Assembly (NCBI GenBank): GCA_021463865.1
Contig: JAJTXY010000014.1
Location: 1 to 64,000 of the forward strand
DNA: 64,000 nucleotides
Origin: Anaerolineae bacterium
GTDB taxonomy: Bacteria; Chloroflexota; Anaerolineae; Aggregatilineales; J027
Direction: 5' to 3'
This document shows positions 1-64,000 of the stretch, one piece after another. Below the pieces are notes generated by a model. It was given only the letters and a program-made list of their open reading frames with translations, had not been told where the DNA came from and made no database searches. Each line of letters starts with the position of its first letter. The stretch's first letter is position 1. A program made the position numbers and the translations under genes.

Positions 1-35
1 GCGCTCAACACCACCGGATATTTTTGTCTACGCAT
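1..35 (-). CDS. start of a gene running off the window edge, possibly IS630-family transposase
   Basis: An ATG at 35-33 is preceded by a strong Shine-Dalgarno (AAAAGGAGTG, about 40-50). It opens a frame reading MRRQKYPVVLS before the window ends. Only 11 codons are visible. IS630-family transposases often begin with a basic stretch followed by a similar V-x-L-S/T segment, and the neighbouring ABC gene is cut short just upstream. I therefore infer that this is the first part of such a transposase, but the fragment is too short to prove it. Confidence 0.45.
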   Translation of the reverse strand, partial: MRRQKYPVVLS

Positions 36-63
36 CCGTCACTCCTTTTGACTGGAGTATACC

Positions 64-552
64 TTATCTTGAGTTACTTTCTTGATGCACTACTAGTTGC
101 ACCATTTGCTGCTGTGCAATCGAAAGACTACCCACTTTCACCTTAAAGGACACATCCAACCCTACTTTGTCGAGCAGAATGGTCGTCTGGCGGTGGATAC
201 GCTTCCAATCAATAAATGGCAAAAGTGCTTGTTTGGGTTCGCTACCGAGGAAGATATTCTCGGCGATGGTCAGTTCAGGCAGAAGATTGAGTTCCTGATA
301 CAGCATCCCGATGCCTGCTTTTTGGGCATCATAAGGCGAGTGGAAATTTTGCACCGTATCATTTAAATAGATTTCACCAGTGGTCGGCGGATAAACACCC
401 CCAATTATTTTGGCAAGGGTAGATTTGCCTGCGCCATTTTCACCCAGCAAGGCATGTATTTCACCCGCTTGGACTTCCAAATCAACGTCTTGAAGTGCCA
501 TTACGCCGGGAAATTGTTTACTCACCCCGCGAAGTTTCAGGATTGTATTCAA
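64..552 (-). pseudogene. sugar ABC transporter ATP-binding protein, truncated (RbsA/MglA type)
   Basis: This 162-codon frame encodes the N-terminal nucleotide-binding domain of a ribose/galactose-type ABC ATPase. It has Walker A GENGAGKST (about residues 38-46), a Q-loop region (GMLYQELNLLPELTIAENI) and the signature segment LSIAQQQMV. Family members are about 500 residues with two such domains. Here the similarity stops right after the signature, the last nine residues (QLVVHQESNSR region) look unrelated, and a stop follows. Walker B, the H-loop and the whole second domain are missing, so the protein cannot hydrolyse ATP normally. The break lies just before a new start codon at 35, which points to an insertion. 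It is transcribed away from the intact sugar ABC operon that starts at 797. Confidence 0.8.
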
Positions 553-618
553 TAGAAATACTCCTAAATTGCTCTAGTTTTTGATTATAGCCAACAGGTT
601 GTAGTTTTGAGTGAAATT

Positions 619-693
619 GGGGAATTTTTGCACTCTTATTGCACTCTTCGCACCCTTATTGCACCCCTCCTGCACGAGCCTTGCACCCCTCCT
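619..693. repeat. short degenerate tandem repeat, GCAC units at about one helical turn
   Basis: In the divergent intergenic region the tetramer GCAC occurs at 630, 641, 650, 661, 672 and 683, so the spacings are 11, 9, 11, 11 and 11 bases. The surrounding unit resembles TTGCACCCCTC. It could be a phased set of protein-binding half-sites controlling the operon at 797, or simply a slipped-strand repeat. No regulator is encoded next to it. Confidence 0.5.
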
Positions 694-796
694 GACCCCC
701 AAACGGGCTACCTTTAGGGTAGGTAAAAAATTATTGGCGAGTGTTTTGGGGAAAAGCGGCATATGAATTTTCAAGACGTCCAAGGGAGACTCAATC

Positions 797-1576
797 ATGG
801 TTGAGAAACCTGCGGCCTTACAGATGGTCAATATCGAAAAATATTTTGGCCTAGTCCATGCCCTACGCAATATCAATATCGAGGTCGGCAGCAATGAAAT
901 CGTTGGCCTCATCGGGGATAATGGTGCTGGCAAATCCACGCTCGTTAAAATCCTGACCGGGGTTTATCCACCTTCCAGTGGCGAATTTTACATCGCGGGG
1001 CGCAGGGTAAACCCCAGAACCTACAGCGTTAAGCGTGCGCATGAGTACGGCATCGAGACGGTGTATCAGGACAAATCATTGGGCGAAAAACAGGCCCTAT
1101 GGCGCAATTTTTTCATCGGACGCCAAATTACTTACCCCTTCGGCTTTATCAATGTAAAAAAAGAAAAAGAGATCGCTCAAGAAATCATGCTGAATACCAT
1201 CGGCTTTCGTGGTCGGGGCATCACCGTGAATTCCAAAGTGAACAAACTCTCTGGTGGAGAACGCCAAGGGGTAGCGATCGGACGAGCCATGCACTTTGAA
1301 GCCGAATTGATTGTCTTGGATGAGCCAACCGTTGCTTTGTCGCTAAAGGAAGTGCGTAAAGTGCTTAACTTTGTGCATAAGATCAAAGAGGGGGGCAAGG
1401 CCTGCGTTTATATTACTCACGATATGCAAGATGTCTATGAAGTGTCAGATCGGTTCATCATCATGGATCGTGGTGAAATCGTTGCCAGCATCGCCAAAGC
1501 GGACATTAGTCTTAAAGCGTTGGATGAGTTTTTACTAGGCTATTCACAGGGCCTCAAGGACAAGGAACTCGCATGA
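797..1576 (+). CDS. sugar ABC transporter, single-domain ATP-binding protein
   Basis: This cytoplasmic ATPase would power sugar import together with the next two genes. It has Walker A GDNGAGKST (about residue 41), signature LSGGERQ, Walker B LIVLDEP and switch histidine ITHD, all in order. At 259 residues it is the single-domain form (FrcA-like) rather than the 500-residue RbsA form. The ATG at 797 follows GGGAG with good spacing. Its stop overlaps the permease start in an ATGA junction, so the two are translationally coupled. The family and role are clear; the substrate cannot be read from the sequence. Confidence 0.92.
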   Translation: MVEKPAALQMVNIEKYFGLVHALRNINIEVGSNEIVGLIGDNGAGKSTLVKILTGVYPPSSGEFYIAGRRVNPRTYSVKRAHEYGIETVYQDKSLGEKQALWRNFFIGRQITYPFGFINVKKEKEIAQEIMLNTIGFRGRGITVNSKVNKLSGGERQGVAIGRAMHFEAELIVLDEPTVALSLKEVRKVLNFVHKIKEGGKACVYITHDMQDVYEVSDRFIIMDRGEIVASIAKADISLKALDEFLLGYSQGLKDKELA

Positions 1577-2688
1577 AAACAGTACGTTCAGTTTTTTCGT
1601 TCCTCGGCAAGATCGAGGCCCTGCCTGTCTTTGCTGTCATGTTAATCATGTACGGCACGTTTATGGTCTTTGCCCCAGATGTCTTTATGAAATACCGCAT
1701 CTACATGTCCATTCTCCAGACCGTCACCCCACCCTTAATCCTCGCGCTCGGACTGACCTTTGTGATTACCGCCGGGGAGATTGATCTCAGCTTTCCCGCA
1801 ATTGTGGCCCTATCTGGTTTTGTATTTGCATGGGGGTATCAAAATCTTGATCAGGAGTTAGGTCGGGAATGGGCAACGTGGGCTAGTTTCACGCTGGCGT
1901 TGGGGGCAGGCGCTTTGGCCGGATTTATCAACGGTTTCCTGATTGCCAAAATCGGCGTTCCTTCGATTATGGCGACCCTTGCGGCCCAATTTTTCTGGTA
2001 TGGGGTGACGATTGTACTAGCGGGTGGGCGCTCATGGCGTCTTAAAGATATTCAAGAAGACCCAGTTTGGGAGCTTTTTGTCCGCCGCATCTATGGCATT
2101 ATTCCCCAACAAGGCCGCGCTCCCATTGGCGTACCGACCCAAGCGCTGTGGGCCTTAGGTCTGGCGATCTTTTTGTGGTTTATCCTCAATCGGCACAAGT
2201 TTGGAGAAGCCATTATGTTCATTGGCGATAACCCCAACGTCGCGCAGGTGATGGGCGTCAATGTGGTGGCGACCAAAATCCGCCTCTTTACGCTGATGGG
2301 TGTGATTGCTGCTTTCGCCGGTCTCATTCTGACGCTGCAAGTCACCGTTTCTTATCCTACACAGGGCGAGGGAATGCTGCTGCTGGTAATGGCGGCTGTG
2401 TTCATCGGTGGTACGTCCATTGCAGGCGGTTATGGCGCAATTATTGGGACATTTTTTGGTGCTTTTATCATCATCTCCCTAGAACCGGGGATTGTCGCCA
2501 CAAAGGTGAGTGGTTATTGGGTTCAATTGATTGAAGGTCTAGTGTTGGGTGCTTCGGTTGTCCTCCACATCATTATCGGCGAACAGAACATCGCCAATTT
2601 CTCGGATCGCATTCGTCGTTGGAGTACGCCAACTCGTTTGGTGAAAACGGCATCCGCGCAAGAGAACATGAGAAAGGAGCAAATATAG
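1573..2688 (+). CDS. sugar ABC transporter permease (RbsC family)
   Basis: A 371-residue polytopic membrane protein of the branched-chain amino acid/ribose permease superfamily. The family-typical segment ITAGEIDLSFPAIVALSG (about residue 65) and later glycine-rich segments such as FIGGTSIAGGYGAIIGT are visible. It would form the membrane channel for the ATPase at 797 and the binding protein at 2761. The start overlaps the ATPase stop by four bases. The C-terminal tail after about residue 345 is polar and cytoplasmic. Confidence 0.92.
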   Translation: MKTVRSVFSFLGKIEALPVFAVMLIMYGTFMVFAPDVFMKYRIYMSILQTVTPPLILALGLTFVITAGEIDLSFPAIVALSGFVFAWGYQNLDQELGREWATWASFTLALGAGALAGFINGFLIAKIGVPSIMATLAAQFFWYGVTIVLAGGRSWRLKDIQEDPVWELFVRRIYGIIPQQGRAPIGVPTQALWALGLAIFLWFILNRHKFGEAIMFIGDNPNVAQVMGVNVVATKIRLFTLMGVIAAFAGLILTLQVTVSYPTQGEGMLLLVMAAVFIGGTSIAGGYGAIIGTFFGAFIIISLEPGIVATKVSGYWVQLIEGLVLGASVVLHIIIGEQNIANFSDRIRRWSTPTRLVKTASAQENMRKEQI

Positions 2689-2760
2689 CCAAGTCCATAT
2701 TTCAGACATCCTGCATTACGCACGCCAACAAAAACAGCTTATTTAGGAGGAGCTATCCAA

Positions 2761-3750
2761 ATGAAAAATCTTCGTATTGCACTGGTAGTTTTAATCGTTG
2801 CTACCATCGTCCTGTCGGTCAGTTATACCCCCAAGGCTCAAGCCCGGCAGGATAAACTTGTCGTTTATATGCAGATGGGTGGCACAGCAGGCGATCCTTC
2901 GACCCTTGCCCGCACCAATGGGGCACGTGCCGCCGCCGAAGCCTATGACATTGAATTGGTTGAGCAATATTCTGGTTGGGACCCCCAAACAATGATTGAC
3001 CAATTTAATGAAGCGATGGCCGCCGAACCGGATGGCATTGTCATTATGGGGCATCCCGGTGAAGATGCCTTTGCTCCACTGGTAGAAGAAGCCGAAAACC
3101 TCGGCATTATCGTGACGAGTGGTAACAATCCCCTCCCCACACTCGAAGCTAGATACCAGAGCAATGGCTTTGGGTATGCCGGGGCGGATTTGTATGAAGG
3201 TGGTTATCTAACCGGATTGGCAATGATCGAGGCGGGCCTTCAAGAAGGGGATGAAGCCCTGATCTATGACATTTGGCATCAAGAGGGCCGCAGCGTCAGC
3301 AGTCAAGGGATGTACGATGCCCTCACTGAAGCGGGTGTCAAAGTTGAAAAACTGGATGTGACCGACGAAGTGGATAAAGATGTTTCGCTGGCAGTTCCAA
3401 TTTTGACGGCCTATATTGAGGCCCATCCCAATCTGCGGGCGATTGGAACCCAACACGGCAACATCACGGCCAATATGATGAATGTCCTACAGTCCGAAGG
3501 CTTAAACCCCGGTGACATCATTGTTGGTGGGATAGACCTTTCCCCCGCGACCATTGAAGGCATTGAAGCAGGCTATATCAGCGCCAGTTTCGATCAGGTG
3601 CTTTACCTGCAAGGGTATTACCCCATTCAACAGATTTGGCTGACCAAGAGTTATAAAATTCCGGGTCTCCATATCAACACGGGTGTCGGCATTGTCACCC
3701 CCGAAAATATTGCCGATATCGCGCCGCTGATTGAACAAGGGATTCGCTAG
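2761..3750 (+). CDS. sugar ABC transporter substrate-binding protein (periplasmic-binding type 4)
   Basis: A 329-residue exported solute-binding protein. A signal peptide covers about residues 1-28 (MKNLRIALVVLIVATIVLSV, then an A-Q-A cleavage region). The mature part has the two-lobed type I fold pattern, with DGIVIMGHPGEDAFAPLVEEA and GIIVTSGNNPL near the first domain crossover and a late VGGIDLSP segment. A strong AGGAGG Shine-Dalgarno at 2745-2750 fixes the start. It ends the three-gene import operon and is followed by a terminator hairpin. The ligand is probably a pentose, hexose or polyol, but I cannot tell which. Confidence 0.9.
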   Translation: MKNLRIALVVLIVATIVLSVSYTPKAQARQDKLVVYMQMGGTAGDPSTLARTNGARAAAEAYDIELVEQYSGWDPQTMIDQFNEAMAAEPDGIVIMGHPGEDAFAPLVEEAENLGIIVTSGNNPLPTLEARYQSNGFGYAGADLYEGGYLTGLAMIEAGLQEGDEALIYDIWHQEGRSVSSQGMYDALTEAGVKVEKLDVTDEVDKDVSLAVPILTAYIEAHPNLRAIGTQHGNITANMMNVLQSEGLNPGDIIVGGIDLSPATIEGIEAGYISASFDQVLYLQGYYPIQQIWLTKSYKIPGLHINTGVGIVTPENIADIAPLIEQGIR

Positions 3751-3763
3751 TTTATGCCCTGTA

Positions 3764-3804
3764 AATGCTCTGGGCCTCTCAACATAGGGGCCTAGAGCAT
3801 TTTA
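3764..3804 (+). terminator. rho-independent terminator after the sugar ABC operon
   Basis: The arms AATGCTCTGGGCC and GGCCTAGAGCATT pair with one mismatch around a loop, and a TTT run follows. It lies 14 bases after the binding-protein stop. Confidence 0.75.
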
Positions 3805-3891
3805 ATCAGTAACCTGATGGCTTTGGATATGACAGATCATTGGCCTTATCCCTAGCATCCCTAGACGGCTTCCTGCATTGTGAAAGCCGCA

Positions 3892-6180
3892 CTAAAATTC
3901 CAAAAGAGTAGAGGGGAGATTGGTCAAGGGAACGCGATCACCCCAAGTATGCTGATTACCCCATACCACCGGGATTTTTGCACTCTTTCGCACGAACACT
4001 GGGATGAAATTCAGCGGTGTGGCGACTACATGGCTGCAACTCCCCTGATAGGCTTGACCTGTCCATAGATCGGCCCAATCACCATCGGGCAGGGTAATTA
4101 ACATTTCATTCATATCTGGCAGAACGACAGGGTAAACGAGCAAATCGCGCCCAAAATAATAGGCATAATCGGGTTGACCGTTGTCCCACAATTGCAGGGC
4201 ACGCATCATCGGCTGGCCTGTTTGGGCTGACCACTGCGCCTCCTGCCAGATATACGGCATCAGATTACGCCGCACATTATTAAAATAGCGGAAAATTTCG
4301 ATTACACGCGGGTCGCCGGTTTGTTCCTGCATATTCCAAGGAGTGCGGTCACGACTGGGGACGCGGTGCGCATTGTACTCGGCGTGGTACTGCATGATGG
4401 GGCAGAAAGCCGCCATTGCCGTGCCGCGCAGATACAATTCGGCGGTAGGCAGTTCGCCGCTAAACCCGCCAATATCCCAACTCCAAAACGGGATGCCAGA
4501 AATGCCTGCCGATAACCCTGCCAGAATCGAAGCACGGAAGGCTTCCCATGTCGAGTTTTCATCACCAGCCCAATGCGCAGGGAAGGCTTGCGACCCGGCG
4601 AATCCAGCCCGACTAAACAACAGGGCATCGCCGCCACGTTTCTGGGTAGCAAATTCATAATAGGCTTTGGTGTAGAGCAGGGGGTAGAGATTCCACAATT
4701 CATCCCCGCCCCGCCCGTCAAAAAAGCAGGTGGATGCTCCCCACAGATGTTCGCCGCCGTCGGTCTTGAAGCCATCCACGCCGAGGTCATCCAGCAGATA
4801 GGCGCGTTTGTTCATCCACCATTGGATGCCTGCCGGATTGGTCACGTCCCACAGATAGCCATTGCGGAACCAGAACGGGCGGATTTTATAGAGGCTGCCA
4901 TCGGCCTCGCGCACACCGTACCCTTGCTGCTCAAAATAGGCCCAATCGCGGTCGTGCTGCTCATGCGGGGTATCTATTTTCTTAAGTGCCGGAATCTGCC
5001 ACAAAATCAAGCGGATACCTTTTTCATGTAAGGCGTCTACCATACCTTTGGGGTCGGGCCATTTGCCTGCGGGGGGGAAGGTAAAATCGGCATAGTGATG
5101 GGCTTGGTCAGCGGGCACAGCTTGATATTGTGCGTCGTTCCAGATATAGAAGGTCGTTTCATCACTCCACGCCTCTATCACTAGCACCGAGGCATCAATC
5201 TCGTGCTGTTCGGTTTGGGCGACCTCATGCATAACCCGTTTTTGTGAATTCCATTCATTCGCGCTCATCCATAGGCCAAAGGCCCACAGCGGGGGCAGCA
5301 CAGGCTGTCCGGTCATGCGGCTGAATCGTCCAATGATTTCCAGCGGATCGGGATTTTGAAACCAGACGAGGCGCAGTTGTTCATCCGGGCCAAGTTCGGC
5401 GTCGAGTGTCCATGTTTGGTCGCCAGTCAGGTCAAACTGCATCCAGCGGGCACTGTCTACATAAACGCCGTAGTGATGTGATGAGAGCAAAAATGGGATG
5501 GGCATATAAGCGCGTTTGCCCTGCGATTTGTACTGCTCATAACAGCGCACATCCATGACCTGCCCACGCTGATTGAGGGCGTTATAACGTTCGCCGAGGC
5601 CGAAAAAGGCTTCATCAGGGTGACAATCGAAGGTCAGCCGCACCCGCCGCGATTTTTTGCCATCGGTAAGCCATTCGACGCGCTGTAAATTGGGTAGACC
5701 AGTGGGGGTAGAATGTGGGGTGGCATCGTGCGAGATGCCCATTTCCCATAGGCCGTCTTCTAGCGGGCGAATATTGGAGCTAGCGGGGGCGCTTTGCCAT
5801 TCGACGCCGACAATTTCATGGCTTGTCCCGGTCACGCTATCGGCTTCGATCCGGTAGGTCAAGGTTGCGCCAAGAGGTGGGGCGATGAGTTGGGCCTGCC
5901 AGACATCCTGTTCAATATGTACCCGACGGGCGATGAGTTCCGCGCCGACCCCATGTTCAAATTCCGGATGCCAATTATCCAAACGCCGGGCGGGGGTCTG
6001 TTTTTCGTCCTGCCTATTGATGCGACTGTACACCGTCACTTGCTGTACCACGCCGGGGGGACGGGTGACGATGCCAATCGTAAACGCTTCGCCGCTAAGG
6101 GGATGACGCGGAAAACGCTCCTCCGGCCCTTGTTCATAGGGGTGTTCTTGACCCAATGGAAGATGAATGACCTCGGTCAT
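3892..6180 (-). CDS. glycoside hydrolase family 31 (alpha-glucosidase/alpha-xylosidase type)
   Basis: A 762-residue enzyme that would remove alpha-linked glucose or xylose from oligosaccharides. The GH31 nucleophile motif is GVDGFKTDGGE with Asp474, and the acid/base is Asp540 in HWAGDENSTW. The following segment GLSAGISGIPFWSWDIGGF is typical of the family. The start at 6180 is chosen because it forms an ATGA overlap with the GH15 gene upstream; a further in-frame ATG at 6270 would lie inside that gene. No signal peptide is visible, so it should act in the cytoplasm on sugars brought in by the operon's importer. The exact linkage specificity is unknown. Confidence 0.92.
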   Translation of the reverse strand: MTEVIHLPLGQEHPYEQGPEERFPRHPLSGEAFTIGIVTRPPGVVQQVTVYSRINRQDEKQTPARRLDNWHPEFEHGVGAELIARRVHIEQDVWQAQLIAPPLGATLTYRIEADSVTGTSHEIVGVEWQSAPASSNIRPLEDGLWEMGISHDATPHSTPTGLPNLQRVEWLTDGKKSRRVRLTFDCHPDEAFFGLGERYNALNQRGQVMDVRCYEQYKSQGKRAYMPIPFLLSSHHYGVYVDSARWMQFDLTGDQTWTLDAELGPDEQLRLVWFQNPDPLEIIGRFSRMTGQPVLPPLWAFGLWMSANEWNSQKRVMHEVAQTEQHEIDASVLVIEAWSDETTFYIWNDAQYQAVPADQAHHYADFTFPPAGKWPDPKGMVDALHEKGIRLILWQIPALKKIDTPHEQHDRDWAYFEQQGYGVREADGSLYKIRPFWFRNGYLWDVTNPAGIQWWMNKRAYLLDDLGVDGFKTDGGEHLWGASTCFFDGRGGDELWNLYPLLYTKAYYEFATQKRGGDALLFSRAGFAGSQAFPAHWAGDENSTWEAFRASILAGLSAGISGIPFWSWDIGGFSGELPTAELYLRGTAMAAFCPIMQYHAEYNAHRVPSRDRTPWNMQEQTGDPRVIEIFRYFNNVRRNLMPYIWQEAQWSAQTGQPMMRALQLWDNGQPDYAYYFGRDLLVYPVVLPDMNEMLITLPDGDWADLWTGQAYQGSCSHVVATPLNFIPVFVRKSAKIPVVWGNQHTWGDRVPLTNLPSTLLEF

Positions 6181-7250
6181 GCGGTTGCCTCTAGTTTTGC
6201 TTTCAAGATTAAATACATGGCATGTGACCACAACAGGGGACAGGCGGATGTGCCCCAACGCGCCACCCAACCGTCAAAATGCTCGGGGGCCAACAGATGA
6301 TCGGCGACTTGTTCCGGCATTTCGCCATGAGCATTGGCTTGGGATTCAATCCAGTGCAAAATATTCTCGGCTTCGGTACGACGGCCCAGTTCACTATAGA
6401 TTAGGCCGAGAAATGCAGCTAGTAAAGGCCATTCGCCGCCACCAAAATAGACATCGGCCCGATAGCGATAGACCCCGCCGCCGGGAACATATAAATCGCG
6501 CTCAATTTTTGCAAGGGTTTTGGCAAAAATTGGGTCGTGGATGTCCACCAGACCATATGGCACGGCTGTCCACAATAAATTGGCATCCACTTCGGCGTTG
6601 CCGAGGAATTTCATAAAATGGCCTTCGGTGGCGACCCCCTTTTGCAGCACGAAATCGCGGATCTGGTCGGGCAGTTTGGATGGGACAAGGGTGGGTTCGA
6701 CGCTCTGCACGGCCTTCAATCCGCCGTAAAGTGCCGCTAATGTACTGGTGTGAATGTGGTCTCGGAATTCTTCCCAGCAATCATAATTCGGGGACTGCCA
6801 CAGCGCGGCGAGATAATCCACTGTCAGGGCGACGGCGGGGCGAATCTCCGACCAAAAATTGGGGGCATACGGGAGATGCTGAACCGCTCCCCACAGCCAT
6901 GTGCCATAGCCGTCGAGTTGAAAATCTGTCCATGCGTCGCTCCCCAATCCGCCATCGAGGGTAAAGCGGGTTGGTAGATAGTCGGCTTCGGCAGGGGTTT
7001 CGCCGCGTGCGATTTTTGCCAGTAGTGCTACTACTTGGGGTTGATAGGCGGTCAGGGTGCGGGCGACCCATTGATAAAACCGATGGGCGCTGTCGTGCTG
7101 CCCCACCACGTCCATCGCATAGGCGATCCATGTGCCGTCGCGCAGCCACGAATAGCCATATTGTGAGAAGGTGGGCGAGGCCACATAGCCCCCACCGGGC
7201 GCTTGTCCGGCGCGAATAATTTGAATGCTGATGTCGTGTAATTGGGTCAT
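6177..7250 (-). CDS. glycoside hydrolase family 15-like protein (glucoamylase/glucodextranase type)
   Basis: This 357-residue protein has the alpha/alpha-toroid pattern of GH15-type enzymes. Its N-terminal YGYSWLRDGTWIAYAM matches the family's conserved W-x-R-D substrate-binding segment, and a later segment is FQLDGYGTWLWG. It is shorter than full glucoamylases because it lacks the N-terminal beta-sandwich domain. No signal peptide is seen, which fits intracellular breakdown of imported alpha-glucan fragments. It is translationally coupled to the GH31 gene through ATGA. The family assignment is good; activity and substrate are inferred. Confidence 0.8.
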   Translation of the reverse strand: MTQLHDISIQIIRAGQAPGGGYVASPTFSQYGYSWLRDGTWIAYAMDVVGQHDSAHRFYQWVARTLTAYQPQVVALLAKIARGETPAEADYLPTRFTLDGGLGSDAWTDFQLDGYGTWLWGAVQHLPYAPNFWSEIRPAVALTVDYLAALWQSPNYDCWEEFRDHIHTSTLAALYGGLKAVQSVEPTLVPSKLPDQIRDFVLQKGVATEGHFMKFLGNAEVDANLLWTAVPYGLVDIHDPIFAKTLAKIERDLYVPGGGVYRYRADVYFGGGEWPLLAAFLGLIYSELGRRTEAENILHWIESQANAHGEMPEQVADHLLAPEHFDGWVARWGTSACPLLWSHAMYLILKAKLEATA

Positions 7251-7308
7251 ACTTCCGCCTCATGTGCCGCCGAAAATGGGGGTGCTGTGCTGTATCATTG
7301 CCCCAAGA

Positions 7309-7320
7309 ATATTGCAATAT
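7309..7320. promoter_or_regulatory. 12-bp perfect palindrome in the GH15/binding-protein gap
   Basis: ATATTGCAATAT is a perfect palindrome 59 bases upstream of the GH15 start. It could be an operator, but no known consensus is matched. Confidence 0.3.
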
Positions 7321-7349
7321 GGTTTTTCAAAAATAAGGTTGTAGATAAG

Positions 7350-7423
7350 TATTTCGTAGGGGCGGGTCGCCGTGCCTGCCCCAGTATCACGCGGGATTGC
7401 CCAGTACCATCCCCTACGAAATA
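7350..7423. repeat. MITE-like inverted-repeat element
   Basis: The 13-base arms TATTTCGTAGGGG and CCCCTACGAAATA are perfectly inverted across 74 bases. A smaller hairpin (GGGGCGGG/CCTGCCCC, with one wobble) sits at 7359-7382. Elements with GTAGGGGCGGGT...CCTGCCC cores are, from memory, dispersed in Chloroflexota and cyanobacteria. Here it separates the binding-protein gene from the GH15 gene and may attenuate read-through. Confidence 0.6.
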
Positions 7424-7439
7424 TATAATCGAGATTCGT

Positions 7440-8672
7440 CTATTCTTCTAGGAAGCCGTCGAGTTCTTCTTTGGCGAGATCGAGGGCGGTTTGGGCATCC
7501 AATTCGCCATTGACCACCGCTTCGAGCAGGGCGTTAACGGAATCTTGCATCTCGTTCTGGCGCACGATGACGGGTGGCACAATCGGGCTTTCCAGAGATT
7601 GGAACACGGCGGCGCGATTGGTGGGCGGGGTTTGTTCCAGATAGGTGGCGAAATATTCGGGCTTATCGAGGGCGGGCAGTTCCCATCCACTGGTGACGCG
7701 CACATTGGCAGCCACTTCGCTGGAGGTCAGATATTGTGCCCATGCAGCGGCTTCGGCGGGGTGTTCGGTGGACTTGGCAACGGCCACACCATTGGCAAAA
7801 AAGTGATGGCCCTTATGCGCCAGACCGGGTTCCAACTGCACGTCCCAATTGAAGGGCAGTTCTGCAAACGCGCCAAACATCCAAATACCCGTCACCAACA
7901 TGCCGACCTGTCCGTTTTGGAACAGTTCTTCGGGGGAGACACCCGCCTGTTCAACCGGGTCGGGCATCACGTCTTCATCAATCAAACTCATCATGGTTTC
8001 AAGAGCTTCCACACATTCGGGTGAATTGATGGTGGATTCGCTCATGTCTTCGTTAAAAAAGGAGCAGTCGTTTTGACCCGCCTTCTTGTAGAATTCCCAG
8101 AACTGCACGGGCGAATAGATGCCCCAAGTGTCGTCACCCAATGCGCGGATGGCCTTGCCTGCTTCCATCGCCTCGACCCATGTCCATTCGGCGGTTGGAT
8201 ATTCAAGACCCGCTTGGTCAAAGAGATCGGCATTGTAGAACAGCAGCACGGTGGAGAAACTTTCCGGCAGGGCCAGTTGAGCGCCCTCATATTGGAAAGC
8301 ACCCAGTGCGGCAGAATAATAGGGGGCATCGGCGCTAAGGCTGGCACTCAGATCAAGCAGTACATCATTGGCGGCATAGGTGACGAAGTTCTCATAGTTG
8401 AGTTCAAACACATCCGGCGCGTCATCGGCCACAAAGTCACCTTGCAGCAGGGTAAAGTAATCGGCAAACGGGGCGGTCTCTACCTCCACGTTGATGGTGG
8501 GGTTTTCGGCCTCAAATGCGGCGATGATTGTGTCGAGGTCTTCTAGGTGGTCAGGGGCGGCGGAAAAGGTGAAATAGGTGATAGACACGCTATCTTGGGC
8601 TTGGCTGTGGCGGGGCATAACGCCCATCACCACCACAACCAACAGGCATAAAGTGAACAATCTACGAAACAT
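7440..8672 (-). CDS. carbohydrate ABC transporter substrate-binding protein (MalE/UgpB type)
   Basis: A 410-residue exported binding protein of the extracellular solute-binding family 1. The signal peptide is at residues 1-25 (MFRRLFTLCLLVVVVMGVMP ... SQAQD). The mature start VSITYFTFSAAPDHLEDLDTII matches the family's opening beta strand, and F-x-N-G-x-V-G-M-x-x-x-G occurs mid-protein (LFQNGQVGMLVTGIW). The ATG at 8672 has a perfect TTTAGGAGGA at 8681-8690; in-frame starts farther upstream lie in the permease and lack such a site. It works with the permeases at 8719 and 9625. No ATPase is encoded in the operon, so a shared MsmK-type ATPase elsewhere is likely. Confidence 0.92.
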   Translation of the reverse strand: MFRRLFTLCLLVVVVMGVMPRHSQAQDSVSITYFTFSAAPDHLEDLDTIIAAFEAENPTINVEVETAPFADYFTLLQGDFVADDAPDVFELNYENFVTYAANDVLLDLSASLSADAPYYSAALGAFQYEGAQLALPESFSTVLLFYNADLFDQAGLEYPTAEWTWVEAMEAGKAIRALGDDTWGIYSPVQFWEFYKKAGQNDCSFFNEDMSESTINSPECVEALETMMSLIDEDVMPDPVEQAGVSPEELFQNGQVGMLVTGIWMFGAFAELPFNWDVQLEPGLAHKGHHFFANGVAVAKSTEHPAEAAAWAQYLTSSEVAANVRVTSGWELPALDKPEYFATYLEQTPPTNRAAVFQSLESPIVPPVIVRQNEMQDSVNALLEAVVNGELDAQTALDLAKEELDGFLEE

Positions 8673-8718
8673 GTGAACGATCCTCCTAAAAACAGTGAAC
8701 AGTAAATGAAATTGGGTG

Positions 8719-9612
8719 TTACCCTTTGATGCCGCTGGTGACGACACCCTGAACGAACCAACGCTGTGCCAATAGGAACACAGCCAGAATCGGCAGCACG
8801 GTGATGACCGCACCTGCCATAACGAGATTCCATTGGGTCAATGCACGTGGCCCGCCCTGCAACACCGCGAGGCCAACTGGAAGGGTCATCACGTCTTCCC
8901 GTCGTGCCACAAACAACGGCCACAAATAGGCGTTCCACAGGCCCATAAAACTGAATACGCCGAGGGTCGCCATAGCGGGCTTGGAAAGTGGCAGCAGTAC
9001 ACGCCAGAAAATCGTGAGGCGATTCGCGCCATCCAAAAACGCTGCCTCTTCCAATTCGCGGGGCAGGGTCAGGAAATGCTGGCGCAGCAGAAATGTGCCA
9101 AACGCGCTAAACAGCCCCGGCACAATCAGGGCTTGATAGGTGTTGGGCCAGCCCAATTCACGGATGAGAATAAACAAGGGGATCAGCGTCACCTGCGATG
9201 GCACCATCATCGTCGCCAGATAGAGCGTGAAGAGAGCATTCCGTCCGCGCCACTCCATCCGCGCAAAGGCATAGGCCGCCATCGCCGAGACGAGGATTTG
9301 CCCAAACGTACCAATCACCGCGACCAACATACTGTTGAACAGCATGTGCTCAATCGGCACGAGATCAAATAATTCGCGGTAGCTGTCAAAGCTGGCCGGG
9401 TCGGGAATCAGGCGCGGCGGCGTTTCTAAGATGTATTCGCGCGTTTTGAGCGACGTGGCGAACATCCAGACAAACGGCACAATCATAATCAGGGCCAGCG
9501 CGGTCAGCAGGATATAGCTTAGGCTGTGACCCAACAGACGCTGGGAGCCTCGTGGCAAGGCGAATTTAGGGCGTTCTTGGATAATGGAGCGTTCGGCGGT
9601 AAGGGTGCTCAT
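8719..9612 (-). CDS. carbohydrate ABC transporter permease (MalG type)
   Basis: A 297-residue inner-membrane permease with about six membrane segments. The EAA loop for ATPase contact reads EEAAFLDGANRLTIFWRVLLP (about residues 185-205). The N-terminus is about 25 polar residues before the first membrane helix. It pairs with the MalF-type protein encoded 12 bases upstream. Confidence 0.93.
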   Translation of the reverse strand: MSTLTAERSIIQERPKFALPRGSQRLLGHSLSYILLTALALIMIVPFVWMFATSLKTREYILETPPRLIPDPASFDSYRELFDLVPIEHMLFNSMLVAVIGTFGQILVSAMAAYAFARMEWRGRNALFTLYLATMMVPSQVTLIPLFILIRELGWPNTYQALIVPGLFSAFGTFLLRQHFLTLPRELEEAAFLDGANRLTIFWRVLLPLSKPAMATLGVFSFMGLWNAYLWPLFVARREDVMTLPVGLAVLQGGPRALTQWNLVMAGAVITVLPILAVFLLAQRWFVQGVVTSGIKG

Positions 9613-9624
9613 GCTGTCCTGCCT

Positions 9625-10509
9625 TTAAATATCGTAATTGACCCAGCGTTTTTGCAGCCGGATTTGGATAAAGGTGATGGCAAAGATCACCGCGAACAAG
9701 ACCCACGACATGGTGGCCGCGTAGCCCATGCGACTGTAGCTAAAGGCGTTCCGTACAATCTGCTCCACCACAACACTCGTGCCGCTGCGGGCGAAACGTT
9801 CTGGCATCAACCACGCCTGCTCAAACACCTGAAACGAATTAATGAGTGAGATAATCAGCGCGAAAAAAATCGAGGGGGTCAGCAGGGGCAGGGTGATATA
9901 ACGCAGACGCTGCCAACTGTGTGCCCCGTCAATCTTGGCGGCTTCATAGTAGGTTTCGGGGATGTTTTGCAGCCCGGCCAGCAGCATGACCGCCACAAAA
10001 CCCGTATCTTTCCAAACACTGGTGATGATGATGGCGTAGAGGGCGGTGTCGGGGTCAAATAACCATGCCGGGCCTTCGATGCCGATTTTCGCCAACAAAA
10101 AATTGAGTAGGCCAAAGCGCGGGTTGAATATCCATTTCCAGATGACAGCAACCACGACCCATGACGCCACAACGGGCACAAAAAAAGCGGTGCGGAAGAA
10201 CGACACCCCGCGCAGCCGTTGATTGAGCAGTAGGGCGGTAATCAGGGCCGTCAGCAGCACCGCCGGAATGTAATAGGCGATGAAGGTCAGGGTGTGTCGG
10301 AAGGCGATCCAAAAATCTTTGTCGTGATAGAGTTCCTTAAAATTATCCAGCCCGATGAATTGCGGGTCTTTGAGTAGATTCCATTCAAACAGCGTCAGGC
10401 CGAGCGAGGACAGAATCGGCCCCAGCACGAAGACCAATAGGCCAACGAGACTGGGGGCGAGGAAAAAAGCCACCCATCCCCATTTGCGTAACCCGACTTC
10501 TCCGACCAC
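9625..10509 (-). CDS. carbohydrate ABC transporter permease (MalF/UgpA type)
   Basis: A permease of about 294 residues with an EAA loop YYEAAKIDGAHSWQRLRYITL. The frame opens with TTG at 10515, but GGAAG directly abuts that codon. The GTG two codons later (10509) has six-base spacing and gives MVGEVGLRKWGW, so I prefer GTG. It forms the heterodimeric channel with the MalG-type partner. It is separated from the ROK gene by about 137 bases holding a small inverted repeat. Confidence 0.9.
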   Translation of the reverse strand: MVGEVGLRKWGWVAFFLAPSLVGLLVFVLGPILSSLGLTLFEWNLLKDPQFIGLDNFKELYHDKDFWIAFRHTLTFIAYYIPAVLLTALITALLLNQRLRGVSFFRTAFFVPVVASWVVVAVIWKWIFNPRFGLLNFLLAKIGIEGPAWLFDPDTALYAIIITSVWKDTGFVAVMLLAGLQNIPETYYEAAKIDGAHSWQRLRYITLPLLTPSIFFALIISLINSFQVFEQAWLMPERFARSGTSVVVEQIVRNAFSYSRMGYAATMSWVLFAVIFAITFIQIRLQKRWVNYDI

Positions 10510-10587
10510 TGGCAACTTCCTTTATTCAGTAAAAAAAGTTTTGGCAAAAAACACCCTTCAAATCTATTGACCTCACCCCCTGACTCC

Positions 10588-10610
10588 TTCTCCAACAGGC
10601 GCGAGGAGAA
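10588..10610. repeat. small inverted repeat between the ROK gene and the importer genes
   Basis: TTCTCC and GGAGAA are inverted around AACAGGCGCGA inside CCTCACCCCCTGACTCC... This pattern resembles short dispersed palindromes of Chloroflexota genomes (from memory). It may act as an attenuator within the operon. Confidence 0.3.
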
Positions 10611-10646
10611 TAACCTTTATTAAAGCCGTTCTCACAAGGGAGCGTG

Positions 10647-11867
10647 CTAAACCCCTTGCTCCAAAGGTGTCAACAGGGGTGATTCAAACACCTTGCCAAC
10701 GACCAAGCCCGCCGCGCCGCGTGCCCATAATTCTTCATCGGCGGGTTTAATTACAATCCGCACATTTTCCAATAAACCATCAAACGTGTGCTGCTCTAGG
10801 GCTTCCATCATCGGGGCAAGCCGATAATCTTCGGCAATCACACCCTCACCACTCAAAATGATTAACGATGGGGAGAGCAGATTAATTATCGTTGCCAGCC
10901 CCATGCCCAAATAGCGACCACTGCGGGCCAATGCGGAACGGGCTACCTCATCCCCTTCACGGGCGGCATCTACTACGCGCTGAAGAGTAATCGGGGCACG
11001 TACCCGTGAGGGCGTCCCATGTTTGAGGGCATCTACGATATATCGAAAGACCGCCGGGTCAGCCGCCATTGCCTCTAAACAGCCCTGTTTGCCACAATCG
11101 CAGGGTAGGCCATTGGCTTCGACGGTGATATGACCGAGTTCACCCGCCCCGCCACGTGTGCCTTGATAACGCTGGTGATTAAAGACCATGCCCATGCCGA
11201 TGCCGCGACCAACGGTCACCACGACAAAGTTGGCGACCTCATGCCCCGCACCAAATAACTGCTCGGTTAGGGTCAGCGAATTGACATCGTTTTCGATATA
11301 AACAGGCAGGTGAATTTCGTGGCTGAGAAGTTCGGCCAGCGGGACATCGCGCCAATGGAAATAGGGCGAATAATGGACGATGCCACGATCATAATCAATG
11401 ACTCCTGCCAAGCCGATGCCGACGCCCATGACGTGATTGCGGGCCACGCCGGATGCCGCCAGAACGCCTTCAATCAGCACTTTTAGGCCAGCGATGACCA
11501 CCTCTGAAGATTGAGCGTTGGGCAGAGGGCGTTCCAGATAGGCCAATGGGGTGGTTTCGAGATCAGTCAGCACCGAGACGATGCGTTGTTCCATCAACTT
11601 GATACCGATGACATAACCAGCAGTGGGGTTGAGTCGCAGCATGGTTTGACGACGACCCCCGGTGTAATCGCCTTCGCCATCCTCTTTGATCCAATTTTCG
11701 GCAATCAGGGCGCTGGTGATCTGCGAGACCGCCCCCACACTGAGGCCGGAAAGTTCGGTCAATTGTGAGCGCGACAATGGGCCAGAACCGCGCAGGATAT
11801 TGAGGATGAGGTTGCGGTTCATCGCCTTAATTAAATCACGATTGCCACGTCGAGGTTGGGTCGTCAT
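10647..11867 (-). CDS. ROK-family transcriptional regulator (NagC/XylR type)
   Basis: A 406-residue regulator with an N-terminal winged helix-turn-helix (about residues 15-70, LILNILRGSGPLSRSQLTEL) and a C-terminal ROK domain. The ROK zinc motif CDCGKQGCLEAMA is intact, as is the sugar-binding segment GVGIGLAGVIDYDRG. The start is the ATG at 11867; the TTG one codon upstream is less likely. It is the first gene of the importer/glycosidase operon. It is therefore the likely sugar-responsive repressor of that operon and of itself. Confidence 0.92.
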   Translation of the reverse strand: MTTQPRRGNRDLIKAMNRNLILNILRGSGPLSRSQLTELSGLSVGAVSQITSALIAENWIKEDGEGDYTGGRRQTMLRLNPTAGYVIGIKLMEQRIVSVLTDLETTPLAYLERPLPNAQSSEVVIAGLKVLIEGVLAASGVARNHVMGVGIGLAGVIDYDRGIVHYSPYFHWRDVPLAELLSHEIHLPVYIENDVNSLTLTEQLFGAGHEVANFVVVTVGRGIGMGMVFNHQRYQGTRGGAGELGHITVEANGLPCDCGKQGCLEAMAADPAVFRYIVDALKHGTPSRVRAPITLQRVVDAAREGDEVARSALARSGRYLGMGLATIINLLSPSLIILSGEGVIAEDYRLAPMMEALEQHTFDGLLENVRIVIKPADEELWARGAAGLVVGKVFESPLLTPLEQGV

Positions 11868-12005
11868 CAACTTTTATCATTCAATGAAATAAGATAATTA
11901 AAGCATACCGCTAGTCGAAAATTTTGTCAACAAGGAGATCTGTAAACCTTAATAGGGGCAACCTGAAGTGTGCGTGGTCGTTCTCTAACCCGGTCAGTCG
12001 TCTGG

Positions 12006-12350
12006 CTAAATTACCAAGCGAATCTTCTCAGTCTGTGGGAAGTGAACTTCAACGACTTCGCGCATGATTTGGAAAAAATCCTGTTTGGTACGCCGTGCTG
12101 TTACTTTGACCTCACGCCAGCCTGCCGGCGATTGGAAGATGACAACGGCATTGCAAACGCCACGCCGTTCGTACTCATAATCGCCTCGCTTGGCACGTCC
12201 GGGCTTGCGCAGCAGTGGTTCCAGTGTATCAGCTACGGACTGACAGGACCGCTCGTCAAAGAAAACCACTCGCTGATCGGGATGGTAGCCTTCAGCATAC
12301 AAGTCCAAAACATCCTCCATGCGCCACACAAAGGTCGCATCTACTGACGG
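12006..12350 (-). pseudogene. IS630-family transposase remnant
   Basis: About 115 codons match the middle of an IS630 DDE transposase: DATFVWRMEDVLDLY, then VVFFDE (a catalytic acidic residue), a basic K-P-G-R-x-x-R-x-D-Y-E-Y segment, FQSPAGWREVKVT and EKIRLVI. The frame stops where the next catalytic aspartate (D-N-L-N-T-H) should follow, and the N-terminal DNA-binding half is absent. No complete terminal inverted repeats are seen around it. It is a dead fragment marking an old insertion between the sugar operon and the BMP gene. Confidence 0.8.
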
Positions 12351-12439
12351 GATACCATCTATTCTATCCCTGTGGTTAGGTACTACTCACCCAATGGGAT
12401 TGAGCAGGTTTTTATTTCTGAAAACCATTGAAATGATAC

Positions 12440-12468
12440 AAAAAGAGCCGACCATCAAGGCCGACTCT
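12440..12468 (-). terminator. terminator after the tandem BMP gene
   Basis: On the minus strand AGAGTCGGCC and GGTCGGCTCT pair with two wobbles around a five-base loop, followed by TTTTT. It lies 39 bases past the stop. Confidence 0.7.
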
Positions 12469-12506
12469 CTTGAAAAACGGATGGGCTATCACCCGTCCAG
12501 TTATTT

Positions 12507-14510
12507 TTAGCTACCGTAGCCAGTCGTCACTTCGCCAGCGGCCAGATCAATCGCCAGTTGTTCTAGTTCAGCCTGCACTTCGGGGGCAACGGAACCTGCC
12601 AAATCGTGGAAGGGCGCGAGACCCACCTGACCCACAAAGTTGCCGTCCGCAATGGTGCCGTTGGCAAATTGGAGAATGAGGGTCGCCACGCCAGCATCCA
12701 ACAGCTTCATCGCGCTGGAAATCAAGCAGGAATGAGCTTCAGGCACGGTATACCATTGATCCGTGTCTACACCAATGCAGAAGGGAGCGCCACCGGGGGT
12801 GGATACTGCGCCAGCAACTTCGATCAAGCCACCGTTACCGGTCTTACCACCAGCAGCAAATACCACGTCCGCACCTTGATCGAGCGCTTGGCGGGCTGTT
12901 GCAGCGCCCCACGCGGGGTCGGTGAACGCCACGTCCAAACCACCCGGATGGTAAGTCAGCAGGACATTGATGTCGGGGTTGGTTGCCAACGCGCCGAGGC
13001 GATAGCCTTCAGCAAACGCGACAACGGGCGGAACTTGGTCAGTCCCCAAAACCGCCGCAATCGTGCCAGTCTGGTTTAGACGAGCAGCCAAAACACCCGC
13101 CAGATAACCCGCCTGATCTTCGGGGAAGATAAGGCCAGTGACGCCGGGGGTAACTGCGCCTTGGAATTGGTCAACACCGATAAAACGGATGTCGGGATAG
13201 GAAGCAGCGGCTTCGGCAGTGGCCTGCGTGAGAGCGAAACCAACGGTCACGATGATGTCCACGCCTTGTTCGGCAAATTCAGCAATGTTGGTCGCATAGT
13301 CGGCGGCATCTTGGGTTTCAATGAAGTCAACAGTGGCACCGCAGCGGCTAACCGCCAGCACGCCGTTCCATGAGCTTTCATTGAAGCTGCCATCGTCTAC
13401 CTGACCCACGTCCGTAACCAGACCGATACTTAGCTCGCTTAGGTCAAGGCCATAGCAGGTCAAAACCGCGCCAGTCCGCAGGCCATTTTCGGCTTGTTTA
13501 ATCAACGCCTGCACTTCAGCCGGAACCGAAGCCGCGAGGTCATGGAAGTCCGCGAGGCCAACTTCGCCCAACCAGTTGCCAGCAGGAATTGCACCTTCGG
13601 CATAGGCTTTGATGAGGGTCACGAGGCTGACATCAATCAGTTTGGTGGCGCTGGAAACGAGGCACGGATGCGCTTCGGGCACAGTCAACCACTGGTCAGT
13701 ATCCACACCAATGCAGAAGGGGTTGGTGCCAGCGGTGGTGACAGCACTAGCGACTTCAATCAATGCGCCATTACCAGTCTTGCCACCAGCGCCAAAGATC
13801 ACGTCTGCATTTTGGTCAAGCGCTTGGCGGGCTGTTGCAGCACCCCACGCTGGATCAACAAATGCAACATCCAAACCACCGGGATGATAGGTGCTGATGA
13901 TATTGATTTCCTTGCCCAATTGCTCGCCACCCCATGCCGCGCCGGAACGATAGCCTTCATTAAAGGCCACGACAGGCGGAACTTGGTCAGTGCCCAGTAC
14001 GGCGGCAATCGTGCCAGTTTGGGTGAGGCCAGCAGCGAGCACACCTGCGAGGAAGCCGGATTTATCTTCAGGGAAGATCAAGCCGGTTACGTTTGGAATG
14101 GTTTCGCTTTGGAATTGGTCAACACCGATAAAATGAACGTCGGGATAATTGGCGGCAGCTTCAACCGTTGCCTGACCAAGCGCAAAACCGACAGTCACAA
14201 TTACGTTGTAGCCATTATCGGCAAATTCGGCAATATTGGTCGCATAATCGGCAGCGTCTTGTGTTTCGATGTAATCCACGTCAGCGCCGAGTTCCTCACC
14301 CGCCATTTGCACGCCATTCCACGCACTTTCATTAAAACTACCATCGTCTACCTGCCCTACGTCGGTCACAAGACCAATTTTGAGCGGGGCTTGACGGGCT
14401 GTGCGCGAATTTAGGGTACTATCATCGGCAGCAAACGTTGGGGTAAGGCCGATTACTGCAATGGCTATCACAAGCGTGATAGCAATTACACTAGAGAAAA
14501 AGCGTCGCAT
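12507..14510 (-). CDS. BMP-family binding protein, two complete tandem domains
   Basis: A 667-residue exported protein. A signal peptide (about residues 1-28, ending P-T-F-A) precedes two full BMP/Med-type binding domains at about 43-352 and 360-667. Single-domain relatives are about 330-380 residues. Each copy has IGLVTDVGQVDDGSFNES, TGTIAAVLGTDQVPPVVAF, YHPGGLDVAF and PAWGAATARQALDQ, so the copies are very alike. BMP proteins bind nucleosides or similar ligands for ABC import, but no permease or ATPase is adjacent. The start is the ATG at 14510, eight bases after AAGGAG; the TTG at 14516 is too close to that site. The ligand is unknown. Confidence 0.9.
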   Translation of the reverse strand: MRRFFSSVIAITLVIAIAVIGLTPTFAADDSTLNSRTARQAPLKIGLVTDVGQVDDGSFNESAWNGVQMAGEELGADVDYIETQDAADYATNIAEFADNGYNVIVTVGFALGQATVEAAANYPDVHFIGVDQFQSETIPNVTGLIFPEDKSGFLAGVLAAGLTQTGTIAAVLGTDQVPPVVAFNEGYRSGAAWGGEQLGKEINIISTYHPGGLDVAFVDPAWGAATARQALDQNADVIFGAGGKTGNGALIEVASAVTTAGTNPFCIGVDTDQWLTVPEAHPCLVSSATKLIDVSLVTLIKAYAEGAIPAGNWLGEVGLADFHDLAASVPAEVQALIKQAENGLRTGAVLTCYGLDLSELSIGLVTDVGQVDDGSFNESSWNGVLAVSRCGATVDFIETQDAADYATNIAEFAEQGVDIIVTVGFALTQATAEAAASYPDIRFIGVDQFQGAVTPGVTGLIFPEDQAGYLAGVLAARLNQTGTIAAVLGTDQVPPVVAFAEGYRLGALATNPDINVLLTYHPGGLDVAFTDPAWGAATARQALDQGADVVFAAGGKTGNGGLIEVAGAVSTPGGAPFCIGVDTDQWYTVPEAHSCLISSAMKLLDAGVATLILQFANGTIADGNFVGQVGLAPFHDLAGSVAPEVQAELEQLAIDLAAGEVTTGYGS

Positions 14511-14856
14511 TATCAAAGCTCCTTGACTATTTAATTAATTACTTTTTTACGACGCTTTAGATTATAGTGCGTCTTATAGAAGCGGCAAGGTATGAATTAT
14601 CCCCCTAATTCGCTTAAAATGAGCAATTCTGACCAATCATTTTGTGAAAGGGATAGTGTATAATAATAGTGATTTTGAAATGTAGCCCGACAATCGAATT
14701 CGCCGAAATTTTCTCAGCAAAAACAGGTCTATATTAAAACATTGAAGGTGTTTACGCTGCCTTGCTTATAAAAAAGTTACTCAAGGCCACATTTTAATCC
14801 ACTGGTGGATTTGCATGGCAGCAAATTAGGGTTCGGATATTAAGGAGAGGTTTTCA
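14511..14856. other. 346-bp intergenic region, divergent promoters and possible pdxS leader
   Basis: No gene is seen. A TATAAT hexamer at 14659-14664 could be a -10 box for pdxS and would give a leader of roughly 185 bases. A hairpin AATCCA-CTGG-TGGATT (14796-14811) and an adjoining TTTGC/GCAAA pairing (14810-14825) lie in that leader. I recognise no known riboswitch class. Confidence 0.35.
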
Positions 14857-15762
14857 ATGTCTACCAATGGTCATTCCGGCAATGGGGTGCAAAAAGGCAC
14901 CGAGACAGTTAAGCGCGGACTTGCCCAAATGCTCAAGGGGGGGGTGATTATGGATGTGGTCACGCCCGAGCACGCCAAAATTGCGGAAGATGCTGGGGCC
15001 GCTGCGGTCATGGCGCTCGAACGGGTTCCGGCTGATATTCGGGTACAAGGGGGTGTTGCCCGCATGTCTGACCCCGATATGATTGAGGGAATTATTAACG
15101 CCGTGACCATCCCTGTCATGGCGAAGTGCCGTATCGGGCATTTTGTGGAAGCCCAAGTTTTGGAAGCCATTGGGGTAGATTACATTGATGAAAGCGAAGT
15201 ATTGACCCCTGCCGACGAGGAATATCACGTCAATAAACATGCCTTCAAAATACCCTTTGTCTGTGGTTGCCGTAATTTAGGCGAGGCGCTGCGTCGCATT
15301 GGCGAAGGTGCGGCGATGATGCGTACCAAAGGCGAAGCAGGTACTGGTGATGTGGTCGAAGCCGTCCGTCATGCTCGTGCTGTGCTAGGGGAAATCCGCC
15401 GCCTACAAAATATGCCCCCCGAAGAACTCATGACCTATGCCAAAAATATCGGGGCACCCTATCATTTGGTGGTCGAAGTGGCGGAGACAGGTAAATTACC
15501 TGTGGTGAATTTTGCGGCAGGTGGAATTGCGACCCCGGCGGATGCGGCCCTGCTCATGCAAATTGGCGTGGATGGGGTGTTTGTAGGTAGCGGCATTTTC
15601 AAAAGCGGCGACCCCGCCAAACGTGCCAAAGCGATTGTTGAAGCCACCACTCATTATAATGACCCAGACATTATTGCGAAGGTCAGTCGCGGGTTGGGCG
15701 AAGCGATGGTTGGCATCAATGTCACACCAGAGACACTTGTGCTAGGGAAACGCGGTTGGTAA
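14857..15762 (+). CDS. pdxS: pyridoxal 5'-phosphate synthase, PdxS (Pdx1) subunit
   Basis: A 301-residue (beta/alpha)8 enzyme that condenses ribose 5-phosphate, glyceraldehyde 3-phosphate and ammonia into PLP in the cytoplasm. Family marks are [31 protein letters not shown], the catalytic lysine in [11 protein letters not shown], and the second lysine region [11 protein letters not shown]. The C-terminal [10 protein letters not shown] phosphate site is intact and the length is normal. AAGGAGAGG precedes the start. The glutaminase partner pdxT is not adjacent and must lie elsewhere. A terminator follows directly. Confidence 0.97.
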
Positions 15763-15779
15763 ACCATCCGGCGATTTTG

Positions 15780-15815
15780 GGTGTGGCGAATGTCAAAAAA
15801 TCGCCGCACCTTTTT
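15780..15815 (+). terminator. rho-independent terminator after pdxS
   Basis: GGTGTGGCGA and TCGCCGCACC form a 10-bp stem with one wobble around an A-rich loop, followed by TTTTT. It also separates pdxS from the convergent kdpE. Confidence 0.8.
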
Positions 15816-15825
15816 CCCCTAATCA

Positions 15826-16512
15826 TTAGACTCGCACCAACCGATAGCCAACCCCCGGTTCAGTGATAATAATCTCAGGCAAGGCGGGATTTTCTTCAAT
15901 TTTTTGGCGAAGTTGGGCAAAGTATACCCGCAAATAATGCGTCTCATGGATATATTCTGGCCCCCAAACTTCACGCAAGATTTGCTGATGGGTCAACACT
16001 TTACCCGCATGTTGAATCAACAAACGCAGTAGGGCATATTCAGTGCGGGTGAGTTTGACGGGTTCACCATTTATTGTTACAACACGGCGCGATAAATCTA
16101 CTTTGAGACGACCACTGGTGAAAACTATTTCCTCCTGCTGGGGTTGGGCGTGGCGCTGGGCGGTGCGGATACGTGCCATCAGTTCATCCATACTAAAGGG
16201 CTTGGTCAAATAATCATCTGCACCCGCATCCAGCGCGTCCACTTTGTCTTGATCGCTGTCTCGTACCGAGAGGATAATGACGGGAGTTTTTGTCCATTCG
16301 CGCAGACGCCTCACCACGTCTAGGCCATCCGAATCGGGGAGACCCATATCTAAAATGATTAAATCGGGGCGTAGTTGGGCAGTTTTGAGGATGGCATCAT
16401 GTCCAGTAGCCGCCTCATGAATACAATAGCCATTGGCTTCTAGGCTGATGCGTAGAAATCGGCGAATCTGTGGCTCATCATCCACGATCAAAATCTGCGC
16501 CCCCTCAGCCAT
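15826..16512 (-). CDS. kdpE: KdpE, potassium-responsive response regulator
   Basis: A 228-residue OmpR/PhoB-type regulator. The receiver domain has acidic pair DD11-12, phospho-acceptor Asp55 in LIILDMGLPD and a conserved Lys in YLTKPF. The C-terminal winged helix contains LTRTEYALLRLL and ends with RLVRV. The start overlaps the kdpD stop by eight bases, so the pair is coupled. By family knowledge it activates the kdp operon when phosphorylated by KdpD; here it is the last gene of that operon. Confidence 0.95.
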   Translation of the reverse strand: MAEGAQILIVDDEPQIRRFLRISLEANGYCIHEAATGHDAILKTAQLRPDLIILDMGLPDSDGLDVVRRLREWTKTPVIILSVRDSDQDKVDALDAGADDYLTKPFSMDELMARIRTAQRHAQPQQEEIVFTSGRLKVDLSRRVVTINGEPVKLTRTEYALLRLLIQHAGKVLTHQQILREVWGPEYIHETHYLRVYFAQLRQKIEENPALPEIIITEPGVGYRLVRV

Positions 16513-19183
16513 GCTGGGCCTCCTGTACTGGCGGTGGTGAACTGTTTAATGGCAACCGCAGTGTAAATCTTGCCCCTCCTTCCCGCAAATTTTCGGCAGT
16601 CAACGTTCCACCATGCGCCTCGGTCAGCCCACGACTAATGGATAATCCCAAACCTGTCCCCCCGGTTGGTGTGCCGGGTAAACGGTAGAACTTCTCAAAG
16701 ATACGCTCAATCGAGTCAGGTGGAATCCCTTTGCCCACATCGCTGACCGTCACCTCCAAGTATTGATTATTGGTTTTGGCCTCAATGGTGATGGGTGTGC
16801 CGGGAGGGGTGTAGTTGCACGCATTGTCCAAAAGATTGATGATGACCTGCTCCATCAATACAAAATCGGCTTGCACAAGGGGCAGGCCGGGCTGAACATG
16901 AATCCGGATGGGGTGACTGCTGCCGCAATAATCAATGCTTTTCACTGCGACCCCAATCAGGTCACTTATATCACACCATTCCTGTTTAAGTTGCAAACGA
17001 CCACTTTCTAATCGTGACATATCGAGTAGGTTTTCGACCAAGCGATTCAGGCGATCAGCGGCGCTTTGAATATCTTTGGTCAATACTAAACGGGCTTGTT
17101 CATTCGCGTCGGTTGCCAAGAGGCTGCTCGATGCCCCTTTGATAGTCGCAATTGGGGTACGCAGTTCATGAGAGATGGAATTCAGCAGGGTGGTATACAA
17201 CCGTTCGGATTCTTTTAACATCGCCGATTGTTCTGCCGCCTCATCCAACAATTCGCGCTCAATCACAAGGGCAATCTGATTAATAAAGGTCTCCAAAAGG
17301 GCCTCTTGGTCAAAGGATAGCCGTTCTTGCTGGCGAGTACGGATACCAATCACCCCGACGGTGCGGGTGGGAGTATTCAGCGGAATAAACTGAATGGTTG
17401 CGAGGGGGAGAGTATCGGTGAATCGTCCTGCGGGTTTGCCATTTTCAAATGCCCATAATCCAACACTGTATTCTTTGTCATCGAGCGTGAGGGTGCTGGA
17501 TGGATAGGGCTGGGGGGCTAACTTTTTTTGTTCAGCCAAGAGTATCGCTACTTGGGCATCAAACACCTGTCCAAGCTGCGTCACCCCGGTTTGCAGCACA
17601 TCATCCATATTCACCGCCCCGGCAATTTCGCGGGCAAGGGCATATAGGGCAACGGTGCGATCAGCGTTGTTGCGGGCTTGGCGCTCTTGAGTGCGTAATC
17701 GCGCCGTCAGGTTACCTGTGAAGATGGCAATCGCAAAATATAGGGCAAACAGAATGGAATCCTCGACTTTGTAAATTTCAAGCGTAAAGCGTGGGTTGAT
17801 AAATAGATAATTCCATGAGAGGGCACTTAAGACCGCTGCCAAAAGTGCAGGCCCACGCCCCACATAAATAGCGATGAGCAGCACAGTCAGTAATTCGAGC
17901 AGGCCGATGGCTTGATAGCCAATATAGGGCAGGGCAATTAGGTCTAAAACCGTAATGGCCGAAACAATCACCGTTGCGATCAGGTATTGCAGCCACGCGG
18001 AATGCGAGGTTGGGGTGGCGAAGTGGATGGAGTGACCGCCATCCGGCTTGTCCCCCGTGACGACATAAATGTCAATATCCCCACTCGCTCGAATCAACCG
18101 ATCCACCAACGATCCACCGCGTAAAATGGATTGCAGTGGATGACGCAGTGGTTTGCCAACAATGATCTGGGTGACATTGCGCTGGCGGGCCAAACGCAGC
18201 AGTCCTTCATTGATGTCCACCCCTGAAGCAACGACCACTTCACCTCCTAAACTCCGCACCAATGACAAGTGATTGGCGAGCCGCTGTTTTTCTTCTGGGG
18301 TCGGTTCATGCGGCGTTTCGACATAGGCCGCCAACCACGGGGCCTCCAAGTTATAGGCCATGCGCCGCGTCCAGCGAATCAACTGCTCGGAAAAAGGGCT
18401 TGGGCTAATGGCAACCATCAAACGCTCACCGGACTTCCACGGGCCGGCGATCTGTTTGAGATTCATATAATCCTGAAGTTGGTGATCCACCCGTTCGGCG
18501 GTCAAGCGCAGCGCCATTTCCCGCAGGGCCGTTAAGTTGCCGATGCGGAAAAAGTTGTTGGCGGCAGTCTCGACTCGCTCGGCGGTGTATACCTTACCTT
18601 CTTGGAGGCGTTGGCGGAGTTCTTCGGGCGAAAGGTCAATCAGTTCAATCTCATCCGCCATATCCAGAACGGAATCGGGCACGGTTTCATGTACCGTGAT
18701 GCCCGTGATTTGAGCAACAGCGTCGGCCCGGCTGGCGAAATGTTGCACGTTGATTGTTGTATAGACATGGATGCCCGCTTCTAAAATTTCTTGAACATCC
18801 TGATAACGCTTGCGGTGGCGCACACCGGGCACATTGGTATGGGCAAGTTCATCCACCAACACGATTTCAGGGCGGCGGGCCAAAATCGCATCTGTATCCA
18901 TTTCTTCCATCCACGTGCCGCGATATTCGACGCGCTGGCGAGGGATGATTTCCAACCCTTCCAACAATAATTCGGTTTCGGCCCGTTTGTGGGTTTCGAC
19001 ATACCCGACGACGACATCTACCCCTTTGAGGTGCAGTTGTTGGGCGGATTCCAGCATGGCGTAGGTTTTGCCCACACCTGCTGCCATGCCGAAGAAAATT
19101 TTGAGCTTGCCCCGCTGCTGACGGGCCTCATCTTTTTGGATGACTGCCAACAGCGCGTCCGGGTCGGGTCTGAATTCGTCCAT
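16505..19183 (-). CDS. kdpD: KdpD, sensor histidine kinase
   Basis: An 892-residue membrane kinase. The order is an N-terminal KdpD domain with Walker A GMAAGVGKT and LVDELAHTNVPG, a USP-like domain, four membrane helices (DUF4118, about residues 395-495), a GAF-like region, a HisKA domain with His672 in SHELRTP, and an ATPase with N, G1 and G2 boxes (GGTGLGLSISRGL). The start at 19183 follows AAGGG and gives MDEFRPDPD, close to the usual KdpD opening R-P-D-P-D. An in-frame ATG at 19213 overlapping the kdpC stop lacks a ribosome site. It senses potassium or ionic stress and controls KdpE. Confidence 0.95.
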   Translation of the reverse strand: MDEFRPDPDALLAVIQKDEARQQRGKLKIFFGMAAGVGKTYAMLESAQQLHLKGVDVVVGYVETHKRAETELLLEGLEIIPRQRVEYRGTWMEEMDTDAILARRPEIVLVDELAHTNVPGVRHRKRYQDVQEILEAGIHVYTTINVQHFASRADAVAQITGITVHETVPDSVLDMADEIELIDLSPEELRQRLQEGKVYTAERVETAANNFFRIGNLTALREMALRLTAERVDHQLQDYMNLKQIAGPWKSGERLMVAISPSPFSEQLIRWTRRMAYNLEAPWLAAYVETPHEPTPEEKQRLANHLSLVRSLGGEVVVASGVDINEGLLRLARQRNVTQIIVGKPLRHPLQSILRGGSLVDRLIRASGDIDIYVVTGDKPDGGHSIHFATPTSHSAWLQYLIATVIVSAITVLDLIALPYIGYQAIGLLELLTVLLIAIYVGRGPALLAAVLSALSWNYLFINPRFTLEIYKVEDSILFALYFAIAIFTGNLTARLRTQERQARNNADRTVALYALAREIAGAVNMDDVLQTGVTQLGQVFDAQVAILLAEQKKLAPQPYPSSTLTLDDKEYSVGLWAFENGKPAGRFTDTLPLATIQFIPLNTPTRTVGVIGIRTRQQERLSFDQEALLETFINQIALVIERELLDEAAEQSAMLKESERLYTTLLNSISHELRTPIATIKGASSSLLATDANEQARLVLTKDIQSAADRLNRLVENLLDMSRLESGRLQLKQEWCDISDLIGVAVKSIDYCGSSHPIRIHVQPGLPLVQADFVLMEQVIINLLDNACNYTPPGTPITIEAKTNNQYLEVTVSDVGKGIPPDSIERIFEKFYRLPGTPTGGTGLGLSISRGLTEAHGGTLTAENLREGGARFTLRLPLNSSPPPVQEAQHG

Positions 19184-19212
19184 ATATCTACCCTTTGATG
19201 GGTGAATTCCCA

Positions 19213-19779
19213 TTATTGTAATTCATCTAGCGCAAGATTGAGCAGCAGCACATTGACACGTGGTTGACCCAGAAAACCTAACTGTGGCGATTCTACAAAG
19301 TCCTCGACCAAATCTGCCACCTGTTCGCGGGGCAGGTTACGGGCCTCTGCTACACGATCAATCTGCAAACGGGCCGCTTCGGGGCTGATATGGGGGTCTA
19401 GGCCGCTGCCGGACGCAAACACCATTTCGGCAGGGACATCGGTACCCTCGGCTAATTGATTGGCAGTACGGAAATCGGCGGTGCGTTGACCTACGGCTTC
19501 CTCCAAAGTGGCGCTGGTTGAGCTTAGATTGCTTCCACCAGAGGGCAGTGGGTTATAGCCGACAGCCGATGGGCGTGACCAGAAATAACGCGGGTCGTTA
19601 TTCATGTTCTGCCCGATGAGTGATGAGCCAACGACTATGCCCTCTTCTTTGATCAGACTTCCATCGGACTTTTTAGGAAAGACGACTTGAGCGATCCCCG
19701 TCACAGTGAGGGGGTAAATCACCCCCGTAAGCAGCGTGAGCAGAGCCAAAATAGCGAATGCAGGATACAATTGTTTCAT
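19213..19779 (-). CDS. kdpC: KdpC, potassium-transporting ATPase subunit C
   Basis: A 188-residue single-span subunit that stabilises the KdpFABC complex. One N-terminal membrane helix (about residues 8-30) is followed by KdpC marks G-S-x-L-I-G-Q, FWSRPSAVGYNPLPSGGSN and SGSGLDPHISPEAA. The ATG at 19779 is seven bases after AAGGAG; a GTG one codon upstream is the alternative. It sits 11 bases downstream of kdpB. Confidence 0.95.
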   Translation of the reverse strand: MKQLYPAFAILALLTLLTGVIYPLTVTGIAQVVFPKKSDGSLIKEEGIVVGSSLIGQNMNNDPRYFWSRPSAVGYNPLPSGGSNLSSTSATLEEAVGQRTADFRTANQLAEGTDVPAEMVFASGSGLDPHISPEAARLQIDRVAEARNLPREQVADLVEDFVESPQLGFLGQPRVNVLLLNLALDELQ

Positions 19780-19790
19780 CACACTACTCC

Positions 19791-21902
19791 TTACGCCAAT
19801 CCTAACGCGACAATCAGCAGGTCAATGAGTTTGATGCCGATAAATGGCGCGATCAAACCTCCGACCCCATAGATCAAGAGGTTACGCTGCAAAATGGCCG
19901 CCGCCCCCATCGGTTTATAGCTGACCCCGCGCAAGGCCAATGGAATCAGGGCCACGATAATGAGGGCGTTGAAGATAATCGCACTCAAGATGGCACTCTG
20001 TGGGGAGGCCAGCCCCATAATGTTGAGGTCAGCGAGTGGGCCATTGCCCCCACCCTGTGCCGCATAGAGTGTTCCAAACAGTGCCGGAATAATGGCGAAA
20101 TACTTAGCGACATCGTTGGCGATGCTAAACGTGGTCAATGCGCCACGTGTCATCAGCAGTTGTTTGCCGATTTCGACGACCTCAATCAGTTTGGTGGGGT
20201 CGCTATCCAAATCCACCATATTGCCCGCCTCACGCGCGGCCTGCGTTCCAGTATTCATCGCCACCCCAACATCGGCTTGAGCCAGTGCTGGCGCGTCATT
20301 CGTGCCGTCCCCAGTCATCGCAACCAAGTGACCAGAGGCTTGTTCGGAGCGAATCCGTTTCAATTTATCTTCCGGGGTGGCCTGTGCCATAAAGTCGTCC
20401 ACACCTGCTTCGGCAGCAATGGCAGCAGCGGTTAGGGAATTATCACCCGTAATCATGACTGTCCGAATGCCCATCGTGCGGAGTTGGGCAAATCGTTCTT
20501 TGATGCCACCTTTGACAATATCCTTGAGTTCAATGACCCCTAGAATGTCTTTGTTTTCGGTGACGACAAGCGGTGTCCCACCCGTTTTGGCGATGGTATC
20601 CACTGCGGTTTGAACATCTTGGGGGTAGATACCGCCCAAAGCTTCAACGTGCTTACGTACCGCGTCCGCCGCCCCTTTGCGAATACTGCGGGCCGATTGT
20701 CCATCCACCGCCGCAAAATCCACACCGCTCATGCGGGTTTGGGCTGTGAAGGGGATAAACTCGGCTTTGAGATCGTGCAATTCTCGACCTCGCAGTCCAA
20801 ATTTTTCTTTTGCCAAGACCACGATGCTGCGTCCCTCCGGTGTTTCATCGGCCAGCGAGGATAATTGGGCGGCATCAGCCAAATGCTGGGCTTGGATATT
20901 CGTGGCTGGAATAAAGCTGGTTGCCATGCGATTGCCTAAAGTAATCGTGCCTGTTTTGTCGAGCAGCAGCACATCAATATCCCCGGCGGCTTCAACGGCC
21001 CGCCCACTCGTCGCCAGCACATTGCGCTGAATCATACGATCCATACCACTGATGCCAATCGCACTTAGCAACCCCCCGATGGTTGTTGGGATAAGGCACA
21101 CCAAAAGGGCGATCAACACGGGCACAGTAGCTACGGTTTCTGCAATACCTGATTCACCTTCACTGTAATCGGCAAAGGCCCGCAGCGAGACGACTGCCAG
21201 CAGGAAAATGATCGTCAATCCTGATAGCAAAATGGTTAGGGCGATTTCGTTGGGCGTCTTTTGCCGTTTCGCGCCTTCCACTAATGCAATCATCCGGTCT
21301 AAGAAGGTGCTGCCTTGTTCGGAGGTAATGCGAATCACAATGCGGTCACTTAATACCCGTGTGCCACCCGTCACCGCACTGCGATCCCCGCCACTTTCAC
21401 GAATTACGGGTGCGGATTCCCCTGTAATAGCAGATTCGTCCACGCTGGCGATACCTTCAATGACTTCCCCATCTCCCGGAATCTGGTCGCCCGCTTCACA
21501 TACCACACAGTCGCCTTTTTTTAGTTGAGAGGCGGAAACATGCTCCTCTTTGCCATTGGACAGCAAGCGCCGCGCCATCATCTGGGTACGGGTTTTGCGG
21601 AGGCTGTCGGCTTGGGCTTTACCGCGCCCCTCGGCCATCGCTTCGGCGAAATTGGCGAAGAGTACCGTGAACCAGAGCCACAGGGTAATTTGCAGATTGA
21701 AGCCAAATTCCTCGGTGCTGCCCTTCACTAAATCGCGGATAAGTAGACCGCTTGTCATAACTGCCCCTAGCGCAACGACCAGCATCACCGGATTTTTAAG
21801 CTGTTGGCGAGGGCTAAGTTTGTGTACTGCATCTACGAGTGCCCGTCGGACAATGGCCCTTTCAAATAGAGGCCGTGCTTTGAGGTTTGTTTGGATTGCC
21901 AT
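19791..21902 (-). CDS. kdpB: KdpB, P-type ATPase subunit for potassium uptake
   Basis: A 703-residue P-type ATPase. The phosphorylation motif DKTGT has Asp315, the actuator loop TGES is at 160-163, and [12 protein letters not shown] marks the P-domain hinge. [15 protein letters not shown] in membrane helix 4 is the KdpB-specific version of the P-type motif. It couples ATP hydrolysis to K+ movement through KdpA. Length and motifs are normal. Confidence 0.97.
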
Positions 21903-21923
21903 GTAATTTGATGCTCCTTGTCC

Positions 21924-23615
<1,692 letters not shown>

Positions 23616-23618
23616 TGC

Positions 23619-23714
23619 CTAAAACCTCTCAGGATAAATTAACGAATACACTAGATAAATCAGCAACAGACACGCGATCACACCTGTGAGAATCAGTTCT
23701 CCATCCATCGTCAT
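23619..23714 (-). CDS. kdpF: KdpF, 31-residue accessory subunit
   Basis: A tiny frame between the promoter region and kdpA encodes MTMDGELILTGVIACLLLIY then a short tail ending Y-P-E-R-F. It is a single membrane helix with the Y-L-V-Y-S-L-I-Y-P-E-R-F ending typical of KdpF, which stabilises the Kdp complex. AAAGGAGTA directly precedes the ATG at 23714. A second ATG two codons in (23708) is possible. Confidence 0.92.
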   Translation of the reverse strand: MTMDGELILTGVIACLLLIYLVYSLIYPERF

Positions 23715-23893
23715 TACTCCTTTGACCTTTGTAATTCATTGTCGGCGAAAGGACATCAATTAGGGATCAAAATATCGGGGGGATGTATCAAAAAAACATC
23801 AAAAAAAACCGTACCTTTTGGGCGCGAATGGTGAATGGCGGGGAAGTATCAACAATGGAGTGTTCGTTTTTGTGGTGGTAATATTGATTGTGA

Positions 23894-23922
23894 TTTTTTG
23901 CACATGATTTTGATGCAAAAAA
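23894..23922. promoter_or_regulatory. inverted repeat in the kdp/arsR divergent region
   Basis: TTTTTTGCA and TGCAAAAAA are a perfect 9-bp inverted repeat around an 11-base spacer. The order of T and A runs is wrong for a terminator on either strand, so a protein-binding site for the kdp or arsR promoter is more likely. Confidence 0.4.
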
Positions 23923-23962
23923 CTACTGAATGCGCAGAGGGACGCAGCATACACTATGGATA

Positions 23963-23980
23963 TATTCGGATATGCGAATA
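23963..23980. promoter_or_regulatory. ArsR-type operator, ATTC-N8-GAAT
   Basis: TATTCG-GATATG-CGAATA is a perfect inverted repeat 16 bases before the arsR start. It contains ATTC-N8-GAAT, the spacing I recall for the persulfide-responsive ArsR proteins SqrR/BigR. It probably serves autoregulation and control of the downstream sulfur genes. Confidence 0.6.
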
Positions 23981-23996
23981 AGCAAAGGATAAGCTG

Positions 23997-24365
23997 GTGG
24001 CGATTCCTTCCTTAGATGAACTAGACCTCCTCCATAGTCATATTTGCACCGCCGTTGGAGATCCCAAACGCATCCAAATCCTCTATGCCCTATATGAGCA
24101 ACCGCGTAATGTCTCGGCATTGGTGGAAGCATTAGCAACGCCACAACCGACCATCTCACGCCATCTTACGGTTCTACGGGATCGGTCAATCGTGGTAGCC
24201 AAACGCGAAGGTCAGTCCGTTATTTATAGTCTATCTACCCCCCAAATCATTGAAATATTGGACGCCATGCGCCAGATTTTGCGGGATTCGCTAGACCATA
24301 AATCCAATCTACTGGCAAACGAGGATTCAAGCGAGGCGATCACCGGAGAAACTATCACTGTATAA
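23997..24365 (+). CDS. ArsR-family transcriptional regulator
   Basis: A 122-residue winged-helix repressor. The helix-turn-helix covers about residues 34-58 (VSALVEALATPQPTISRHL) and the wing is near RSIVVAKREGQSVIYSL. The GTG start follows AAAGGA. It has only one cysteine (Cys17), whereas SqrR uses two for its tetrasulfide switch, so metal or dithiol sensing is not obvious. It lies directly upstream of the cytochrome/sulfur transport genes on the same strand and behind a matching operator, so it probably regulates them. The signal is unknown. Confidence 0.88.
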   Translation: MAIPSLDELDLLHSHICTAVGDPKRIQILYALYEQPRNVSALVEALATPQPTISRHLTVLRDRSIVVAKREGQSVIYSLSTPQIIEILDAMRQILRDSLDHKSNLLANEDSSEAITGETITV

Positions 24366-24412
24366 AGAGCGCCGCTGTCTTATCCTTGCTCCACGAAGGG
24401 ATAAAGATAGGG

Positions 24413-25843
24413 ATGAAGAATTTCAAATATGTCTGGGCGATTGGCTTGATAGTCACCGGACTGATTCTGATTGTGCCTAGCCTGCTGTTTCTCACGGACT
24501 CCAAAACCGAGGCGAATGCCAGCCCGTGGGATCATGTGCCGGAACGGAATCCGGCGGTGAATCATGCCTCGCTCATCAAAGGGCCATTTGAAACGGGTTC
24601 GGATGTTACCCGCGAATGCCTGACTTGTCACGAAGACGCAGCCCATGATGTCATGCAGACGACCCACTGGACATGGTTGGCAGACCCGGTAGAAGTTGAG
24701 GGCCGTGATGAACCCGTTGCACTCGGCAAAGCCAATGCAATTAATAACTTCTGCATCGGTATCCAATCGAATTGGACGGGGTGCACGCGCTGTCATGCGG
24801 GATATGGTTGGAGCGATGCCAGTTTTGATTTTACCAACCAAGAAAATATAGACTGCCTCGTTTGCCATGACCAGTCCGGCACGTATGTCAAAGCATCATC
24901 TGGGCAGGTCGCTGAGGGCGTGGATTTAGTGGTTGCAGCCCAAAGTGTCTCCACCCCTGACCGTGAAAACTGCGGCGGTTGTCATTTTGATGGCGGCGGC
25001 GGCAACGGTGTCAAACATGGTGATCTTGATGAAAGCCTCTATTTCCCCACCGAAAATCTTGATGTCCACATGGGCAAGCTCGATTTTATCTGCATTGACT
25101 GTCATCAAACCGAAAATCATGACATCCCCGGGCGTCTAATGTCACTCAGCCTCGAAAACTCAAATCAGATTTATTGTACGGATTGTCATGAAGATGCCGT
25201 GCATGAAGATGATCGTTTGAATGCCCATACCGATGCCGTGGCTTGCCAAACATGCCATGTGCCAGCTGGGGCACGGCGCGAACCAACCAAAATTGTATGG
25301 GACTGGTCAACCGCCGGACAGGATTTGGAAGAAGACCCCCACGAATACCTGAAGATTAAGGGAAGCTTCATCTACGAGAGCAACATCGTGCCTGATTACA
25401 CATGGTATAACGGCAACCAGAGTATTTATCTATTGGGCGATCCGATTGACCCCACGGTGCCAACCGTATTAAATGCCCCACAGGGCAATATCAACGACCC
25501 CAATTCCAAGATTTGGCCCTTTAAGATTCACTATGGCAATCAAATCTATGATGCGCTGTACAACTACCTCTTGCAGCCCAAGACGGTTGGTGAGACAGGC
25601 TATTGGACAACCTTCGATTGGAATTCAGCGCTAGAGCAGGGTTCAGCCGCTACAGGCATCCCCTACAGCGGTCAATATGGCTTTGCCCCCACTACGAGTT
25701 ATTGGCCTCAGACCCACATGGTCGCCCCAGCCGAAGATGCGCTTCAATGCGTGGATTGTCACGGCGAAAATGGGCGCATGGATTGGGAAACACTCGGCTA
25801 CCCCGGCGACCCCATGATTTGGGGCGGGCGTGACGCGGAATAG
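24413..25843 (+). CDS. octaheme c-type cytochrome, tetrathionate reductase family
   Basis: A 476-residue exported multiheme protein. An N-terminal signal or anchor helix (residues about 6-27) is followed by eight C-x-x-C-H sites with first cysteines near residues 69, 124, 148, 187, 227, 255, 278 and 446. The segment NNFCIGIQSNWTGCTRCH and NCGGCHFDGGGGNGVKHGDL are hallmarks of the octaheme tetrathionate reductase (OTR) family of Shewanella. OTR reduces tetrathionate, nitrite and hydroxylamine in vitro, so the physiological substrate is uncertain. The ATG at 24413 is preferred over an in-frame TTG at 24386. It precedes the cytochrome b fusion by 16 bases, its likely electron partner. Confidence 0.9.
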   Translation: MKNFKYVWAIGLIVTGLILIVPSLLFLTDSKTEANASPWDHVPERNPAVNHASLIKGPFETGSDVTRECLTCHEDAAHDVMQTTHWTWLADPVEVEGRDEPVALGKANAINNFCIGIQSNWTGCTRCHAGYGWSDASFDFTNQENIDCLVCHDQSGTYVKASSGQVAEGVDLVVAAQSVSTPDRENCGGCHFDGGGGNGVKHGDLDESLYFPTENLDVHMGKLDFICIDCHQTENHDIPGRLMSLSLENSNQIYCTDCHEDAVHEDDRLNAHTDAVACQTCHVPAGARREPTKIVWDWSTAGQDLEEDPHEYLKIKGSFIYESNIVPDYTWYNGNQSIYLLGDPIDPTVPTVLNAPQGNINDPNSKIWPFKIHYGNQIYDALYNYLLQPKTVGETGYWTTFDWNSALEQGSAATGIPYSGQYGFAPTTSYWPQTHMVAPAEDALQCVDCHGENGRMDWETLGYPGDPMIWGGRDAE

Positions 25844-25859
25844 GAGAGGCAATACCATC

Positions 25860-28604
25860 ATGAAATCAATCTTTAAACGACTGTTCATTTTCGCCCTCAT
25901 CCTCATCGGCACAGGCTTGGTTTTGGTGGCGATGCAGGGGGCCGAGGCGCAAGAACCGGCCCCGATGCACCCGACCTATGCGCTGTTGGATGCCGAGGGC
26001 AAGAATGTTTTGGAATCCGGCAAGCCTGTCTCGACCCTTAAAACCTGTGGGCAGTGTCACGACACCGAATATATCGAGCAGCACAGCAGACACGCCCAAG
26101 TCGGCCTCGATCAATTGATTGCGGGTGAGACCCCCGGCAATGGACGCACGTGGGACTTAACCACTGGCTATTTTGGCGAATGGGATCCGCTACTCTATCG
26201 TACCCTTTCCGCGATGGGGGATGCTTCCATTGACCTGACGACCCCCGATTGGATCAAACTCTATGGCGTGCGACATGTCGGCGGCGGGCCAGCTATGTAC
26301 AGTCGGATAGGTGGGTTACTGACTGACCTCCCCGCCGATGAATTGACCCCCGAAAACGCGACGGTTGACCCAGCCACAGGTGAATTGGTAGCGTGGGATT
26401 GGGCACAGTCGGGGGTAGAAGAAATGAACTGTTTCCTCTGCCACACCGCAACCCCCGACAACACAGCACGGACAGAGGCTTTGCAATCCGGCGAGTTTGG
26501 TTGGGCCAACACCGCCACACTTAACGGCACGGGTATTGTAAGCGAACAGGATGGTGAATGGGTTTGGAACGCCGACGCTTTTGACACCGATGGTAAGTTG
26601 CTGGCCCAATATGTGACCGTGCAAGACCCGCGCAGCGATAACTGCGGTCAATGTCATGGGACGGTACACGGCGAAAATCAAGTGCCATTAATAGGCCTCA
26701 CTTGTGACGCCTCGCAAAACAATACCACCCTCCGAACCGGACAAGTATTCTCGTCACAGTTGATTTCCAAATCCGGCCTCAATCTATCAAATAAGAGTGA
26801 CCTCAATCGTTCTTGGGATATTCATGCCGAGCGCGTGGTCGAATGTACCGACTGCCACTATGCCATGAACAACCCGGTTTATTACAAAGAGGCATCGTCG
26901 GACAGCCCAGAACATCTGATGTTTGATCCCCGCCGTCTCGATATTTCCGAATATCTGCGCCGCCCCCTGCACGATTTTGCCAATGGACAGCCGGAAACGG
27001 ATGCCGCCGGAATCGCCTATCAAAATGTGATTCAGCCGTGTGAAGCCTGCCATGAGACCGAAGTTAGTCACGAATGGCTACCCTATGAAGAACGGCATAT
27101 GGATGTGCTGGCCTGTGAGACCTGCCATGTCCCCAAGATGTATGCCCCGGCTTTGCAAACAGTGGACTGGACGGTAATTCAACCCGATAGTTCACCCGTG
27201 TTGACCTGTCGTGGCGTAGATACCAGTAGCTCCGGTAACGAAATTATCACGGGCTTTGAGCCAGTATTACTCCCCCATGCCAACCCCGACGGCACGACCA
27301 TCCTCTCGCCCTATAATCTGGTCACGACATGGTTATGGGTCTATGGCGACCCGGCTCAACCTGTCCCAATGGTTGATTTACAGGCGGTTTGGCTAGATGG
27401 TGAAACTTATGCTGCCGATGTGCTGGCGGTGTTTGATGCCAACAGGGATGGCACACTGACTGACACTGAATTGGTGATAGACAGTGATACCAAAGAAGCC
27501 CTGATTACGGAACGGCTAGCGGCGCGGGGTCTGGAAAATCCCCGTATTGAAGGTGATGTCCAACCTTACAGCATCAATCATGGGGTAGCGGGCGGTGATT
27601 GGGTTACGAAAGACTGCGATAGCTGCCATACCGATGATTCGCGGGTGAATACGGCGATGATTTTGTCCGACTACACCCCCGGCGACACGACCCCCACCTT
27701 CCATGAAAGCGACGGCGCGAAGTTTAGCGGCGACTTTGTGGAAGAAGATGGCAAGCTGTTTTATCAACCCCAGACCAATACCGACGTGACCGATTTGTAT
27801 ATCTTCGGGCATAACGGCGTAGGTTGGGTGGATTGGCTAGGGCTGGCGATGTTCTTGGGGGTATTCGCGGGTGTCCTGATTCATGGCGGCCTGCGCTATC
27901 GAGCATCACGCAAGATGGCGGGTCAACACAAGCACGATGCCGAACTCCATAAGGTCTACATGTACTCAGTCTATGAACGGCAGTGGCATTGGCTTCAGAC
28001 CGCCGTAATTTTCACCCTAATCTTTACAGGCTTGGTGATTCACAAACCCGACCAGTTTGGCATGTTCAGCTTCCGTTATGTCGTCCAAATTCACAACCTC
28101 ATGGCGATCATTCTGCTCATCAATGCGGCGTTGGCGGCCTTCTATCACTTTGCCAGTGGGCAGATTCGCCAATTTTTGCCACACCCCTACGGTTTCTTTG
28201 ACCAAGCCTTTGCACAGGCCAAGTTCTATCTCAGCGGCATCTTTAAGGGCGAACCCCATCCAATGGAAAAAACGCCCGAACAGAAGATGAACCCCTTGCA
28301 GCAATTGACCTATTTGGGCCTGCTCAATGTTCTACTGCCGCTGCAAATCTTGACGGGTGCGATGATGTGGGGGGCACAACGTTTCCCCGAACTGGCGGAT
28401 GACTTGGGTGGTCTGCCATTCCTCGCGCCTATTCATACACTGGTGGCATGGATGTTTGCGACCTTTATCGTGATGCACGTCTATCTAACGACCACAGGAC
28501 ATCACCCCTTAGCAGGCATCAAAGGCATGGTGATGGGTTGGGATGAAGTTGAAACCCACGATCAAACACATACGCCTGAAGCCCAAACTTCGGCGGCGGA
28601 TTAA
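25860..28604 (+). CDS. heptaheme cytochrome c fused to a cytochrome b561/thiosulfate-reductase-type membrane domain
   Basis: A 914-residue protein. A signal helix (about 5-27) precedes an exported part with seven C-x-x-C-H sites (first Cys near 63, 191, 262, 329, 394, 419 and 586). A Ca-binding-like loop DANRDGTLTDTE is at about 526-537. From about residue 655 on there are some five membrane helices with histidines (near 710, 728, 745 and 763) typical of di-heme cytochrome b of the b561/PhsC/HydC type. The layout suggests electron exchange between the quinone pool and the octaheme protein. The start at 25860 follows AGGAGAGGC; an upstream GTG is unlikely. The direction of electron flow is inferred. 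Confidence 0.85.
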   Translation: MKSIFKRLFIFALILIGTGLVLVAMQGAEAQEPAPMHPTYALLDAEGKNVLESGKPVSTLKTCGQCHDTEYIEQHSRHAQVGLDQLIAGETPGNGRTWDLTTGYFGEWDPLLYRTLSAMGDASIDLTTPDWIKLYGVRHVGGGPAMYSRIGGLLTDLPADELTPENATVDPATGELVAWDWAQSGVEEMNCFLCHTATPDNTARTEALQSGEFGWANTATLNGTGIVSEQDGEWVWNADAFDTDGKLLAQYVTVQDPRSDNCGQCHGTVHGENQVPLIGLTCDASQNNTTLRTGQVFSSQLISKSGLNLSNKSDLNRSWDIHAERVVECTDCHYAMNNPVYYKEASSDSPEHLMFDPRRLDISEYLRRPLHDFANGQPETDAAGIAYQNVIQPCEACHETEVSHEWLPYEERHMDVLACETCHVPKMYAPALQTVDWTVIQPDSSPVLTCRGVDTSSSGNEIITGFEPVLLPHANPDGTTILSPYNLVTTWLWVYGDPAQPVPMVDLQAVWLDGETYAADVLAVFDANRDGTLTDTELVIDSDTKEALITERLAARGLENPRIEGDVQPYSINHGVAGGDWVTKDCDSCHTDDSRVNTAMILSDYTPGDTTPTFHESDGAKFSGDFVEEDGKLFYQPQTNTDVTDLYIFGHNGVGWVDWLGLAMFLGVFAGVLIHGGLRYRASRKMAGQHKHDAELHKVYMYSVYERQWHWLQTAVIFTLIFTGLVIHKPDQFGMFSFRYVVQIHNLMAIILLINAALAAFYHFASGQIRQFLPHPYGFFDQAFAQAKFYLSGIFKGEPHPMEKTPEQKMNPLQQLTYLGLLNVLLPLQILTGAMMWGAQRFPELADDLGGLPFLAPIHTLVAWMFATFIVMHVYLTTTGHHPLAGIKGMVMGWDEVETHDQTHTPEAQTSAAD

Positions 28605-28621
28605 CCGGGAGAAAAATATCA

Positions 28622-29200
28622 ATGACAGTTCAAGGTTCAATTAAAAAATGGGTGCGGGTTCCGGCTCGTACCGCCGTTGGGGTCAAACGACAGGCCCGGG
28701 CCTATGTTAACCCCTATCTGGCAGGCATTTTGCTTGGCGTAGTCTTGTTCTCATCATTTTTCCTGACGGGCAATGGGCTGGGTGCATCCGGCGGTATGAA
28801 CCGGATTCTGGTGTGGGGGCAGGATCAATTAGTGCCCGATCACGTAGACCGCACCGCTTATTTGTTGGAGATGGCAGGCGGCGATACCAACCCGATGGAT
28901 AGCTGGGTCGTGTTTGTGATGCTCGGTGTCATTGTCGGCGGGTTTACCTCCGGTTGGCTGAATGGTCGTTTTAAGATCGAGACCAATCGTGGGCCGCATG
29001 TATCCGTCAAAACGCGCTGGATGCTGGCGTTTATCGGCGGGGCGTTTATGGGGTATGGCGCACGGATGGCACGCGGTTGCACTTCCGGTCAGGCCTTGTC
29101 CGGTGGGGCGGTGTTGTCAGTCGGCAGTTGGGCTTTTATGTTCGCCGTGTTTGCTGGCGGCTATGCCCTTGCCTATTTTGTCCGTCGTCTGTGGCGCTAA
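28622..29200 (+). CDS. YeeE/YedE-family sulfur transport protein, first half-type
   Basis: A 192-residue membrane protein with about four helices. The conserved cysteine segment ARGCTSGQALSGGAVLSVGS is that of YeeE/YedE (TsuA) thiosulfate transporters. Full TsuA is about 350 residues with two similar halves; here the halves appear as two proteins, this one and the N-terminal part of the next. GGGAG precedes the start. It would carry thiosulfate or another sulfane-sulfur compound across the membrane. Confidence 0.85.
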   Translation: MTVQGSIKKWVRVPARTAVGVKRQARAYVNPYLAGILLGVVLFSSFFLTGNGLGASGGMNRILVWGQDQLVPDHVDRTAYLLEMAGGDTNPMDSWVVFVMLGVIVGGFTSGWLNGRFKIETNRGPHVSVKTRWMLAFIGGAFMGYGARMARGCTSGQALSGGAVLSVGSWAFMFAVFAGGYALAYFVRRLWR

Positions 29201-29212
29201 AGGAGGACTACC

Positions 29213-30442
29213 ATGCCATTTCCACTCAATCTTGAAGATTTATTGGGACACTGGGAATCCTATTTAGTTTCACTGGCGATTGGGATTGCCTTTGGGGTCG
29301 TCCTTGAAATCGCGGGGTTTGGCGATTCGCGTCGCCTTGCTGCACAATTTTATCTGGGAGATATGACCGTTCTAAAGGTCATGTTCACGGGCATTGTCGT
29401 CGCAATGGTGCTGGTGTTTGCGGCCTCGGCCGTCAACCTACTCGATTTTAATCTGGTGTGGGTCAACCCCACCTATCTTTGGCCCGGGATCGTCGGCGGG
29501 TTGATTATGGGGGTCGGATTCATCATCGGCGGTTTTTGCCCCGGCACGTCGTTAGTATCCGCTGCAACGGGTCGGCTCGATGGATTATTTTTCGCCATCG
29601 GTGCATTCTTCGGGATATTCCTTTTTGGTGAAACAGTCGGTTCATTTGAGGATTTCTGGTATTCCTCCTATGAAGGCCGCTACATCATCCCCGAATTTTT
29701 GAATATCAGCACGGGTGCGACGATGGTGATTCTGGTGCTATTCGCACTTGTCGCCTTCGCTTTTGCTGAACAAATGGAACGTATTTTTGGCGGGGCCGAC
29801 CTCAAAAAAGCTCCCAAGTGGCGGTATGGGGCAGCCGGAACATTGTTGGCGGGCGCGGTGGTCGTTATGTTCATCGGGCAACCGGATACCGAAGATCGCT
29901 GGAACACCATTAAGGACGACAAAGCACCCGTACTGGCGAATCGTGATGTGCAAATCCAAGCGGGTGAAGTGTTGGCTTTGATGCGCGATGATCGTATCAA
30001 TCTGATTTTGCTGGATGTGCGTGACGAGGCCGATTTTAACTTGTTCCATCTGTTGGACGCGGTGAATATCCCCGCTGACGAAATCCCAGACCACCTGAAA
30101 GAATTCCGCGCCAAATCTGCCAACACGGTCTTTATGGTGATTGGCAACGATGAGAAGGCCGCGACGGAGGTTTGGAAAACGATGGTTTCGGAGAGTGTGC
30201 CCAATGTCTATCTTTTGGAAGGTGGCATCAACAACTGGATCACCACCTTTGCTGATGAGGATTTTAAGACCACTAGCCTCATTGAAAGTCATGCCGATGA
30301 CACGCTGGCCTATACCTTTACATCGGCATTGGGCAGCCGTTATGCAATGGCGAACCCCAATCCTGATGTGTTCCAATTGGAGTACATTTCAAAGGTCAAA
30401 TTGCAGGCAGCACGCGGCGGCAAGAGCGGCGGCTGTGGATAA
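29213..30442 (+). CDS. YeeE/YedE-family transporter fused to a cysteine-less rhodanese domain
   Basis: A 409-residue protein. Residues about 1-235 form a YeeE/YedE membrane part with the conserved IIGGFCPGTSLVSAATGR. Residues about 245-345 form a rhodanese fold (ILLDVRDEADF ... YLLEGGINNW), but the active-site loop reads VFMVIGNDEKAA and has no catalytic cysteine. The protein ends in KSGGCG, so its last reactive thiol sits on a flexible C-terminal tail that recalls the GGCGG arm of the sulfur carrier SoxY. A GGAGG site precedes the ATG. A strong terminator follows. Confidence 0.85.
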   Translation: MPFPLNLEDLLGHWESYLVSLAIGIAFGVVLEIAGFGDSRRLAAQFYLGDMTVLKVMFTGIVVAMVLVFAASAVNLLDFNLVWVNPTYLWPGIVGGLIMGVGFIIGGFCPGTSLVSAATGRLDGLFFAIGAFFGIFLFGETVGSFEDFWYSSYEGRYIIPEFLNISTGATMVILVLFALVAFAFAEQMERIFGGADLKKAPKWRYGAAGTLLAGAVVVMFIGQPDTEDRWNTIKDDKAPVLANRDVQIQAGEVLALMRDDRINLILLDVRDEADFNLFHLLDAVNIPADEIPDHLKEFRAKSANTVFMVIGNDEKAATEVWKTMVSESVPNVYLLEGGINNWITTFADEDFKTTSLIESHADDTLAYTFTSALGSRYAMANPNPDVFQLEYISKVKLQAARGGKSGGCG

Positions 30443-30465
30443 TGTTCTAATTGCCTAAACCACAT

Positions 30466-30500
30466 AAGTACGAGAGACAGCACCCTCTCGTACTTTTTTA
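30466..30500 (+). terminator. terminator after the cytochrome/transport operon
   Basis: AAGTACGAGAG and CTCTCGTACTT form a perfect 11-bp stem around an eight-base loop, followed by a run of T. It also separates the convergent LysR gene. Confidence 0.85.
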
Positions 30501-31403
30501 TAGGTTATGGAGGGCTGGAAATTCGTCAGCGAGATGCTTTAGGAATGCCCGGGTGATGGGGCCAAAGGGTTTTTGCCGATTCCAGATGAGTTTCAACACA
30601 CGATTCAGTGACACGCCCTCCAATGGCAAGGCACGCAGCAGCTTCGACTGTAGCTCTAGCCGGAGAGTGTAATCAGGCAAAATCGTGATCCCCATGCCCG
30701 CTATGACAGCTTGTTTGAGGGCTTCGGGGCTGTCAAATTCAGCGGCGATTTCCGGCACGACCCCATGGTTCGCCAACTGACTTTCGAGCCAGCGGCGGGT
30801 CTGGCTGTCTTTGGAGCGCATCACAAATTTTTGTGTATACAGGGCTTCCAGTGGAATGGTTTCTAACATACACCACGCATGACCTCGACCCACCACCACA
30901 TATTGCTGGACTTCTTGCAGTGCCACATAACCAAGCCAGTCTCTTTCCTCCAACTCACCTTCGATAAATGCGAGGTCAAGCCGATCCTGCTGCAAGAGTT
31001 CGACAATACGCTGGGTGACATCAGTGGTGAGTGAAAGGGTCAATTGGGGATAGGCCTTGCGAAACGACTGCATCCACCCCGGCAAAACATAACTTCCAAT
31101 CCCCGGCGTCGCACCCAACCGAATCTCACCCCGTTTCAGATGGGCGACATCGGTGACAGCGACGGCGGCTTCGGTGACTAAATCGAGGATACGACGAGTG
31201 TAATTCGCCAAGATTTGACCGGAGGGCGTGAGTGTGACTCCGCGCCGACCCCGCACAAATAATTCCGTGCCGACACTAGCCTCTAATTCTTTGATGTGCT
31301 GGCTAACGGCGGCCTGTGTCAAAAATAGACGTTCGGCGGCAAGGCTAAAACTGCCAGTCTCAACCACCGCCTGAAAAATTTCGAGTTTATGGAAATCCAG
31401 CAT
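30498..31403 (-). CDS. LysR-family transcriptional regulator
   Basis: A 301-residue regulator. The N-terminal helix-turn-helix (about residues 18-40) reads FSLAAERLFLTQAAVSQHIK, and a LysR effector domain follows from about residue 90. It is divergent from the rhodanese/TauE/CstB-like operon and convergent with the YeeE operon. A perfect palindrome lies 14 bases upstream of its start. It therefore probably controls the operon at 31513 and itself. It resembles CysL/CbbR-type regulators; the inducer is unknown. Confidence 0.92.
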   Translation of the reverse strand: MLDFHKLEIFQAVVETGSFSLAAERLFLTQAAVSQHIKELEASVGTELFVRGRRGVTLTPSGQILANYTRRILDLVTEAAVAVTDVAHLKRGEIRLGATPGIGSYVLPGWMQSFRKAYPQLTLSLTTDVTQRIVELLQQDRLDLAFIEGELEERDWLGYVALQEVQQYVVVGRGHAWCMLETIPLEALYTQKFVMRSKDSQTRRWLESQLANHGVVPEIAAEFDSPEALKQAVIAGMGITILPDYTLRLELQSKLLRALPLEGVSLNRVLKLIWNRQKPFGPITRAFLKHLADEFPALHNL

Positions 31404-31416
31404 CCTATATCCTGCT

Positions 31417-31431
31417 ATAAGTTTTACTTAT
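31417..31431. promoter_or_regulatory. LysR-type operator palindrome
   Basis: ATAAGT-TTT-ACTTAT is a perfect 15-bp palindrome between the divergent lysR and rhodanese genes. It also fits the loose T-N11-A rule of LysR binding sites. Confidence 0.6.
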
Positions 31432-31512
31432 GGTAGATGATAACCTATTCACTCTGCCTGACCAAATCAAATTCTGAGATGATGATGCTACACCACATAC
31501 AGGGGGATACCA

Positions 31513-31860
31513 ATGGAGCTATTCAAGAAATTGTTCGGTCAAAATTCATCATCCGCCTCGCTTTCAGCCCAAGAAGCAGAGCCTCGCCTTAAGGAATTTT
31601 TGGTATTGGATGTACGCCAACCAGCGGAATTTCAGGTGGGCCATATTGCTTCTGCCAAGTTGATTCCACTGGATAAACTGAATCAACAGCTCAATGAGCT
31701 TCCCAAAGATAAAACCATTCTATGCGTATGTCGTTCAGGGGCGCGGAGTGGTGTAGCAGTTCGCCAATTACAGTCGGCAGGTTATGATGCCATCAATCTG
31801 CGCGGCGGCATGGCGGCGTGGCAACGGGCCGGGTTAGCGGTCAAGAAAGGTACTCGATGA
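31513..31860 (+). CDS. rhodanese-like sulfurtransferase, single domain
   Basis: A 115-residue cytoplasmic protein with one complete rhodanese domain. The active-site loop is CVCRSGARSG, with the second cysteine in the catalytic place. LDVRQPAEFQVGHI and NLRGGMAAWQRAG are the usual flanking motifs. It would carry persulfide sulfur. GGGGG precedes the start. Its stop overlaps the TauE-type gene in ATGA, so the two are coupled. Confidence 0.93.
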   Translation: MELFKKLFGQNSSSASLSAQEAEPRLKEFLVLDVRQPAEFQVGHIASAKLIPLDKLNQQLNELPKDKTILCVCRSGARSGVAVRQLQSAGYDAINLRGGMAAWQRAGLAVKKGTR

Positions 31861-32606
31861 TTCTGACGGGCCTGCTATTAGGCTTTGTCATCGGGCTGAT
31901 GTTGGGGCTATTGGGCGGCGGCGGCTCGATTCTGACCGTGCCTGCCCTCGTTTATCTAGTGGGTCAATCGCCCCAAGTGGCTGTCACGACCTCGCTGGCT
32001 GTTGTTGGCACAAACAGCGCCATCGGGGCTTATTTTCATCGCGGTCAGGGCACATTAAATTGGCGGGTAGCACTGTTGTTTGGCGGCGCGGGTATCGGGA
32101 TGGCCTATCTTTCGGCGGGTCTTTCCGAACATTTCGCCAAGTCGCTGCTTCTCACGATTTTCGCTTTTTTGATGCTGACCATAGGCCTGTTGATGACTTT
32201 TGCGCCCCGTCCCAATACATCCGCCAAAAAAGAGATGAATTGGGTGGTGATCGTGCTGAGTGGCGCAGTAGTTGGGCTGTTAACGGGAATATTGGGAGTC
32301 GGTGGCGGCTTTCTAATTGTGCCGGCCCTTGTCATGCTCATCGGACTGCCTTTTCAGCAGGCGGTGGGTACGTCGCTGGTGGTTATCGCCATGAACAGTT
32401 TTGCCGGATTTGTTGGGCACTTGGGCCATGTCTCATTGGATATAGGCTTGATGCTCACTTTTATGGCGTCGGGTTTAGCAGGAACATTCGTTGGTGCCAA
32501 GTTCGCGCATCGCATCAAAGCCGATCATTTGCGCCAAGCCTTTGCTTTTTTTGTTATCGGCCTAGCACTTGTGCTGTTATTCGACAATCTACCGAGTTTA
32601 CTGTAA
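31857..32606 (+). CDS. TauE/SafE-family membrane exporter
   Basis: A 249-residue membrane protein of about eight helices, with the duplicated TauE/SafE glycine motifs LGLLGGGGSILTVPALVY and LTGILGVGGGFLIVPAL. Family members export sulfite or sulfoacetate, and similar genes sit in persulfide-detoxification (cst) operons. The start at 31857 overlaps the rhodanese stop. Sulfite export, removing the product of persulfide dioxygenation, is the likely role here; this is inference from context. Confidence 0.9.
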   Translation: MILTGLLLGFVIGLMLGLLGGGGSILTVPALVYLVGQSPQVAVTTSLAVVGTNSAIGAYFHRGQGTLNWRVALLFGGAGIGMAYLSAGLSEHFAKSLLLTIFAFLMLTIGLLMTFAPRPNTSAKKEMNWVVIVLSGAVVGLLTGILGVGGGFLIVPALVMLIGLPFQQAVGTSLVVIAMNSFAGFVGHLGHVSLDIGLMLTFMASGLAGTFVGAKFAHRIKADHLRQAFAFFVIGLALVLLFDNLPSLL

Positions 32607-32616
32607 GGAATCACAC

Positions 32617-34023
32617 ATGTATATCCAACAATTTTTCATCGAAGGGATTGGCTGCGCCTCCTATTTGGTAGGCTGCGAAGCGCATGGGGTCGCCGCTGTG
32701 GTTGACCCTGACCGTGATATCCAGAAATATCTGGATGTGGCCCGGTCAAAAAATCTCAAGATCACCCACATTATCGAAACCCACCTCCATGCCGATCATG
32801 TATCCGGCAACACGGAATTAGCAGATCGCACCGGGGCGGCCATCTATGTCCACGAATTAGGTAATGCCGAATTTGAGCATCAAGCCTTACATGGCGGTGA
32901 TGTGATTGAACTCGGCAATATCCGTCTGCATATTCGCCACACCCCCGGTCATACCCCTGAAAGCATTACGGTTCTGGTCGCCGATACCACTCGTGCGGAT
33001 GAGGCATGGATGGCGCTTACCGGTGATACCCTATTTGTTGGGGATATTGGTCGGCCCGACTTGGTAGGTATTGAGGCGGCACGCGGGCTTGCAGGCCAGA
33101 TGTACGACACACTGCATAGCGAATTTTTCACCCTCAGCGATGGCGTGGTGATTTATCCCGGTCATGGCGCAGGATCGCTGTGTGGCAAATCTATCGGTTC
33201 GGTTCGCAGCACTTCGATGGGTTATGAAAAACATCATAATCCGGCCCTTACCCCGCGTGAGAAAAGCGAATTTGTGGATTACGCCACCAGCAATCTACCG
33301 GAGCAGCCCGCCAATCACACCCGTATCAAAGCTATGAATCGCAAGGGGCCGCGTGTGTTGGGTGAGTTACAAGCGCGAGGGCTTTCCATCCAAGATGCTG
33401 TTCCCTATTTCCGGCAGGGTGCGGCACTGTTGGATACCCGCCCCAAAGCGGACTATGTAGAAAAACACATCCCCGGCTCGGTGCATCTGGAAGCTGACGA
33501 CCAATTGTCGAATCGCATTGGTTTTGCCCTGCCGCCCGAAGTGCCCGTGATTCTGCTGCTGCAAAACCCCGAAGATTATGCCCATGTACGTTACAGCCTA
33601 GCACGGGTCGGGTTTGATGAAGTCGTTGGGTATCTCGCCGACAGCCTTGCGACATGGGAAGCGATGGGTCTGCCAATTGCCAGCGGGGATGTGCAAGATA
33701 TTGAACCTGCTGAACTGAATGAGCTACTCAATTCCGCCGAACCGCCTGTGGTGGTAGACGTGCGTGAATCGTGGGAATATGCTCAGGGTCATGTCCCCGG
33801 CGCGGTGTTGATGCCTCTCGGTCAATTGACCAGATTGGTTGATACCCTCAATCCCGAACACCCAGTGGCGGTGATTTGCGCGACAGGCAGTCGCAGTCAA
33901 TCGGCCACCGCTCTATTCGGCAAAAAAGGCTTCAAGACGGTCTACAACGTCTTGGGCGGAACCATGTATTGGATGCAAAATGGGCTACCTTTGGAGCACG
34001 GCATAAAGGAGGCCGTTCAGTAA
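32617..34023 (+). CDS. CstB-like persulfide dioxygenase with two rhodanese domains
   Basis: A 468-residue cytoplasmic protein. The N-terminal metallo-beta-lactamase domain has HLHADHVSG, LTGDTLFVGDIGRPDL and PGHGAGSLCG, the iron-site pattern of ETHE1-type persulfide dioxygenases. A middle rhodanese domain lacks the cysteine (VILLLQNPEDY). The C-terminal rhodanese has it (VICATGSRSQS). This order, dioxygenase, dead rhodanese, live rhodanese, is that of staphylococcal CstB, which turns persulfides into thiosulfate. AAGGAA precedes the ATG at 32617. It sits with a TauE-type exporter as in cst operons. Confidence 0.9.
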   Translation: MYIQQFFIEGIGCASYLVGCEAHGVAAVVDPDRDIQKYLDVARSKNLKITHIIETHLHADHVSGNTELADRTGAAIYVHELGNAEFEHQALHGGDVIELGNIRLHIRHTPGHTPESITVLVADTTRADEAWMALTGDTLFVGDIGRPDLVGIEAARGLAGQMYDTLHSEFFTLSDGVVIYPGHGAGSLCGKSIGSVRSTSMGYEKHHNPALTPREKSEFVDYATSNLPEQPANHTRIKAMNRKGPRVLGELQARGLSIQDAVPYFRQGAALLDTRPKADYVEKHIPGSVHLEADDQLSNRIGFALPPEVPVILLLQNPEDYAHVRYSLARVGFDEVVGYLADSLATWEAMGLPIASGDVQDIEPAELNELLNSAEPPVVVDVRESWEYAQGHVPGAVLMPLGQLTRLVDTLNPEHPVAVICATGSRSQSATALFGKKGFKTVYNVLGGTMYWMQNGLPLEHGIKEAVQ

Positions 34024-34025
34024 AA

Positions 34026-34430
34026 ATGGATAAAACAGCATTGGGGTTTAAAACCCAACTTCACACTGATATTGTGACAGCGCAGACAAAAGTCACAGAT
34101 GCGTTAAAATCACAGGGGTTCGGGGTGCTGACGGAAATTGATGTCAAAAACACTCTCAAGCAAAAGCTGAATGTGGATTTTAGACCTTATAAGATATTGG
34201 GTGCGTGCAATCCCAATTTGGCCCACCAAGCCCTTGAGCTAGAGCCAGAGGTCGGGTTGCTGCTACCCTGCAACGTCACCCTATCAGAAATCGAACCCGG
34301 CGTCACCGAAGTGGCAATTATTGACCCGTTGGTGATGTTAGGAGTGGTGCAAAATCCGCAGATGCAGCCTATCGCGGATCAGGCCCGTCAGCGCCTTGAA
34401 AAAGTGATAGATGCCCTACAAGAGGAATAA
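34026..34430 (+). CDS. DUF302 domain protein
   Basis: A 134-residue small cytoplasmic protein. TEIDVKNTLKQKLNVDFRPYKILGACNPNLAHQAL is the DUF302 core, quoted here only as residues about 35-70, with the KILGACNPNLA segment holding a conserved cysteine. It begins two bases after the CstB-like stop, so it is part of the operon. DUF302 proteins often occur near sulfur and rhodanese genes, but no reaction is established as far as I know. Confidence 0.88.
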   Translation: MDKTALGFKTQLHTDIVTAQTKVTDALKSQGFGVLTEIDVKNTLKQKLNVDFRPYKILGACNPNLAHQALELEPEVGLLLPCNVTLSEIEPGVTEVAIIDPLVMLGVVQNPQMQPIADQARQRLEKVIDALQEE

Positions 34431-34435
34431 TTGAA

Positions 34436-34915
34436 ATGGCTTCAAAAACAAAAACTCAAGCTCAACCGGCCCATCGTCGCAGTCGCCGTCCTGCCAAACA
34501 AAGTTTTTTCCAGAAGAATGCCAAGTGGCTCATTCCGGGTATCGGGGTGCTGCTATTGGTGATTATCGGTGCCGTCGTCCTGCTAGGCGATGGCAGCAAA
34601 TCCGGCAATCTAGACAGGGAAATCTCAGTCAAAGAAGCCGCCGAAATGCGCGATGATGGCGCGTTTATTCTGGATGTGCGCGAACCGGAAGAATGGGCCG
34701 ATTTTCATATCCCCGGCGCGACCCTCATCCCGCTTGGTGATCTTGCCAGCCGGGTAGATGAACTACCCAAAGACCAAGAGATTGTAGTGGTCTGTCGTTC
34801 CGGTAATCGCAGTCAAGAGGGGCGTGACATTTTGTTGGACGCGGGTTTTGATAAAGTGACCAGCATGGCGGGCGGCGTCACCGAATGGCGCTCGGCGGGG
34901 TATCCCATCGAATAA
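34436..34915 (+). CDS. membrane-anchored rhodanese
   Basis: A 159-residue protein. A basic N-terminus (about 1-30) and one membrane helix (about 32-52, WLIPGIGVLLLVIIGAVVLL) anchor a rhodanese domain, most likely outside the cytoplasm. The catalytic loop VVCRSGNRSQEG is intact, and ILDVREPEEWADFHIPGA and MAGGVTEWRSAGYPIE flank it. It starts five bases after the DUF302 stop and ends the operon. It could take or give sulfane sulfur at the outer face of the membrane. Confidence 0.92.
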   Translation: MASKTKTQAQPAHRRSRRPAKQSFFQKNAKWLIPGIGVLLLVIIGAVVLLGDGSKSGNLDREISVKEAAEMRDDGAFILDVREPEEWADFHIPGATLIPLGDLASRVDELPKDQEIVVVCRSGNRSQEGRDILLDAGFDKVTSMAGGVTEWRSAGYPIE

Positions 34916-34943
34916 GAGCCTCTGTCTCAACGGCAATCTTTAG

Positions 34944-34985
34944 AAAGGAGGGAGGGAATAGAACCCCTCCTTTTATTTTTTCAAA
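34944..34985 (+). terminator. terminator after the persulfide operon
   Basis: AAAGGAGGG and CCCTCCTTT form a 9-bp stem followed by TATTTTTT. Confidence 0.8.
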
Positions 34986-35033
34986 TAGAATATCTCTATC
35001 ACTTATTCTTGTTTTTGAGGGAGGTTTGGAACT

Positions 35034-36053
35034 ATGGCAAAAATTGGCATTGGGGTGATTGGTATTGGGCGCATGGGGCAGGTGTATGCCTCGCATGTTG
35101 CCAGTCAAATTGATGATGCACGATTGGTGGCGGTGGCGGATGCCTATGTTCCAATCCTTGAGGCGTTTACATCAAAAAATAGCAGTGTCAAAGGCTACGT
35201 GGATTATCATGATCTGCTGGCGGATCACGAGATTCAAGGAGTCATTGTTGCCACTTCGACCAGTACACACCGCGATGTTGTATTAGGAGCAGCAGCGGCA
35301 GGCAAGGCAATTTTCTGCGAAAAACCCACTGCGCTGACCCTTGCTGAGACGGATGAAATGCTCGCAGCGGTCAACCAAGCCGGGGTCATGTTTCAGGTTG
35401 GGTTTATGCGTCGCTTCGATAAGGCGTATGTCGAAGCACGCCGCCAGATTGATGCCGATGTCATTGGCGAGCCAATCGTAGTGCGCTCGATTGGGCGCGA
35501 CCCCTTCCGCACCAGCCTCGAATTTGCCAACCCCGCTGTTAGTGGTGGCTTGATTGTGGATATGGCAATTCACGACTTTGATATTATCCGATGGATGATG
35601 GGTGATGAAGTGGAACGGGTCTATACAGAAACCGCCAGTAAGGTTTATCCAGAGTTGGTTGAAGTCGGAGATGTGGACAACGCCATGATTAACGTCCGCT
35701 TCGGCAATGATGGCCTCGGCAATGTCGAGGTCAGTCGCACCGCAGGCTATGGCTATGATATTCGCTGTACGGTGGTCGGTACAAAAGGTACACTTGAGAT
35801 AGGTTATTTGCAGGAGACCCCGGTTTTAACATTGTCTAAAGAGGTTGGGGTACGGCATGATGTCGTTCCCTATTTCAAGGAACGCTTTGGCCCCGCCTAT
35901 ACCAAACAAATTGAACATTTCGCCGAATGCCTGCGTGAAGGAAAGCCACCCAAAGTATCTTCCGCCGATGCACGTGCTGCCTTACAAGCCGCTATCGCCG
36001 CCACTGTTTCACAACATGAACAGCGAATTGTCTACGTCAATGAGATTCAATAG
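35034..36053 (+). CDS. Gfo/Idh/MocA oxidoreductase, inositol 2-dehydrogenase-like
   Basis: A 339-residue NAD(P)-dependent dehydrogenase. The Rossmann motif GVIGIGRMG is at residues about 6-14, the E-K-P motif reads FCEKPTALTLAETDEM, and the catalytic-site segment is DMAIHDFDIIRWMMG. This pattern is closest to myo-inositol or scyllo-inositol dehydrogenases (IolG/IolX), but the family is broad and the substrate cannot be fixed. GGAGG precedes the start. It stands alone between terminators. Confidence 0.88.
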   Translation: MAKIGIGVIGIGRMGQVYASHVASQIDDARLVAVADAYVPILEAFTSKNSSVKGYVDYHDLLADHEIQGVIVATSTSTHRDVVLGAAAAGKAIFCEKPTALTLAETDEMLAAVNQAGVMFQVGFMRRFDKAYVEARRQIDADVIGEPIVVRSIGRDPFRTSLEFANPAVSGGLIVDMAIHDFDIIRWMMGDEVERVYTETASKVYPELVEVGDVDNAMINVRFGNDGLGNVEVSRTAGYGYDIRCTVVGTKGTLEIGYLQETPVLTLSKEVGVRHDVVPYFKERFGPAYTKQIEHFAECLREGKPPKVSSADARAALQAAIAATVSQHEQRIVYVNEIQ

Positions 36054-36070
36054 AACCTGAAAAATCATCC

Positions 36071-36100
36071 GAGGCGGTCAATATCACGCCGCCTCTGTTT
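36071..36100. terminator. shared terminator between convergent genes
   Basis: GAGGCGG and CCGCCTC form a 7-bp stem. A T-rich tail follows on the plus strand, and GATTTTT lies a few bases beyond it on the minus strand. Confidence 0.6.
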
Positions 36101-36103
36101 AGT

Positions 36104-37894
36104 TTATTCGGGTACATAATGTCCATACAACTGGGCATAGACCCCATGTCTCGCCAATAGCTCATCATGTTTGCCCACTTCCACAATCTGCCCGTTTTCC
36201 AAGACGATAATGCGATCCGCATTTTGCACCGTCGAAAGCCGATGGGCTACAACAAATGTGGTGCGATTTTTCATCAAGTGCTGTAGGGCCTCTTGGATGA
36301 GAGCTTCGGAGGTGGTATCCAGCGCCGAGGTTGCTTCATCCAATACTAGTACACGCGGGTTGCGGATGAGGGCGCGGGCAATGGCAATCCGTTGGCGCTG
36401 TCCCCCCGAAAGCCGTGCCCCATTTTCACCGATCAGGGTATCTAGCCCCTCCGGTAATTTTTCAATAAATTCGGCAAGGTTGGCGTCGTGAACGACCTGC
36501 CGCAATTGGGCGGGGTCATATTTGGAAATACCATAGGTGATGTTATCACGTACCGTGCCCTCAAACAGCACTGTTTCTTGTGGAACAAAAGCCAAAAAGC
36601 GGCGGTAGGTGCGTAAATCTAGCCCTTTCATATCCTGCCCATCCAAGATAATGCGGCCTTCACTGGGGCGCAGGAATCCAATGACCAGATTAAGCAGGGT
36701 TGTTTTGCCCGCGCCGGAATGCCCCACGATGGCGATGGTTTCACCGGGACGTACTTCCAGCGAAATATCCCTGACCGAATATTCCATGCTATCGGGGTAG
36801 GCGTAGTCCACATTTTCAAAACGGAAGTGCCCATGCAAGGCATGAACGACTTGTTTACCTTCGTTGTGTTCCATATCGGGTGCTTCAAGGATTTCACCCA
36901 ATGAATAGATGGACTCAAAACCACGTGTGATGTCTGGCAAAATGTTGGTAATCTGCATCACGGCATTGGTCAGACTGGTGAAATAGCCCGTCACCATGAT
37001 GACATCCCCAAGACTGACCGAGCCATAGTCGTAATAGGCCATGTACGCCGCCGACACCAAACACAGCAGTTCAAATAGGCGAAACACCACCCAAGAGGAT
37101 GCTCCAAAAATGGCGTTAATCGCATCCAGCCGGATACCCGTTGACCGCACCCGATACAAGCGTTCTTCCACCCGTCGCAGTTCTTCTTCTTCAAGGCCAT
37201 GTGCGCGGGTGATGGGGATCAGGTGAATCATTTCAATCAGGCTGGACGACATGCCTTCGACCTCGACGCGGAATTCTCGATTGCGCTGTTTTAGGACATT
37301 GCGCAATTTTTGAATGAGCAGGGCAGCGGCGGGTACGGTCAAAACGAAAAAGATCAGGAAAGCCGGGGCACGGATGGCGGTGACGACCAATGCGAAAATG
37401 AGGGTAAAAATGGCGGCGGGAATGGTGTGAAACACTAATGAGATGGTCTGTTGCAGTACCTCCACATCCCGCAGCATTTTGGTGTTGAGCCTACCGCTGC
37501 TCTGTTGGTGATAGAACTGGATAGAAAGCTGTTGCAAACGCCTTGCCACCGACGCTCGCAAGCGGGTTTCGATGTTGCGGGTGGCGGTGCTGAGGTTGAG
37601 CACAAATAGATAGTGGGTGGGGATGTTTTGCACAAAGATGAACAGCAAAATGGCTGAAAAAATCCACAAGCGAGAGATTGGTTGATGGTTCGCCACCACA
37701 TCAATCACACTGGCCGTCACGAGGGGCATGGCCCATACGCCGCTATGTTTGATGATGTACCAAATGACCGCTAACCCCAAACGCCTGCGCTCTTCCTGAA
37801 TAAGATGAAAAACGGTGCGGAGAGGTCGGCGCTGGCTATAGGGATAACTGAGCAGTCGGTCAACATCCCGACGAATATTGGTAGATTCAGGCAT
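36104..37894 (-). CDS. ABC exporter, fused permease and ATPase (MsbA/lipid-A-exporter type)
   Basis: A 596-residue half-transporter. Six membrane helices lie at about residues 40-320. The ATPase domain has Walker A VGHSGAGKTTLLNL, signature LSGGQRQRIAIARAL, Walker B VLVLDEATSALD and H-loop VVAHRLSTV. It would work as a homodimer exporting a lipid, peptide or drug. There are no companion genes, so the substrate is unknown. Confidence 0.92.
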   Translation of the reverse strand: MPESTNIRRDVDRLLSYPYSQRRPLRTVFHLIQEERRRLGLAVIWYIIKHSGVWAMPLVTASVIDVVANHQPISRLWIFSAILLFIFVQNIPTHYLFVLNLSTATRNIETRLRASVARRLQQLSIQFYHQQSSGRLNTKMLRDVEVLQQTISLVFHTIPAAIFTLIFALVVTAIRAPAFLIFFVLTVPAAALLIQKLRNVLKQRNREFRVEVEGMSSSLIEMIHLIPITRAHGLEEEELRRVEERLYRVRSTGIRLDAINAIFGASSWVVFRLFELLCLVSAAYMAYYDYGSVSLGDVIMVTGYFTSLTNAVMQITNILPDITRGFESIYSLGEILEAPDMEHNEGKQVVHALHGHFRFENVDYAYPDSMEYSVRDISLEVRPGETIAIVGHSGAGKTTLLNLVIGFLRPSEGRIILDGQDMKGLDLRTYRRFLAFVPQETVLFEGTVRDNITYGISKYDPAQLRQVVHDANLAEFIEKLPEGLDTLIGENGARLSGGQRQRIAIARALIRNPRVLVLDEATSALDTTSEALIQEALQHLMKNRTTFVVAHRLSTVQNADRIIVLENGQIVEVGKHDELLARHGVYAQLYGHYVPE

Positions 37895-38007
37895 ACTACT
37901 TCAACTACTCTAATCTTGAACGTATCGCTAATGCGGCTATCCATTTTCGCACGTATTACCCGCCCCCGGCATAGTCATTATTTACCAAAGGCGACTCAGC
38001 AAAAAAT

Positions 38008-38045
38008 AAAACCGCCCCTTCCGATGTTCAGAAGAAACGGTTTTT
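38008..38045. terminator. terminator hairpin in the tail-to-head gap after the M20 gene
   Basis: AAAACCG and CGGTTTT with an inner CTTC/GAAG pairing form a hairpin with T runs on either strand. It lies 19 bases past the peptidase stop, on the minus strand. Confidence 0.7.
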
Positions 38046-38063
38046 GCAGGCATGTTTTTTGCG

Positions 38064-39218
38064 CTATGCTTCGTCGGGCATCTTCCAATCCCGCAGTAGC
38101 GCCGCAATCAGGGCCGCACGACGTGGCAGGGTGCTAATAACAACATGCTCATGGAGGGCGTGCATCCCTTTACCTTCTGGCCCAAGTCCGTCAAGGGTCG
38201 TATAACCAGCCCCCGCCGTGAAATTGCCATCCGAACCCCCGCCGGAGAATTCTTCGCCAAATTTCAGCCCGATGCTTGCACCAATGCGTTGGGCTTGTTC
38301 AAACGCAGCAATCATCTTATCATCACGCTCCATTGGCAGGCGGTCAATGAACCCACGCACTTCCAATTTTGCCCCCGGCACGACGGGATCAAGCGCCTTG
38401 ACCTCATCATCAATGCGTTGGGCCTCGCTCGACTTGATGAAACGCACATCAATATACAACTCGGCTTCAGCAGGAATGACATTCATCGCTGTGCCGCCAC
38501 TCATTTGTGTCACCGAAACGGAAGTGCCATTGGGCAGGTCGTTCAATTCGTGCAGGCGAATGGCTTGATGGGCATTGTCAATAATCGCGTTGATGCCTGC
38601 TTCGGGGGCGTTGCCGGAATGGGCCGCCTTGCCTATTGAGCGTACCCAATAGCGTGAAATCCCTTTGCGGCAGGTCTTGACCGCCTCAGCTGAACCTGCT
38701 GGCTCTGTAACCAACACCAAACCCGTTTGTGAGGCCACTTCCATAATCAGGTCTTTGCTGTGGGCGCTGCCCGTTTCTTCGTCGGTTGTCACCAGCATCC
38801 AAATCGGACGGTTCGGCATCTGGCCCAGATTTCGCAAGCCGCGAATCGCTTCCAATGCACAGGTGATGCCACCCTTCATGTCGAGCGCACCCGGCCCATG
38901 CAGACGACCCTCTTCAATTTTCAGCAGCACATCTTTTTCCAGCGTGCCTTCACCCCATACGGTATCAATATGTACCAGAATCAGGATGGGTTTGCCGGGG
39001 GCGTTTTCGTTCCATTTTGCCAGTCGAATGTCGCCAGCTTCGGCACGCGGGTAGACGGTGACATCCGCCCCAAGCCCTTCCAAGACGCCACGCATGTAGG
39101 TACCGAGTCGGTCAACCAGTTCTTTGTTGCCTGTCGGTGATTCATACTTCACCAGATGTTGAAGCATTTCTACCATGTCATCCGTGCGTTGATTGAAATA
39201 ATTCAGTAAATCGGTCAT
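38064..39218 (-). CDS. M20-family metallopeptidase (carboxypeptidase G2-like)
   Basis: A 384-residue zinc peptidase or deacylase. Zinc-ligand segments are LVHIDTVWGEG (His and catalytic Asp), GPGALDMKGG (bridging Asp), VTTDEETGS (general base Glu and ligand Glu) and the late GMHALHEHV (His). The middle dimerisation domain is present (AAHSGNAPEAGINAI). No signal peptide is seen, unlike Pseudomonas CPG2. AGGAGT precedes the start. The substrate is probably a glutamate-conjugate or peptide, not settled by sequence. Confidence 0.92.
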   Translation of the reverse strand: MTDLLNYFNQRTDDMVEMLQHLVKYESPTGNKELVDRLGTYMRGVLEGLGADVTVYPRAEAGDIRLAKWNENAPGKPILILVHIDTVWGEGTLEKDVLLKIEEGRLHGPGALDMKGGITCALEAIRGLRNLGQMPNRPIWMLVTTDEETGSAHSKDLIMEVASQTGLVLVTEPAGSAEAVKTCRKGISRYWVRSIGKAAHSGNAPEAGINAIIDNAHQAIRLHELNDLPNGTSVSVTQMSGGTAMNVIPAEAELYIDVRFIKSSEAQRIDDEVKALDPVVPGAKLEVRGFIDRLPMERDDKMIAAFEQAQRIGASIGLKFGEEFSGGGSDGNFTAGAGYTTLDGLGPEGKGMHALHEHVVISTLPRRAALIAALLRDWKMPDEA

Positions 39219-39250
39219 CGAAATATTACTCCTGACGTGAATTCTATATG

Positions 39251-39278
39251 CAAAAAACGAGCCGGTTGTGTCCGGCCC
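39251..39278 (-). terminator. terminator after the Q/F-rich membrane protein
   Basis: On the minus strand GGGCCGG and CCGGCTC (one wobble) form a stem around ACACAA, followed by GTTTTTT. A second hairpin, ACGGCT/AGCCGT, lies at about 39299-39320, closer to the gene. Confidence 0.75.
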
Positions 39279-39328
39279 GCTACCAGCTAATTTAGGGGAC
39301 GGCTCCGAATGGGAAGCCGTTTAGAAAA

Positions 39329-40030
39329 TCAGTTGCCGGACGGTTTTAGGCCGCTTCCCAAAGGTGAGGTTGGCGAAACTTGATTGATGCTTTCAATGCA
39401 ACCAAAGAAATTGGCAATGGCCTCATTTTCGGAAGAGCTTGGCGTGCCATCGCGGTTAACGGTAAAGACAGCCTCATAGTCCACCGTGCCATCGCCATCT
39501 GGATCGTCTGCGTTAGACCACGAACCCGCTGGCCCCTTCATTTCGCCTTCAATCGTGACCGAATCGTTTTCGGTGTTAAAGGTTGTGAAATTGATGGTCA
39601 CGGCGCTGCCGTATTCTGCTTGATAAGCAAGGCTGAATAATTCTGCCTGCGAATCTTTACAAACAACGCTACCTGTTTGGTCAGCTTCCCCGTTGTTCGC
39701 TAGGCTAATCCATAGGAGCGCTGGCACGGCTGGACGGAAAGCAAATGCAAACGCACCGACACCGCCGACACAGCAGAGAAGACAGACGCCTACAAGGACA
39801 AGGATAATGCAACACGGCCCACGGCGACGACGGCGTTTGGGTTCTTCTTGCACAAAACCGCCGTAGGGTGCTTGACCAAAACCATAAGGCTGCTGCTGTC
39901 CGAATTGGGGCTGTTGGCCGAATTGAGGCTGACCAAAGGGCTGCTGTGGCTGCTGTCCAAACTGTGGTTGTTGTTGCTGCCCAAATGGGTCATTTGGATT
40001 ATTGGGGGGTGGAAAAGATTGCCCAGACAT
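39329..40030 (-). CDS. membrane protein with Q/F/P-rich low-complexity N-terminus, unknown function
   Basis: A 233-residue protein. Residues about 1-60 are low complexity with repeated F-G-Q-Q-P-Q units, followed by an arginine cluster (PKRRRRRGP). One membrane helix with several cysteines (about 70-98, CCIILVLVGVCLLCCVGG) then leads to an external domain of about 130 residues rich in acidic and small residues, with DDPDGDGTVDYE. The N-terminus is therefore cytoplasmic. I do not recognise the domain; the P/Q-rich head plus single helix resembles a common architecture of Chloroflexota and actinobacterial envelope proteins. Confidence 0.8.
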   Translation of the reverse strand: MSGQSFPPPNNPNDPFGQQQQPQFGQQPQQPFGQPQFGQQPQFGQQQPYGFGQAPYGGFVQEEPKRRRRRGPCCIILVLVGVCLLCCVGGVGAFAFAFRPAVPALLWISLANNGEADQTGSVVCKDSQAELFSLAYQAEYGSAVTINFTTFNTENDSVTIEGEMKGPAGSWSNADDPDGDGTVDYEAVFTVNRDGTPSSSENEAIANFFGCIESINQVSPTSPLGSGLKPSGN

Positions 40031-40131
40031 GGGTTATGTATAATCTCCGTTTATTTAGAACTTTAAATTCTGCTAAATCATCGCTGATTTTTCAAAATAT
40101 CGCAATTCTTGGGTGTTAGCTATTCTACCAA

Positions 40132-41601
40132 TTAAAACGGGCAAAGTTCCGTGACAGCATAAACCCGATTGGCATAGCCATAATTATTCAGAAAGGTCAC
40201 GACTTCTGGTCGTCCATTGGCAACCCCCAATGTCACTTGACAGGCAGTGGTCAGGTTGTTGCTGGCTCGAAAATCATTCATAAAGGCTAACCCCATAGAC
40301 GAATAACCTGTCCCCGGAGTTCCCTCTGGATTTTCGGCGACCAAGACTGCCAATATGGATTCGGCTCTGGCATTTTCGCGCAGTCGAGCATAGGTAATCA
40401 CCATCTTATAGGCGGCATAGGCACGCAGCATTTCACGTTCACCGGGGAGTGTCCACGCCAAGAGAGTTTCATCATCGCGGACACGGGTATAGTTCGTAAT
40501 CGCGGTGCGCCAACTGCTGACCCCAAAAGCAGCATCCGCATCATGTAGGGCATGGATGCGATAACGCGGCTCATCGGCGTTTCGCACTGCCAAGATATAG
40601 TTTTTGCCTGTCCAATCCCATACATCAATCTGGGCACGGGTGGGGCCAGAGGCGCTATCACTGAGCGGATTACTGCGGGCGGTTAATTCGAGGATGCCGT
40701 CGCCATCAATATCGAGTACCCCCAACCGACCATTGATTGCCACAATGGGAGCATTATTTAACGGCTCAAAAGCACCTGTAATGGGATTCCATGTCAAAAT
40801 TTGGCCTTCGCGGGTGCAGTAAGTTTGACCGCAGGATTGGACATCATAAACCAATTCGGCTTTGACATCACCATTCATATCCCCCACCCGATGCAAAATA
40901 GGCAGTGCCAAGCCGGGGCTGTTGGGGGTGGAATACAACAGACGATAACCGCCATTGTCACAGCCATAAACCAGCAACTGCCCTGAATTTAATGGTGAAT
41001 CGGGATTATAGGTGAAGGGATTAAAGAGCGTGATGAGCACCTCTTCAACGCCATCCCCGGTCAAATCCGTATTCGCCTGTACCACACCACCTGCGCCAGT
41101 AATTGCTCCCCAATTGCGAAGTTCGCTTTCCATCACCGCCGTTGGGCCACCATCACTCAGATAGGTTCCAATCGCCGCTGGAAATTCTGCGAAGGACAGG
41201 GGGCGCGGTTCGGGTACACGGCCACTCGGTTGTGGACAATTGTTGGGCTGGAAATTTGGGGCACTTGCCGGGGCAAGGGCCGTTTGGGTGGCGGCAACCA
41301 ATGTTTGCACAATCGCTGTCGCTGTTCCAACCGGCCCGATAATTTCGCCGGGATTATTCGGATTGGGTGTCCCGACTTGAGCAATCGCTTGACCTGTGGG
41401 AGAGACGAGCCAAACCGAAATCCGTCCGCCGGGGGTTGCTGTGCGAAAAACGACAGATGTTTGGGTGGGGTCGGGCCGTTCACCGATGCGGTCAAGGGTA
41501 TCGCAGGCAGCAATGATTGAGGCCAATGCCAATAACAATAGGGTCAGCCAGATAGAGGTGCGTTTTTTCGGGGAAGTTGGGTAAATGAATTTTCTGTCCA
41601 T
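40132..41601 (-). CDS. lipoprotein with FG-GAP-like repeats, unknown function
   Basis: A 489-residue predicted lipoprotein. A basic N-region and hydrophobic helix end in a lipobox-like ASIIAAC at about residue 33. A P/T/A-rich linker (about 45-125) leads to a region with repeated D-x-x-G-D-G-x-x-E segments (DLTGDGVEEVLI, VGDMNGDVKAEL, LDIDGDGILEL) like FG-GAP/VCBS beta-propeller calcium loops. The C-terminal third looks helical. The function is unknown. Confidence 0.8.
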   Translation of the reverse strand: MDRKFIYPTSPKKRTSIWLTLLLLALASIIAACDTLDRIGERPDPTQTSVVFRTATPGGRISVWLVSPTGQAIAQVGTPNPNNPGEIIGPVGTATAIVQTLVAATQTALAPASAPNFQPNNCPQPSGRVPEPRPLSFAEFPAAIGTYLSDGGPTAVMESELRNWGAITGAGGVVQANTDLTGDGVEEVLITLFNPFTYNPDSPLNSGQLLVYGCDNGGYRLLYSTPNSPGLALPILHRVGDMNGDVKAELVYDVQSCGQTYCTREGQILTWNPITGAFEPLNNAPIVAINGRLGVLDIDGDGILELTARSNPLSDSASGPTRAQIDVWDWTGKNYILAVRNADEPRYRIHALHDADAAFGVSSWRTAITNYTRVRDDETLLAWTLPGEREMLRAYAAYKMVITYARLRENARAESILAVLVAENPEGTPGTGYSSMGLAFMNDFRASNNLTTACQVTLGVANGRPEVVTFLNNYGYANRVYAVTELCPF

Positions 41602-41691
41602 GTGTTTCAGTATAGCGCAGAGAGGCGAAGGGAGGCGAATGTTACTTGACTAAATTTGAGAAAACGAAATGTCCCCACTCTTTCCAACCAC

Positions 41692-42240
41692 CTAGTTTTC
41701 AACCGTGTCGTTTTCCCCCACACTACCCAGTTCCAGTGATAACAACTGCTTGCTCTGCGGCAGATAATAGATTACCGCGCCTTCACCTTCTGGAATCGCT
41801 TCTAGAAGTCCCTTAGGCACATCAAAAAATTCTGACCCAATGCCGACGTACTGGCCCATCCGGCGGCCTTCGACTTTTTTCTCCAAAAAACCTTCAATAT
41901 GGGCAAGCTCACCTTTTAATAGTTCGTCATTGATTAACTGATACTGCCGCTGAATTTGCTTGGTGGTAAACCAACCACTGACACTGGCGATCAGTAACCC
42001 AACAATCAACACAAATAAGAAAATTTGCCAACCAAGCAATAAGCTAAAGAGCAAAAATGGCCCCAGCAATGCAAACATCAAACATCCCAACACCAGCCAA
42101 GCCGAGCGCAGTTGACCACGAATCCGAGCGATTTGCGTTTCACTAATCACCCCACGCCGATTGGCTTCAATATCGGCTTGTGTGATGTATAAATGTTTTT
42201 GCAAGGCTGCCATCAATTGATCTGACTGGGGTTTGGACAT
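41692..42240 (-). CDS. membrane protein with two adjacent helices, unknown function
   Basis: A 182-residue protein. After about 45 polar residues come two membrane helices (about 45-90, LVLGCLMFALLGPFLLFSLL and IFLFVLIVGLLIASV). A charged cytoplasmic domain follows, with VGIGSEFFDVP and a GEGAVIYYLPQSKQLLSLE ending that resembles small beta domains of stress-related membrane proteins. The start at 42240 has AGGTGA upstream; a longer reading from 42321 would overlap the divergent kelch gene. I do not recognise the family. Confidence 0.75.
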   Translation of the reverse strand: MSKPQSDQLMAALQKHLYITQADIEANRRGVISETQIARIRGQLRSAWLVLGCLMFALLGPFLLFSLLLGWQIFLFVLIVGLLIASVSGWFTTKQIQRQYQLINDELLKGELAHIEGFLEKKVEGRRMGQYVGIGSEFFDVPKGLLEAIPEGEGAVIYYLPQSKQLLSLELGSVGENDTVEN

Positions 42241-42320
42241 CGTTTCACCTGAACCCGAATTGCATATATGATGTGTATTGATGGGGGGATTATATCGAAT
42301 AAATTTGTGGAGGGATGGCA

Positions 42321-43265
42321 ATGCCGAAAATTCGATTCCTATTCATCATCGCCCTAAGTATGTTGGCCTATTTCCCACGGCCCAGTTATGGACAAGCGGA
42401 CTGGGAAGAAGTTCGTTCTATGCTCACCGCTCGTTCCGAAATGCCTGCTGCTGTCTTAGACAACAAGATTTATGTTCCCGGTGGTTTCGGTGGCCTCGAT
42501 ACATTTGAGGTCTATGATGCGGCGGCTGATACATGGGAAACGCTCGCACCCATGCCCGCAGGTCGTGACCATCTGATGGCAACCGCCTATGATGGCAAGA
42601 TATACGTATGCGGCGGCTTTGTGCGCTGGCAACCCCAATCTACCGCTTTTGTCTATGACCCCACCGCCAATGAATGGACAGCCCTTGCCGATATGCCAGA
42701 AAATCGTGCGGCGGGTGTCGCTGTCGTGGTGGATGACTTTATCTATGTTGTCGGCGGGGTATCGGATGATGAATCGGTTGCGCCGCCCCTTCTGCGCTAT
42801 GACCCTACTCAGGATGAATGGACGACCCTAGCCCCAACAAGTGTAGTACGCGATCACCTCGCCGCCGTTGTACTAGAAGGTCAAATCTGGGCCATTGGAG
42901 GACGGAGCACCGGAGTCGAGTACAACTCAGTTGAGATGTATGACCCCGAAACGGATACATGGGAAACCGGCCCATCGCTGAATGTTGCACGGGCCGGGTT
43001 CAACGCCACCGTCATGGATGGCAAAATTTATGCCGCCGGGGGTGAGGTTTTTGCGATATGCCCAAATGATGATTGCCCCCAAACCCTTGATACCGTTGAA
43101 GTTTATGACCCGGAAACGGAAACATGGGAAATTATCACCCAAATGCCTGTGGCCCTGCACGGGTTTCCCATCGCCAGTGTGGACGATGCCCTTTATGTAC
43201 TGGGTGGATCCAAAGAAGCAGGCGCAATTTTGAACGATGGGCGGGTGTTCGTTTATCGGCCCTAG
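42321..43265 (+). CDS. secreted kelch-repeat protein
   Basis: A 314-residue exported protein. A signal peptide (about 1-24, ending P-S-Y-G-Q) precedes about six kelch blades, each with a G-G pair and Y-D-P-x-x-x-x-W (examples KIYVPGGFGG, VYDPTANEWTAL, YDPETDTWETG, YDPETETWEI). It should fold as a beta-propeller outside the cell, for binding rather than catalysis. The ATG at 42321 has GGAGGG at six bases; the ATG at 42315 is too close to it. No partner is apparent. Confidence 0.88.
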   Translation: MPKIRFLFIIALSMLAYFPRPSYGQADWEEVRSMLTARSEMPAAVLDNKIYVPGGFGGLDTFEVYDAAADTWETLAPMPAGRDHLMATAYDGKIYVCGGFVRWQPQSTAFVYDPTANEWTALADMPENRAAGVAVVVDDFIYVVGGVSDDESVAPPLLRYDPTQDEWTTLAPTSVVRDHLAAVVLEGQIWAIGGRSTGVEYNSVEMYDPETDTWETGPSLNVARAGFNATVMDGKIYAAGGEVFAICPNDDCPQTLDTVEVYDPETETWEIITQMPVALHGFPIASVDDALYVLGGSKEAGAILNDGRVFVYRP

Positions 43266-43285
43266 CGGTGACTTTTTTGGCGAGT

Positions 43286-44232
43286 TTATGGCAAAGGGAA
43301 TGGCGGGGTTTTTCTGAGGGCCAGATCGCCCCGCACCTTTTGCATTACTCGCCACGTCTCATCAATTGTAAAAGTCAGGCGAAGTTGTGGCAGCAATAAG
43401 TTTCGTCTGGCAACTGCTTTAAGGTCAAAAAACCAATAAATCGGCATTAAAGGGGAAATGTTGAGAACACTTTCCTCCGTGCGTTTGACGAGATGATAGT
43501 TCCCATATTCTCCCCTTACGGCTGAAATCACCGAGGAACAAATGACGCTGGGGTGATCCGGTTGCTGGTCAAAGGTATACATCACTGCCCGTTCATAACT
43601 TTCATAACATGGCATCGTCTTTGAAAGTGCGCTGACCCCCTTAAAGCCATTGTCTTTGGTCAGTTGGGCGATATTCTCAAAGAGATGGGCATACCCAACC
43701 TCATGCTCAATGCCCAAACCCAGACAAGCTAATCCTCTAAATTTTAGGATTCGCAATTCGTCAACGGCAAGGATAGATAGCGAATCTTCCAGCATCGTGC
43801 CCGGTTCAGGTTCATCGCCAAACATCAGGCTGTCTATCCCCCCATCTACCAGCAAAATCGCATCAATACCTAGATGTTCGACTAATACACGGTAATTTTT
43901 GATAAGTGGCCTTGCCCCGGTTTTTTCAAAACACCAAATCGTGATGTATTCATTGCGCTCTGCTAAAAACCATTGACTGAGATAGTATTCGGAGAAGTAA
44001 TCGGTAAAAATCTCCAAATCTGCACTCACCCCAACGAGCGTATCGGTTAGTTGCTCACCATCGTTTAATCCGGCAATATCCGAAAAGGAAAGGTTGGCAA
44101 GATGAACATCGAGACCACGCTTTTCCAGTTCAAAATAAATGGGTAGTCCTGAAAAACGTCAAACCCACCGCCAGCCCCCGCAATGAGGATACTTTTACAT
44201 GTGGAAAGCTCATGGAGTATCGGCAAATTCAT
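43286..44232 (-). pseudogene. DUF1152-family protein, split by a frameshift
   Basis: The first part starts at ATG 44232 (GGAGG upstream) and reads MNLPILHELSTCKSILIAGA then GGGFDVFQ, the usual DUF1152 opening. After FQ the frame is lost. The other frame continues without a gap as GLPIYFELEKRGLDVHLANL and SFSDIAGLNDGEQLTDTLVG into the long 247-codon part that ends at 43286. Restoring one G in TTTTTCAG(G)GACTAC near 44147-44150 would give a protein of about 315 residues. It is either a recent mutation or a sequencing error. The family's function is not known to me; the glycine-rich start suggests nucleotide binding. Confidence 0.82.
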
Positions 44233-44444
44233 ATTTATCCTCCCAGAAAAAATGACGTACTCATAGGCTACATCGGTTTTGACATGAGCTATATCAGCCA
44301 AAGACGCCAATTGAAGCCCGTCCGTTTTTGTAATATCATGAAAATGAATTCGCTAATTCCCCCTACCACCACATTTCTCTGCTTCGCGTTACAATCAATC
44401 CGCAAGAACCCCATATGCAGTCCAATTACAAGGAGCCTTTCTTG

Positions 44445-45644
44445 ATGGACACACAGGTAGATACCAAAACCGCTTTTTTGGCGGAGCAACTCGATGAATT
44501 ACGCGAGCAGGGCCTATTTAACACTGTTCGCACGATTGAAAGTGCGATGGGTGGACGCATTGTCGTGGATGGCAAGCCCGTCATCAATTTTTGCGCCAAT
44601 AATTATCTCGGCCTCGCCAATCACCCCCGCTTGGTGCAAGCCGCGAAAGACGCCATTGATCAGTATGGCATTGGGCCGGGCGCGGTGCGAACCATCGCTG
44701 GAACGAACAGTCTGCATGTCAAATTGGAGGAACGGTTGGCCCAATTTAAAGGGGCGGAGGCTGTCTTAACTCTGCAAAGCGGATTTACAGCCAATCTTGG
44801 CTCAATCCCTGCATTGGTCGGCAAAGGCGACGCGATTTTTTCTGATCGCCTCAATCACGCCAGCATTATTGATGGGTGCCGTCTCAGCCGTGCCCAAATT
44901 ATCGCCTATGAACACAACGACCCAGCCGATTTACGCGAGAAAATCAAAGAGGCTATCGCCAGCAAAGAATACACTCGTTATATGATTATCACGGACGGCG
45001 TATTTAGCATGGATGGCGACATTGCCCCCCTGCCTGCCATCTATGAAATTGCCCGTGAATTCGACATCCTATTGATGGTAGACGATGCACATGGCGAGGG
45101 TGTACTAGGTAAAGGCGGGCGAGGGATCGTGGATCACTTTGGGCTGCATGGCAAAGTGGATATTGAAATCGGCACGATGAGTAAGGCGTTCGGGGTAGTC
45201 GGTGGGATTGTGGCAGGCCGCAAAGTGATTATTGATTGGCTGCGTCAGCGTTGTCGTCCATTGCTGTTTTCCAGCGCCATGACCGTCCCGGATACAGCCG
45301 CCTGTTTGGAAGCGGTTGATCTGTTGGAAGAATCTACAGAATTGGTCGAACGGCTGTGGGCCAATGCCGATGTGTTTAAGAAAGGCATGAAAGCACTCGG
45401 TTTCGATACAGGTCAAACCCAAACGCCGATTGTTCCGGTGATGCTAGGTGAGGCGAAATTAGCGCAGCAGTTCAGCCGCCAGTTATTTGAAAATGGCGTA
45501 TTTGCGATGGCGATTGGCTATCCAACCGTGCCACAGGGGAAAGCGCGTATCCGGGTCATGAACACCGCCGCACATACCCCCTCCGACATTGAAGAAGCCC
45601 TCAGCGTGTTTGAAAAAGTCGGCAAGAATTTAGGCGTAATCTAA
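44445..45644 (+). CDS. kbl: glycine C-acetyltransferase / 2-amino-3-ketobutyrate CoA ligase (Kbl type)
   Basis: A 399-residue PLP enzyme of the alpha-oxoamine synthase family. Marks are [47 protein letters not shown] and the Schiff-base lysine in IGTMSKAFG. The length and the opening [20 protein letters not shown] fit Kbl better than BioF. It would convert threonine-derived aminoketobutyrate and CoA to glycine and acetyl-CoA. The threonine dehydrogenase gene is not adjacent. The start at 44445 follows AAGGAG. BioF (8-amino-7-oxononanoate synthase) is the main alternative. Confidence 0.88.
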
Positions 45645-45703
45645 ATATTCCCCTAGATTCAGTATGGCCCCGTGCCCACCAAAAATTTACTATTGAATCA
45701 AAA

Positions 45704-45738
45704 ACACCCAGTCTATTTATTAGACCGGGTGTCTGTTT
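45704..45738. terminator. bidirectional terminator between kbl and clpC
   Basis: ACACCC-A-GTCTA and TAGAC-C-GGGTGT pair with one internal mismatch around a short loop. The genes on both sides converge here. Confidence 0.75.
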
Positions 45739-45757
45739 CTGTTGACAGGTGAACGGT

Positions 45758-48367
45758 TTAGTTCATCGGGGCGGCTTCTTGGGCAACCGCATCGCCCACG
45801 GCTTCACCCTGACCCGCCGAGAAAGTCAGTTCTTTCGTCTCGGCATTGAGGTCAACCACGACGGTACTGCCTACCTCGAAGTTACCCATCAGAATGAAGT
45901 CGGAGAGTTTGTCTTCGACCAAATTCGTCACCACACGGCGCAACGGACGTGCCCCAAATTCGGGGTCATACCCTTGGTCGCCGATAAAGGTACGGGCAGC
46001 GTCGGTCACTTCAAGGCCGAGGTTATGTTCCTTCATGCGGGCGCGGACTTCATGGAGACGCAGTTCCACAATTTCGTTGATTTCCTCACGGGTCAGTGAG
46101 CGGAAGACAATCGTGCCGTCCAAGCGGTTGAGGAATTCGGGGCGGAAATTGCGGCGCAGTTCTTCGGTGACACGCTTGCGCATTTCCTCATATTCTTCGG
46201 CCTGCGACATTTTTTCGTCTTTTTCAAAGCTGAAACCGAGTGTTGTACCGCGTTTGATGGTATCCGCGCCGATATTACTGGTCATGACCACAATCGCGTT
46301 ACGGAAGTCCACTTGGCGACCACGTGCATCGGAGAGGTGGCCTTCTTCCATAATCTGAAGCAGCATATTTAAGGCTTCAGGGTGGGCTTTCTCGATTTCA
46401 TCAAACACCACAATGCTGTAGGGGCGGCGGCGGATGGCCTCGGTCAATTGACCCGCATCCTCGTACCCCACATAACCGGGAGGCGCACCTGTTAGACGAG
46501 CGACGGTATGGCGTTCCATAAATTCACTCATATCGAGTTGAATCAGGGCATCCTCGCTGCCAAACAGGAATTCCGCCAGTGCCTTCGAAAGTTCAGTCTT
46601 GCCGACCCCAGTTGGGCCGAGGAACAGGAATGAACCAATTGGGCGGCGGGGGTCTTTAAGGCCAGCACGAGCACGACGCACAGCCTTGCTAATGGCGGTA
46701 ATCGCTTCGTTCTGGCCGATGATGCGTTCATGCAGGGCGTCTTCCATGCGCAGCAGTCGTTGAGATTCTTCCTCGGCGATGGTGGTGACCGGGATACCCG
46801 TCAACATGCCCAGCACTTCGGCAATGTCCTCCGAGCTAAGACGCGGTTTTTGGGTTTCGGGGTTCCAACTGGAATGGAAAGTTTCGAGCTTGATTTCAAC
46901 TTCGCGCAACTGCGTCTTCATATCTTCCACAATGGCGGGATCAACCTCGGTATTGCGCTGAACATCATCCAACTCGTCCAGCAAATTCAGGCGTTCACGT
47001 TCGGTCTTACGATAGCGGGTGCTGTCGGGACTCTTGTACATGCGAACGCGGCTGGATGCTTCGTCAATGAGGTCAATCGCCTTATCCGGCAGGAAACGAT
47101 CTGGCAGATAACGGGCCGAAAGGTTGGCGGCTGCCTCAATTGCTTCATTGGAAATTTCGAGGTCGTGATGTTCTTCATAATTGCTCTTGATGCCACGTAG
47201 AATTTCGATGGTTTGTTCAATGGTGGGTTCATCTACACGCACTTTTTGGAAACGGCGCTCCAATGCGGCATCATTTTCGATGTGCTTGCGATATTCGTCT
47301 AGTGTCGTTGCGCCGATACATTGCAGTTCACCGCGAGCCAGAGCGGGTTTCAAGATGTTGGCGGCGTCCACACTGCTGCCTGCCGAACCTGCCCCGACCA
47401 GCATATGCACTTCGTCAATGAACAAAATACTGTCAGAGGATTTAAGCTCCTCGACGACACGTTTGAGCCGTTCCTCAAACTGACCGCGATACATCGTGCC
47501 TGCCACCAAACTGCCGACATCCAATTGAAGAACGCGCTTATTAAGCAGCGGGGCAGGGGCATCACGGTCTACAATACGCTGCGCTAGACCTTCGACAATC
47601 GCGGTTTTACCCACACCGGGTTCGCCGATAAGGGCCGGATTGTTCTTGGTACGGCGACTGAGGATTTGAATCACACGCTCAATTTCCATCTCACGCCCGA
47701 TGACCGGATCGAGTTTGTTATCCTCGGCAAGCGCGGTCAGGTCGGTGGCGAGTTGGTCAATTAGCGGGGTGGAACTCTTTTTCTCACGGGGGCGTGATCC
47801 ACGCGGCCCGATTTCAGGGGAACCGCCACTGGCTGACGACGATGCCGATGTCGAACTGCTAGAACCTTCACGACGCGGCGGAAATTCGCGGCGATTACGG
47901 TCAGGGTCTTCCTGCAAAATCCGGCGGGTTTGGCGGCGCACATCTTCAGGGTTAATGTGGAGGCGCTTCAACACTTCAATGGCAACCCCATCTTGTTGGC
48001 GTACCAAGCCCAACAGAAGATGTTCAGTGCCAATATAGTGATGACCCATGCGGCGGGCTTCATCTACGGCTAATTCCAGCACTTTTTTGGTGCTGGGCGA
48101 CAAGTCCATTTGAACTGGGCCAGTGGTGCGATTTGAACTGGTCATGCGTTCGATCAGTTCTTCCACACGACGTTGGTCGAGACCGAGTTCACTCAAAACA
48201 CGACCCGCAACCCCACCCTCTTCACGCATTAAACCGAGCAATAGATGCTCAGTTCCGATGTAGCTATGTTGTAAGCGTTCGGCCTCTTCTTGGGCCAGAC
48301 TCAGCACCCGGCGAGCACGCTGAGTAAAACGCTCCATTTTGTTACCACCTTGATTTCGCTCCGCCAT
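45758..48367 (-). CDS. clpC: ClpC, ATP-dependent protease/unfoldase ATPase subunit
   Basis: An 869-residue Hsp100 unfoldase. Two Clp N-repeats (residues about 12-155) precede a Ser-rich linker (about 165-200), the first AAA domain (Walker [14 protein letters not shown], Walker [16 protein letters not shown]), a short coiled middle region and the second AAA domain (Walker [27 protein letters not shown]). It feeds unfolded proteins to ClpP. The ATG at 48367 has GGGAGG eight bases upstream. An internal ATG at 48337 ([10 protein letters not shown]) matches many ClpC starts but has a weaker site. Confidence 0.95.
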
Positions 48368-48786
48368 GGGATTGTCCTCCCTTTGGACATGTTTTAAATA
48401 ACTGCCATAACTTCATTGAATGAAACAGTCTATGGCCTTTTACAAACCACCCAAAACGCCCAATAGGGCACAACTAATTTGAACTGTCCCTATTCAGAAC
48501 TCTACCGGAAATTAGTCCGTTACGCTAGATAGAATGTCACTTGCAAACCATACCTTAACGCCTTTTTTTCAAATTTCTATTGTACAAAACACCCCATCCC
48601 AATTTGGATTGTTAACATCCCTACCCGCTTATAAGTTAGACGTTTCTCCCGCTGGAGAAGTTCAGATAGAATTGGAATTTCTCAGAGGAGAAACACTTTA
48701 TAGGATACAGCGCGGCTAATTTCAATTATAGGGGATAGTGGGGACTGACAGCAACAGGCTTAGGTAATTCTTCATGAACCATTTAT
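48368..48786. other. 419-bp intergenic region upstream of clpC
   Basis: It should hold the clpC promoter. A 61-codon plus-strand frame at 48534-48719 has no ribosome site and no recognised similarity, so I do not call it a gene. I see no inverted repeat matching CtsR- or HrcA-type operators. Confidence 0.4.
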
Positions 48787-49235
48787 TTATCGCAGTGCAG
48801 TGGTAGGATACTTTCTCACATGCTTCCTCACATCTTGCCACATCTTGACAGGATCAAGCCCAACGCTTTTAATCATTTGGGCTGCAATAGTGTCTTTGCC
48901 GCGTAAGACTCCTAGCAAAAGGTGCGGAGTAGCAATAAAAAACGAACCCTGCCGCCTCGCCTCATCAACCGCGTGTTCAAGCAGTTTTTTAGTTGGCCTA
49001 GAGAGAGCTAATTCGGCTTCCCCACTTGGATAATCTGCTGTAAATTGCTCAAGTAGGGCAGTCAAACGTTCTTCATCTAATCCCAATTCAACGAGCATTT
49101 GATTGGCAGTTCCTCTTTCTCTTGGGAAAGGCCAACTAAGATATGCTCCGGGCCAATAAAAGTATGCTTCAGTCGTTCTGCCTCTTTCTGAGTAAGATAA
49201 AGGGTTTTTCTTGTTGATATTGTAAAGCGATCCAT
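48787..49235 (-). pseudogene. stand-alone Clp N-domain protein, frameshifted
   Basis: From ATG 49235 the frame reads MDRFTISTRKTLYLTQKEAE, RLKHTFIGPEHILVGL-SQEK, clearly the first Clp N-repeat, then runs out of register near 49110-49125. The other frame continues as RGTANQMLVELGLDEERL and the second repeat (RPTKKLLEHAVDEARRQG, TPHLLLGVLRG) to the stop at 48787. Joined, it would be about 148 residues, the size of a Clp N-domain without ATPase. It resembles the N-terminus of ClpC encoded just downstream and is probably a partial duplicate now decaying, unless the shift is a sequencing error. Confidence 0.8.
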
Positions 49236-49363
49236 TGGTTTTCGCTTCGGCACAGACTTTCGCTCTCTTCTGATGATACTATGCCATAATTATCCCAAGA
49301 ACGTAACCTAGCCATTTTTCCAGTTGAAAATTAACTTTAGACTACCCTAATAGAAATGGCAAA

Positions 49364-49385
49364 GGCGGAACCCGAAAGTCCCGCC
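49364..49385 (-). terminator. possible terminator after the S1-domain gene
   Basis: On the minus strand GGCGG and CCGCC pair around a 12-base loop, followed by TTTGCC. The stem is short. Confidence 0.4.
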
Positions 49386-49423
49386 CATGTTCGTTGCTTC
49401 ATTTTTTACAGCCGGGGCCGTTA

Positions 49424-50866
49424 TTACTTCAGATTTGAATCCGCCATCTTCCAATCAAGATCGAGGTATTCTGGCGAATCCACTTTCTTTAGGCTCAACC
49501 CCAAACGGCGTTGATCGTGGTCAATTTTCACAATCCGCAGGGTCAACACATCGCCCTTGCTAACGACCTCACGTGGATGACGCACACGATGTTCAGACAA
49601 TTCACTGATGTGAATGAGGCCCTCAATTTCCGGGTGATCCACCAATCGTGCAAACGCCCCAAACTTGGTCAGCTTGGTGATGGACGCTTGGATCAACTGC
49701 CCAACCACATATTGGGACTGCACTTCTGCCCAAGGATCACGCTCGGTGCGGCGGACGCTCAACCCAATGCGGCGGCTGCTGGGGTCAACACTGATGACCT
49801 CCACTTCCACCTCTTGCCCGACGGCCAGTAATTCGCTGGGGTGGGTCAGGTGCTTCCACGAAATTTCGGTGAGATGCACCAAACCATCCGCGCCACCAAT
49901 GTCCACGAAAGCGCCAAAATCGGCTACGCTGGTGACTTTACCCTTGCGGCGTTCACCCACCTTCAATTCTTCCAGCAGGCGGCGTTTCTTTTCATCGCGT
50001 GATTCACGGGTGGCAGCCACCTCGGACAAAATCAGGCGGTTGCGGGCGCGCTTGATCTCGACCACTTTGACCATGATGGTTTCACTCACCATGCCGCCCC
50101 AACGCTCTTCGGGGTTTTCGCCAGTGGCGCGGGTACGGCGTTCGGGACTAATCTGGCTGGCAGGTACAAAACCACGCAGCCGCCCAAATCGCACAATCAA
50201 GCCGCCCTTATTGTAACCAGAGACGCGACCTTCATAGAGGGCCTTGCTCTGGAAATATTCTTCAGCCTCGCGCCAGTCGCTTTCTTCCAATGCACGACTG
50301 ATGGATAGAACAGGTCGTCCATCAGGGCCAGCGGCAGCAACGACAAACACCAATACTTTTGCACCCTCTTGTAATGTTTGAATGGTGCTGGTGGTCAGGC
50401 GCTCCAACTCACGACTATTGATGACCCCTTCAACCGTTGCACCGATTTCAACGGTGACTTCAGTGGGGGTGGTCTTCAAAATCGTGCCTTCAATTAAATC
50501 GCCCCGCTTGACACCTGTATCAGGAGCGTGGGGAGATTCTACAACTTCATCTACGGTATCATGATGATCGCCTGCGCCTACTTCTTCGGCATAGGCCTCT
50601 TCATGTTCGACAGGGGTTTCGAGTGCAACTGCATTATTAGCGACATCATGATGATCGCCTACGCCTATTTCTTCGGCATAGACCTCTTCATCTTCGGCAG
50701 GGGCTTCTAGTTCAACTGCATTATTATCAGTAGGGTGATCGCTCACAGGGGTGGACGGTGCCTCCTCTTCTACAAGGCTCGATTGCGAAGTAAGGGCTGT
50801 CTCTGGCTGCGGTGATGAGGATTGCTCTTCTGCTTCTTCATTCACCGGCTCGTGACGGGAATCCAT
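49424..50866 (-). CDS. S1 RNA-binding domain protein (ribosomal protein S1-like)
   Basis: A 480-residue protein. An acidic, Glu-rich N-terminus (about 1-115) with an exact-length tandem repeat precedes four S1 OB-fold domains from about 120 on, seen as GDLIEGTILKTTPTEVTVEIG, YEGRVSGYNKGGLIVRFG, GKVTSVADFGAFVDIGGADG and GQLIQASITKLTKFGAFARL. The third is the best-conserved. It probably binds mRNA at the ribosome, as in other bacteria with four to six S1 units. The start at 50866 has GGAG at eight bases; an upstream TTG is less likely. Confidence 0.88.
   Translation of the reverse strand: MDSRHEPVNEEAEEQSSSPQPETALTSQSSLVEEEAPSTPVSDHPTDNNAVELEAPAEDEEVYAEEIGVGDHHDVANNAVALETPVEHEEAYAEEVGAGDHHDTVDEVVESPHAPDTGVKRGDLIEGTILKTTPTEVTVEIGATVEGVINSRELERLTTSTIQTLQEGAKVLVFVVAAAGPDGRPVLSISRALEESDWREAEEYFQSKALYEGRVSGYNKGGLIVRFGRLRGFVPASQISPERRTRATGENPEERWGGMVSETIMVKVVEIKRARNRLILSEVAATRESRDEKKRRLLEELKVGERRKGKVTSVADFGAFVDIGGADGLVHLTEISWKHLTHPSELLAVGQEVEVEVISVDPSSRRIGLSVRRTERDPWAEVQSQYVVGQLIQASITKLTKFGAFARLVDHPEIEGLIHISELSEHRVRHPREVVSKGDVLTLRIVKIDHDQRRLGLSLKKVDSPEYLDLDWKMADSNLK
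50552..50725. repeat. 87-bp tandem duplication inside the S1-domain gene
   Basis: Two consecutive 29-codon units encode residues 48-76 and 77-105 of the acidic N-terminus. Both begin N-N-A-V-x-L-E and contain D/H-E-E-x-Y-A-E-E and G-D-H-H-D. The reading frame is kept. Confidence 0.85.
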
Positions 50867-51040
50867 AATCTTATCTCCATTGGCTGGCAAAGCATCAGGT
50901 GATTATACTATGCCCGTCGCATAAATCAAAGGTTCAAAAGGAATTACCTTTTCCCTCATATATTTCTCATCTAAGAAAGCTCTCTCACTAAGGGAAGATA
51001 GGAGCAGGAATTGGGACTGCCCCTATCCGCACAGGGGGAT

Positions 51041-51481
51041 TTACTCTACAGTGGATTTGACTAACATTCTGAAAACGTCAGATTCGGTAATCATCCCAAC
51101 CAAGTTGTGGGAAGCGTCCAAGACAGGCAAGCCGCTGACTTTCTTTTCCAGCATAATCTTAGCTGCCGCAATCACCGTCGTATCGGGGTTAACAGTCAGC
51201 ACATCTTTGGTCATAATCTTCTCAACCGTCAACCGACCCCACAGATAATTAATCTCCCAAATGCTGAGTGAAGTGGCATCGGATGGGCTGGCTTCACGCA
51301 CATCACCAATGGTCACAATACCCACCAATTTGTCGTGTTTTACCACTGGCAAACGGCGGACTCTTTTTTCTTTCATCAATTGGTGCGCTTCACCAATTGG
51401 GGTGTCAGGCTCAACTGTGATTACTGATTTGGTCATCCATTCGCTAACTTTTGTCGTCTGAATGGTCATGGGGGCAATCAT
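51041..51481 (-). CDS. CBS-domain pair protein
   Basis: A 146-residue protein made of two CBS domains (VSEWMTKSVITVEPDTPIGE and VEKIMTKDVLTVNPDTTVIA are their starts). Between them lies a short insert (SDATSLSIWEINYLWGRL) that is typical of acetoin-utilisation-like CBS pairs in these bacteria. It should bind an adenosine nucleotide and regulate some partner; none is adjacent. The start could be 51481 or the ATG four codons later (51469). Confidence 0.88.
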   Translation of the reverse strand: MIAPMTIQTTKVSEWMTKSVITVEPDTPIGEAHQLMKEKRVRRLPVVKHDKLVGIVTIGDVREASPSDATSLSIWEINYLWGRLTVEKIMTKDVLTVNPDTTVIAAAKIMLEKKVSGLPVLDASHNLVGMITESDVFRMLVKSTVE

Positions 51482-51620
51482 CCTTTTTGGAGAATGGGCA
51501 GTCTACTTTCATTTTATACCTAAAGTATCGCATTTTCGTTAGATTTGAAAAGTGGCATCTGACCTTACAATTGCCTACAATTCTGCCTGAATTTAAGCGA
51601 GGATTGGATGTTTTAATTCA

Positions 51621-52811
51621 ATGGCCGAGAGTACAGCCAAAGGCGGCTTTGTCTCCAACACCGAAAAATTACAGCGGCGCAACCGTGAACTCTCGATCTT
51701 AAACACGATTGCGGAGGCGCTAAATCGTGAAGTGGATTTGCTGCGTGCCTTGAGTGCGGCGTTAGGGCATGTCGCTACTTTGCTCGATCTGCACACGGGT
51801 TGGATTTTTTTGGTAGATGAGGACACCGGAGAGACCTATCTAGCGGCTACCCAAGATTTGCCTCCAGTGCTGGTTCAACATCCCCGGCTCATGCAAAACA
51901 CCTGTTATTGTTTGGATACCTATCTGGCCGGCGATATGGGAGGGGCGGCAAATGTCAATGTCATCACCTGTACCCGCCTCAAAGGGTTAGTGGATGGCAC
52001 GGACGGTCTGCGTTATCATGCTAGTATTCCGCTTTATGCCAGAGGCAAAAAACTGGGGGTGTTGAATGTCGCCAGCCGCGATTGGCGTGAACTTTCCGCC
52101 GACGATTTACGCCTATTGTACACAGTCGGTGATTTACTCAGTATGGCGATTGAGCGTGCCCTCTTGTTTGCCCGTAGTGGGGAAATTGGGGCTGTTGAGG
52201 AACGCAACCGCCTTGCCCGTGAAATCCATGATACCCTTGCTCAAGGATTGACGGCGATCACTTTACAACTCGAAACCGCTGATGCGCTTTTGGAAAGCAA
52301 TGCTGATACGGAACGGGTTCGCAAAGCCATTCAGCAGGCTATGACCTTGACCCGTGCCAATTTGGAAGAGGCCCGTCGTTCCGTCTTGGATTTACGGGCA
52401 GCCCCGCTTGAAGGTAAAACATTGGCCCAAGCTGTCGCTGATCTCTTGGAAAATTGGTCAAAAACAGCCGAAGTGCAAACGCATCTCGAAATTGAAGGAG
52501 GCCGACGATCTCTGCCCATTCGGATTGAGGCCGGATTGTATCGGGTAGTTCAGGAATCATTGACCAACATTCGTCGCCATGCCCATGCCAATACTGTCAC
52601 AATCCGCATCAGCATGACACCGGAAAACGTCTATTTAATGATTGAAGATGATGGTTATGGATTCGACCCATCGAACATTCCCCAAGAGGGGCGTTATGGT
52701 CTAATTGGGTTGAATGAGCGTGTCAAATTGTTGGGAGGCACATTAAATCTGCAAAGCAATCCCAACAGTGGCACGCGGGTCGAAGTGCAGATTCCATTAG
52801 GAGGCCGCTAA
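51621..52811 (+). CDS. NarL-type sensor histidine kinase with GAF domain
   Basis: A 396-residue soluble kinase. The GAF domain (about 35-182) contains Cys95-x-Cys97 and Cys117 (NTCYCLDTY and VITCTRL). The HisKA_3 dimerisation domain has phospho-acceptor His203 in [17 protein letters not shown]. The ATPase N box reads [15 protein letters not shown], and DDGYGFDP and [14 protein letters not shown] complete it. No membrane helix is visible, so the signal is cytoplasmic. It is coupled to the next gene by a TAATG overlap. Confidence 0.92.
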
Positions 52812-53461
52812 TGGCAAACATCATTCGCATTATCGTTGCGGACGACCACCCTGTCGTGCGCGATGGACTGGTCGCAGTCTTGGGTACACAACCGGATTTT
52901 GAGGTGGTTGGCGAGGCGTCCAATGGACGGGAAGTCTTACGCCTATTGCAAGATCGCCAAGCCGATGTCGCTATGCTCGATTTAGAAATGCCAGAAATGG
53001 ATGGGGTCGAATGTATCATCCGCTTGCGCGAGTCGAATCCCGACTGCCGCGTGATTGTTTTTACCGCCTTTGATACGGATGAGCGTATTTTGAGTGCCGT
53101 CCAAGCGGGCGCACAGGGCTATTTGCTGAAAGGAGCGCGGCGAGAAGATGTCTTTAATGCGATTCGGGTGGTTCATGCCGGAGGGTCGCTGTTAGCTCCG
53201 ATCATTGCTTCCAAACTGCTGCGGCGTGTTAGCCAACCCGATGCCCCTTCTGATCCTGCGCCCGACACTCTGACCCCGCGCGAATTAGAAGTCTTAAAAT
53301 TGATGGCACAAGGGCAACAAAACAAAGAAATCGGTGTGGCGCTGTTTATCAGTGAGCGCACCGTCAAATTTCATGTCAGTTCCATTCTCAGCAAACTCGG
53401 TGCAGGAAATCGGACGGAGGCGGTAGCGATTGCGGCCCAGCAAGGCTTGGTGGAATTATGA
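52811..53461 (+). CDS. NarL/FixJ-family response regulator
   Basis: A 216-residue regulator. The receiver domain has Asp11-Asp12, phospho-acceptor Asp57 ([13 protein letters not shown]) and the Lys in YLLKGA. The C-terminal LuxR-type helix-turn-helix ([20 protein letters not shown], then [20 protein letters not shown]) is complete. It is the cognate partner of the kinase just upstream. Target genes are unknown. Confidence 0.95.
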
Positions 53462-53612
53462 GCCGACGATTCTATGCCAATCGAAACCCTTGCCTTGACG
53501 CTCCTAGCATCTTGCTTTAAAACTGCTACCCGGCAAAAGCATGACTGGCTATCCCCAGCATGTCACGCTACACTAGACAGGTTTACAAATTCGACACGGT
53601 TGGTATGGTACG

Positions 53613-54932
53613 ATGATTGACAGCCCCAAAGACATAGTGCAAGCCTCCAATTTTCTCACTATCCAGTTCACCCCTGATACATGGCGGTTGGTCAGTACCG
53701 AATTGGAAGTGCCGACCGCATTGGTCGAAGCGAAACCGGATGGCTTGATTGTGCATCCCGTCTTTGTGCAAGCACGTCAACTGCCGAGTGCCAGCCTATC
53801 CCCCGCCCAAATTATGCGGATTGTATTGGGATGGGCGCCTGAAAGCCGTGCATGGCGCTTAGGGATGCTGCTGCTTGATCCCTCTATCACCCAATACGAC
53901 ACCGCCCAAATGCAGTGGTGTGAATTGGCGGAGTGGCCGGATGATACTTTTGGAGGGCGTGTTAACGGGGCTAAAGTGGCCGGGCAATCATTGGCCCGTT
54001 TGCTCAATCGGCCCTTTCAATTTGTGGATCCCAATACCCAACCGCGTGTCGCCGCTTTTATCAACAGTGACCAACCCGAAATTTCGATGAGCGCCGAAAA
54101 TATCGCTCGGCCCGCTGTCCAAACCCATCGTTTTCCGGCGGTCTATTCGACTGGCGATGACATCCCCTCCGAAATTATCCCACGGCCGGCTATCCCTGAA
54201 CTAGAAACCTTCCCAACAGAGCCATCCGTTAAAGATAAGCCCATCGAATTACAGTATCCAGAGGTAGCCCTTGCACCGCTACCACTCAAGTTTTCCCATT
54301 GGAAATTCGCGCACACGTCAGTGGGCGTTCGCTGGCAGCGAGTCCAAAGCTGGTGGGTGGTCAATATTGGTCGTGTGCTGTTGTTTGGGGCGTTATGTGT
54401 TCTGTTCTTGATTTTGGGTATTGGGGCGAATACCAGCGGTCTTGCCGATGTCGAACCAACTTGGCTGCCAACAGTAGGCCTGTTAGTCGGGGTTCTCATG
54501 TTAGGAAGTTTGATTGTCACCTTGTGGCGCATGTTTAATGCCACCAGTGTTCTAGTGGACACCCACAAAAAAGAAGTTTACAACAAAGGCATGGTGCTGC
54601 CCTTTGTCAATTGGCGTGTGCCTTTTTCGCAAATTGAGTATGTGCTCGTCAGTCAGACCGCCCCACAGTCACAAGGAAGGCGTAGCAAAACTGACCCAAT
54701 GAAAATCAGCATGGATACGTGGATTCATGTCTTTGATGGACAGCATTTTCATCAGATTGCCGATTTAGAAGGAGTCGAGGGGCGCAGCCATGTGTGGGAC
54801 ATGGTCAAACGGCATATGCAAAATCCGAATCGGCGTCCGCTCCAATTGGCCGAATATGATACACCCGCTCATCAAGCCGCTCTGCAAATTGCCAATCGGA
54901 TTGGAGTTCCCGTCTACGTCGAGTTTACATAA
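53613..54932 (+). CDS. membrane protein, unknown function
   Basis: A 439-residue protein. A soluble N-terminal part (about 1-240) without a recognised fold is followed by two membrane helices (about 252-275 and 288-308). A C-terminal part (about 310-439) resembles a PH-like/YdbT-type membrane-associated domain (SVLVDTHKKEVYNKGMVLPF, then IHVFDGQHFHQIADLEG). I do not recognise the whole protein. Confidence 0.8.
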   Translation: MIDSPKDIVQASNFLTIQFTPDTWRLVSTELEVPTALVEAKPDGLIVHPVFVQARQLPSASLSPAQIMRIVLGWAPESRAWRLGMLLLDPSITQYDTAQMQWCELAEWPDDTFGGRVNGAKVAGQSLARLLNRPFQFVDPNTQPRVAAFINSDQPEISMSAENIARPAVQTHRFPAVYSTGDDIPSEIIPRPAIPELETFPTEPSVKDKPIELQYPEVALAPLPLKFSHWKFAHTSVGVRWQRVQSWWVVNIGRVLLFGALCVLFLILGIGANTSGLADVEPTWLPTVGLLVGVLMLGSLIVTLWRMFNATSVLVDTHKKEVYNKGMVLPFVNWRVPFSQIEYVLVSQTAPQSQGRRSKTDPMKISMDTWIHVFDGQHFHQIADLEGVEGRSHVWDMVKRHMQNPNRRPLQLAEYDTPAHQAALQIANRIGVPVYVEFT

Positions 54933-55000
54933 GTGGACTGATGTTTGGATTTAGACTATACTGCGTATACAAAGGATAACCGATTACACAGGCAGAGCGT

Positions 55001-55996
55001 ATGGGTTTTGACAGTGGTTTTTATGATGTACAGCAGGCGCGGCGTTTTCGGCAAAGCATTCTGTTGTTCATAATTTTGGCAACGCTACCCTGCTATTGTG
55101 TCGGGGCTATTTTGCTAGGGGTTGCCCCAAATGACAATACGTCTGAGGCCGATCCCACCAACACCCTGCCAGCCCCCGCCATCCAAACCCAACAGGCCCG
55201 CACCAGTCAAGCCCCGGCAGCACCCTCGACTATCACCCTGTTTCCAACCCAAAATCAGGGGCCGCTGCAATCCACACCCGGTCAATTTGTCCCGGCCACC
55301 AGCACACCGCTGCGTTTTGCGCCGACTTTGACGGTTGCACCGACGTTTACGCTGTTCCCCTCGGCGACACCAACAGCAACTGCGACTACCACATCGGCCA
55401 GCAGCCCAACACCGACCAACACCGCGACCCAAGCAGCAAATCAAAATCCGGCTTTTACCGCGCCCCCAGTAGATATTACGCTAGAGGTTGGGGGGGCAAC
55501 CACCGTCGCCTTTAGTTTTGTTGATCCTGACGGCGACCCGGTGAGTTTCACCGCCAGCCCGACCAATCCGGCGATTGCGTCTGTTACCAGTTTTGGCCCC
55601 TCCAGTTTCGATGTCCAAGCGCTTGCCGCAGGGACAACCAGCATCACGGTACTCCTCCAAGACAATCGCGGAGGTTCGGCAACCACGTCCATCAACGTGA
55701 CGGTCAATGCGCCTCCTGCAACCAACCAAAACCCCACATTTACCATTGAGCCGTCTCCGATGACCATTCCTGTCGGGGACAGCCAACCCGTATTTCTCCA
55801 ATTTTCCGACCCGGATGGCAACACAGTCACCTATACCGCAACCTCCGCCGATACGGGTGTCGCCGCTGTCACGATTGTGGATGGAACTTCATTTATGGTT
55901 CAGGGCATCGCAGCAGGTGCCACATCCGTAACGGTGACACTGAGCGACGGCAATGGCGGGTCGGCGCTACGGAACATCGCTATCACGGTCAATTGA
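55001..55996 (+). CDS. secreted or anchored protein with two Ig-like repeats
   Basis: A 331-residue protein. A membrane helix (about 20-42, QSILLFIILATLPCYCVGAI) is followed by a P/T/A-rich linker (about 50-148) and two beta-sandwich repeats of about 88 residues (about 149-240 and 243-331). Each ends in V-T-V-N and contains the pattern D-P-D-G-(D/N) with V-x-(F/Y)-T-A. These look like cadherin/Ig-like (BIG) domains for extracellular binding. The linker suggests a cell-wall- or surface-spanning stalk. Confidence 0.8.
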   Translation: MGFDSGFYDVQQARRFRQSILLFIILATLPCYCVGAILLGVAPNDNTSEADPTNTLPAPAIQTQQARTSQAPAAPSTITLFPTQNQGPLQSTPGQFVPATSTPLRFAPTLTVAPTFTLFPSATPTATATTTSASSPTPTNTATQAANQNPAFTAPPVDITLEVGGATTVAFSFVDPDGDPVSFTASPTNPAIASVTSFGPSSFDVQALAAGTTSITVLLQDNRGGSATTSINVTVNAPPATNQNPTFTIEPSPMTIPVGDSQPVFLQFSDPDGNTVTYTATSADTGVAAVTIVDGTSFMVQGIAAGATSVTVTLSDGNGGSALRNIAITVN

Positions 55997-56155
55997 ATTT
56001 TTGAGCTAATCCTTAAAAAATTGAATGAATATCACTTCCCTGCCCAATTGCGATTCCCCTACCACTGCCTTGCCACTCGCTATCTCTGGCCTAGCTGTTA
56101 TAATTGGGCAACTACAAAGCAAAACCAGTGTTATAGTGAGTGGTGGGCAGTCAAA

Positions 56156-56362
56156 ATGCCCCTAGAAATTCAAATTGGCGACATCGTGCAGATGAAAAAA
56201 GGCCACCCCTGCGGTGAAAATCGCTGGATGATTTATCGAGTTGGGGCAGATATAGGTCTACGTTGTACCAAGTGTGATCGTCGGCAACTGATGCCTCGCA
56301 GCAAATTTGAAAAGGCGTTTAAGCGTAAGTTGGAAGCGCCCAAAATTGAACCAAGCGAATGA
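56156..56362 (+). CDS. DUF951 protein
   Basis: A 68-residue small protein. IQIGDIVQMKKGHPCGENRW and the zinc-like pair in LRCTKCDRR match DUF951. It starts at ATG 56156. It is encoded just before the glycosyltransferase, from which it is separated by 19 bases. The function is unknown; the family is often next to translation or division genes. Confidence 0.88.
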   Translation: MPLEIQIGDIVQMKKGHPCGENRWMIYRVGADIGLRCTKCDRRQLMPRSKFEKAFKRKLEAPKIEPSE

Positions 56363-56381
56363 GGCGTTGTTAGAAGAATCC

Positions 56382-57620
56382 ATGCCCACACCCCAGTCTC
56401 CCCGCCGAGTTTTATTGTTAATGTCGGACACAGGCGGCGGTCATCGTGCAGCAGCCACCGCCATCCAAGCCGCGTTAGAAAACCGCTACCCCGGTGCATA
56501 TACCTTTGATATGGTGGATGCGTTTCGCTATTACACCCCAACCCCATTTAAACACATGCCCAGACTCTATCCGCTGTGGGTCAACCATGCACGGTACTCA
56601 TGGGGAACTAGCTATCGAATTTCGGATGGGCCACATCGTTCCAAGCTGGTGATGGAAAGTTTTTATATGAGCTGGCGGCGTGGTTTTCGACGTTTGTTTG
56701 ATGAGCACCCAGCGGATTTGGTCGTGTGCGTACATTCACTGTTTAATCACAATGCCATGCGTATTCTGCAAGATTGGCCTACACCGCCGCCTTTCGTCAC
56801 GGTTGTCACGGATCTAATTTCGACCCATGCCTTCTGGTATAACAACAAGGTCAATTTATGCCTTGTCCCAACCCAAACCGCTTATGATCGTGGGCTAAAA
56901 TATGGGATGCAGCCGGAAAAAATGAAAATCACTGGTCTGCCCGTTCATCCCGATTTTGTAGCAGGATTGATGGGCAAGCAGCAGGCCCGTGCTGAACTCG
57001 GTTGGGATGCTGAAAAACTCACCGTACTGTTGGTTAGCGGTGGCGACGCGATGGGGCCACTTTTTAAGACGGCCCGTGCGATCAACGACCAAAAATTGAA
57101 TATCCAGTTGATCATTATTGCTGGACGCAATGTCCCCCTCAAAGAAAAATTGGAAGCCTGTGAGTGGAATCAGAAAACCCTCATTTACCCCTTTACCAAT
57201 AAAATGGCCCAGATGATGGCCGGCGCAGATATTTTGGTGACCAAAGCTGGCCCAGCGACGGTCTCCGAAGCATGTGTGGCGGGGATACCCATGATCCTCA
57301 GTGGGCATGTCCCCGGTCAAGAAGATGGCAATGTACGTTATGTGGTCGAAAATGGGGCAGGGGTCTATGCTCCCGGCCCAGCGCGGGTTGCCGAAGCCTT
57401 AGCTGAGTGGGTCAGCCGTCCGCCAGATTTCCGCCAGCGTTATGCCGATGCCGCGAAAAAGATTGGCAATCCAGATTCAGCCTCGCTCATTGCCGATGAA
57501 ATTCATGGCGTCGCCCAAAATGCTCAAATGGTGGTGCGTCACCCGCGCCGTTCACCTCGATCTCTATTATCGAATCGTTTGCGCCCAAATGTTGCCCGTC
57601 CGCGTGGTGGGGCACTGTAG
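56382..57620 (+). CDS. glycosyltransferase, MGDG-synthase/UgtP type (GT28-like)
   Basis: A 412-residue enzyme that would transfer a sugar from a UDP-sugar to diacylglycerol or a similar lipid at the membrane. The N-terminal loop SDTGGGHRAAATAI is the G-G-G-H acceptor-side motif of MGDG synthases. The C-terminal donor-binding segment MAGADILVTKAGPATVSEAC and VPGQEDGN is the GT28 nucleotide-sugar site. A basic C-tail (about 385-412, R/P-rich) may bind acidic lipids. The ATG at 56382 has a weak AGAAG site; an in-frame ATG farther upstream overlaps DUF951. Confidence 0.85.
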   Translation: MPTPQSPRRVLLLMSDTGGGHRAAATAIQAALENRYPGAYTFDMVDAFRYYTPTPFKHMPRLYPLWVNHARYSWGTSYRISDGPHRSKLVMESFYMSWRRGFRRLFDEHPADLVVCVHSLFNHNAMRILQDWPTPPPFVTVVTDLISTHAFWYNNKVNLCLVPTQTAYDRGLKYGMQPEKMKITGLPVHPDFVAGLMGKQQARAELGWDAEKLTVLLVSGGDAMGPLFKTARAINDQKLNIQLIIIAGRNVPLKEKLEACEWNQKTLIYPFTNKMAQMMAGADILVTKAGPATVSEACVAGIPMILSGHVPGQEDGNVRYVVENGAGVYAPGPARVAEALAEWVSRPPDFRQRYADAAKKIGNPDSASLIADEIHGVAQNAQMVVRHPRRSPRSLLSNRLRPNVARPRGGAL

Positions 57621-57639
57621 ATTTAGAGAGGTAACGATA

Positions 57640-57855
57640 ATGCTGCGGGCAGTCGAAGCGATTATTGATGAGCACGGCAATGTGCGGCTACTAGAGGAAA
57701 TCGTCTTGCCATCCTCCCACCGTGCCATTGTGACGATTTTGGAGGAGACTCCATTGATTCAAGAAATCACGCTGTTAAGTGAAGCGGCCCTTGCGGAAGA
57801 CTGGAATCGCCCAGAGGAAGACGAAGCATGGTCATACCTACAGCCGCCGCAATAG
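57640..57855 (+). CDS. small antitoxin-like protein
   Basis: A 71-residue acidic protein. Its beginning MLRAVEAIIDEHGNVRLLEE is the short beta-hairpin opening common in small Chloroflexota and cyanobacterial antitoxin-like proteins (VapB/DUF104 style), and its end EEDEAWSYLQPPQ is acidic. GAGAGG precedes the ATG at 57640. No complete toxin gene follows: an overlapping ATG at 57829 gives only 16 codons. It starts 20 bases after the glycosyltransferase stop and may be cotranscribed with it. Confidence 0.7.
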   Translation: MLRAVEAIIDEHGNVRLLEEIVLPSSHRAIVTILEETPLIQEITLLSEAALAEDWNRPEEDEAWSYLQPPQ

Positions 57856-57879
57856 TGCCGATTCCAGTTTGTTTGTGAT
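57829..57879 (+). pseudogene. possible truncated MazF/PemK-like toxin start
   Basis: Overlapping the end of the antitoxin-like gene, an ATG opens MVIPTAAAIVPIPVCL and a stop. MazF-type toxins often begin with a M-V-x-P-x-x-G-x-I-V-x-V-P-F-P pattern, so this could be the relic of a lost toxin. The similarity is short and could be chance. Confidence 0.25.
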
Positions 57880-58100
57880 CTGTTAAATCGTTTTTGGAAT
57901 TATAATTTTAATCAAGCCGTTATTGCCCAATCACAAATCTTGGGTGATAAACGGCATTTTGCGTTTATAAACTCAATAGTGTTATTGACATTTAAAACTG
58001 AAGCGAATATTATTTTAAGTAGAAATCAAGTTTCATGAGGTGTAATTTAACATCTCTGAAGAAAATTTCAATGAGATGAAAAATGGAGGTTCACCGGGGA

Positions 58101-58487
58101 ATGTATCATCCAATTTTGACCCACTGCCCCGTTTGTAATGGCCCGTTGATTGTCAAACAACTACATTGCGAAAACTGTGACATCAACATTGAAGGGCGTT
58201 TTGAAGTTAGCGGACTGACATCACTGAACGCCTTACAACTGGAATTTGTCGAAGTATTCTTGCGCTGTGAAGGCAAAATCAACCGGGTTGAGAAAGAACT
58301 CGGCATTTCGTATCCGACAGTACGCAGCCGCCTGCACGATATTATCCGTTCGATGGGGTATGAGCCTACGATGGAGACCGAGGCTGAAGATACTAATCGT
58401 GCCCGTATCCAAGTCTTAGAAGATTTATCGTCGGGCACGATTACCACCGAAGAAGCGATCACCATTTTACGCAAGGGCAACCCATAA
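58101..58487 (+). CDS. DUF2089 protein, zinc-ribbon plus helix-turn-helix
   Basis: A 128-residue protein. The N-terminal zinc ribbon has CPVC (about residue 9) and CENC (about residue 26). A helical middle (FLRCEGKINRVEKELGISYP, then TVRSRLHDI) looks like a helix-turn-helix. The C-terminus IQVLEDLSSGTITTEEAI is a short helical repeat also found at the end of the next protein. The start at 58101 fits GGAGGT upstream; 58083 is the alternative. It is probably a regulator of the downstream gene. Confidence 0.85.
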   Translation: MYHPILTHCPVCNGPLIVKQLHCENCDINIEGRFEVSGLTSLNALQLEFVEVFLRCEGKINRVEKELGISYPTVRSRLHDIIRSMGYEPTMETEAEDTNRARIQVLEDLSSGTITTEEAITILRKGNP

Positions 58488-58556
58488 AAATCTTAGTGCT
58501 TGTAAGAGGTCGTTCATCCAATCGTTAGTTAGCACGAGTGAGAAGGAGAAAATGGC

Positions 58557-59900
58557 ATGGCACGTATCGAACAAACGGGCGCGATTACCGAAATCATCTT
58601 TGAGCAAGTCGGAGGCGATTTGGTCATTCAAGGACACAGCGGCCTCGGTTTTCAAATTGACGGCGACGACCCTGAGATTCACCAAAACGAGTCGGGTGCC
58701 GTGTTCATTAACTGCGGCGGCGATTGCACAGCAGCCGTTCCTGACGGTATATCAGTGAAGGTAATGTCCGTAGGTGGTGATGGTAAAGTAACCCACGTTA
58801 CGGGCGAAGTCCTGTTGGATCAAATTGGTGGCGATTTGGTGCTGCGCCATGTGACCGGACAAACCACTCTTGGGAATGTGGGTGGTGATTTAAGCATTCG
58901 TCATGTCACCGGCACACTGACTATCAGCAGCATCGGCAGCGACCTTGATGTGAAACACTGCGCAGGTGAAATTGTGGTATCGAGTGTCGGTTCGGATGTG
59001 GTGTTCAAAAACATCAACGGCAACCTGAGCCTCGAAAATGTTGGTTCCGATCTGTTGGTGCAGAGTATCAATGGTGATTTGAAGGTCGAAGAAGTCGGTT
59101 CCGATTTGAGTATCACTAACCTCAAGGGATCATGCTACTGCCCATCGGTGCATTCGGATATTGTCCTGACACTCGCCTTTGATCCCGAAAAAACCTACTT
59201 GTTCGGCGCTGAGGGGGATATTGTTTGCACGGTCATCCCCGGCACCCATGCACGATTTGTCCTTCCAAGTGATGTTGAAGTGGAATGCGATGAGATTGAA
59301 GACGCAGCCTATCAGCGCGACAACAGCGGGCAGATTGTGTTGGTAGGAGACGGCGGCGCAGAAATTCAAATCACTGAGGCTGAGTCCTTTAACCTTGTCC
59401 CAGAGGAACGCAGCAGCAAACGCGGCTTCAGTATCAATGTGGATTTCGATAACGATGTGGACGAGATGGTCAACAATATCGAAAACACCATCAATCAGAG
59501 TCTGCGCGGCTTGGGAGAACGTCTTGAGCAGCAAACGCAGCAAGCCGTAAATGCTGCTACTAACTTCAGCACGGGCTTTTTCTCCAACAGCAAGCATTGG
59601 AGCGCCAAAGCCGAAGCGATGGCCCGCCGCGCCCGCGAACAGGCTGAACGTGCCCGTGAACAAGCCGAACGACTGCAAGAACGTGCCCAGCGCCGCCAAG
59701 AACGTTTTGCTGAACAATCGCGGGAGCGCCAAGAACGTTTCCAGCAGCGTTTTGAAGGTGGTCAAAAAGCCAAACGCACGGGTGAATGGGAACCCGTTTC
59801 GCAACAAGAACGGCTTGTGATTTTGGAAATGCTCCAAAATGGTTCGATTACGGTTGACCAAGCGGAACAACTTCTTAAAACACTGGAAGGGGAAGTCTAG
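58557..59900 (+). CDS. DUF4097-like beta-repeat protein with C-terminal helical motif
   Basis: A 447-residue protein with no signal peptide. Residues about 10-220 are built from about ten 18-22-residue beta-strand repeats with V/I-G-G/S-D-L-x-(V/I) (examples IGGDLVLRHVTG, VGGDLSIRHVTG, VGSDVVFKNING, VGSDLLVQSING), consistent with a beta-helix adhesin/DUF4097 domain. A helical, R/E/Q-rich coiled region (about 340-405) follows, and then a final VILEMLQNGSITVDQAEQLL motif. AAGGAG precedes the ATG. YvlB of Bacillus has a similar layout. The role may be envelope-stress related, inferred from YvlB neighbours. Confidence 0.8.
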   Translation: MARIEQTGAITEIIFEQVGGDLVIQGHSGLGFQIDGDDPEIHQNESGAVFINCGGDCTAAVPDGISVKVMSVGGDGKVTHVTGEVLLDQIGGDLVLRHVTGQTTLGNVGGDLSIRHVTGTLTISSIGSDLDVKHCAGEIVVSSVGSDVVFKNINGNLSLENVGSDLLVQSINGDLKVEEVGSDLSITNLKGSCYCPSVHSDIVLTLAFDPEKTYLFGAEGDIVCTVIPGTHARFVLPSDVEVECDEIEDAAYQRDNSGQIVLVGDGGAEIQITEAESFNLVPEERSSKRGFSINVDFDNDVDEMVNNIENTINQSLRGLGERLEQQTQQAVNAATNFSTGFFSNSKHWSAKAEAMARRAREQAERAREQAERLQERAQRRQERFAEQSRERQERFQQRFEGGQKAKRTGEWEPVSQQERLVILEMLQNGSITVDQAEQLLKTLEGEV

Positions 59901-59902
59901 TT

Positions 59903-60925
59903 ATGTCGGCTGCTGCGCTTTCACCTAACAAAAAGCAGGCCCAAGCGCGTGAGGCCGGTCTACGTCCAGTCCGCCTCCGTCAAGATTTAGGGGCAGTAGC
60001 CGATCTCATTGAACTTGCCTTTGGCCCCACAATGGACGCCGGGGGGCGGGCAGCGGTGCGTGAGATGCGTACCCTCAGTCGTTCTGGCCCCATTCTATGG
60101 TTCCTTGCTGGGTTAGATCGTGCCGTACAAGCCTTAATGCGCGGTTTTGTGTGGATTGACCCCATCACGGGTCGGCTCATCGGCAATGTTTCGATTTATC
60201 CGGCAGGCTATGATAATTTGTGGGTCATCGCCAATGTCGCGGTACATCCCGATTTTCGGCGGCGTGGGATCGCCGAAGAAATGATGCGAGCCTCGCTAGA
60301 TTTTGCCATACAGCAAAAAGCGTCTGGGGTAGCTTTGCAAGTCGAAGCGGATAATGATGGAGCACAACGGCTCTATCACAAATTAGGTTTCCATACCCTG
60401 CGAGGCTTCACCCGCTGGCGTCGGCATCCCTATCTTGATCCACCTCTGCCTTTGACCCAAATGCCCGATATCACCTATTTAACCCATCAGGAATGGAAAG
60501 CCGAATATGCGCTTGCCGAGCAGTTACGCCCCGAAAATCTAGGCGGAATGGGCTGGTTGCGTCCGACTCAACCGCGCGAATTTCGTCCCAAGTTTTCAAT
60601 TGGGCGAACGTTTGGAATGCGGAATGAGGAACGGTGGGTAGTGCGTGACTCCGAAAATAACTGTCGTGTGTTGGCGACCCTGCGAACCGACAGCCGTTTT
60701 GGTTCAACCTATACCCGCGCCGATTTGCTGGTTGCCCCTGAATATCAAGGCGAATTGGAATGGCCGCTGCTGAATTTTGTCATTCGTTATGCCGCCGATC
60801 AGCGCCGGGGATTGATGATTGAGCACCCGTCGGATGATGAAAACGCTACCCTCGTATTTAGTGAGAACCGTTTTGAGGCCGTGCGTCGTCTTATTCACAT
60901 GCTATGGACACCAGCCCCAAAATAG
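59903..60925 (+). CDS. GNAT-family N-acetyltransferase
   Basis: A 340-residue protein. A GNAT domain (about 80-170) has the acetyl-CoA pyrophosphate loop VHPDFRRRGIAEEMM and the later ALQVEADNDGAQRLYHKLGF. The N- and C-terminal extensions are not recognised; the C-terminal half may be a second, degenerate acyltransferase fold. It starts two bases after the DUF4097-like stop, so it is cotranscribed. The acceptor is unknown. Confidence 0.88.
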   Translation: MSAAALSPNKKQAQAREAGLRPVRLRQDLGAVADLIELAFGPTMDAGGRAAVREMRTLSRSGPILWFLAGLDRAVQALMRGFVWIDPITGRLIGNVSIYPAGYDNLWVIANVAVHPDFRRRGIAEEMMRASLDFAIQQKASGVALQVEADNDGAQRLYHKLGFHTLRGFTRWRRHPYLDPPLPLTQMPDITYLTHQEWKAEYALAEQLRPENLGGMGWLRPTQPREFRPKFSIGRTFGMRNEERWVVRDSENNCRVLATLRTDSRFGSTYTRADLLVAPEYQGELEWPLLNFVIRYAADQRRGLMIEHPSDDENATLVFSENRFEAVRRLIHMLWTPAPK

Positions 60926-60939
60926 CGCGAGGTGTGGTC

Positions 60940-61818
60940 ATGGAAATTCGATTTGAAGCCGAACCCACCGAAGCCGACTTCAGCTTTATCCATCAGCAGT
61001 CGGCGGCATCATTGACGGCAAAATATGGCGAATCCTCCCGTGAGCAGCTTGGCGCGTTTATTTATGGCGACCCCCATGCTGACTCTGAAAATCATTTAAT
61101 TTTAGGTGGGATTGAAGGACAGGTTTCGGGTAGCTGGCTGTACATTGATACCCTATGGCTAGATGAATCGCTGCGTGGCAAGGGCTATGGCGTGCGTTTG
61201 ATGAATGTCATTGAGCAGGCTACCGTCCAACGCGGGATTCAAAAAGCTTTTTTGGGAACGGCGACTTTCCAAGCGCCCAACTTCTACAAAAAGCTGGGCT
61301 ATGAGGTCGTGGGCGAAATGCAGATGGCGACCAGTCAGTACCATCAATTTTTGATGACCCGCCAACCCCTGACGCCCTATGATGTGGCGACGGAAAGCGA
61401 GATTCAATTGGCCGCACCCCCAAGCGATTATGACGTTGAACGCTTAGGAGAACATCTCCGCGATTACAACAATCAGTTTATGCCACTGAATCGCAGTTTG
61501 TTTGGCGCGGCTTTCCTAAAAGATGAATCTGGCAAAATCTGCGGGGGTATTACGGGTTATCGTGTTTTCGAGAGTGTCCTGTTTATGGGAACCATTTGGG
61601 TGGATGAATCCATGCGGGGGCAGAGCTACGAAACCGGATTAATCACCACCTACGAACAGGCCGCTGTGCAAAATGGCATCTTATCGGCTGCGATTTCGAT
61701 AGCCGATGATGAATTGGCAGGTTATTTTGAAGCAGCGGGGTATCAGGTGCTTGGGGTCTTTCCCGATTTTCCGGCGGGGCGTACCTCACGTTATCTCATT
61801 AAGCAAAAGTTGGCGTAA
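60940..61818 (+). CDS. two-domain GNAT-like acetyltransferase
   Basis: A protein of about 292 residues with two related halves. The first (about 1-145) has a recognisable CoA loop WLDESLRGKGYGVRLM and AFLGTATFQAPNFYKKLGY. The second (about 160-292) aligns by eye (WVDESMRGQSYETGLI, ISIADDELAGYFEAAGY) but its loop lacks the R/Q-x-x-G-x-G/A pattern, so it may be structural. The start at 60940 has GAGGTG upstream; an ATG at 60904 would overlap the previous gene. The substrate is unknown. Confidence 0.8.
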   Translation: MEIRFEAEPTEADFSFIHQQSAASLTAKYGESSREQLGAFIYGDPHADSENHLILGGIEGQVSGSWLYIDTLWLDESLRGKGYGVRLMNVIEQATVQRGIQKAFLGTATFQAPNFYKKLGYEVVGEMQMATSQYHQFLMTRQPLTPYDVATESEIQLAAPPSDYDVERLGEHLRDYNNQFMPLNRSLFGAAFLKDESGKICGGITGYRVFESVLFMGTIWVDESMRGQSYETGLITTYEQAAVQNGILSAAISIADDELAGYFEAAGYQVLGVFPDFPAGRTSRYLIKQKLA

Positions 61819-61825
61819 GGTCATG

Positions 61826-64000
61826 ATGGCACGAGCAGGATTAAAACGACAAGAGGTATCCCTCCCAACCCAACGCGGATTTGCGGCGTTGTGGCTGGGG
61901 GTCGTTTTGGTTTTGTTGGTTGCGGCAGCCCTGCGTTTTTATGACATTCACCGCACTCCCCCCGGCTTTCATTATGACGAGGGCGCATATTTTATCGCCT
62001 CGCGGGAAATCGCATTTTTCGGGGCGCGGCCCTTCCCGGTGTTTGCGGCGTTTAATGGGCGCGAAGTTTTCTACTTATATGTCAATGCGCTCATGATGCG
62101 CTTGATGGGGGAGCAAATTTTCACCATGCACTTTGTCAGCGGCATGATGAACTTAGTGACAGTAGCCGCCACGCTCGGTTTGGGCCGGGCTATTTTTGGT
62201 GGACGACGTGGAATCATTATTGGTCTAGTGGCTGCGGCATTTCTGGCGGTTTCATTTCCTCAGATTTTTCTGGCTCGACAGGCATTTCGCGCTGTCAGTC
62301 AGCCGATGTTGCAAGCCTTGACGCTGTGGGTCTTATTGGTAGGGCTGCGTCAACCGTTTACCCAACGCCGAAAATGGGGTGGCTGGTTGGTCACGGCGGG
62401 TTTCTTGGGGGCGGCAACGCTTTATACCTATATGGCCTCGCGCCTATTTCCAATCTGGGTTGGATTGATTTTGGCGTTTGTCTGGCTGGCGAATCGTGAA
62501 CAGCGCCGAATCCGCTTTCTGCAGGCGGCGTTGGTGCTGGTGACACTGTTGATTGTCGCCATACCGATCTTGAAATATTACTATGAAAATCAAGACGTTT
62601 TTAATGACCGCCTGTCGCAATTAAGCGGTTCGGAAGACGCGCCGAGTTATTGGGAAAGCATTGAACTGCACGCCAAGATGTTTTTTATCAAAGGCGATCC
62701 CTACAGCCGTTATAACAACCCCGATGCACCCTATTTCCCCCAGTGGGTGGGGGTGTTGATTGTGGTCGGCTGGTTGGTCAGCCTATGGCGGATTGTTCGA
62801 CCTGCCCCTGACCAAGACACAGTTGCACGCACAGGCTATTTCCTTGCGGCGATTGCCCCCTTGATGGTGATTCCGAGTGTGCTGGCGGTGAATGGCCTCC
62901 CGCCAAGCCATATGCGTTCGGTGGGCATGGTTCCGGCGATTTTTCTGCTGCCCGCGATTGGCCTCGAATTTTTATGGGCGCAAGGAACACATTTATTATC
63001 CGCGAAAAATCTATCTTTCCGTCCTCAACTCACCACCGCGACCTACGGGATAGGCGTGATTGGCCTATTGATGATGGCGGGGACGGTCTGGCAGCGTTAC
63101 GAAAAATGGGCCTCAGTGCCCGAACTGTATTATCAGACTGATGGGGATATGGTGGATGCCGGGGCATGGCTGATCGAACATCGCGGCCCGAATACCATCA
63201 TGTATGTGACTTCCGGGCATTATGACCACCCCTCGCTGCGGTTTCGTCGTCTGCCGGGGGGCGACATCACCTTTTTACTGGGTAATCGCGTGTTTGCCCC
63301 GCCAGTCAATCGAGATGCCTATTTAGTCGAGATTCACAATGCCCGCCTCAATGAATCCCTGCGTGAATGGGTGGAACAGCATTACACCCAAGAAGCGACT
63401 TTCTATGGGCCGGACGGCGATATCAGTTTTGTGGTTTACCACGCTACCCCATCGGAAATTGCCAGCACAACGCCGATTGTACAAAACGCGGCTTTGAATC
63501 ATGCGGAAACGATAGGCGGATGGCTGTTGCTGCTGAATACGAATCTGGTCGAGGCGGTTCCCGGTCAAACCGTGAGTGTATTTACCGAATGGGGCATCCT
63601 CAATCCCCCAACCTATGGCGATTTGACCCCCATTTTTTCACTAGAAACGCTTGATGGGGATGTGTTGTCGCGTGATGAACCCTACACCCTCTACAGCGAC
63701 CAATGGCGAGCAGGTGAAACGCTCTATCAGCAGAGTAATTTGGCCGTTCCTGCGGGTACACCCCCCGGTGCATATCGTGTGATGATTCATTGGGTGGCGC
63801 GGGCCGAAGATCAGTATGTTGGGCAGATTGATGCACAGGGCAATTTTGCCGGGATTGCTACCGACCTCGGCATAATTACCGTGAGTCGAGCCGCCAGCTT
63901 CCCCACACCAGATATGCTGAATATTCCTCACCGCGAAAGCCGCGAAATGACCTCCGGGGTACGTTTACTCGGTTGGAGTGATATTCCCGCCAGCATCCGC
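61826..64000 (+). CDS. GT39-like membrane glycosyltransferase, partial (runs off the end)
   Basis: At least 725 codons are open to the window end. A helix starts near residue 18, and the segment RTPPGFHYDEGAYFIASREI carries the luminal acidic pair of the PMT/ArnT/GT39 family. About ten to eleven helices follow to about residue 420. The rest is an external domain of beta type. Such enzymes move a sugar from a polyprenyl-phosphate donor onto proteins or lipids at the outer face of the membrane. The start is 61826, or 61823 one codon upstream. Confidence 0.85.
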   Translation, partial: MARAGLKRQEVSLPTQRGFAALWLGVVLVLLVAAALRFYDIHRTPPGFHYDEGAYFIASREIAFFGARPFPVFAAFNGREVFYLYVNALMMRLMGEQIFTMHFVSGMMNLVTVAATLGLGRAIFGGRRGIIIGLVAAAFLAVSFPQIFLARQAFRAVSQPMLQALTLWVLLVGLRQPFTQRRKWGGWLVTAGFLGAATLYTYMASRLFPIWVGLILAFVWLANREQRRIRFLQAALVLVTLLIVAIPILKYYYENQDVFNDRLSQLSGSEDAPSYWESIELHAKMFFIKGDPYSRYNNPDAPYFPQWVGVLIVVGWLVSLWRIVRPAPDQDTVARTGYFLAAIAPLMVIPSVLAVNGLPPSHMRSVGMVPAIFLLPAIGLEFLWAQGTHLLSAKNLSFRPQLTTATYGIGVIGLLMMAGTVWQRYEKWASVPELYYQTDGDMVDAGAWLIEHRGPNTIMYVTSGHYDHPSLRFRRLPGGDITFLLGNRVFAPPVNRDAYLVEIHNARLNESLREWVEQHYTQEATFYGPDGDISFVVYHATPSEIASTTPIVQNAALNHAETIGGWLLLLNTNLVEAVPGQTVSVFTEWGILNPPTYGDLTPIFSLETLDGDVLSRDEPYTLYSDQWRAGETLYQQSNLAVPAGTPPGAYRVMIHWVARAEDQYVGQIDAQGNFAGIATDLGIITVSRAASFPTPDMLNIPHRESREMTSGVRLLGWSDIPASIR

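Follow-up and report, generated by a model that had tools for sequence, protein, structure and literature searches.

PnrA/TmpC, BmpD, BmpA and the PnrA of S. pneumoniae are binding proteins with one BMP domain, typically lipoproteins, and often encoded together with their importer. What is the role of a BMP protein that has two domains, no lipobox and no operon? Such a protein is encoded in the window, which is the whole stretch of 64,000 nucleotides analyzed here, from the genome of an Anaerolineae bacterium (G000). It shares with the known proteins their fold, the Pfam family PF02608, the pair of stacking Phe residues and the Asp and Lys residues of the pocket. The favored answer, to which a probability of about two in three is given, is that the double protein belongs to a nucleoside ABC importer as its binding protein, the genes of this importer being scattered over the genome. 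It would then be a new form of the capture part of a known pump.

The gene is one unbroken open reading frame of 667 amino acids with an ATG start, at 12507-14510 on the minus strand, as are all parts of it described below. The Pfam Bmp profile PF02608 matches the protein twice, with an E-value of 5.4e-79 and 265.7 bits for the whole protein against a cut-off of 24.1. Scored separately, the halves reach 135.9 and 133.3 bits, far over the same cut-off, which places the protein among the PnrA-like BMP substrate-binding proteins. A signal peptide, apparently of the signal peptidase I type, covers residues 1 to about 28 (14427-14510; ...TPTFA/AD), and in a reading of its sequence the lipobox cysteine is absent. 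The first BMP domain (residues 43-346; 13473-14384) is joined to the second (residues 360-660; 12531-13433) by a linker of about 13 residues (347-359; 13434-13472). The linker contains Cys352, which is invariant in all ten doubles of the family of this genome (coded f1; other families and genera carry similar codes, such as f2 or g1). The initial annotation was thus right to describe two full BMP domains in one exported chain, and to set their limits at 14384-13434 and 13433-12507. The chain has no permease domain, so it is not a fusion of binding domains to a permease of the GlnPQ type.

Three pairs of cysteines may form disulfides. One pair is retained in each half (266/283 and 578/595), while a third, 352/390, connects the linker with the second half; the second column of that third pair is common to the relatives in family f4.

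Just past the stop codon lies a hairpin with a T run that resembles an intrinsic terminator (12441-12471; fold z -5.5), which suggests that the gene is probably transcribed alone. A sigma-70-like promoter, TTGCCG-16-TATAAT, can be read about 50 bases before the start codon (14561-14588). This is a consensus match only, and such sites are no more numerous in the region than in shuffles. PF02608 binding proteins are usually, not obligatorily, encoded beside their own permeases and ATPase. At this locus neither is adjacent, as had been noticed at the outset, and the msm-type sugar cassette close by (7440-10515) belongs to another kind of system.

How old is the doubling? The first reading of the locus held that the halves were nearly identical, and it pointed to long stretches common to both, such as TGTIAAVLGTDQVPPVVAF. 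These stretches are present, but near identity overstates the likeness: over 306 aligned residues the halves are 71.9% identical in protein, and 70.2% identical overall in DNA. At codon positions 1, 2 and 3 the identity is 78%, 83% and 49%. Because third positions have diverged this far, the duplication is old. It was indeed an in-frame internal duplication, as had been proposed, but the proposal that it was recent does not hold.

Trees of the separate domains lead to the same date. Within the genus, the four other genomes read have the double frame too (87-98% identical), and so do three from two other genera of f1 (69-72% identical), which makes eight f1 genomes in all; G002 and G007 hold a second, diverged double as well. 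These f1 genomes are all relatives of one another, and those with public records were assembled from metagenomes. In a tree of 50 domains, the ten first halves form one clade (98/98) and the ten second halves another (99/96), each spanning four genera, and a tree of 84 domains agrees on these half-clades. This pattern indicates a single duplication before the radiation of the sampled family, with the halves separate since then. Concerted evolution of the halves within f1 is rejected on the same pattern. An assembly artefact is excluded, since about 30% of the DNA differs between the copies and eight separately assembled genomes have the frame open.

Double BMP proteins can be found outside f1 too. 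In family f2, eight were read in genus g55, and here again first and second halves separate (90/92 and 99/99). In another f2 genome, G028, the two halves of the double are sisters, which points to an independent doubling event. Double BMP proteins are thus recurrent in this order rather than one oddity. A further f2 genome, G093, has a frame of 972 amino acids (L158:1798-4713; G093:C583) whose two BMP domains are identical in protein, which reflects either a very recent duplication or an assembly error.

Evidence for the ligand can be provided by the pocket. Twelve positions were checked, drawn from papers on BmpA, BmpD and PnrA (PMC13325309, PMC7093131), and in both halves of the window protein every one is filled as in the family. 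For instance, the BmpA pocket residues Phe27/Phe176, Asp98, Asp225 and Lys242 (PMC13325309) have their counterparts in each half. Among the halves of the other doubles read, the exceptions are one Phe-to-Tyr change (L106), one Leu (L161), and Ala in place of a pocket-side Gly (L105, L106). The nearest solved structure by sequence is Lbp 7x0r, whose ligand is guanosine (PMC9601137).

An AlphaFold2 model of the double (pLDDT 84.8, pTM 0.60), which does not fix the ligand or the relative placement of the halves, predicts the two-lobe fold of such binding proteins. Its best structural matches are guanosine-bound Lbp 7x0r (Z 34.6), adenosine-bound BmpD 6shu (Z 34.2) and PnrA 2fqw (Z 33.2). This search weighed mainly the first half, the second being covered by its sequence and its 72% identity to the first. 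The residues of the nucleoside pocket are missing from the two remaining BMP proteins of G000, the binding proteins of complete BMP-type cassettes on contigs C39 (L103) and C12 (L104), and their ligands are probably different.

Do the two halves bind the same thing? GlnPQ and OpuA (PMC8025302, PMC11065425) also have two binding domains per chain or complex, those of GlnPQ on a short linker. However, these domains belong to another class of binding protein and sit in a membrane-spanning chain, and the two of GlnPQ differ in specificity. The double could likewise act in a nucleoside importer with halves that serve different ligands; they have been evolving apart since before the family spread, and 28% of their residues differ. 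This variant is considered unlikely, since the halves agree at every pocket position listed and in the specificity loop, VTDVGQVDDGSFNES, which makes the same ligand class the most likely. The early suggestion that the protein may bind two ligands is thus possible in the sense of two ligand molecules, given that both pockets are intact. A companion suggestion, that the protein is a stand-alone sensor, finds no backing, as it has no signalling domain that could be found.

If the double belongs to an importer, the remaining parts should be encoded elsewhere. Single-domain relatives are found in BMP-permease-permease-ATPase cassettes in Caldilineales, Ardenticatenaceae, Acidimicrobiales, other Actinomycetota, and families f2 and f7. 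The g55 doubles sit in complete cassettes of ATPase, two permeases and the double BMP gene. In f1 genomes with the double there is a permease pair with neither binding protein nor ATPase beside it (in G000, C1:262247-264434, minus strand). The pair adjoins cinA, and an adenosine deaminase gene lies some 4 kb away. Across these genomes the orphan permeases are 45-47% identical to the cognate perm1; in G000 the value is 45%, to perm1 of locus L068. The closest ATPase to the cognate one is 60-69% identical and stands as a gene of its own, some 46 kb away from the orphan permeases and with no binding protein beside it. One f1 genome that lacks the f1-type double, G006, has retained a normal ATPase-permease-permease cassette. 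In families f4, f5 and f8, orthologues of the permease pair (56-68%) and of the ATPase lie together in permease-permease-ATPase operons that lack a binding protein. Together these arrangements support, and do not prove, the double as the missing component.

Partnership with the complete BMP cassettes on C39 and C12 is less likely. These have their own binding proteins, and their perm1 proteins are 40% and 24% identical to the cognate perm1, against 45% for the orphan. In a separate case, in G021, the BMP gene heading a complete cassette is broken up among several frames (L113:8077-9418), by a frameshift or an assembly error.

Alternately, the double may be a secreted scavenger or buffer of nucleosides that has ceased to work with an importer of its own, and a scavenger without a transporter had been one of the early proposals. 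A gene that stands alone behind its own terminator-like hairpin, and a protein in which no lipid anchor is visible, would fit such a role. Yet cognate permeases and an ATPase without a binding protein persist in the same f1 genomes, and in another genus doubles sit within complete ABC importer cassettes, which makes this explanation quite improbable.

In the favored reading, the nucleoside importer, the double would be an exported tandem of two equivalent PnrA-type nucleoside-binding domains joined by a short linker. Each half would close on a nucleoside and hand it over to a BMP-type ABC importer from other loci, whose parts in G000 would be the permease pair C1:262247-264434 (minus strand) and the tandem ATPase at about C1:310700-313950 (plus strand). 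Doubling would presumably raise the local concentration of loaded binding domains. We infer nucleoside binding, transport and docking on the C1 permease pair, as well as the partnership itself, which is proposed on the grounds of linkage in ancestral cassettes, of homology, and of joint presence in eight genomes that are related and not independent, and in which the three loci are unlinked. Importers with parts encoded apart are known, for instance those that use the separately encoded, shared ATPases MsmK and MsmX (PMC4519317, PMC7658222). Those are sugar importers with a normal ATPase, whereas here binding protein, permeases and ATPase would occupy three loci and the ATPase has membrane-like inserts.

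Besides the unlinked loci, and a model that settles neither ligand nor placement of the halves, two observations count against the importer reading. One is membrane retention, for which no lipobox is visible. The other is that the conserved neighbor across the family is not a nucleoside gene but pdxS, which encodes a subunit of PLP synthase. This gene, the sole copy in the genome, lies head-to-head with the double (14857-15762, plus strand); pdxT sits at C6:103028. The pairing is kept in seven of the eight f1 loci (the window, L025-L028, L030 and L107) while other neighbors change. It raises the idea that the double binds a compound related to vitamin B6, and the best NCBIfam match, a weak one, is to a putative B6 ABC transporter binding protein (NF047927). 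That match has 96.8 bits against a curated cut-off of 400, so membership is rejected. Furthermore, the nucleoside-pocket residues are all kept, and there is no pdxS beside the G005 double or beside the second doubles. Binding of a B6-related compound is therefore rated most improbable. One guess that would link the neighbors to nucleosides is that nucleoside breakdown could supply ribose 5-phosphate, a substrate of PLP synthase (PMC9997740). A conserved regulatory motif between the two genes is rejected, as conservation of the intergenic alignment does not extend beyond the genus.

The candidate ATPase of the nucleoside importer is itself unusual. It is a tandem ABC ATPase (G000:C1 ~310700-313950, the same as L198:4712-7951, plus strand) of about 1080-1448 residues in f1, compared with 516 in L068, and it keeps the Walker A, Q-loop, signature, Walker B and H-loop motifs. 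Inserts of about 440-530 residues in the first nucleotide-binding domain and of 115 to about 395 in the second are found at equivalent places, just past the Q-loop helix. G007, G009 and the f4 genome differ in that some of the sequence inserted into the second domain forms an RDD-like segment of its own, situated at a different position. All this inserted sequence is strongly hydrophobic, with about ten and three spans predicted in G000 by a simple hydropathy scan, and a model of the ATPase gives the inserts as helical at low confidence (pLDDT 64.9, pTM 0.37). When 396 genomes of the class were searched with the first insert, matches came from f1 alone, apart from a weak one in a single f4 genome. 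Both domains of the f8 orthologues have inserts, which are shorter, whereas the f5 orthologues have one in the second domain only. Tandem ATPases with hydrophobic inserts are present at L199-L205, L225 and L217-L224 as well. In open-access literature searched with a few terms, no report of membrane segments inserted into ABC ATPase domains was found. Such an architecture, if confirmed, would be new among ABC motors.

Close relatives of the BMP domain described here are also fused to binding domains of other classes. At L119 a BMP-BMP-SBP_bac_3 chain is followed by an amino-acid-type permease and an ATPase, and at L118 a BMP-Peripla_BP_6 chain is followed by LIV-type permeases and ATPases. In both cases the downstream permease genes fit, by Pfam, the class of the C-terminal domain. 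At L037 a BMP-BMP-SBP_bac_5 chain precedes two unclassified membrane proteins and two ATPases, and L051 and L018 encode Peripla_BP_6-OpuAC-BMP-Phosphonate-bd and BMP-Phosphonate-bd chains. Fusions of BMP with binding domains of other ABC importers were noted at L039, L015 and L033 too. One such mixed-class chain may feed two importers. No report of mixed-class concatemers was found in open-access literature with a few search terms, nor was a tandem binding protein of the BMP class that is free and soluble found described.

A wider reading is possible, at somewhat less than even odds: this lineage took a nucleoside ABC importer apart and rebuilt it. The binding protein would have been set free, doubled, or joined to those of unrelated importers, and a single chain might in this way serve two pumps. 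The tandem ATPase would have gained large membrane domains in both nucleotide-binding domains, at equivalent sites past the Q-loop, to become a membrane-anchored motor. One order has doubled the BMP domain several times, and has also joined it to LIV, His, Dpp and phosphonate-type binding domains. Such natural doubles and fusions make it testable what a second or a foreign binding domain does for an importer.
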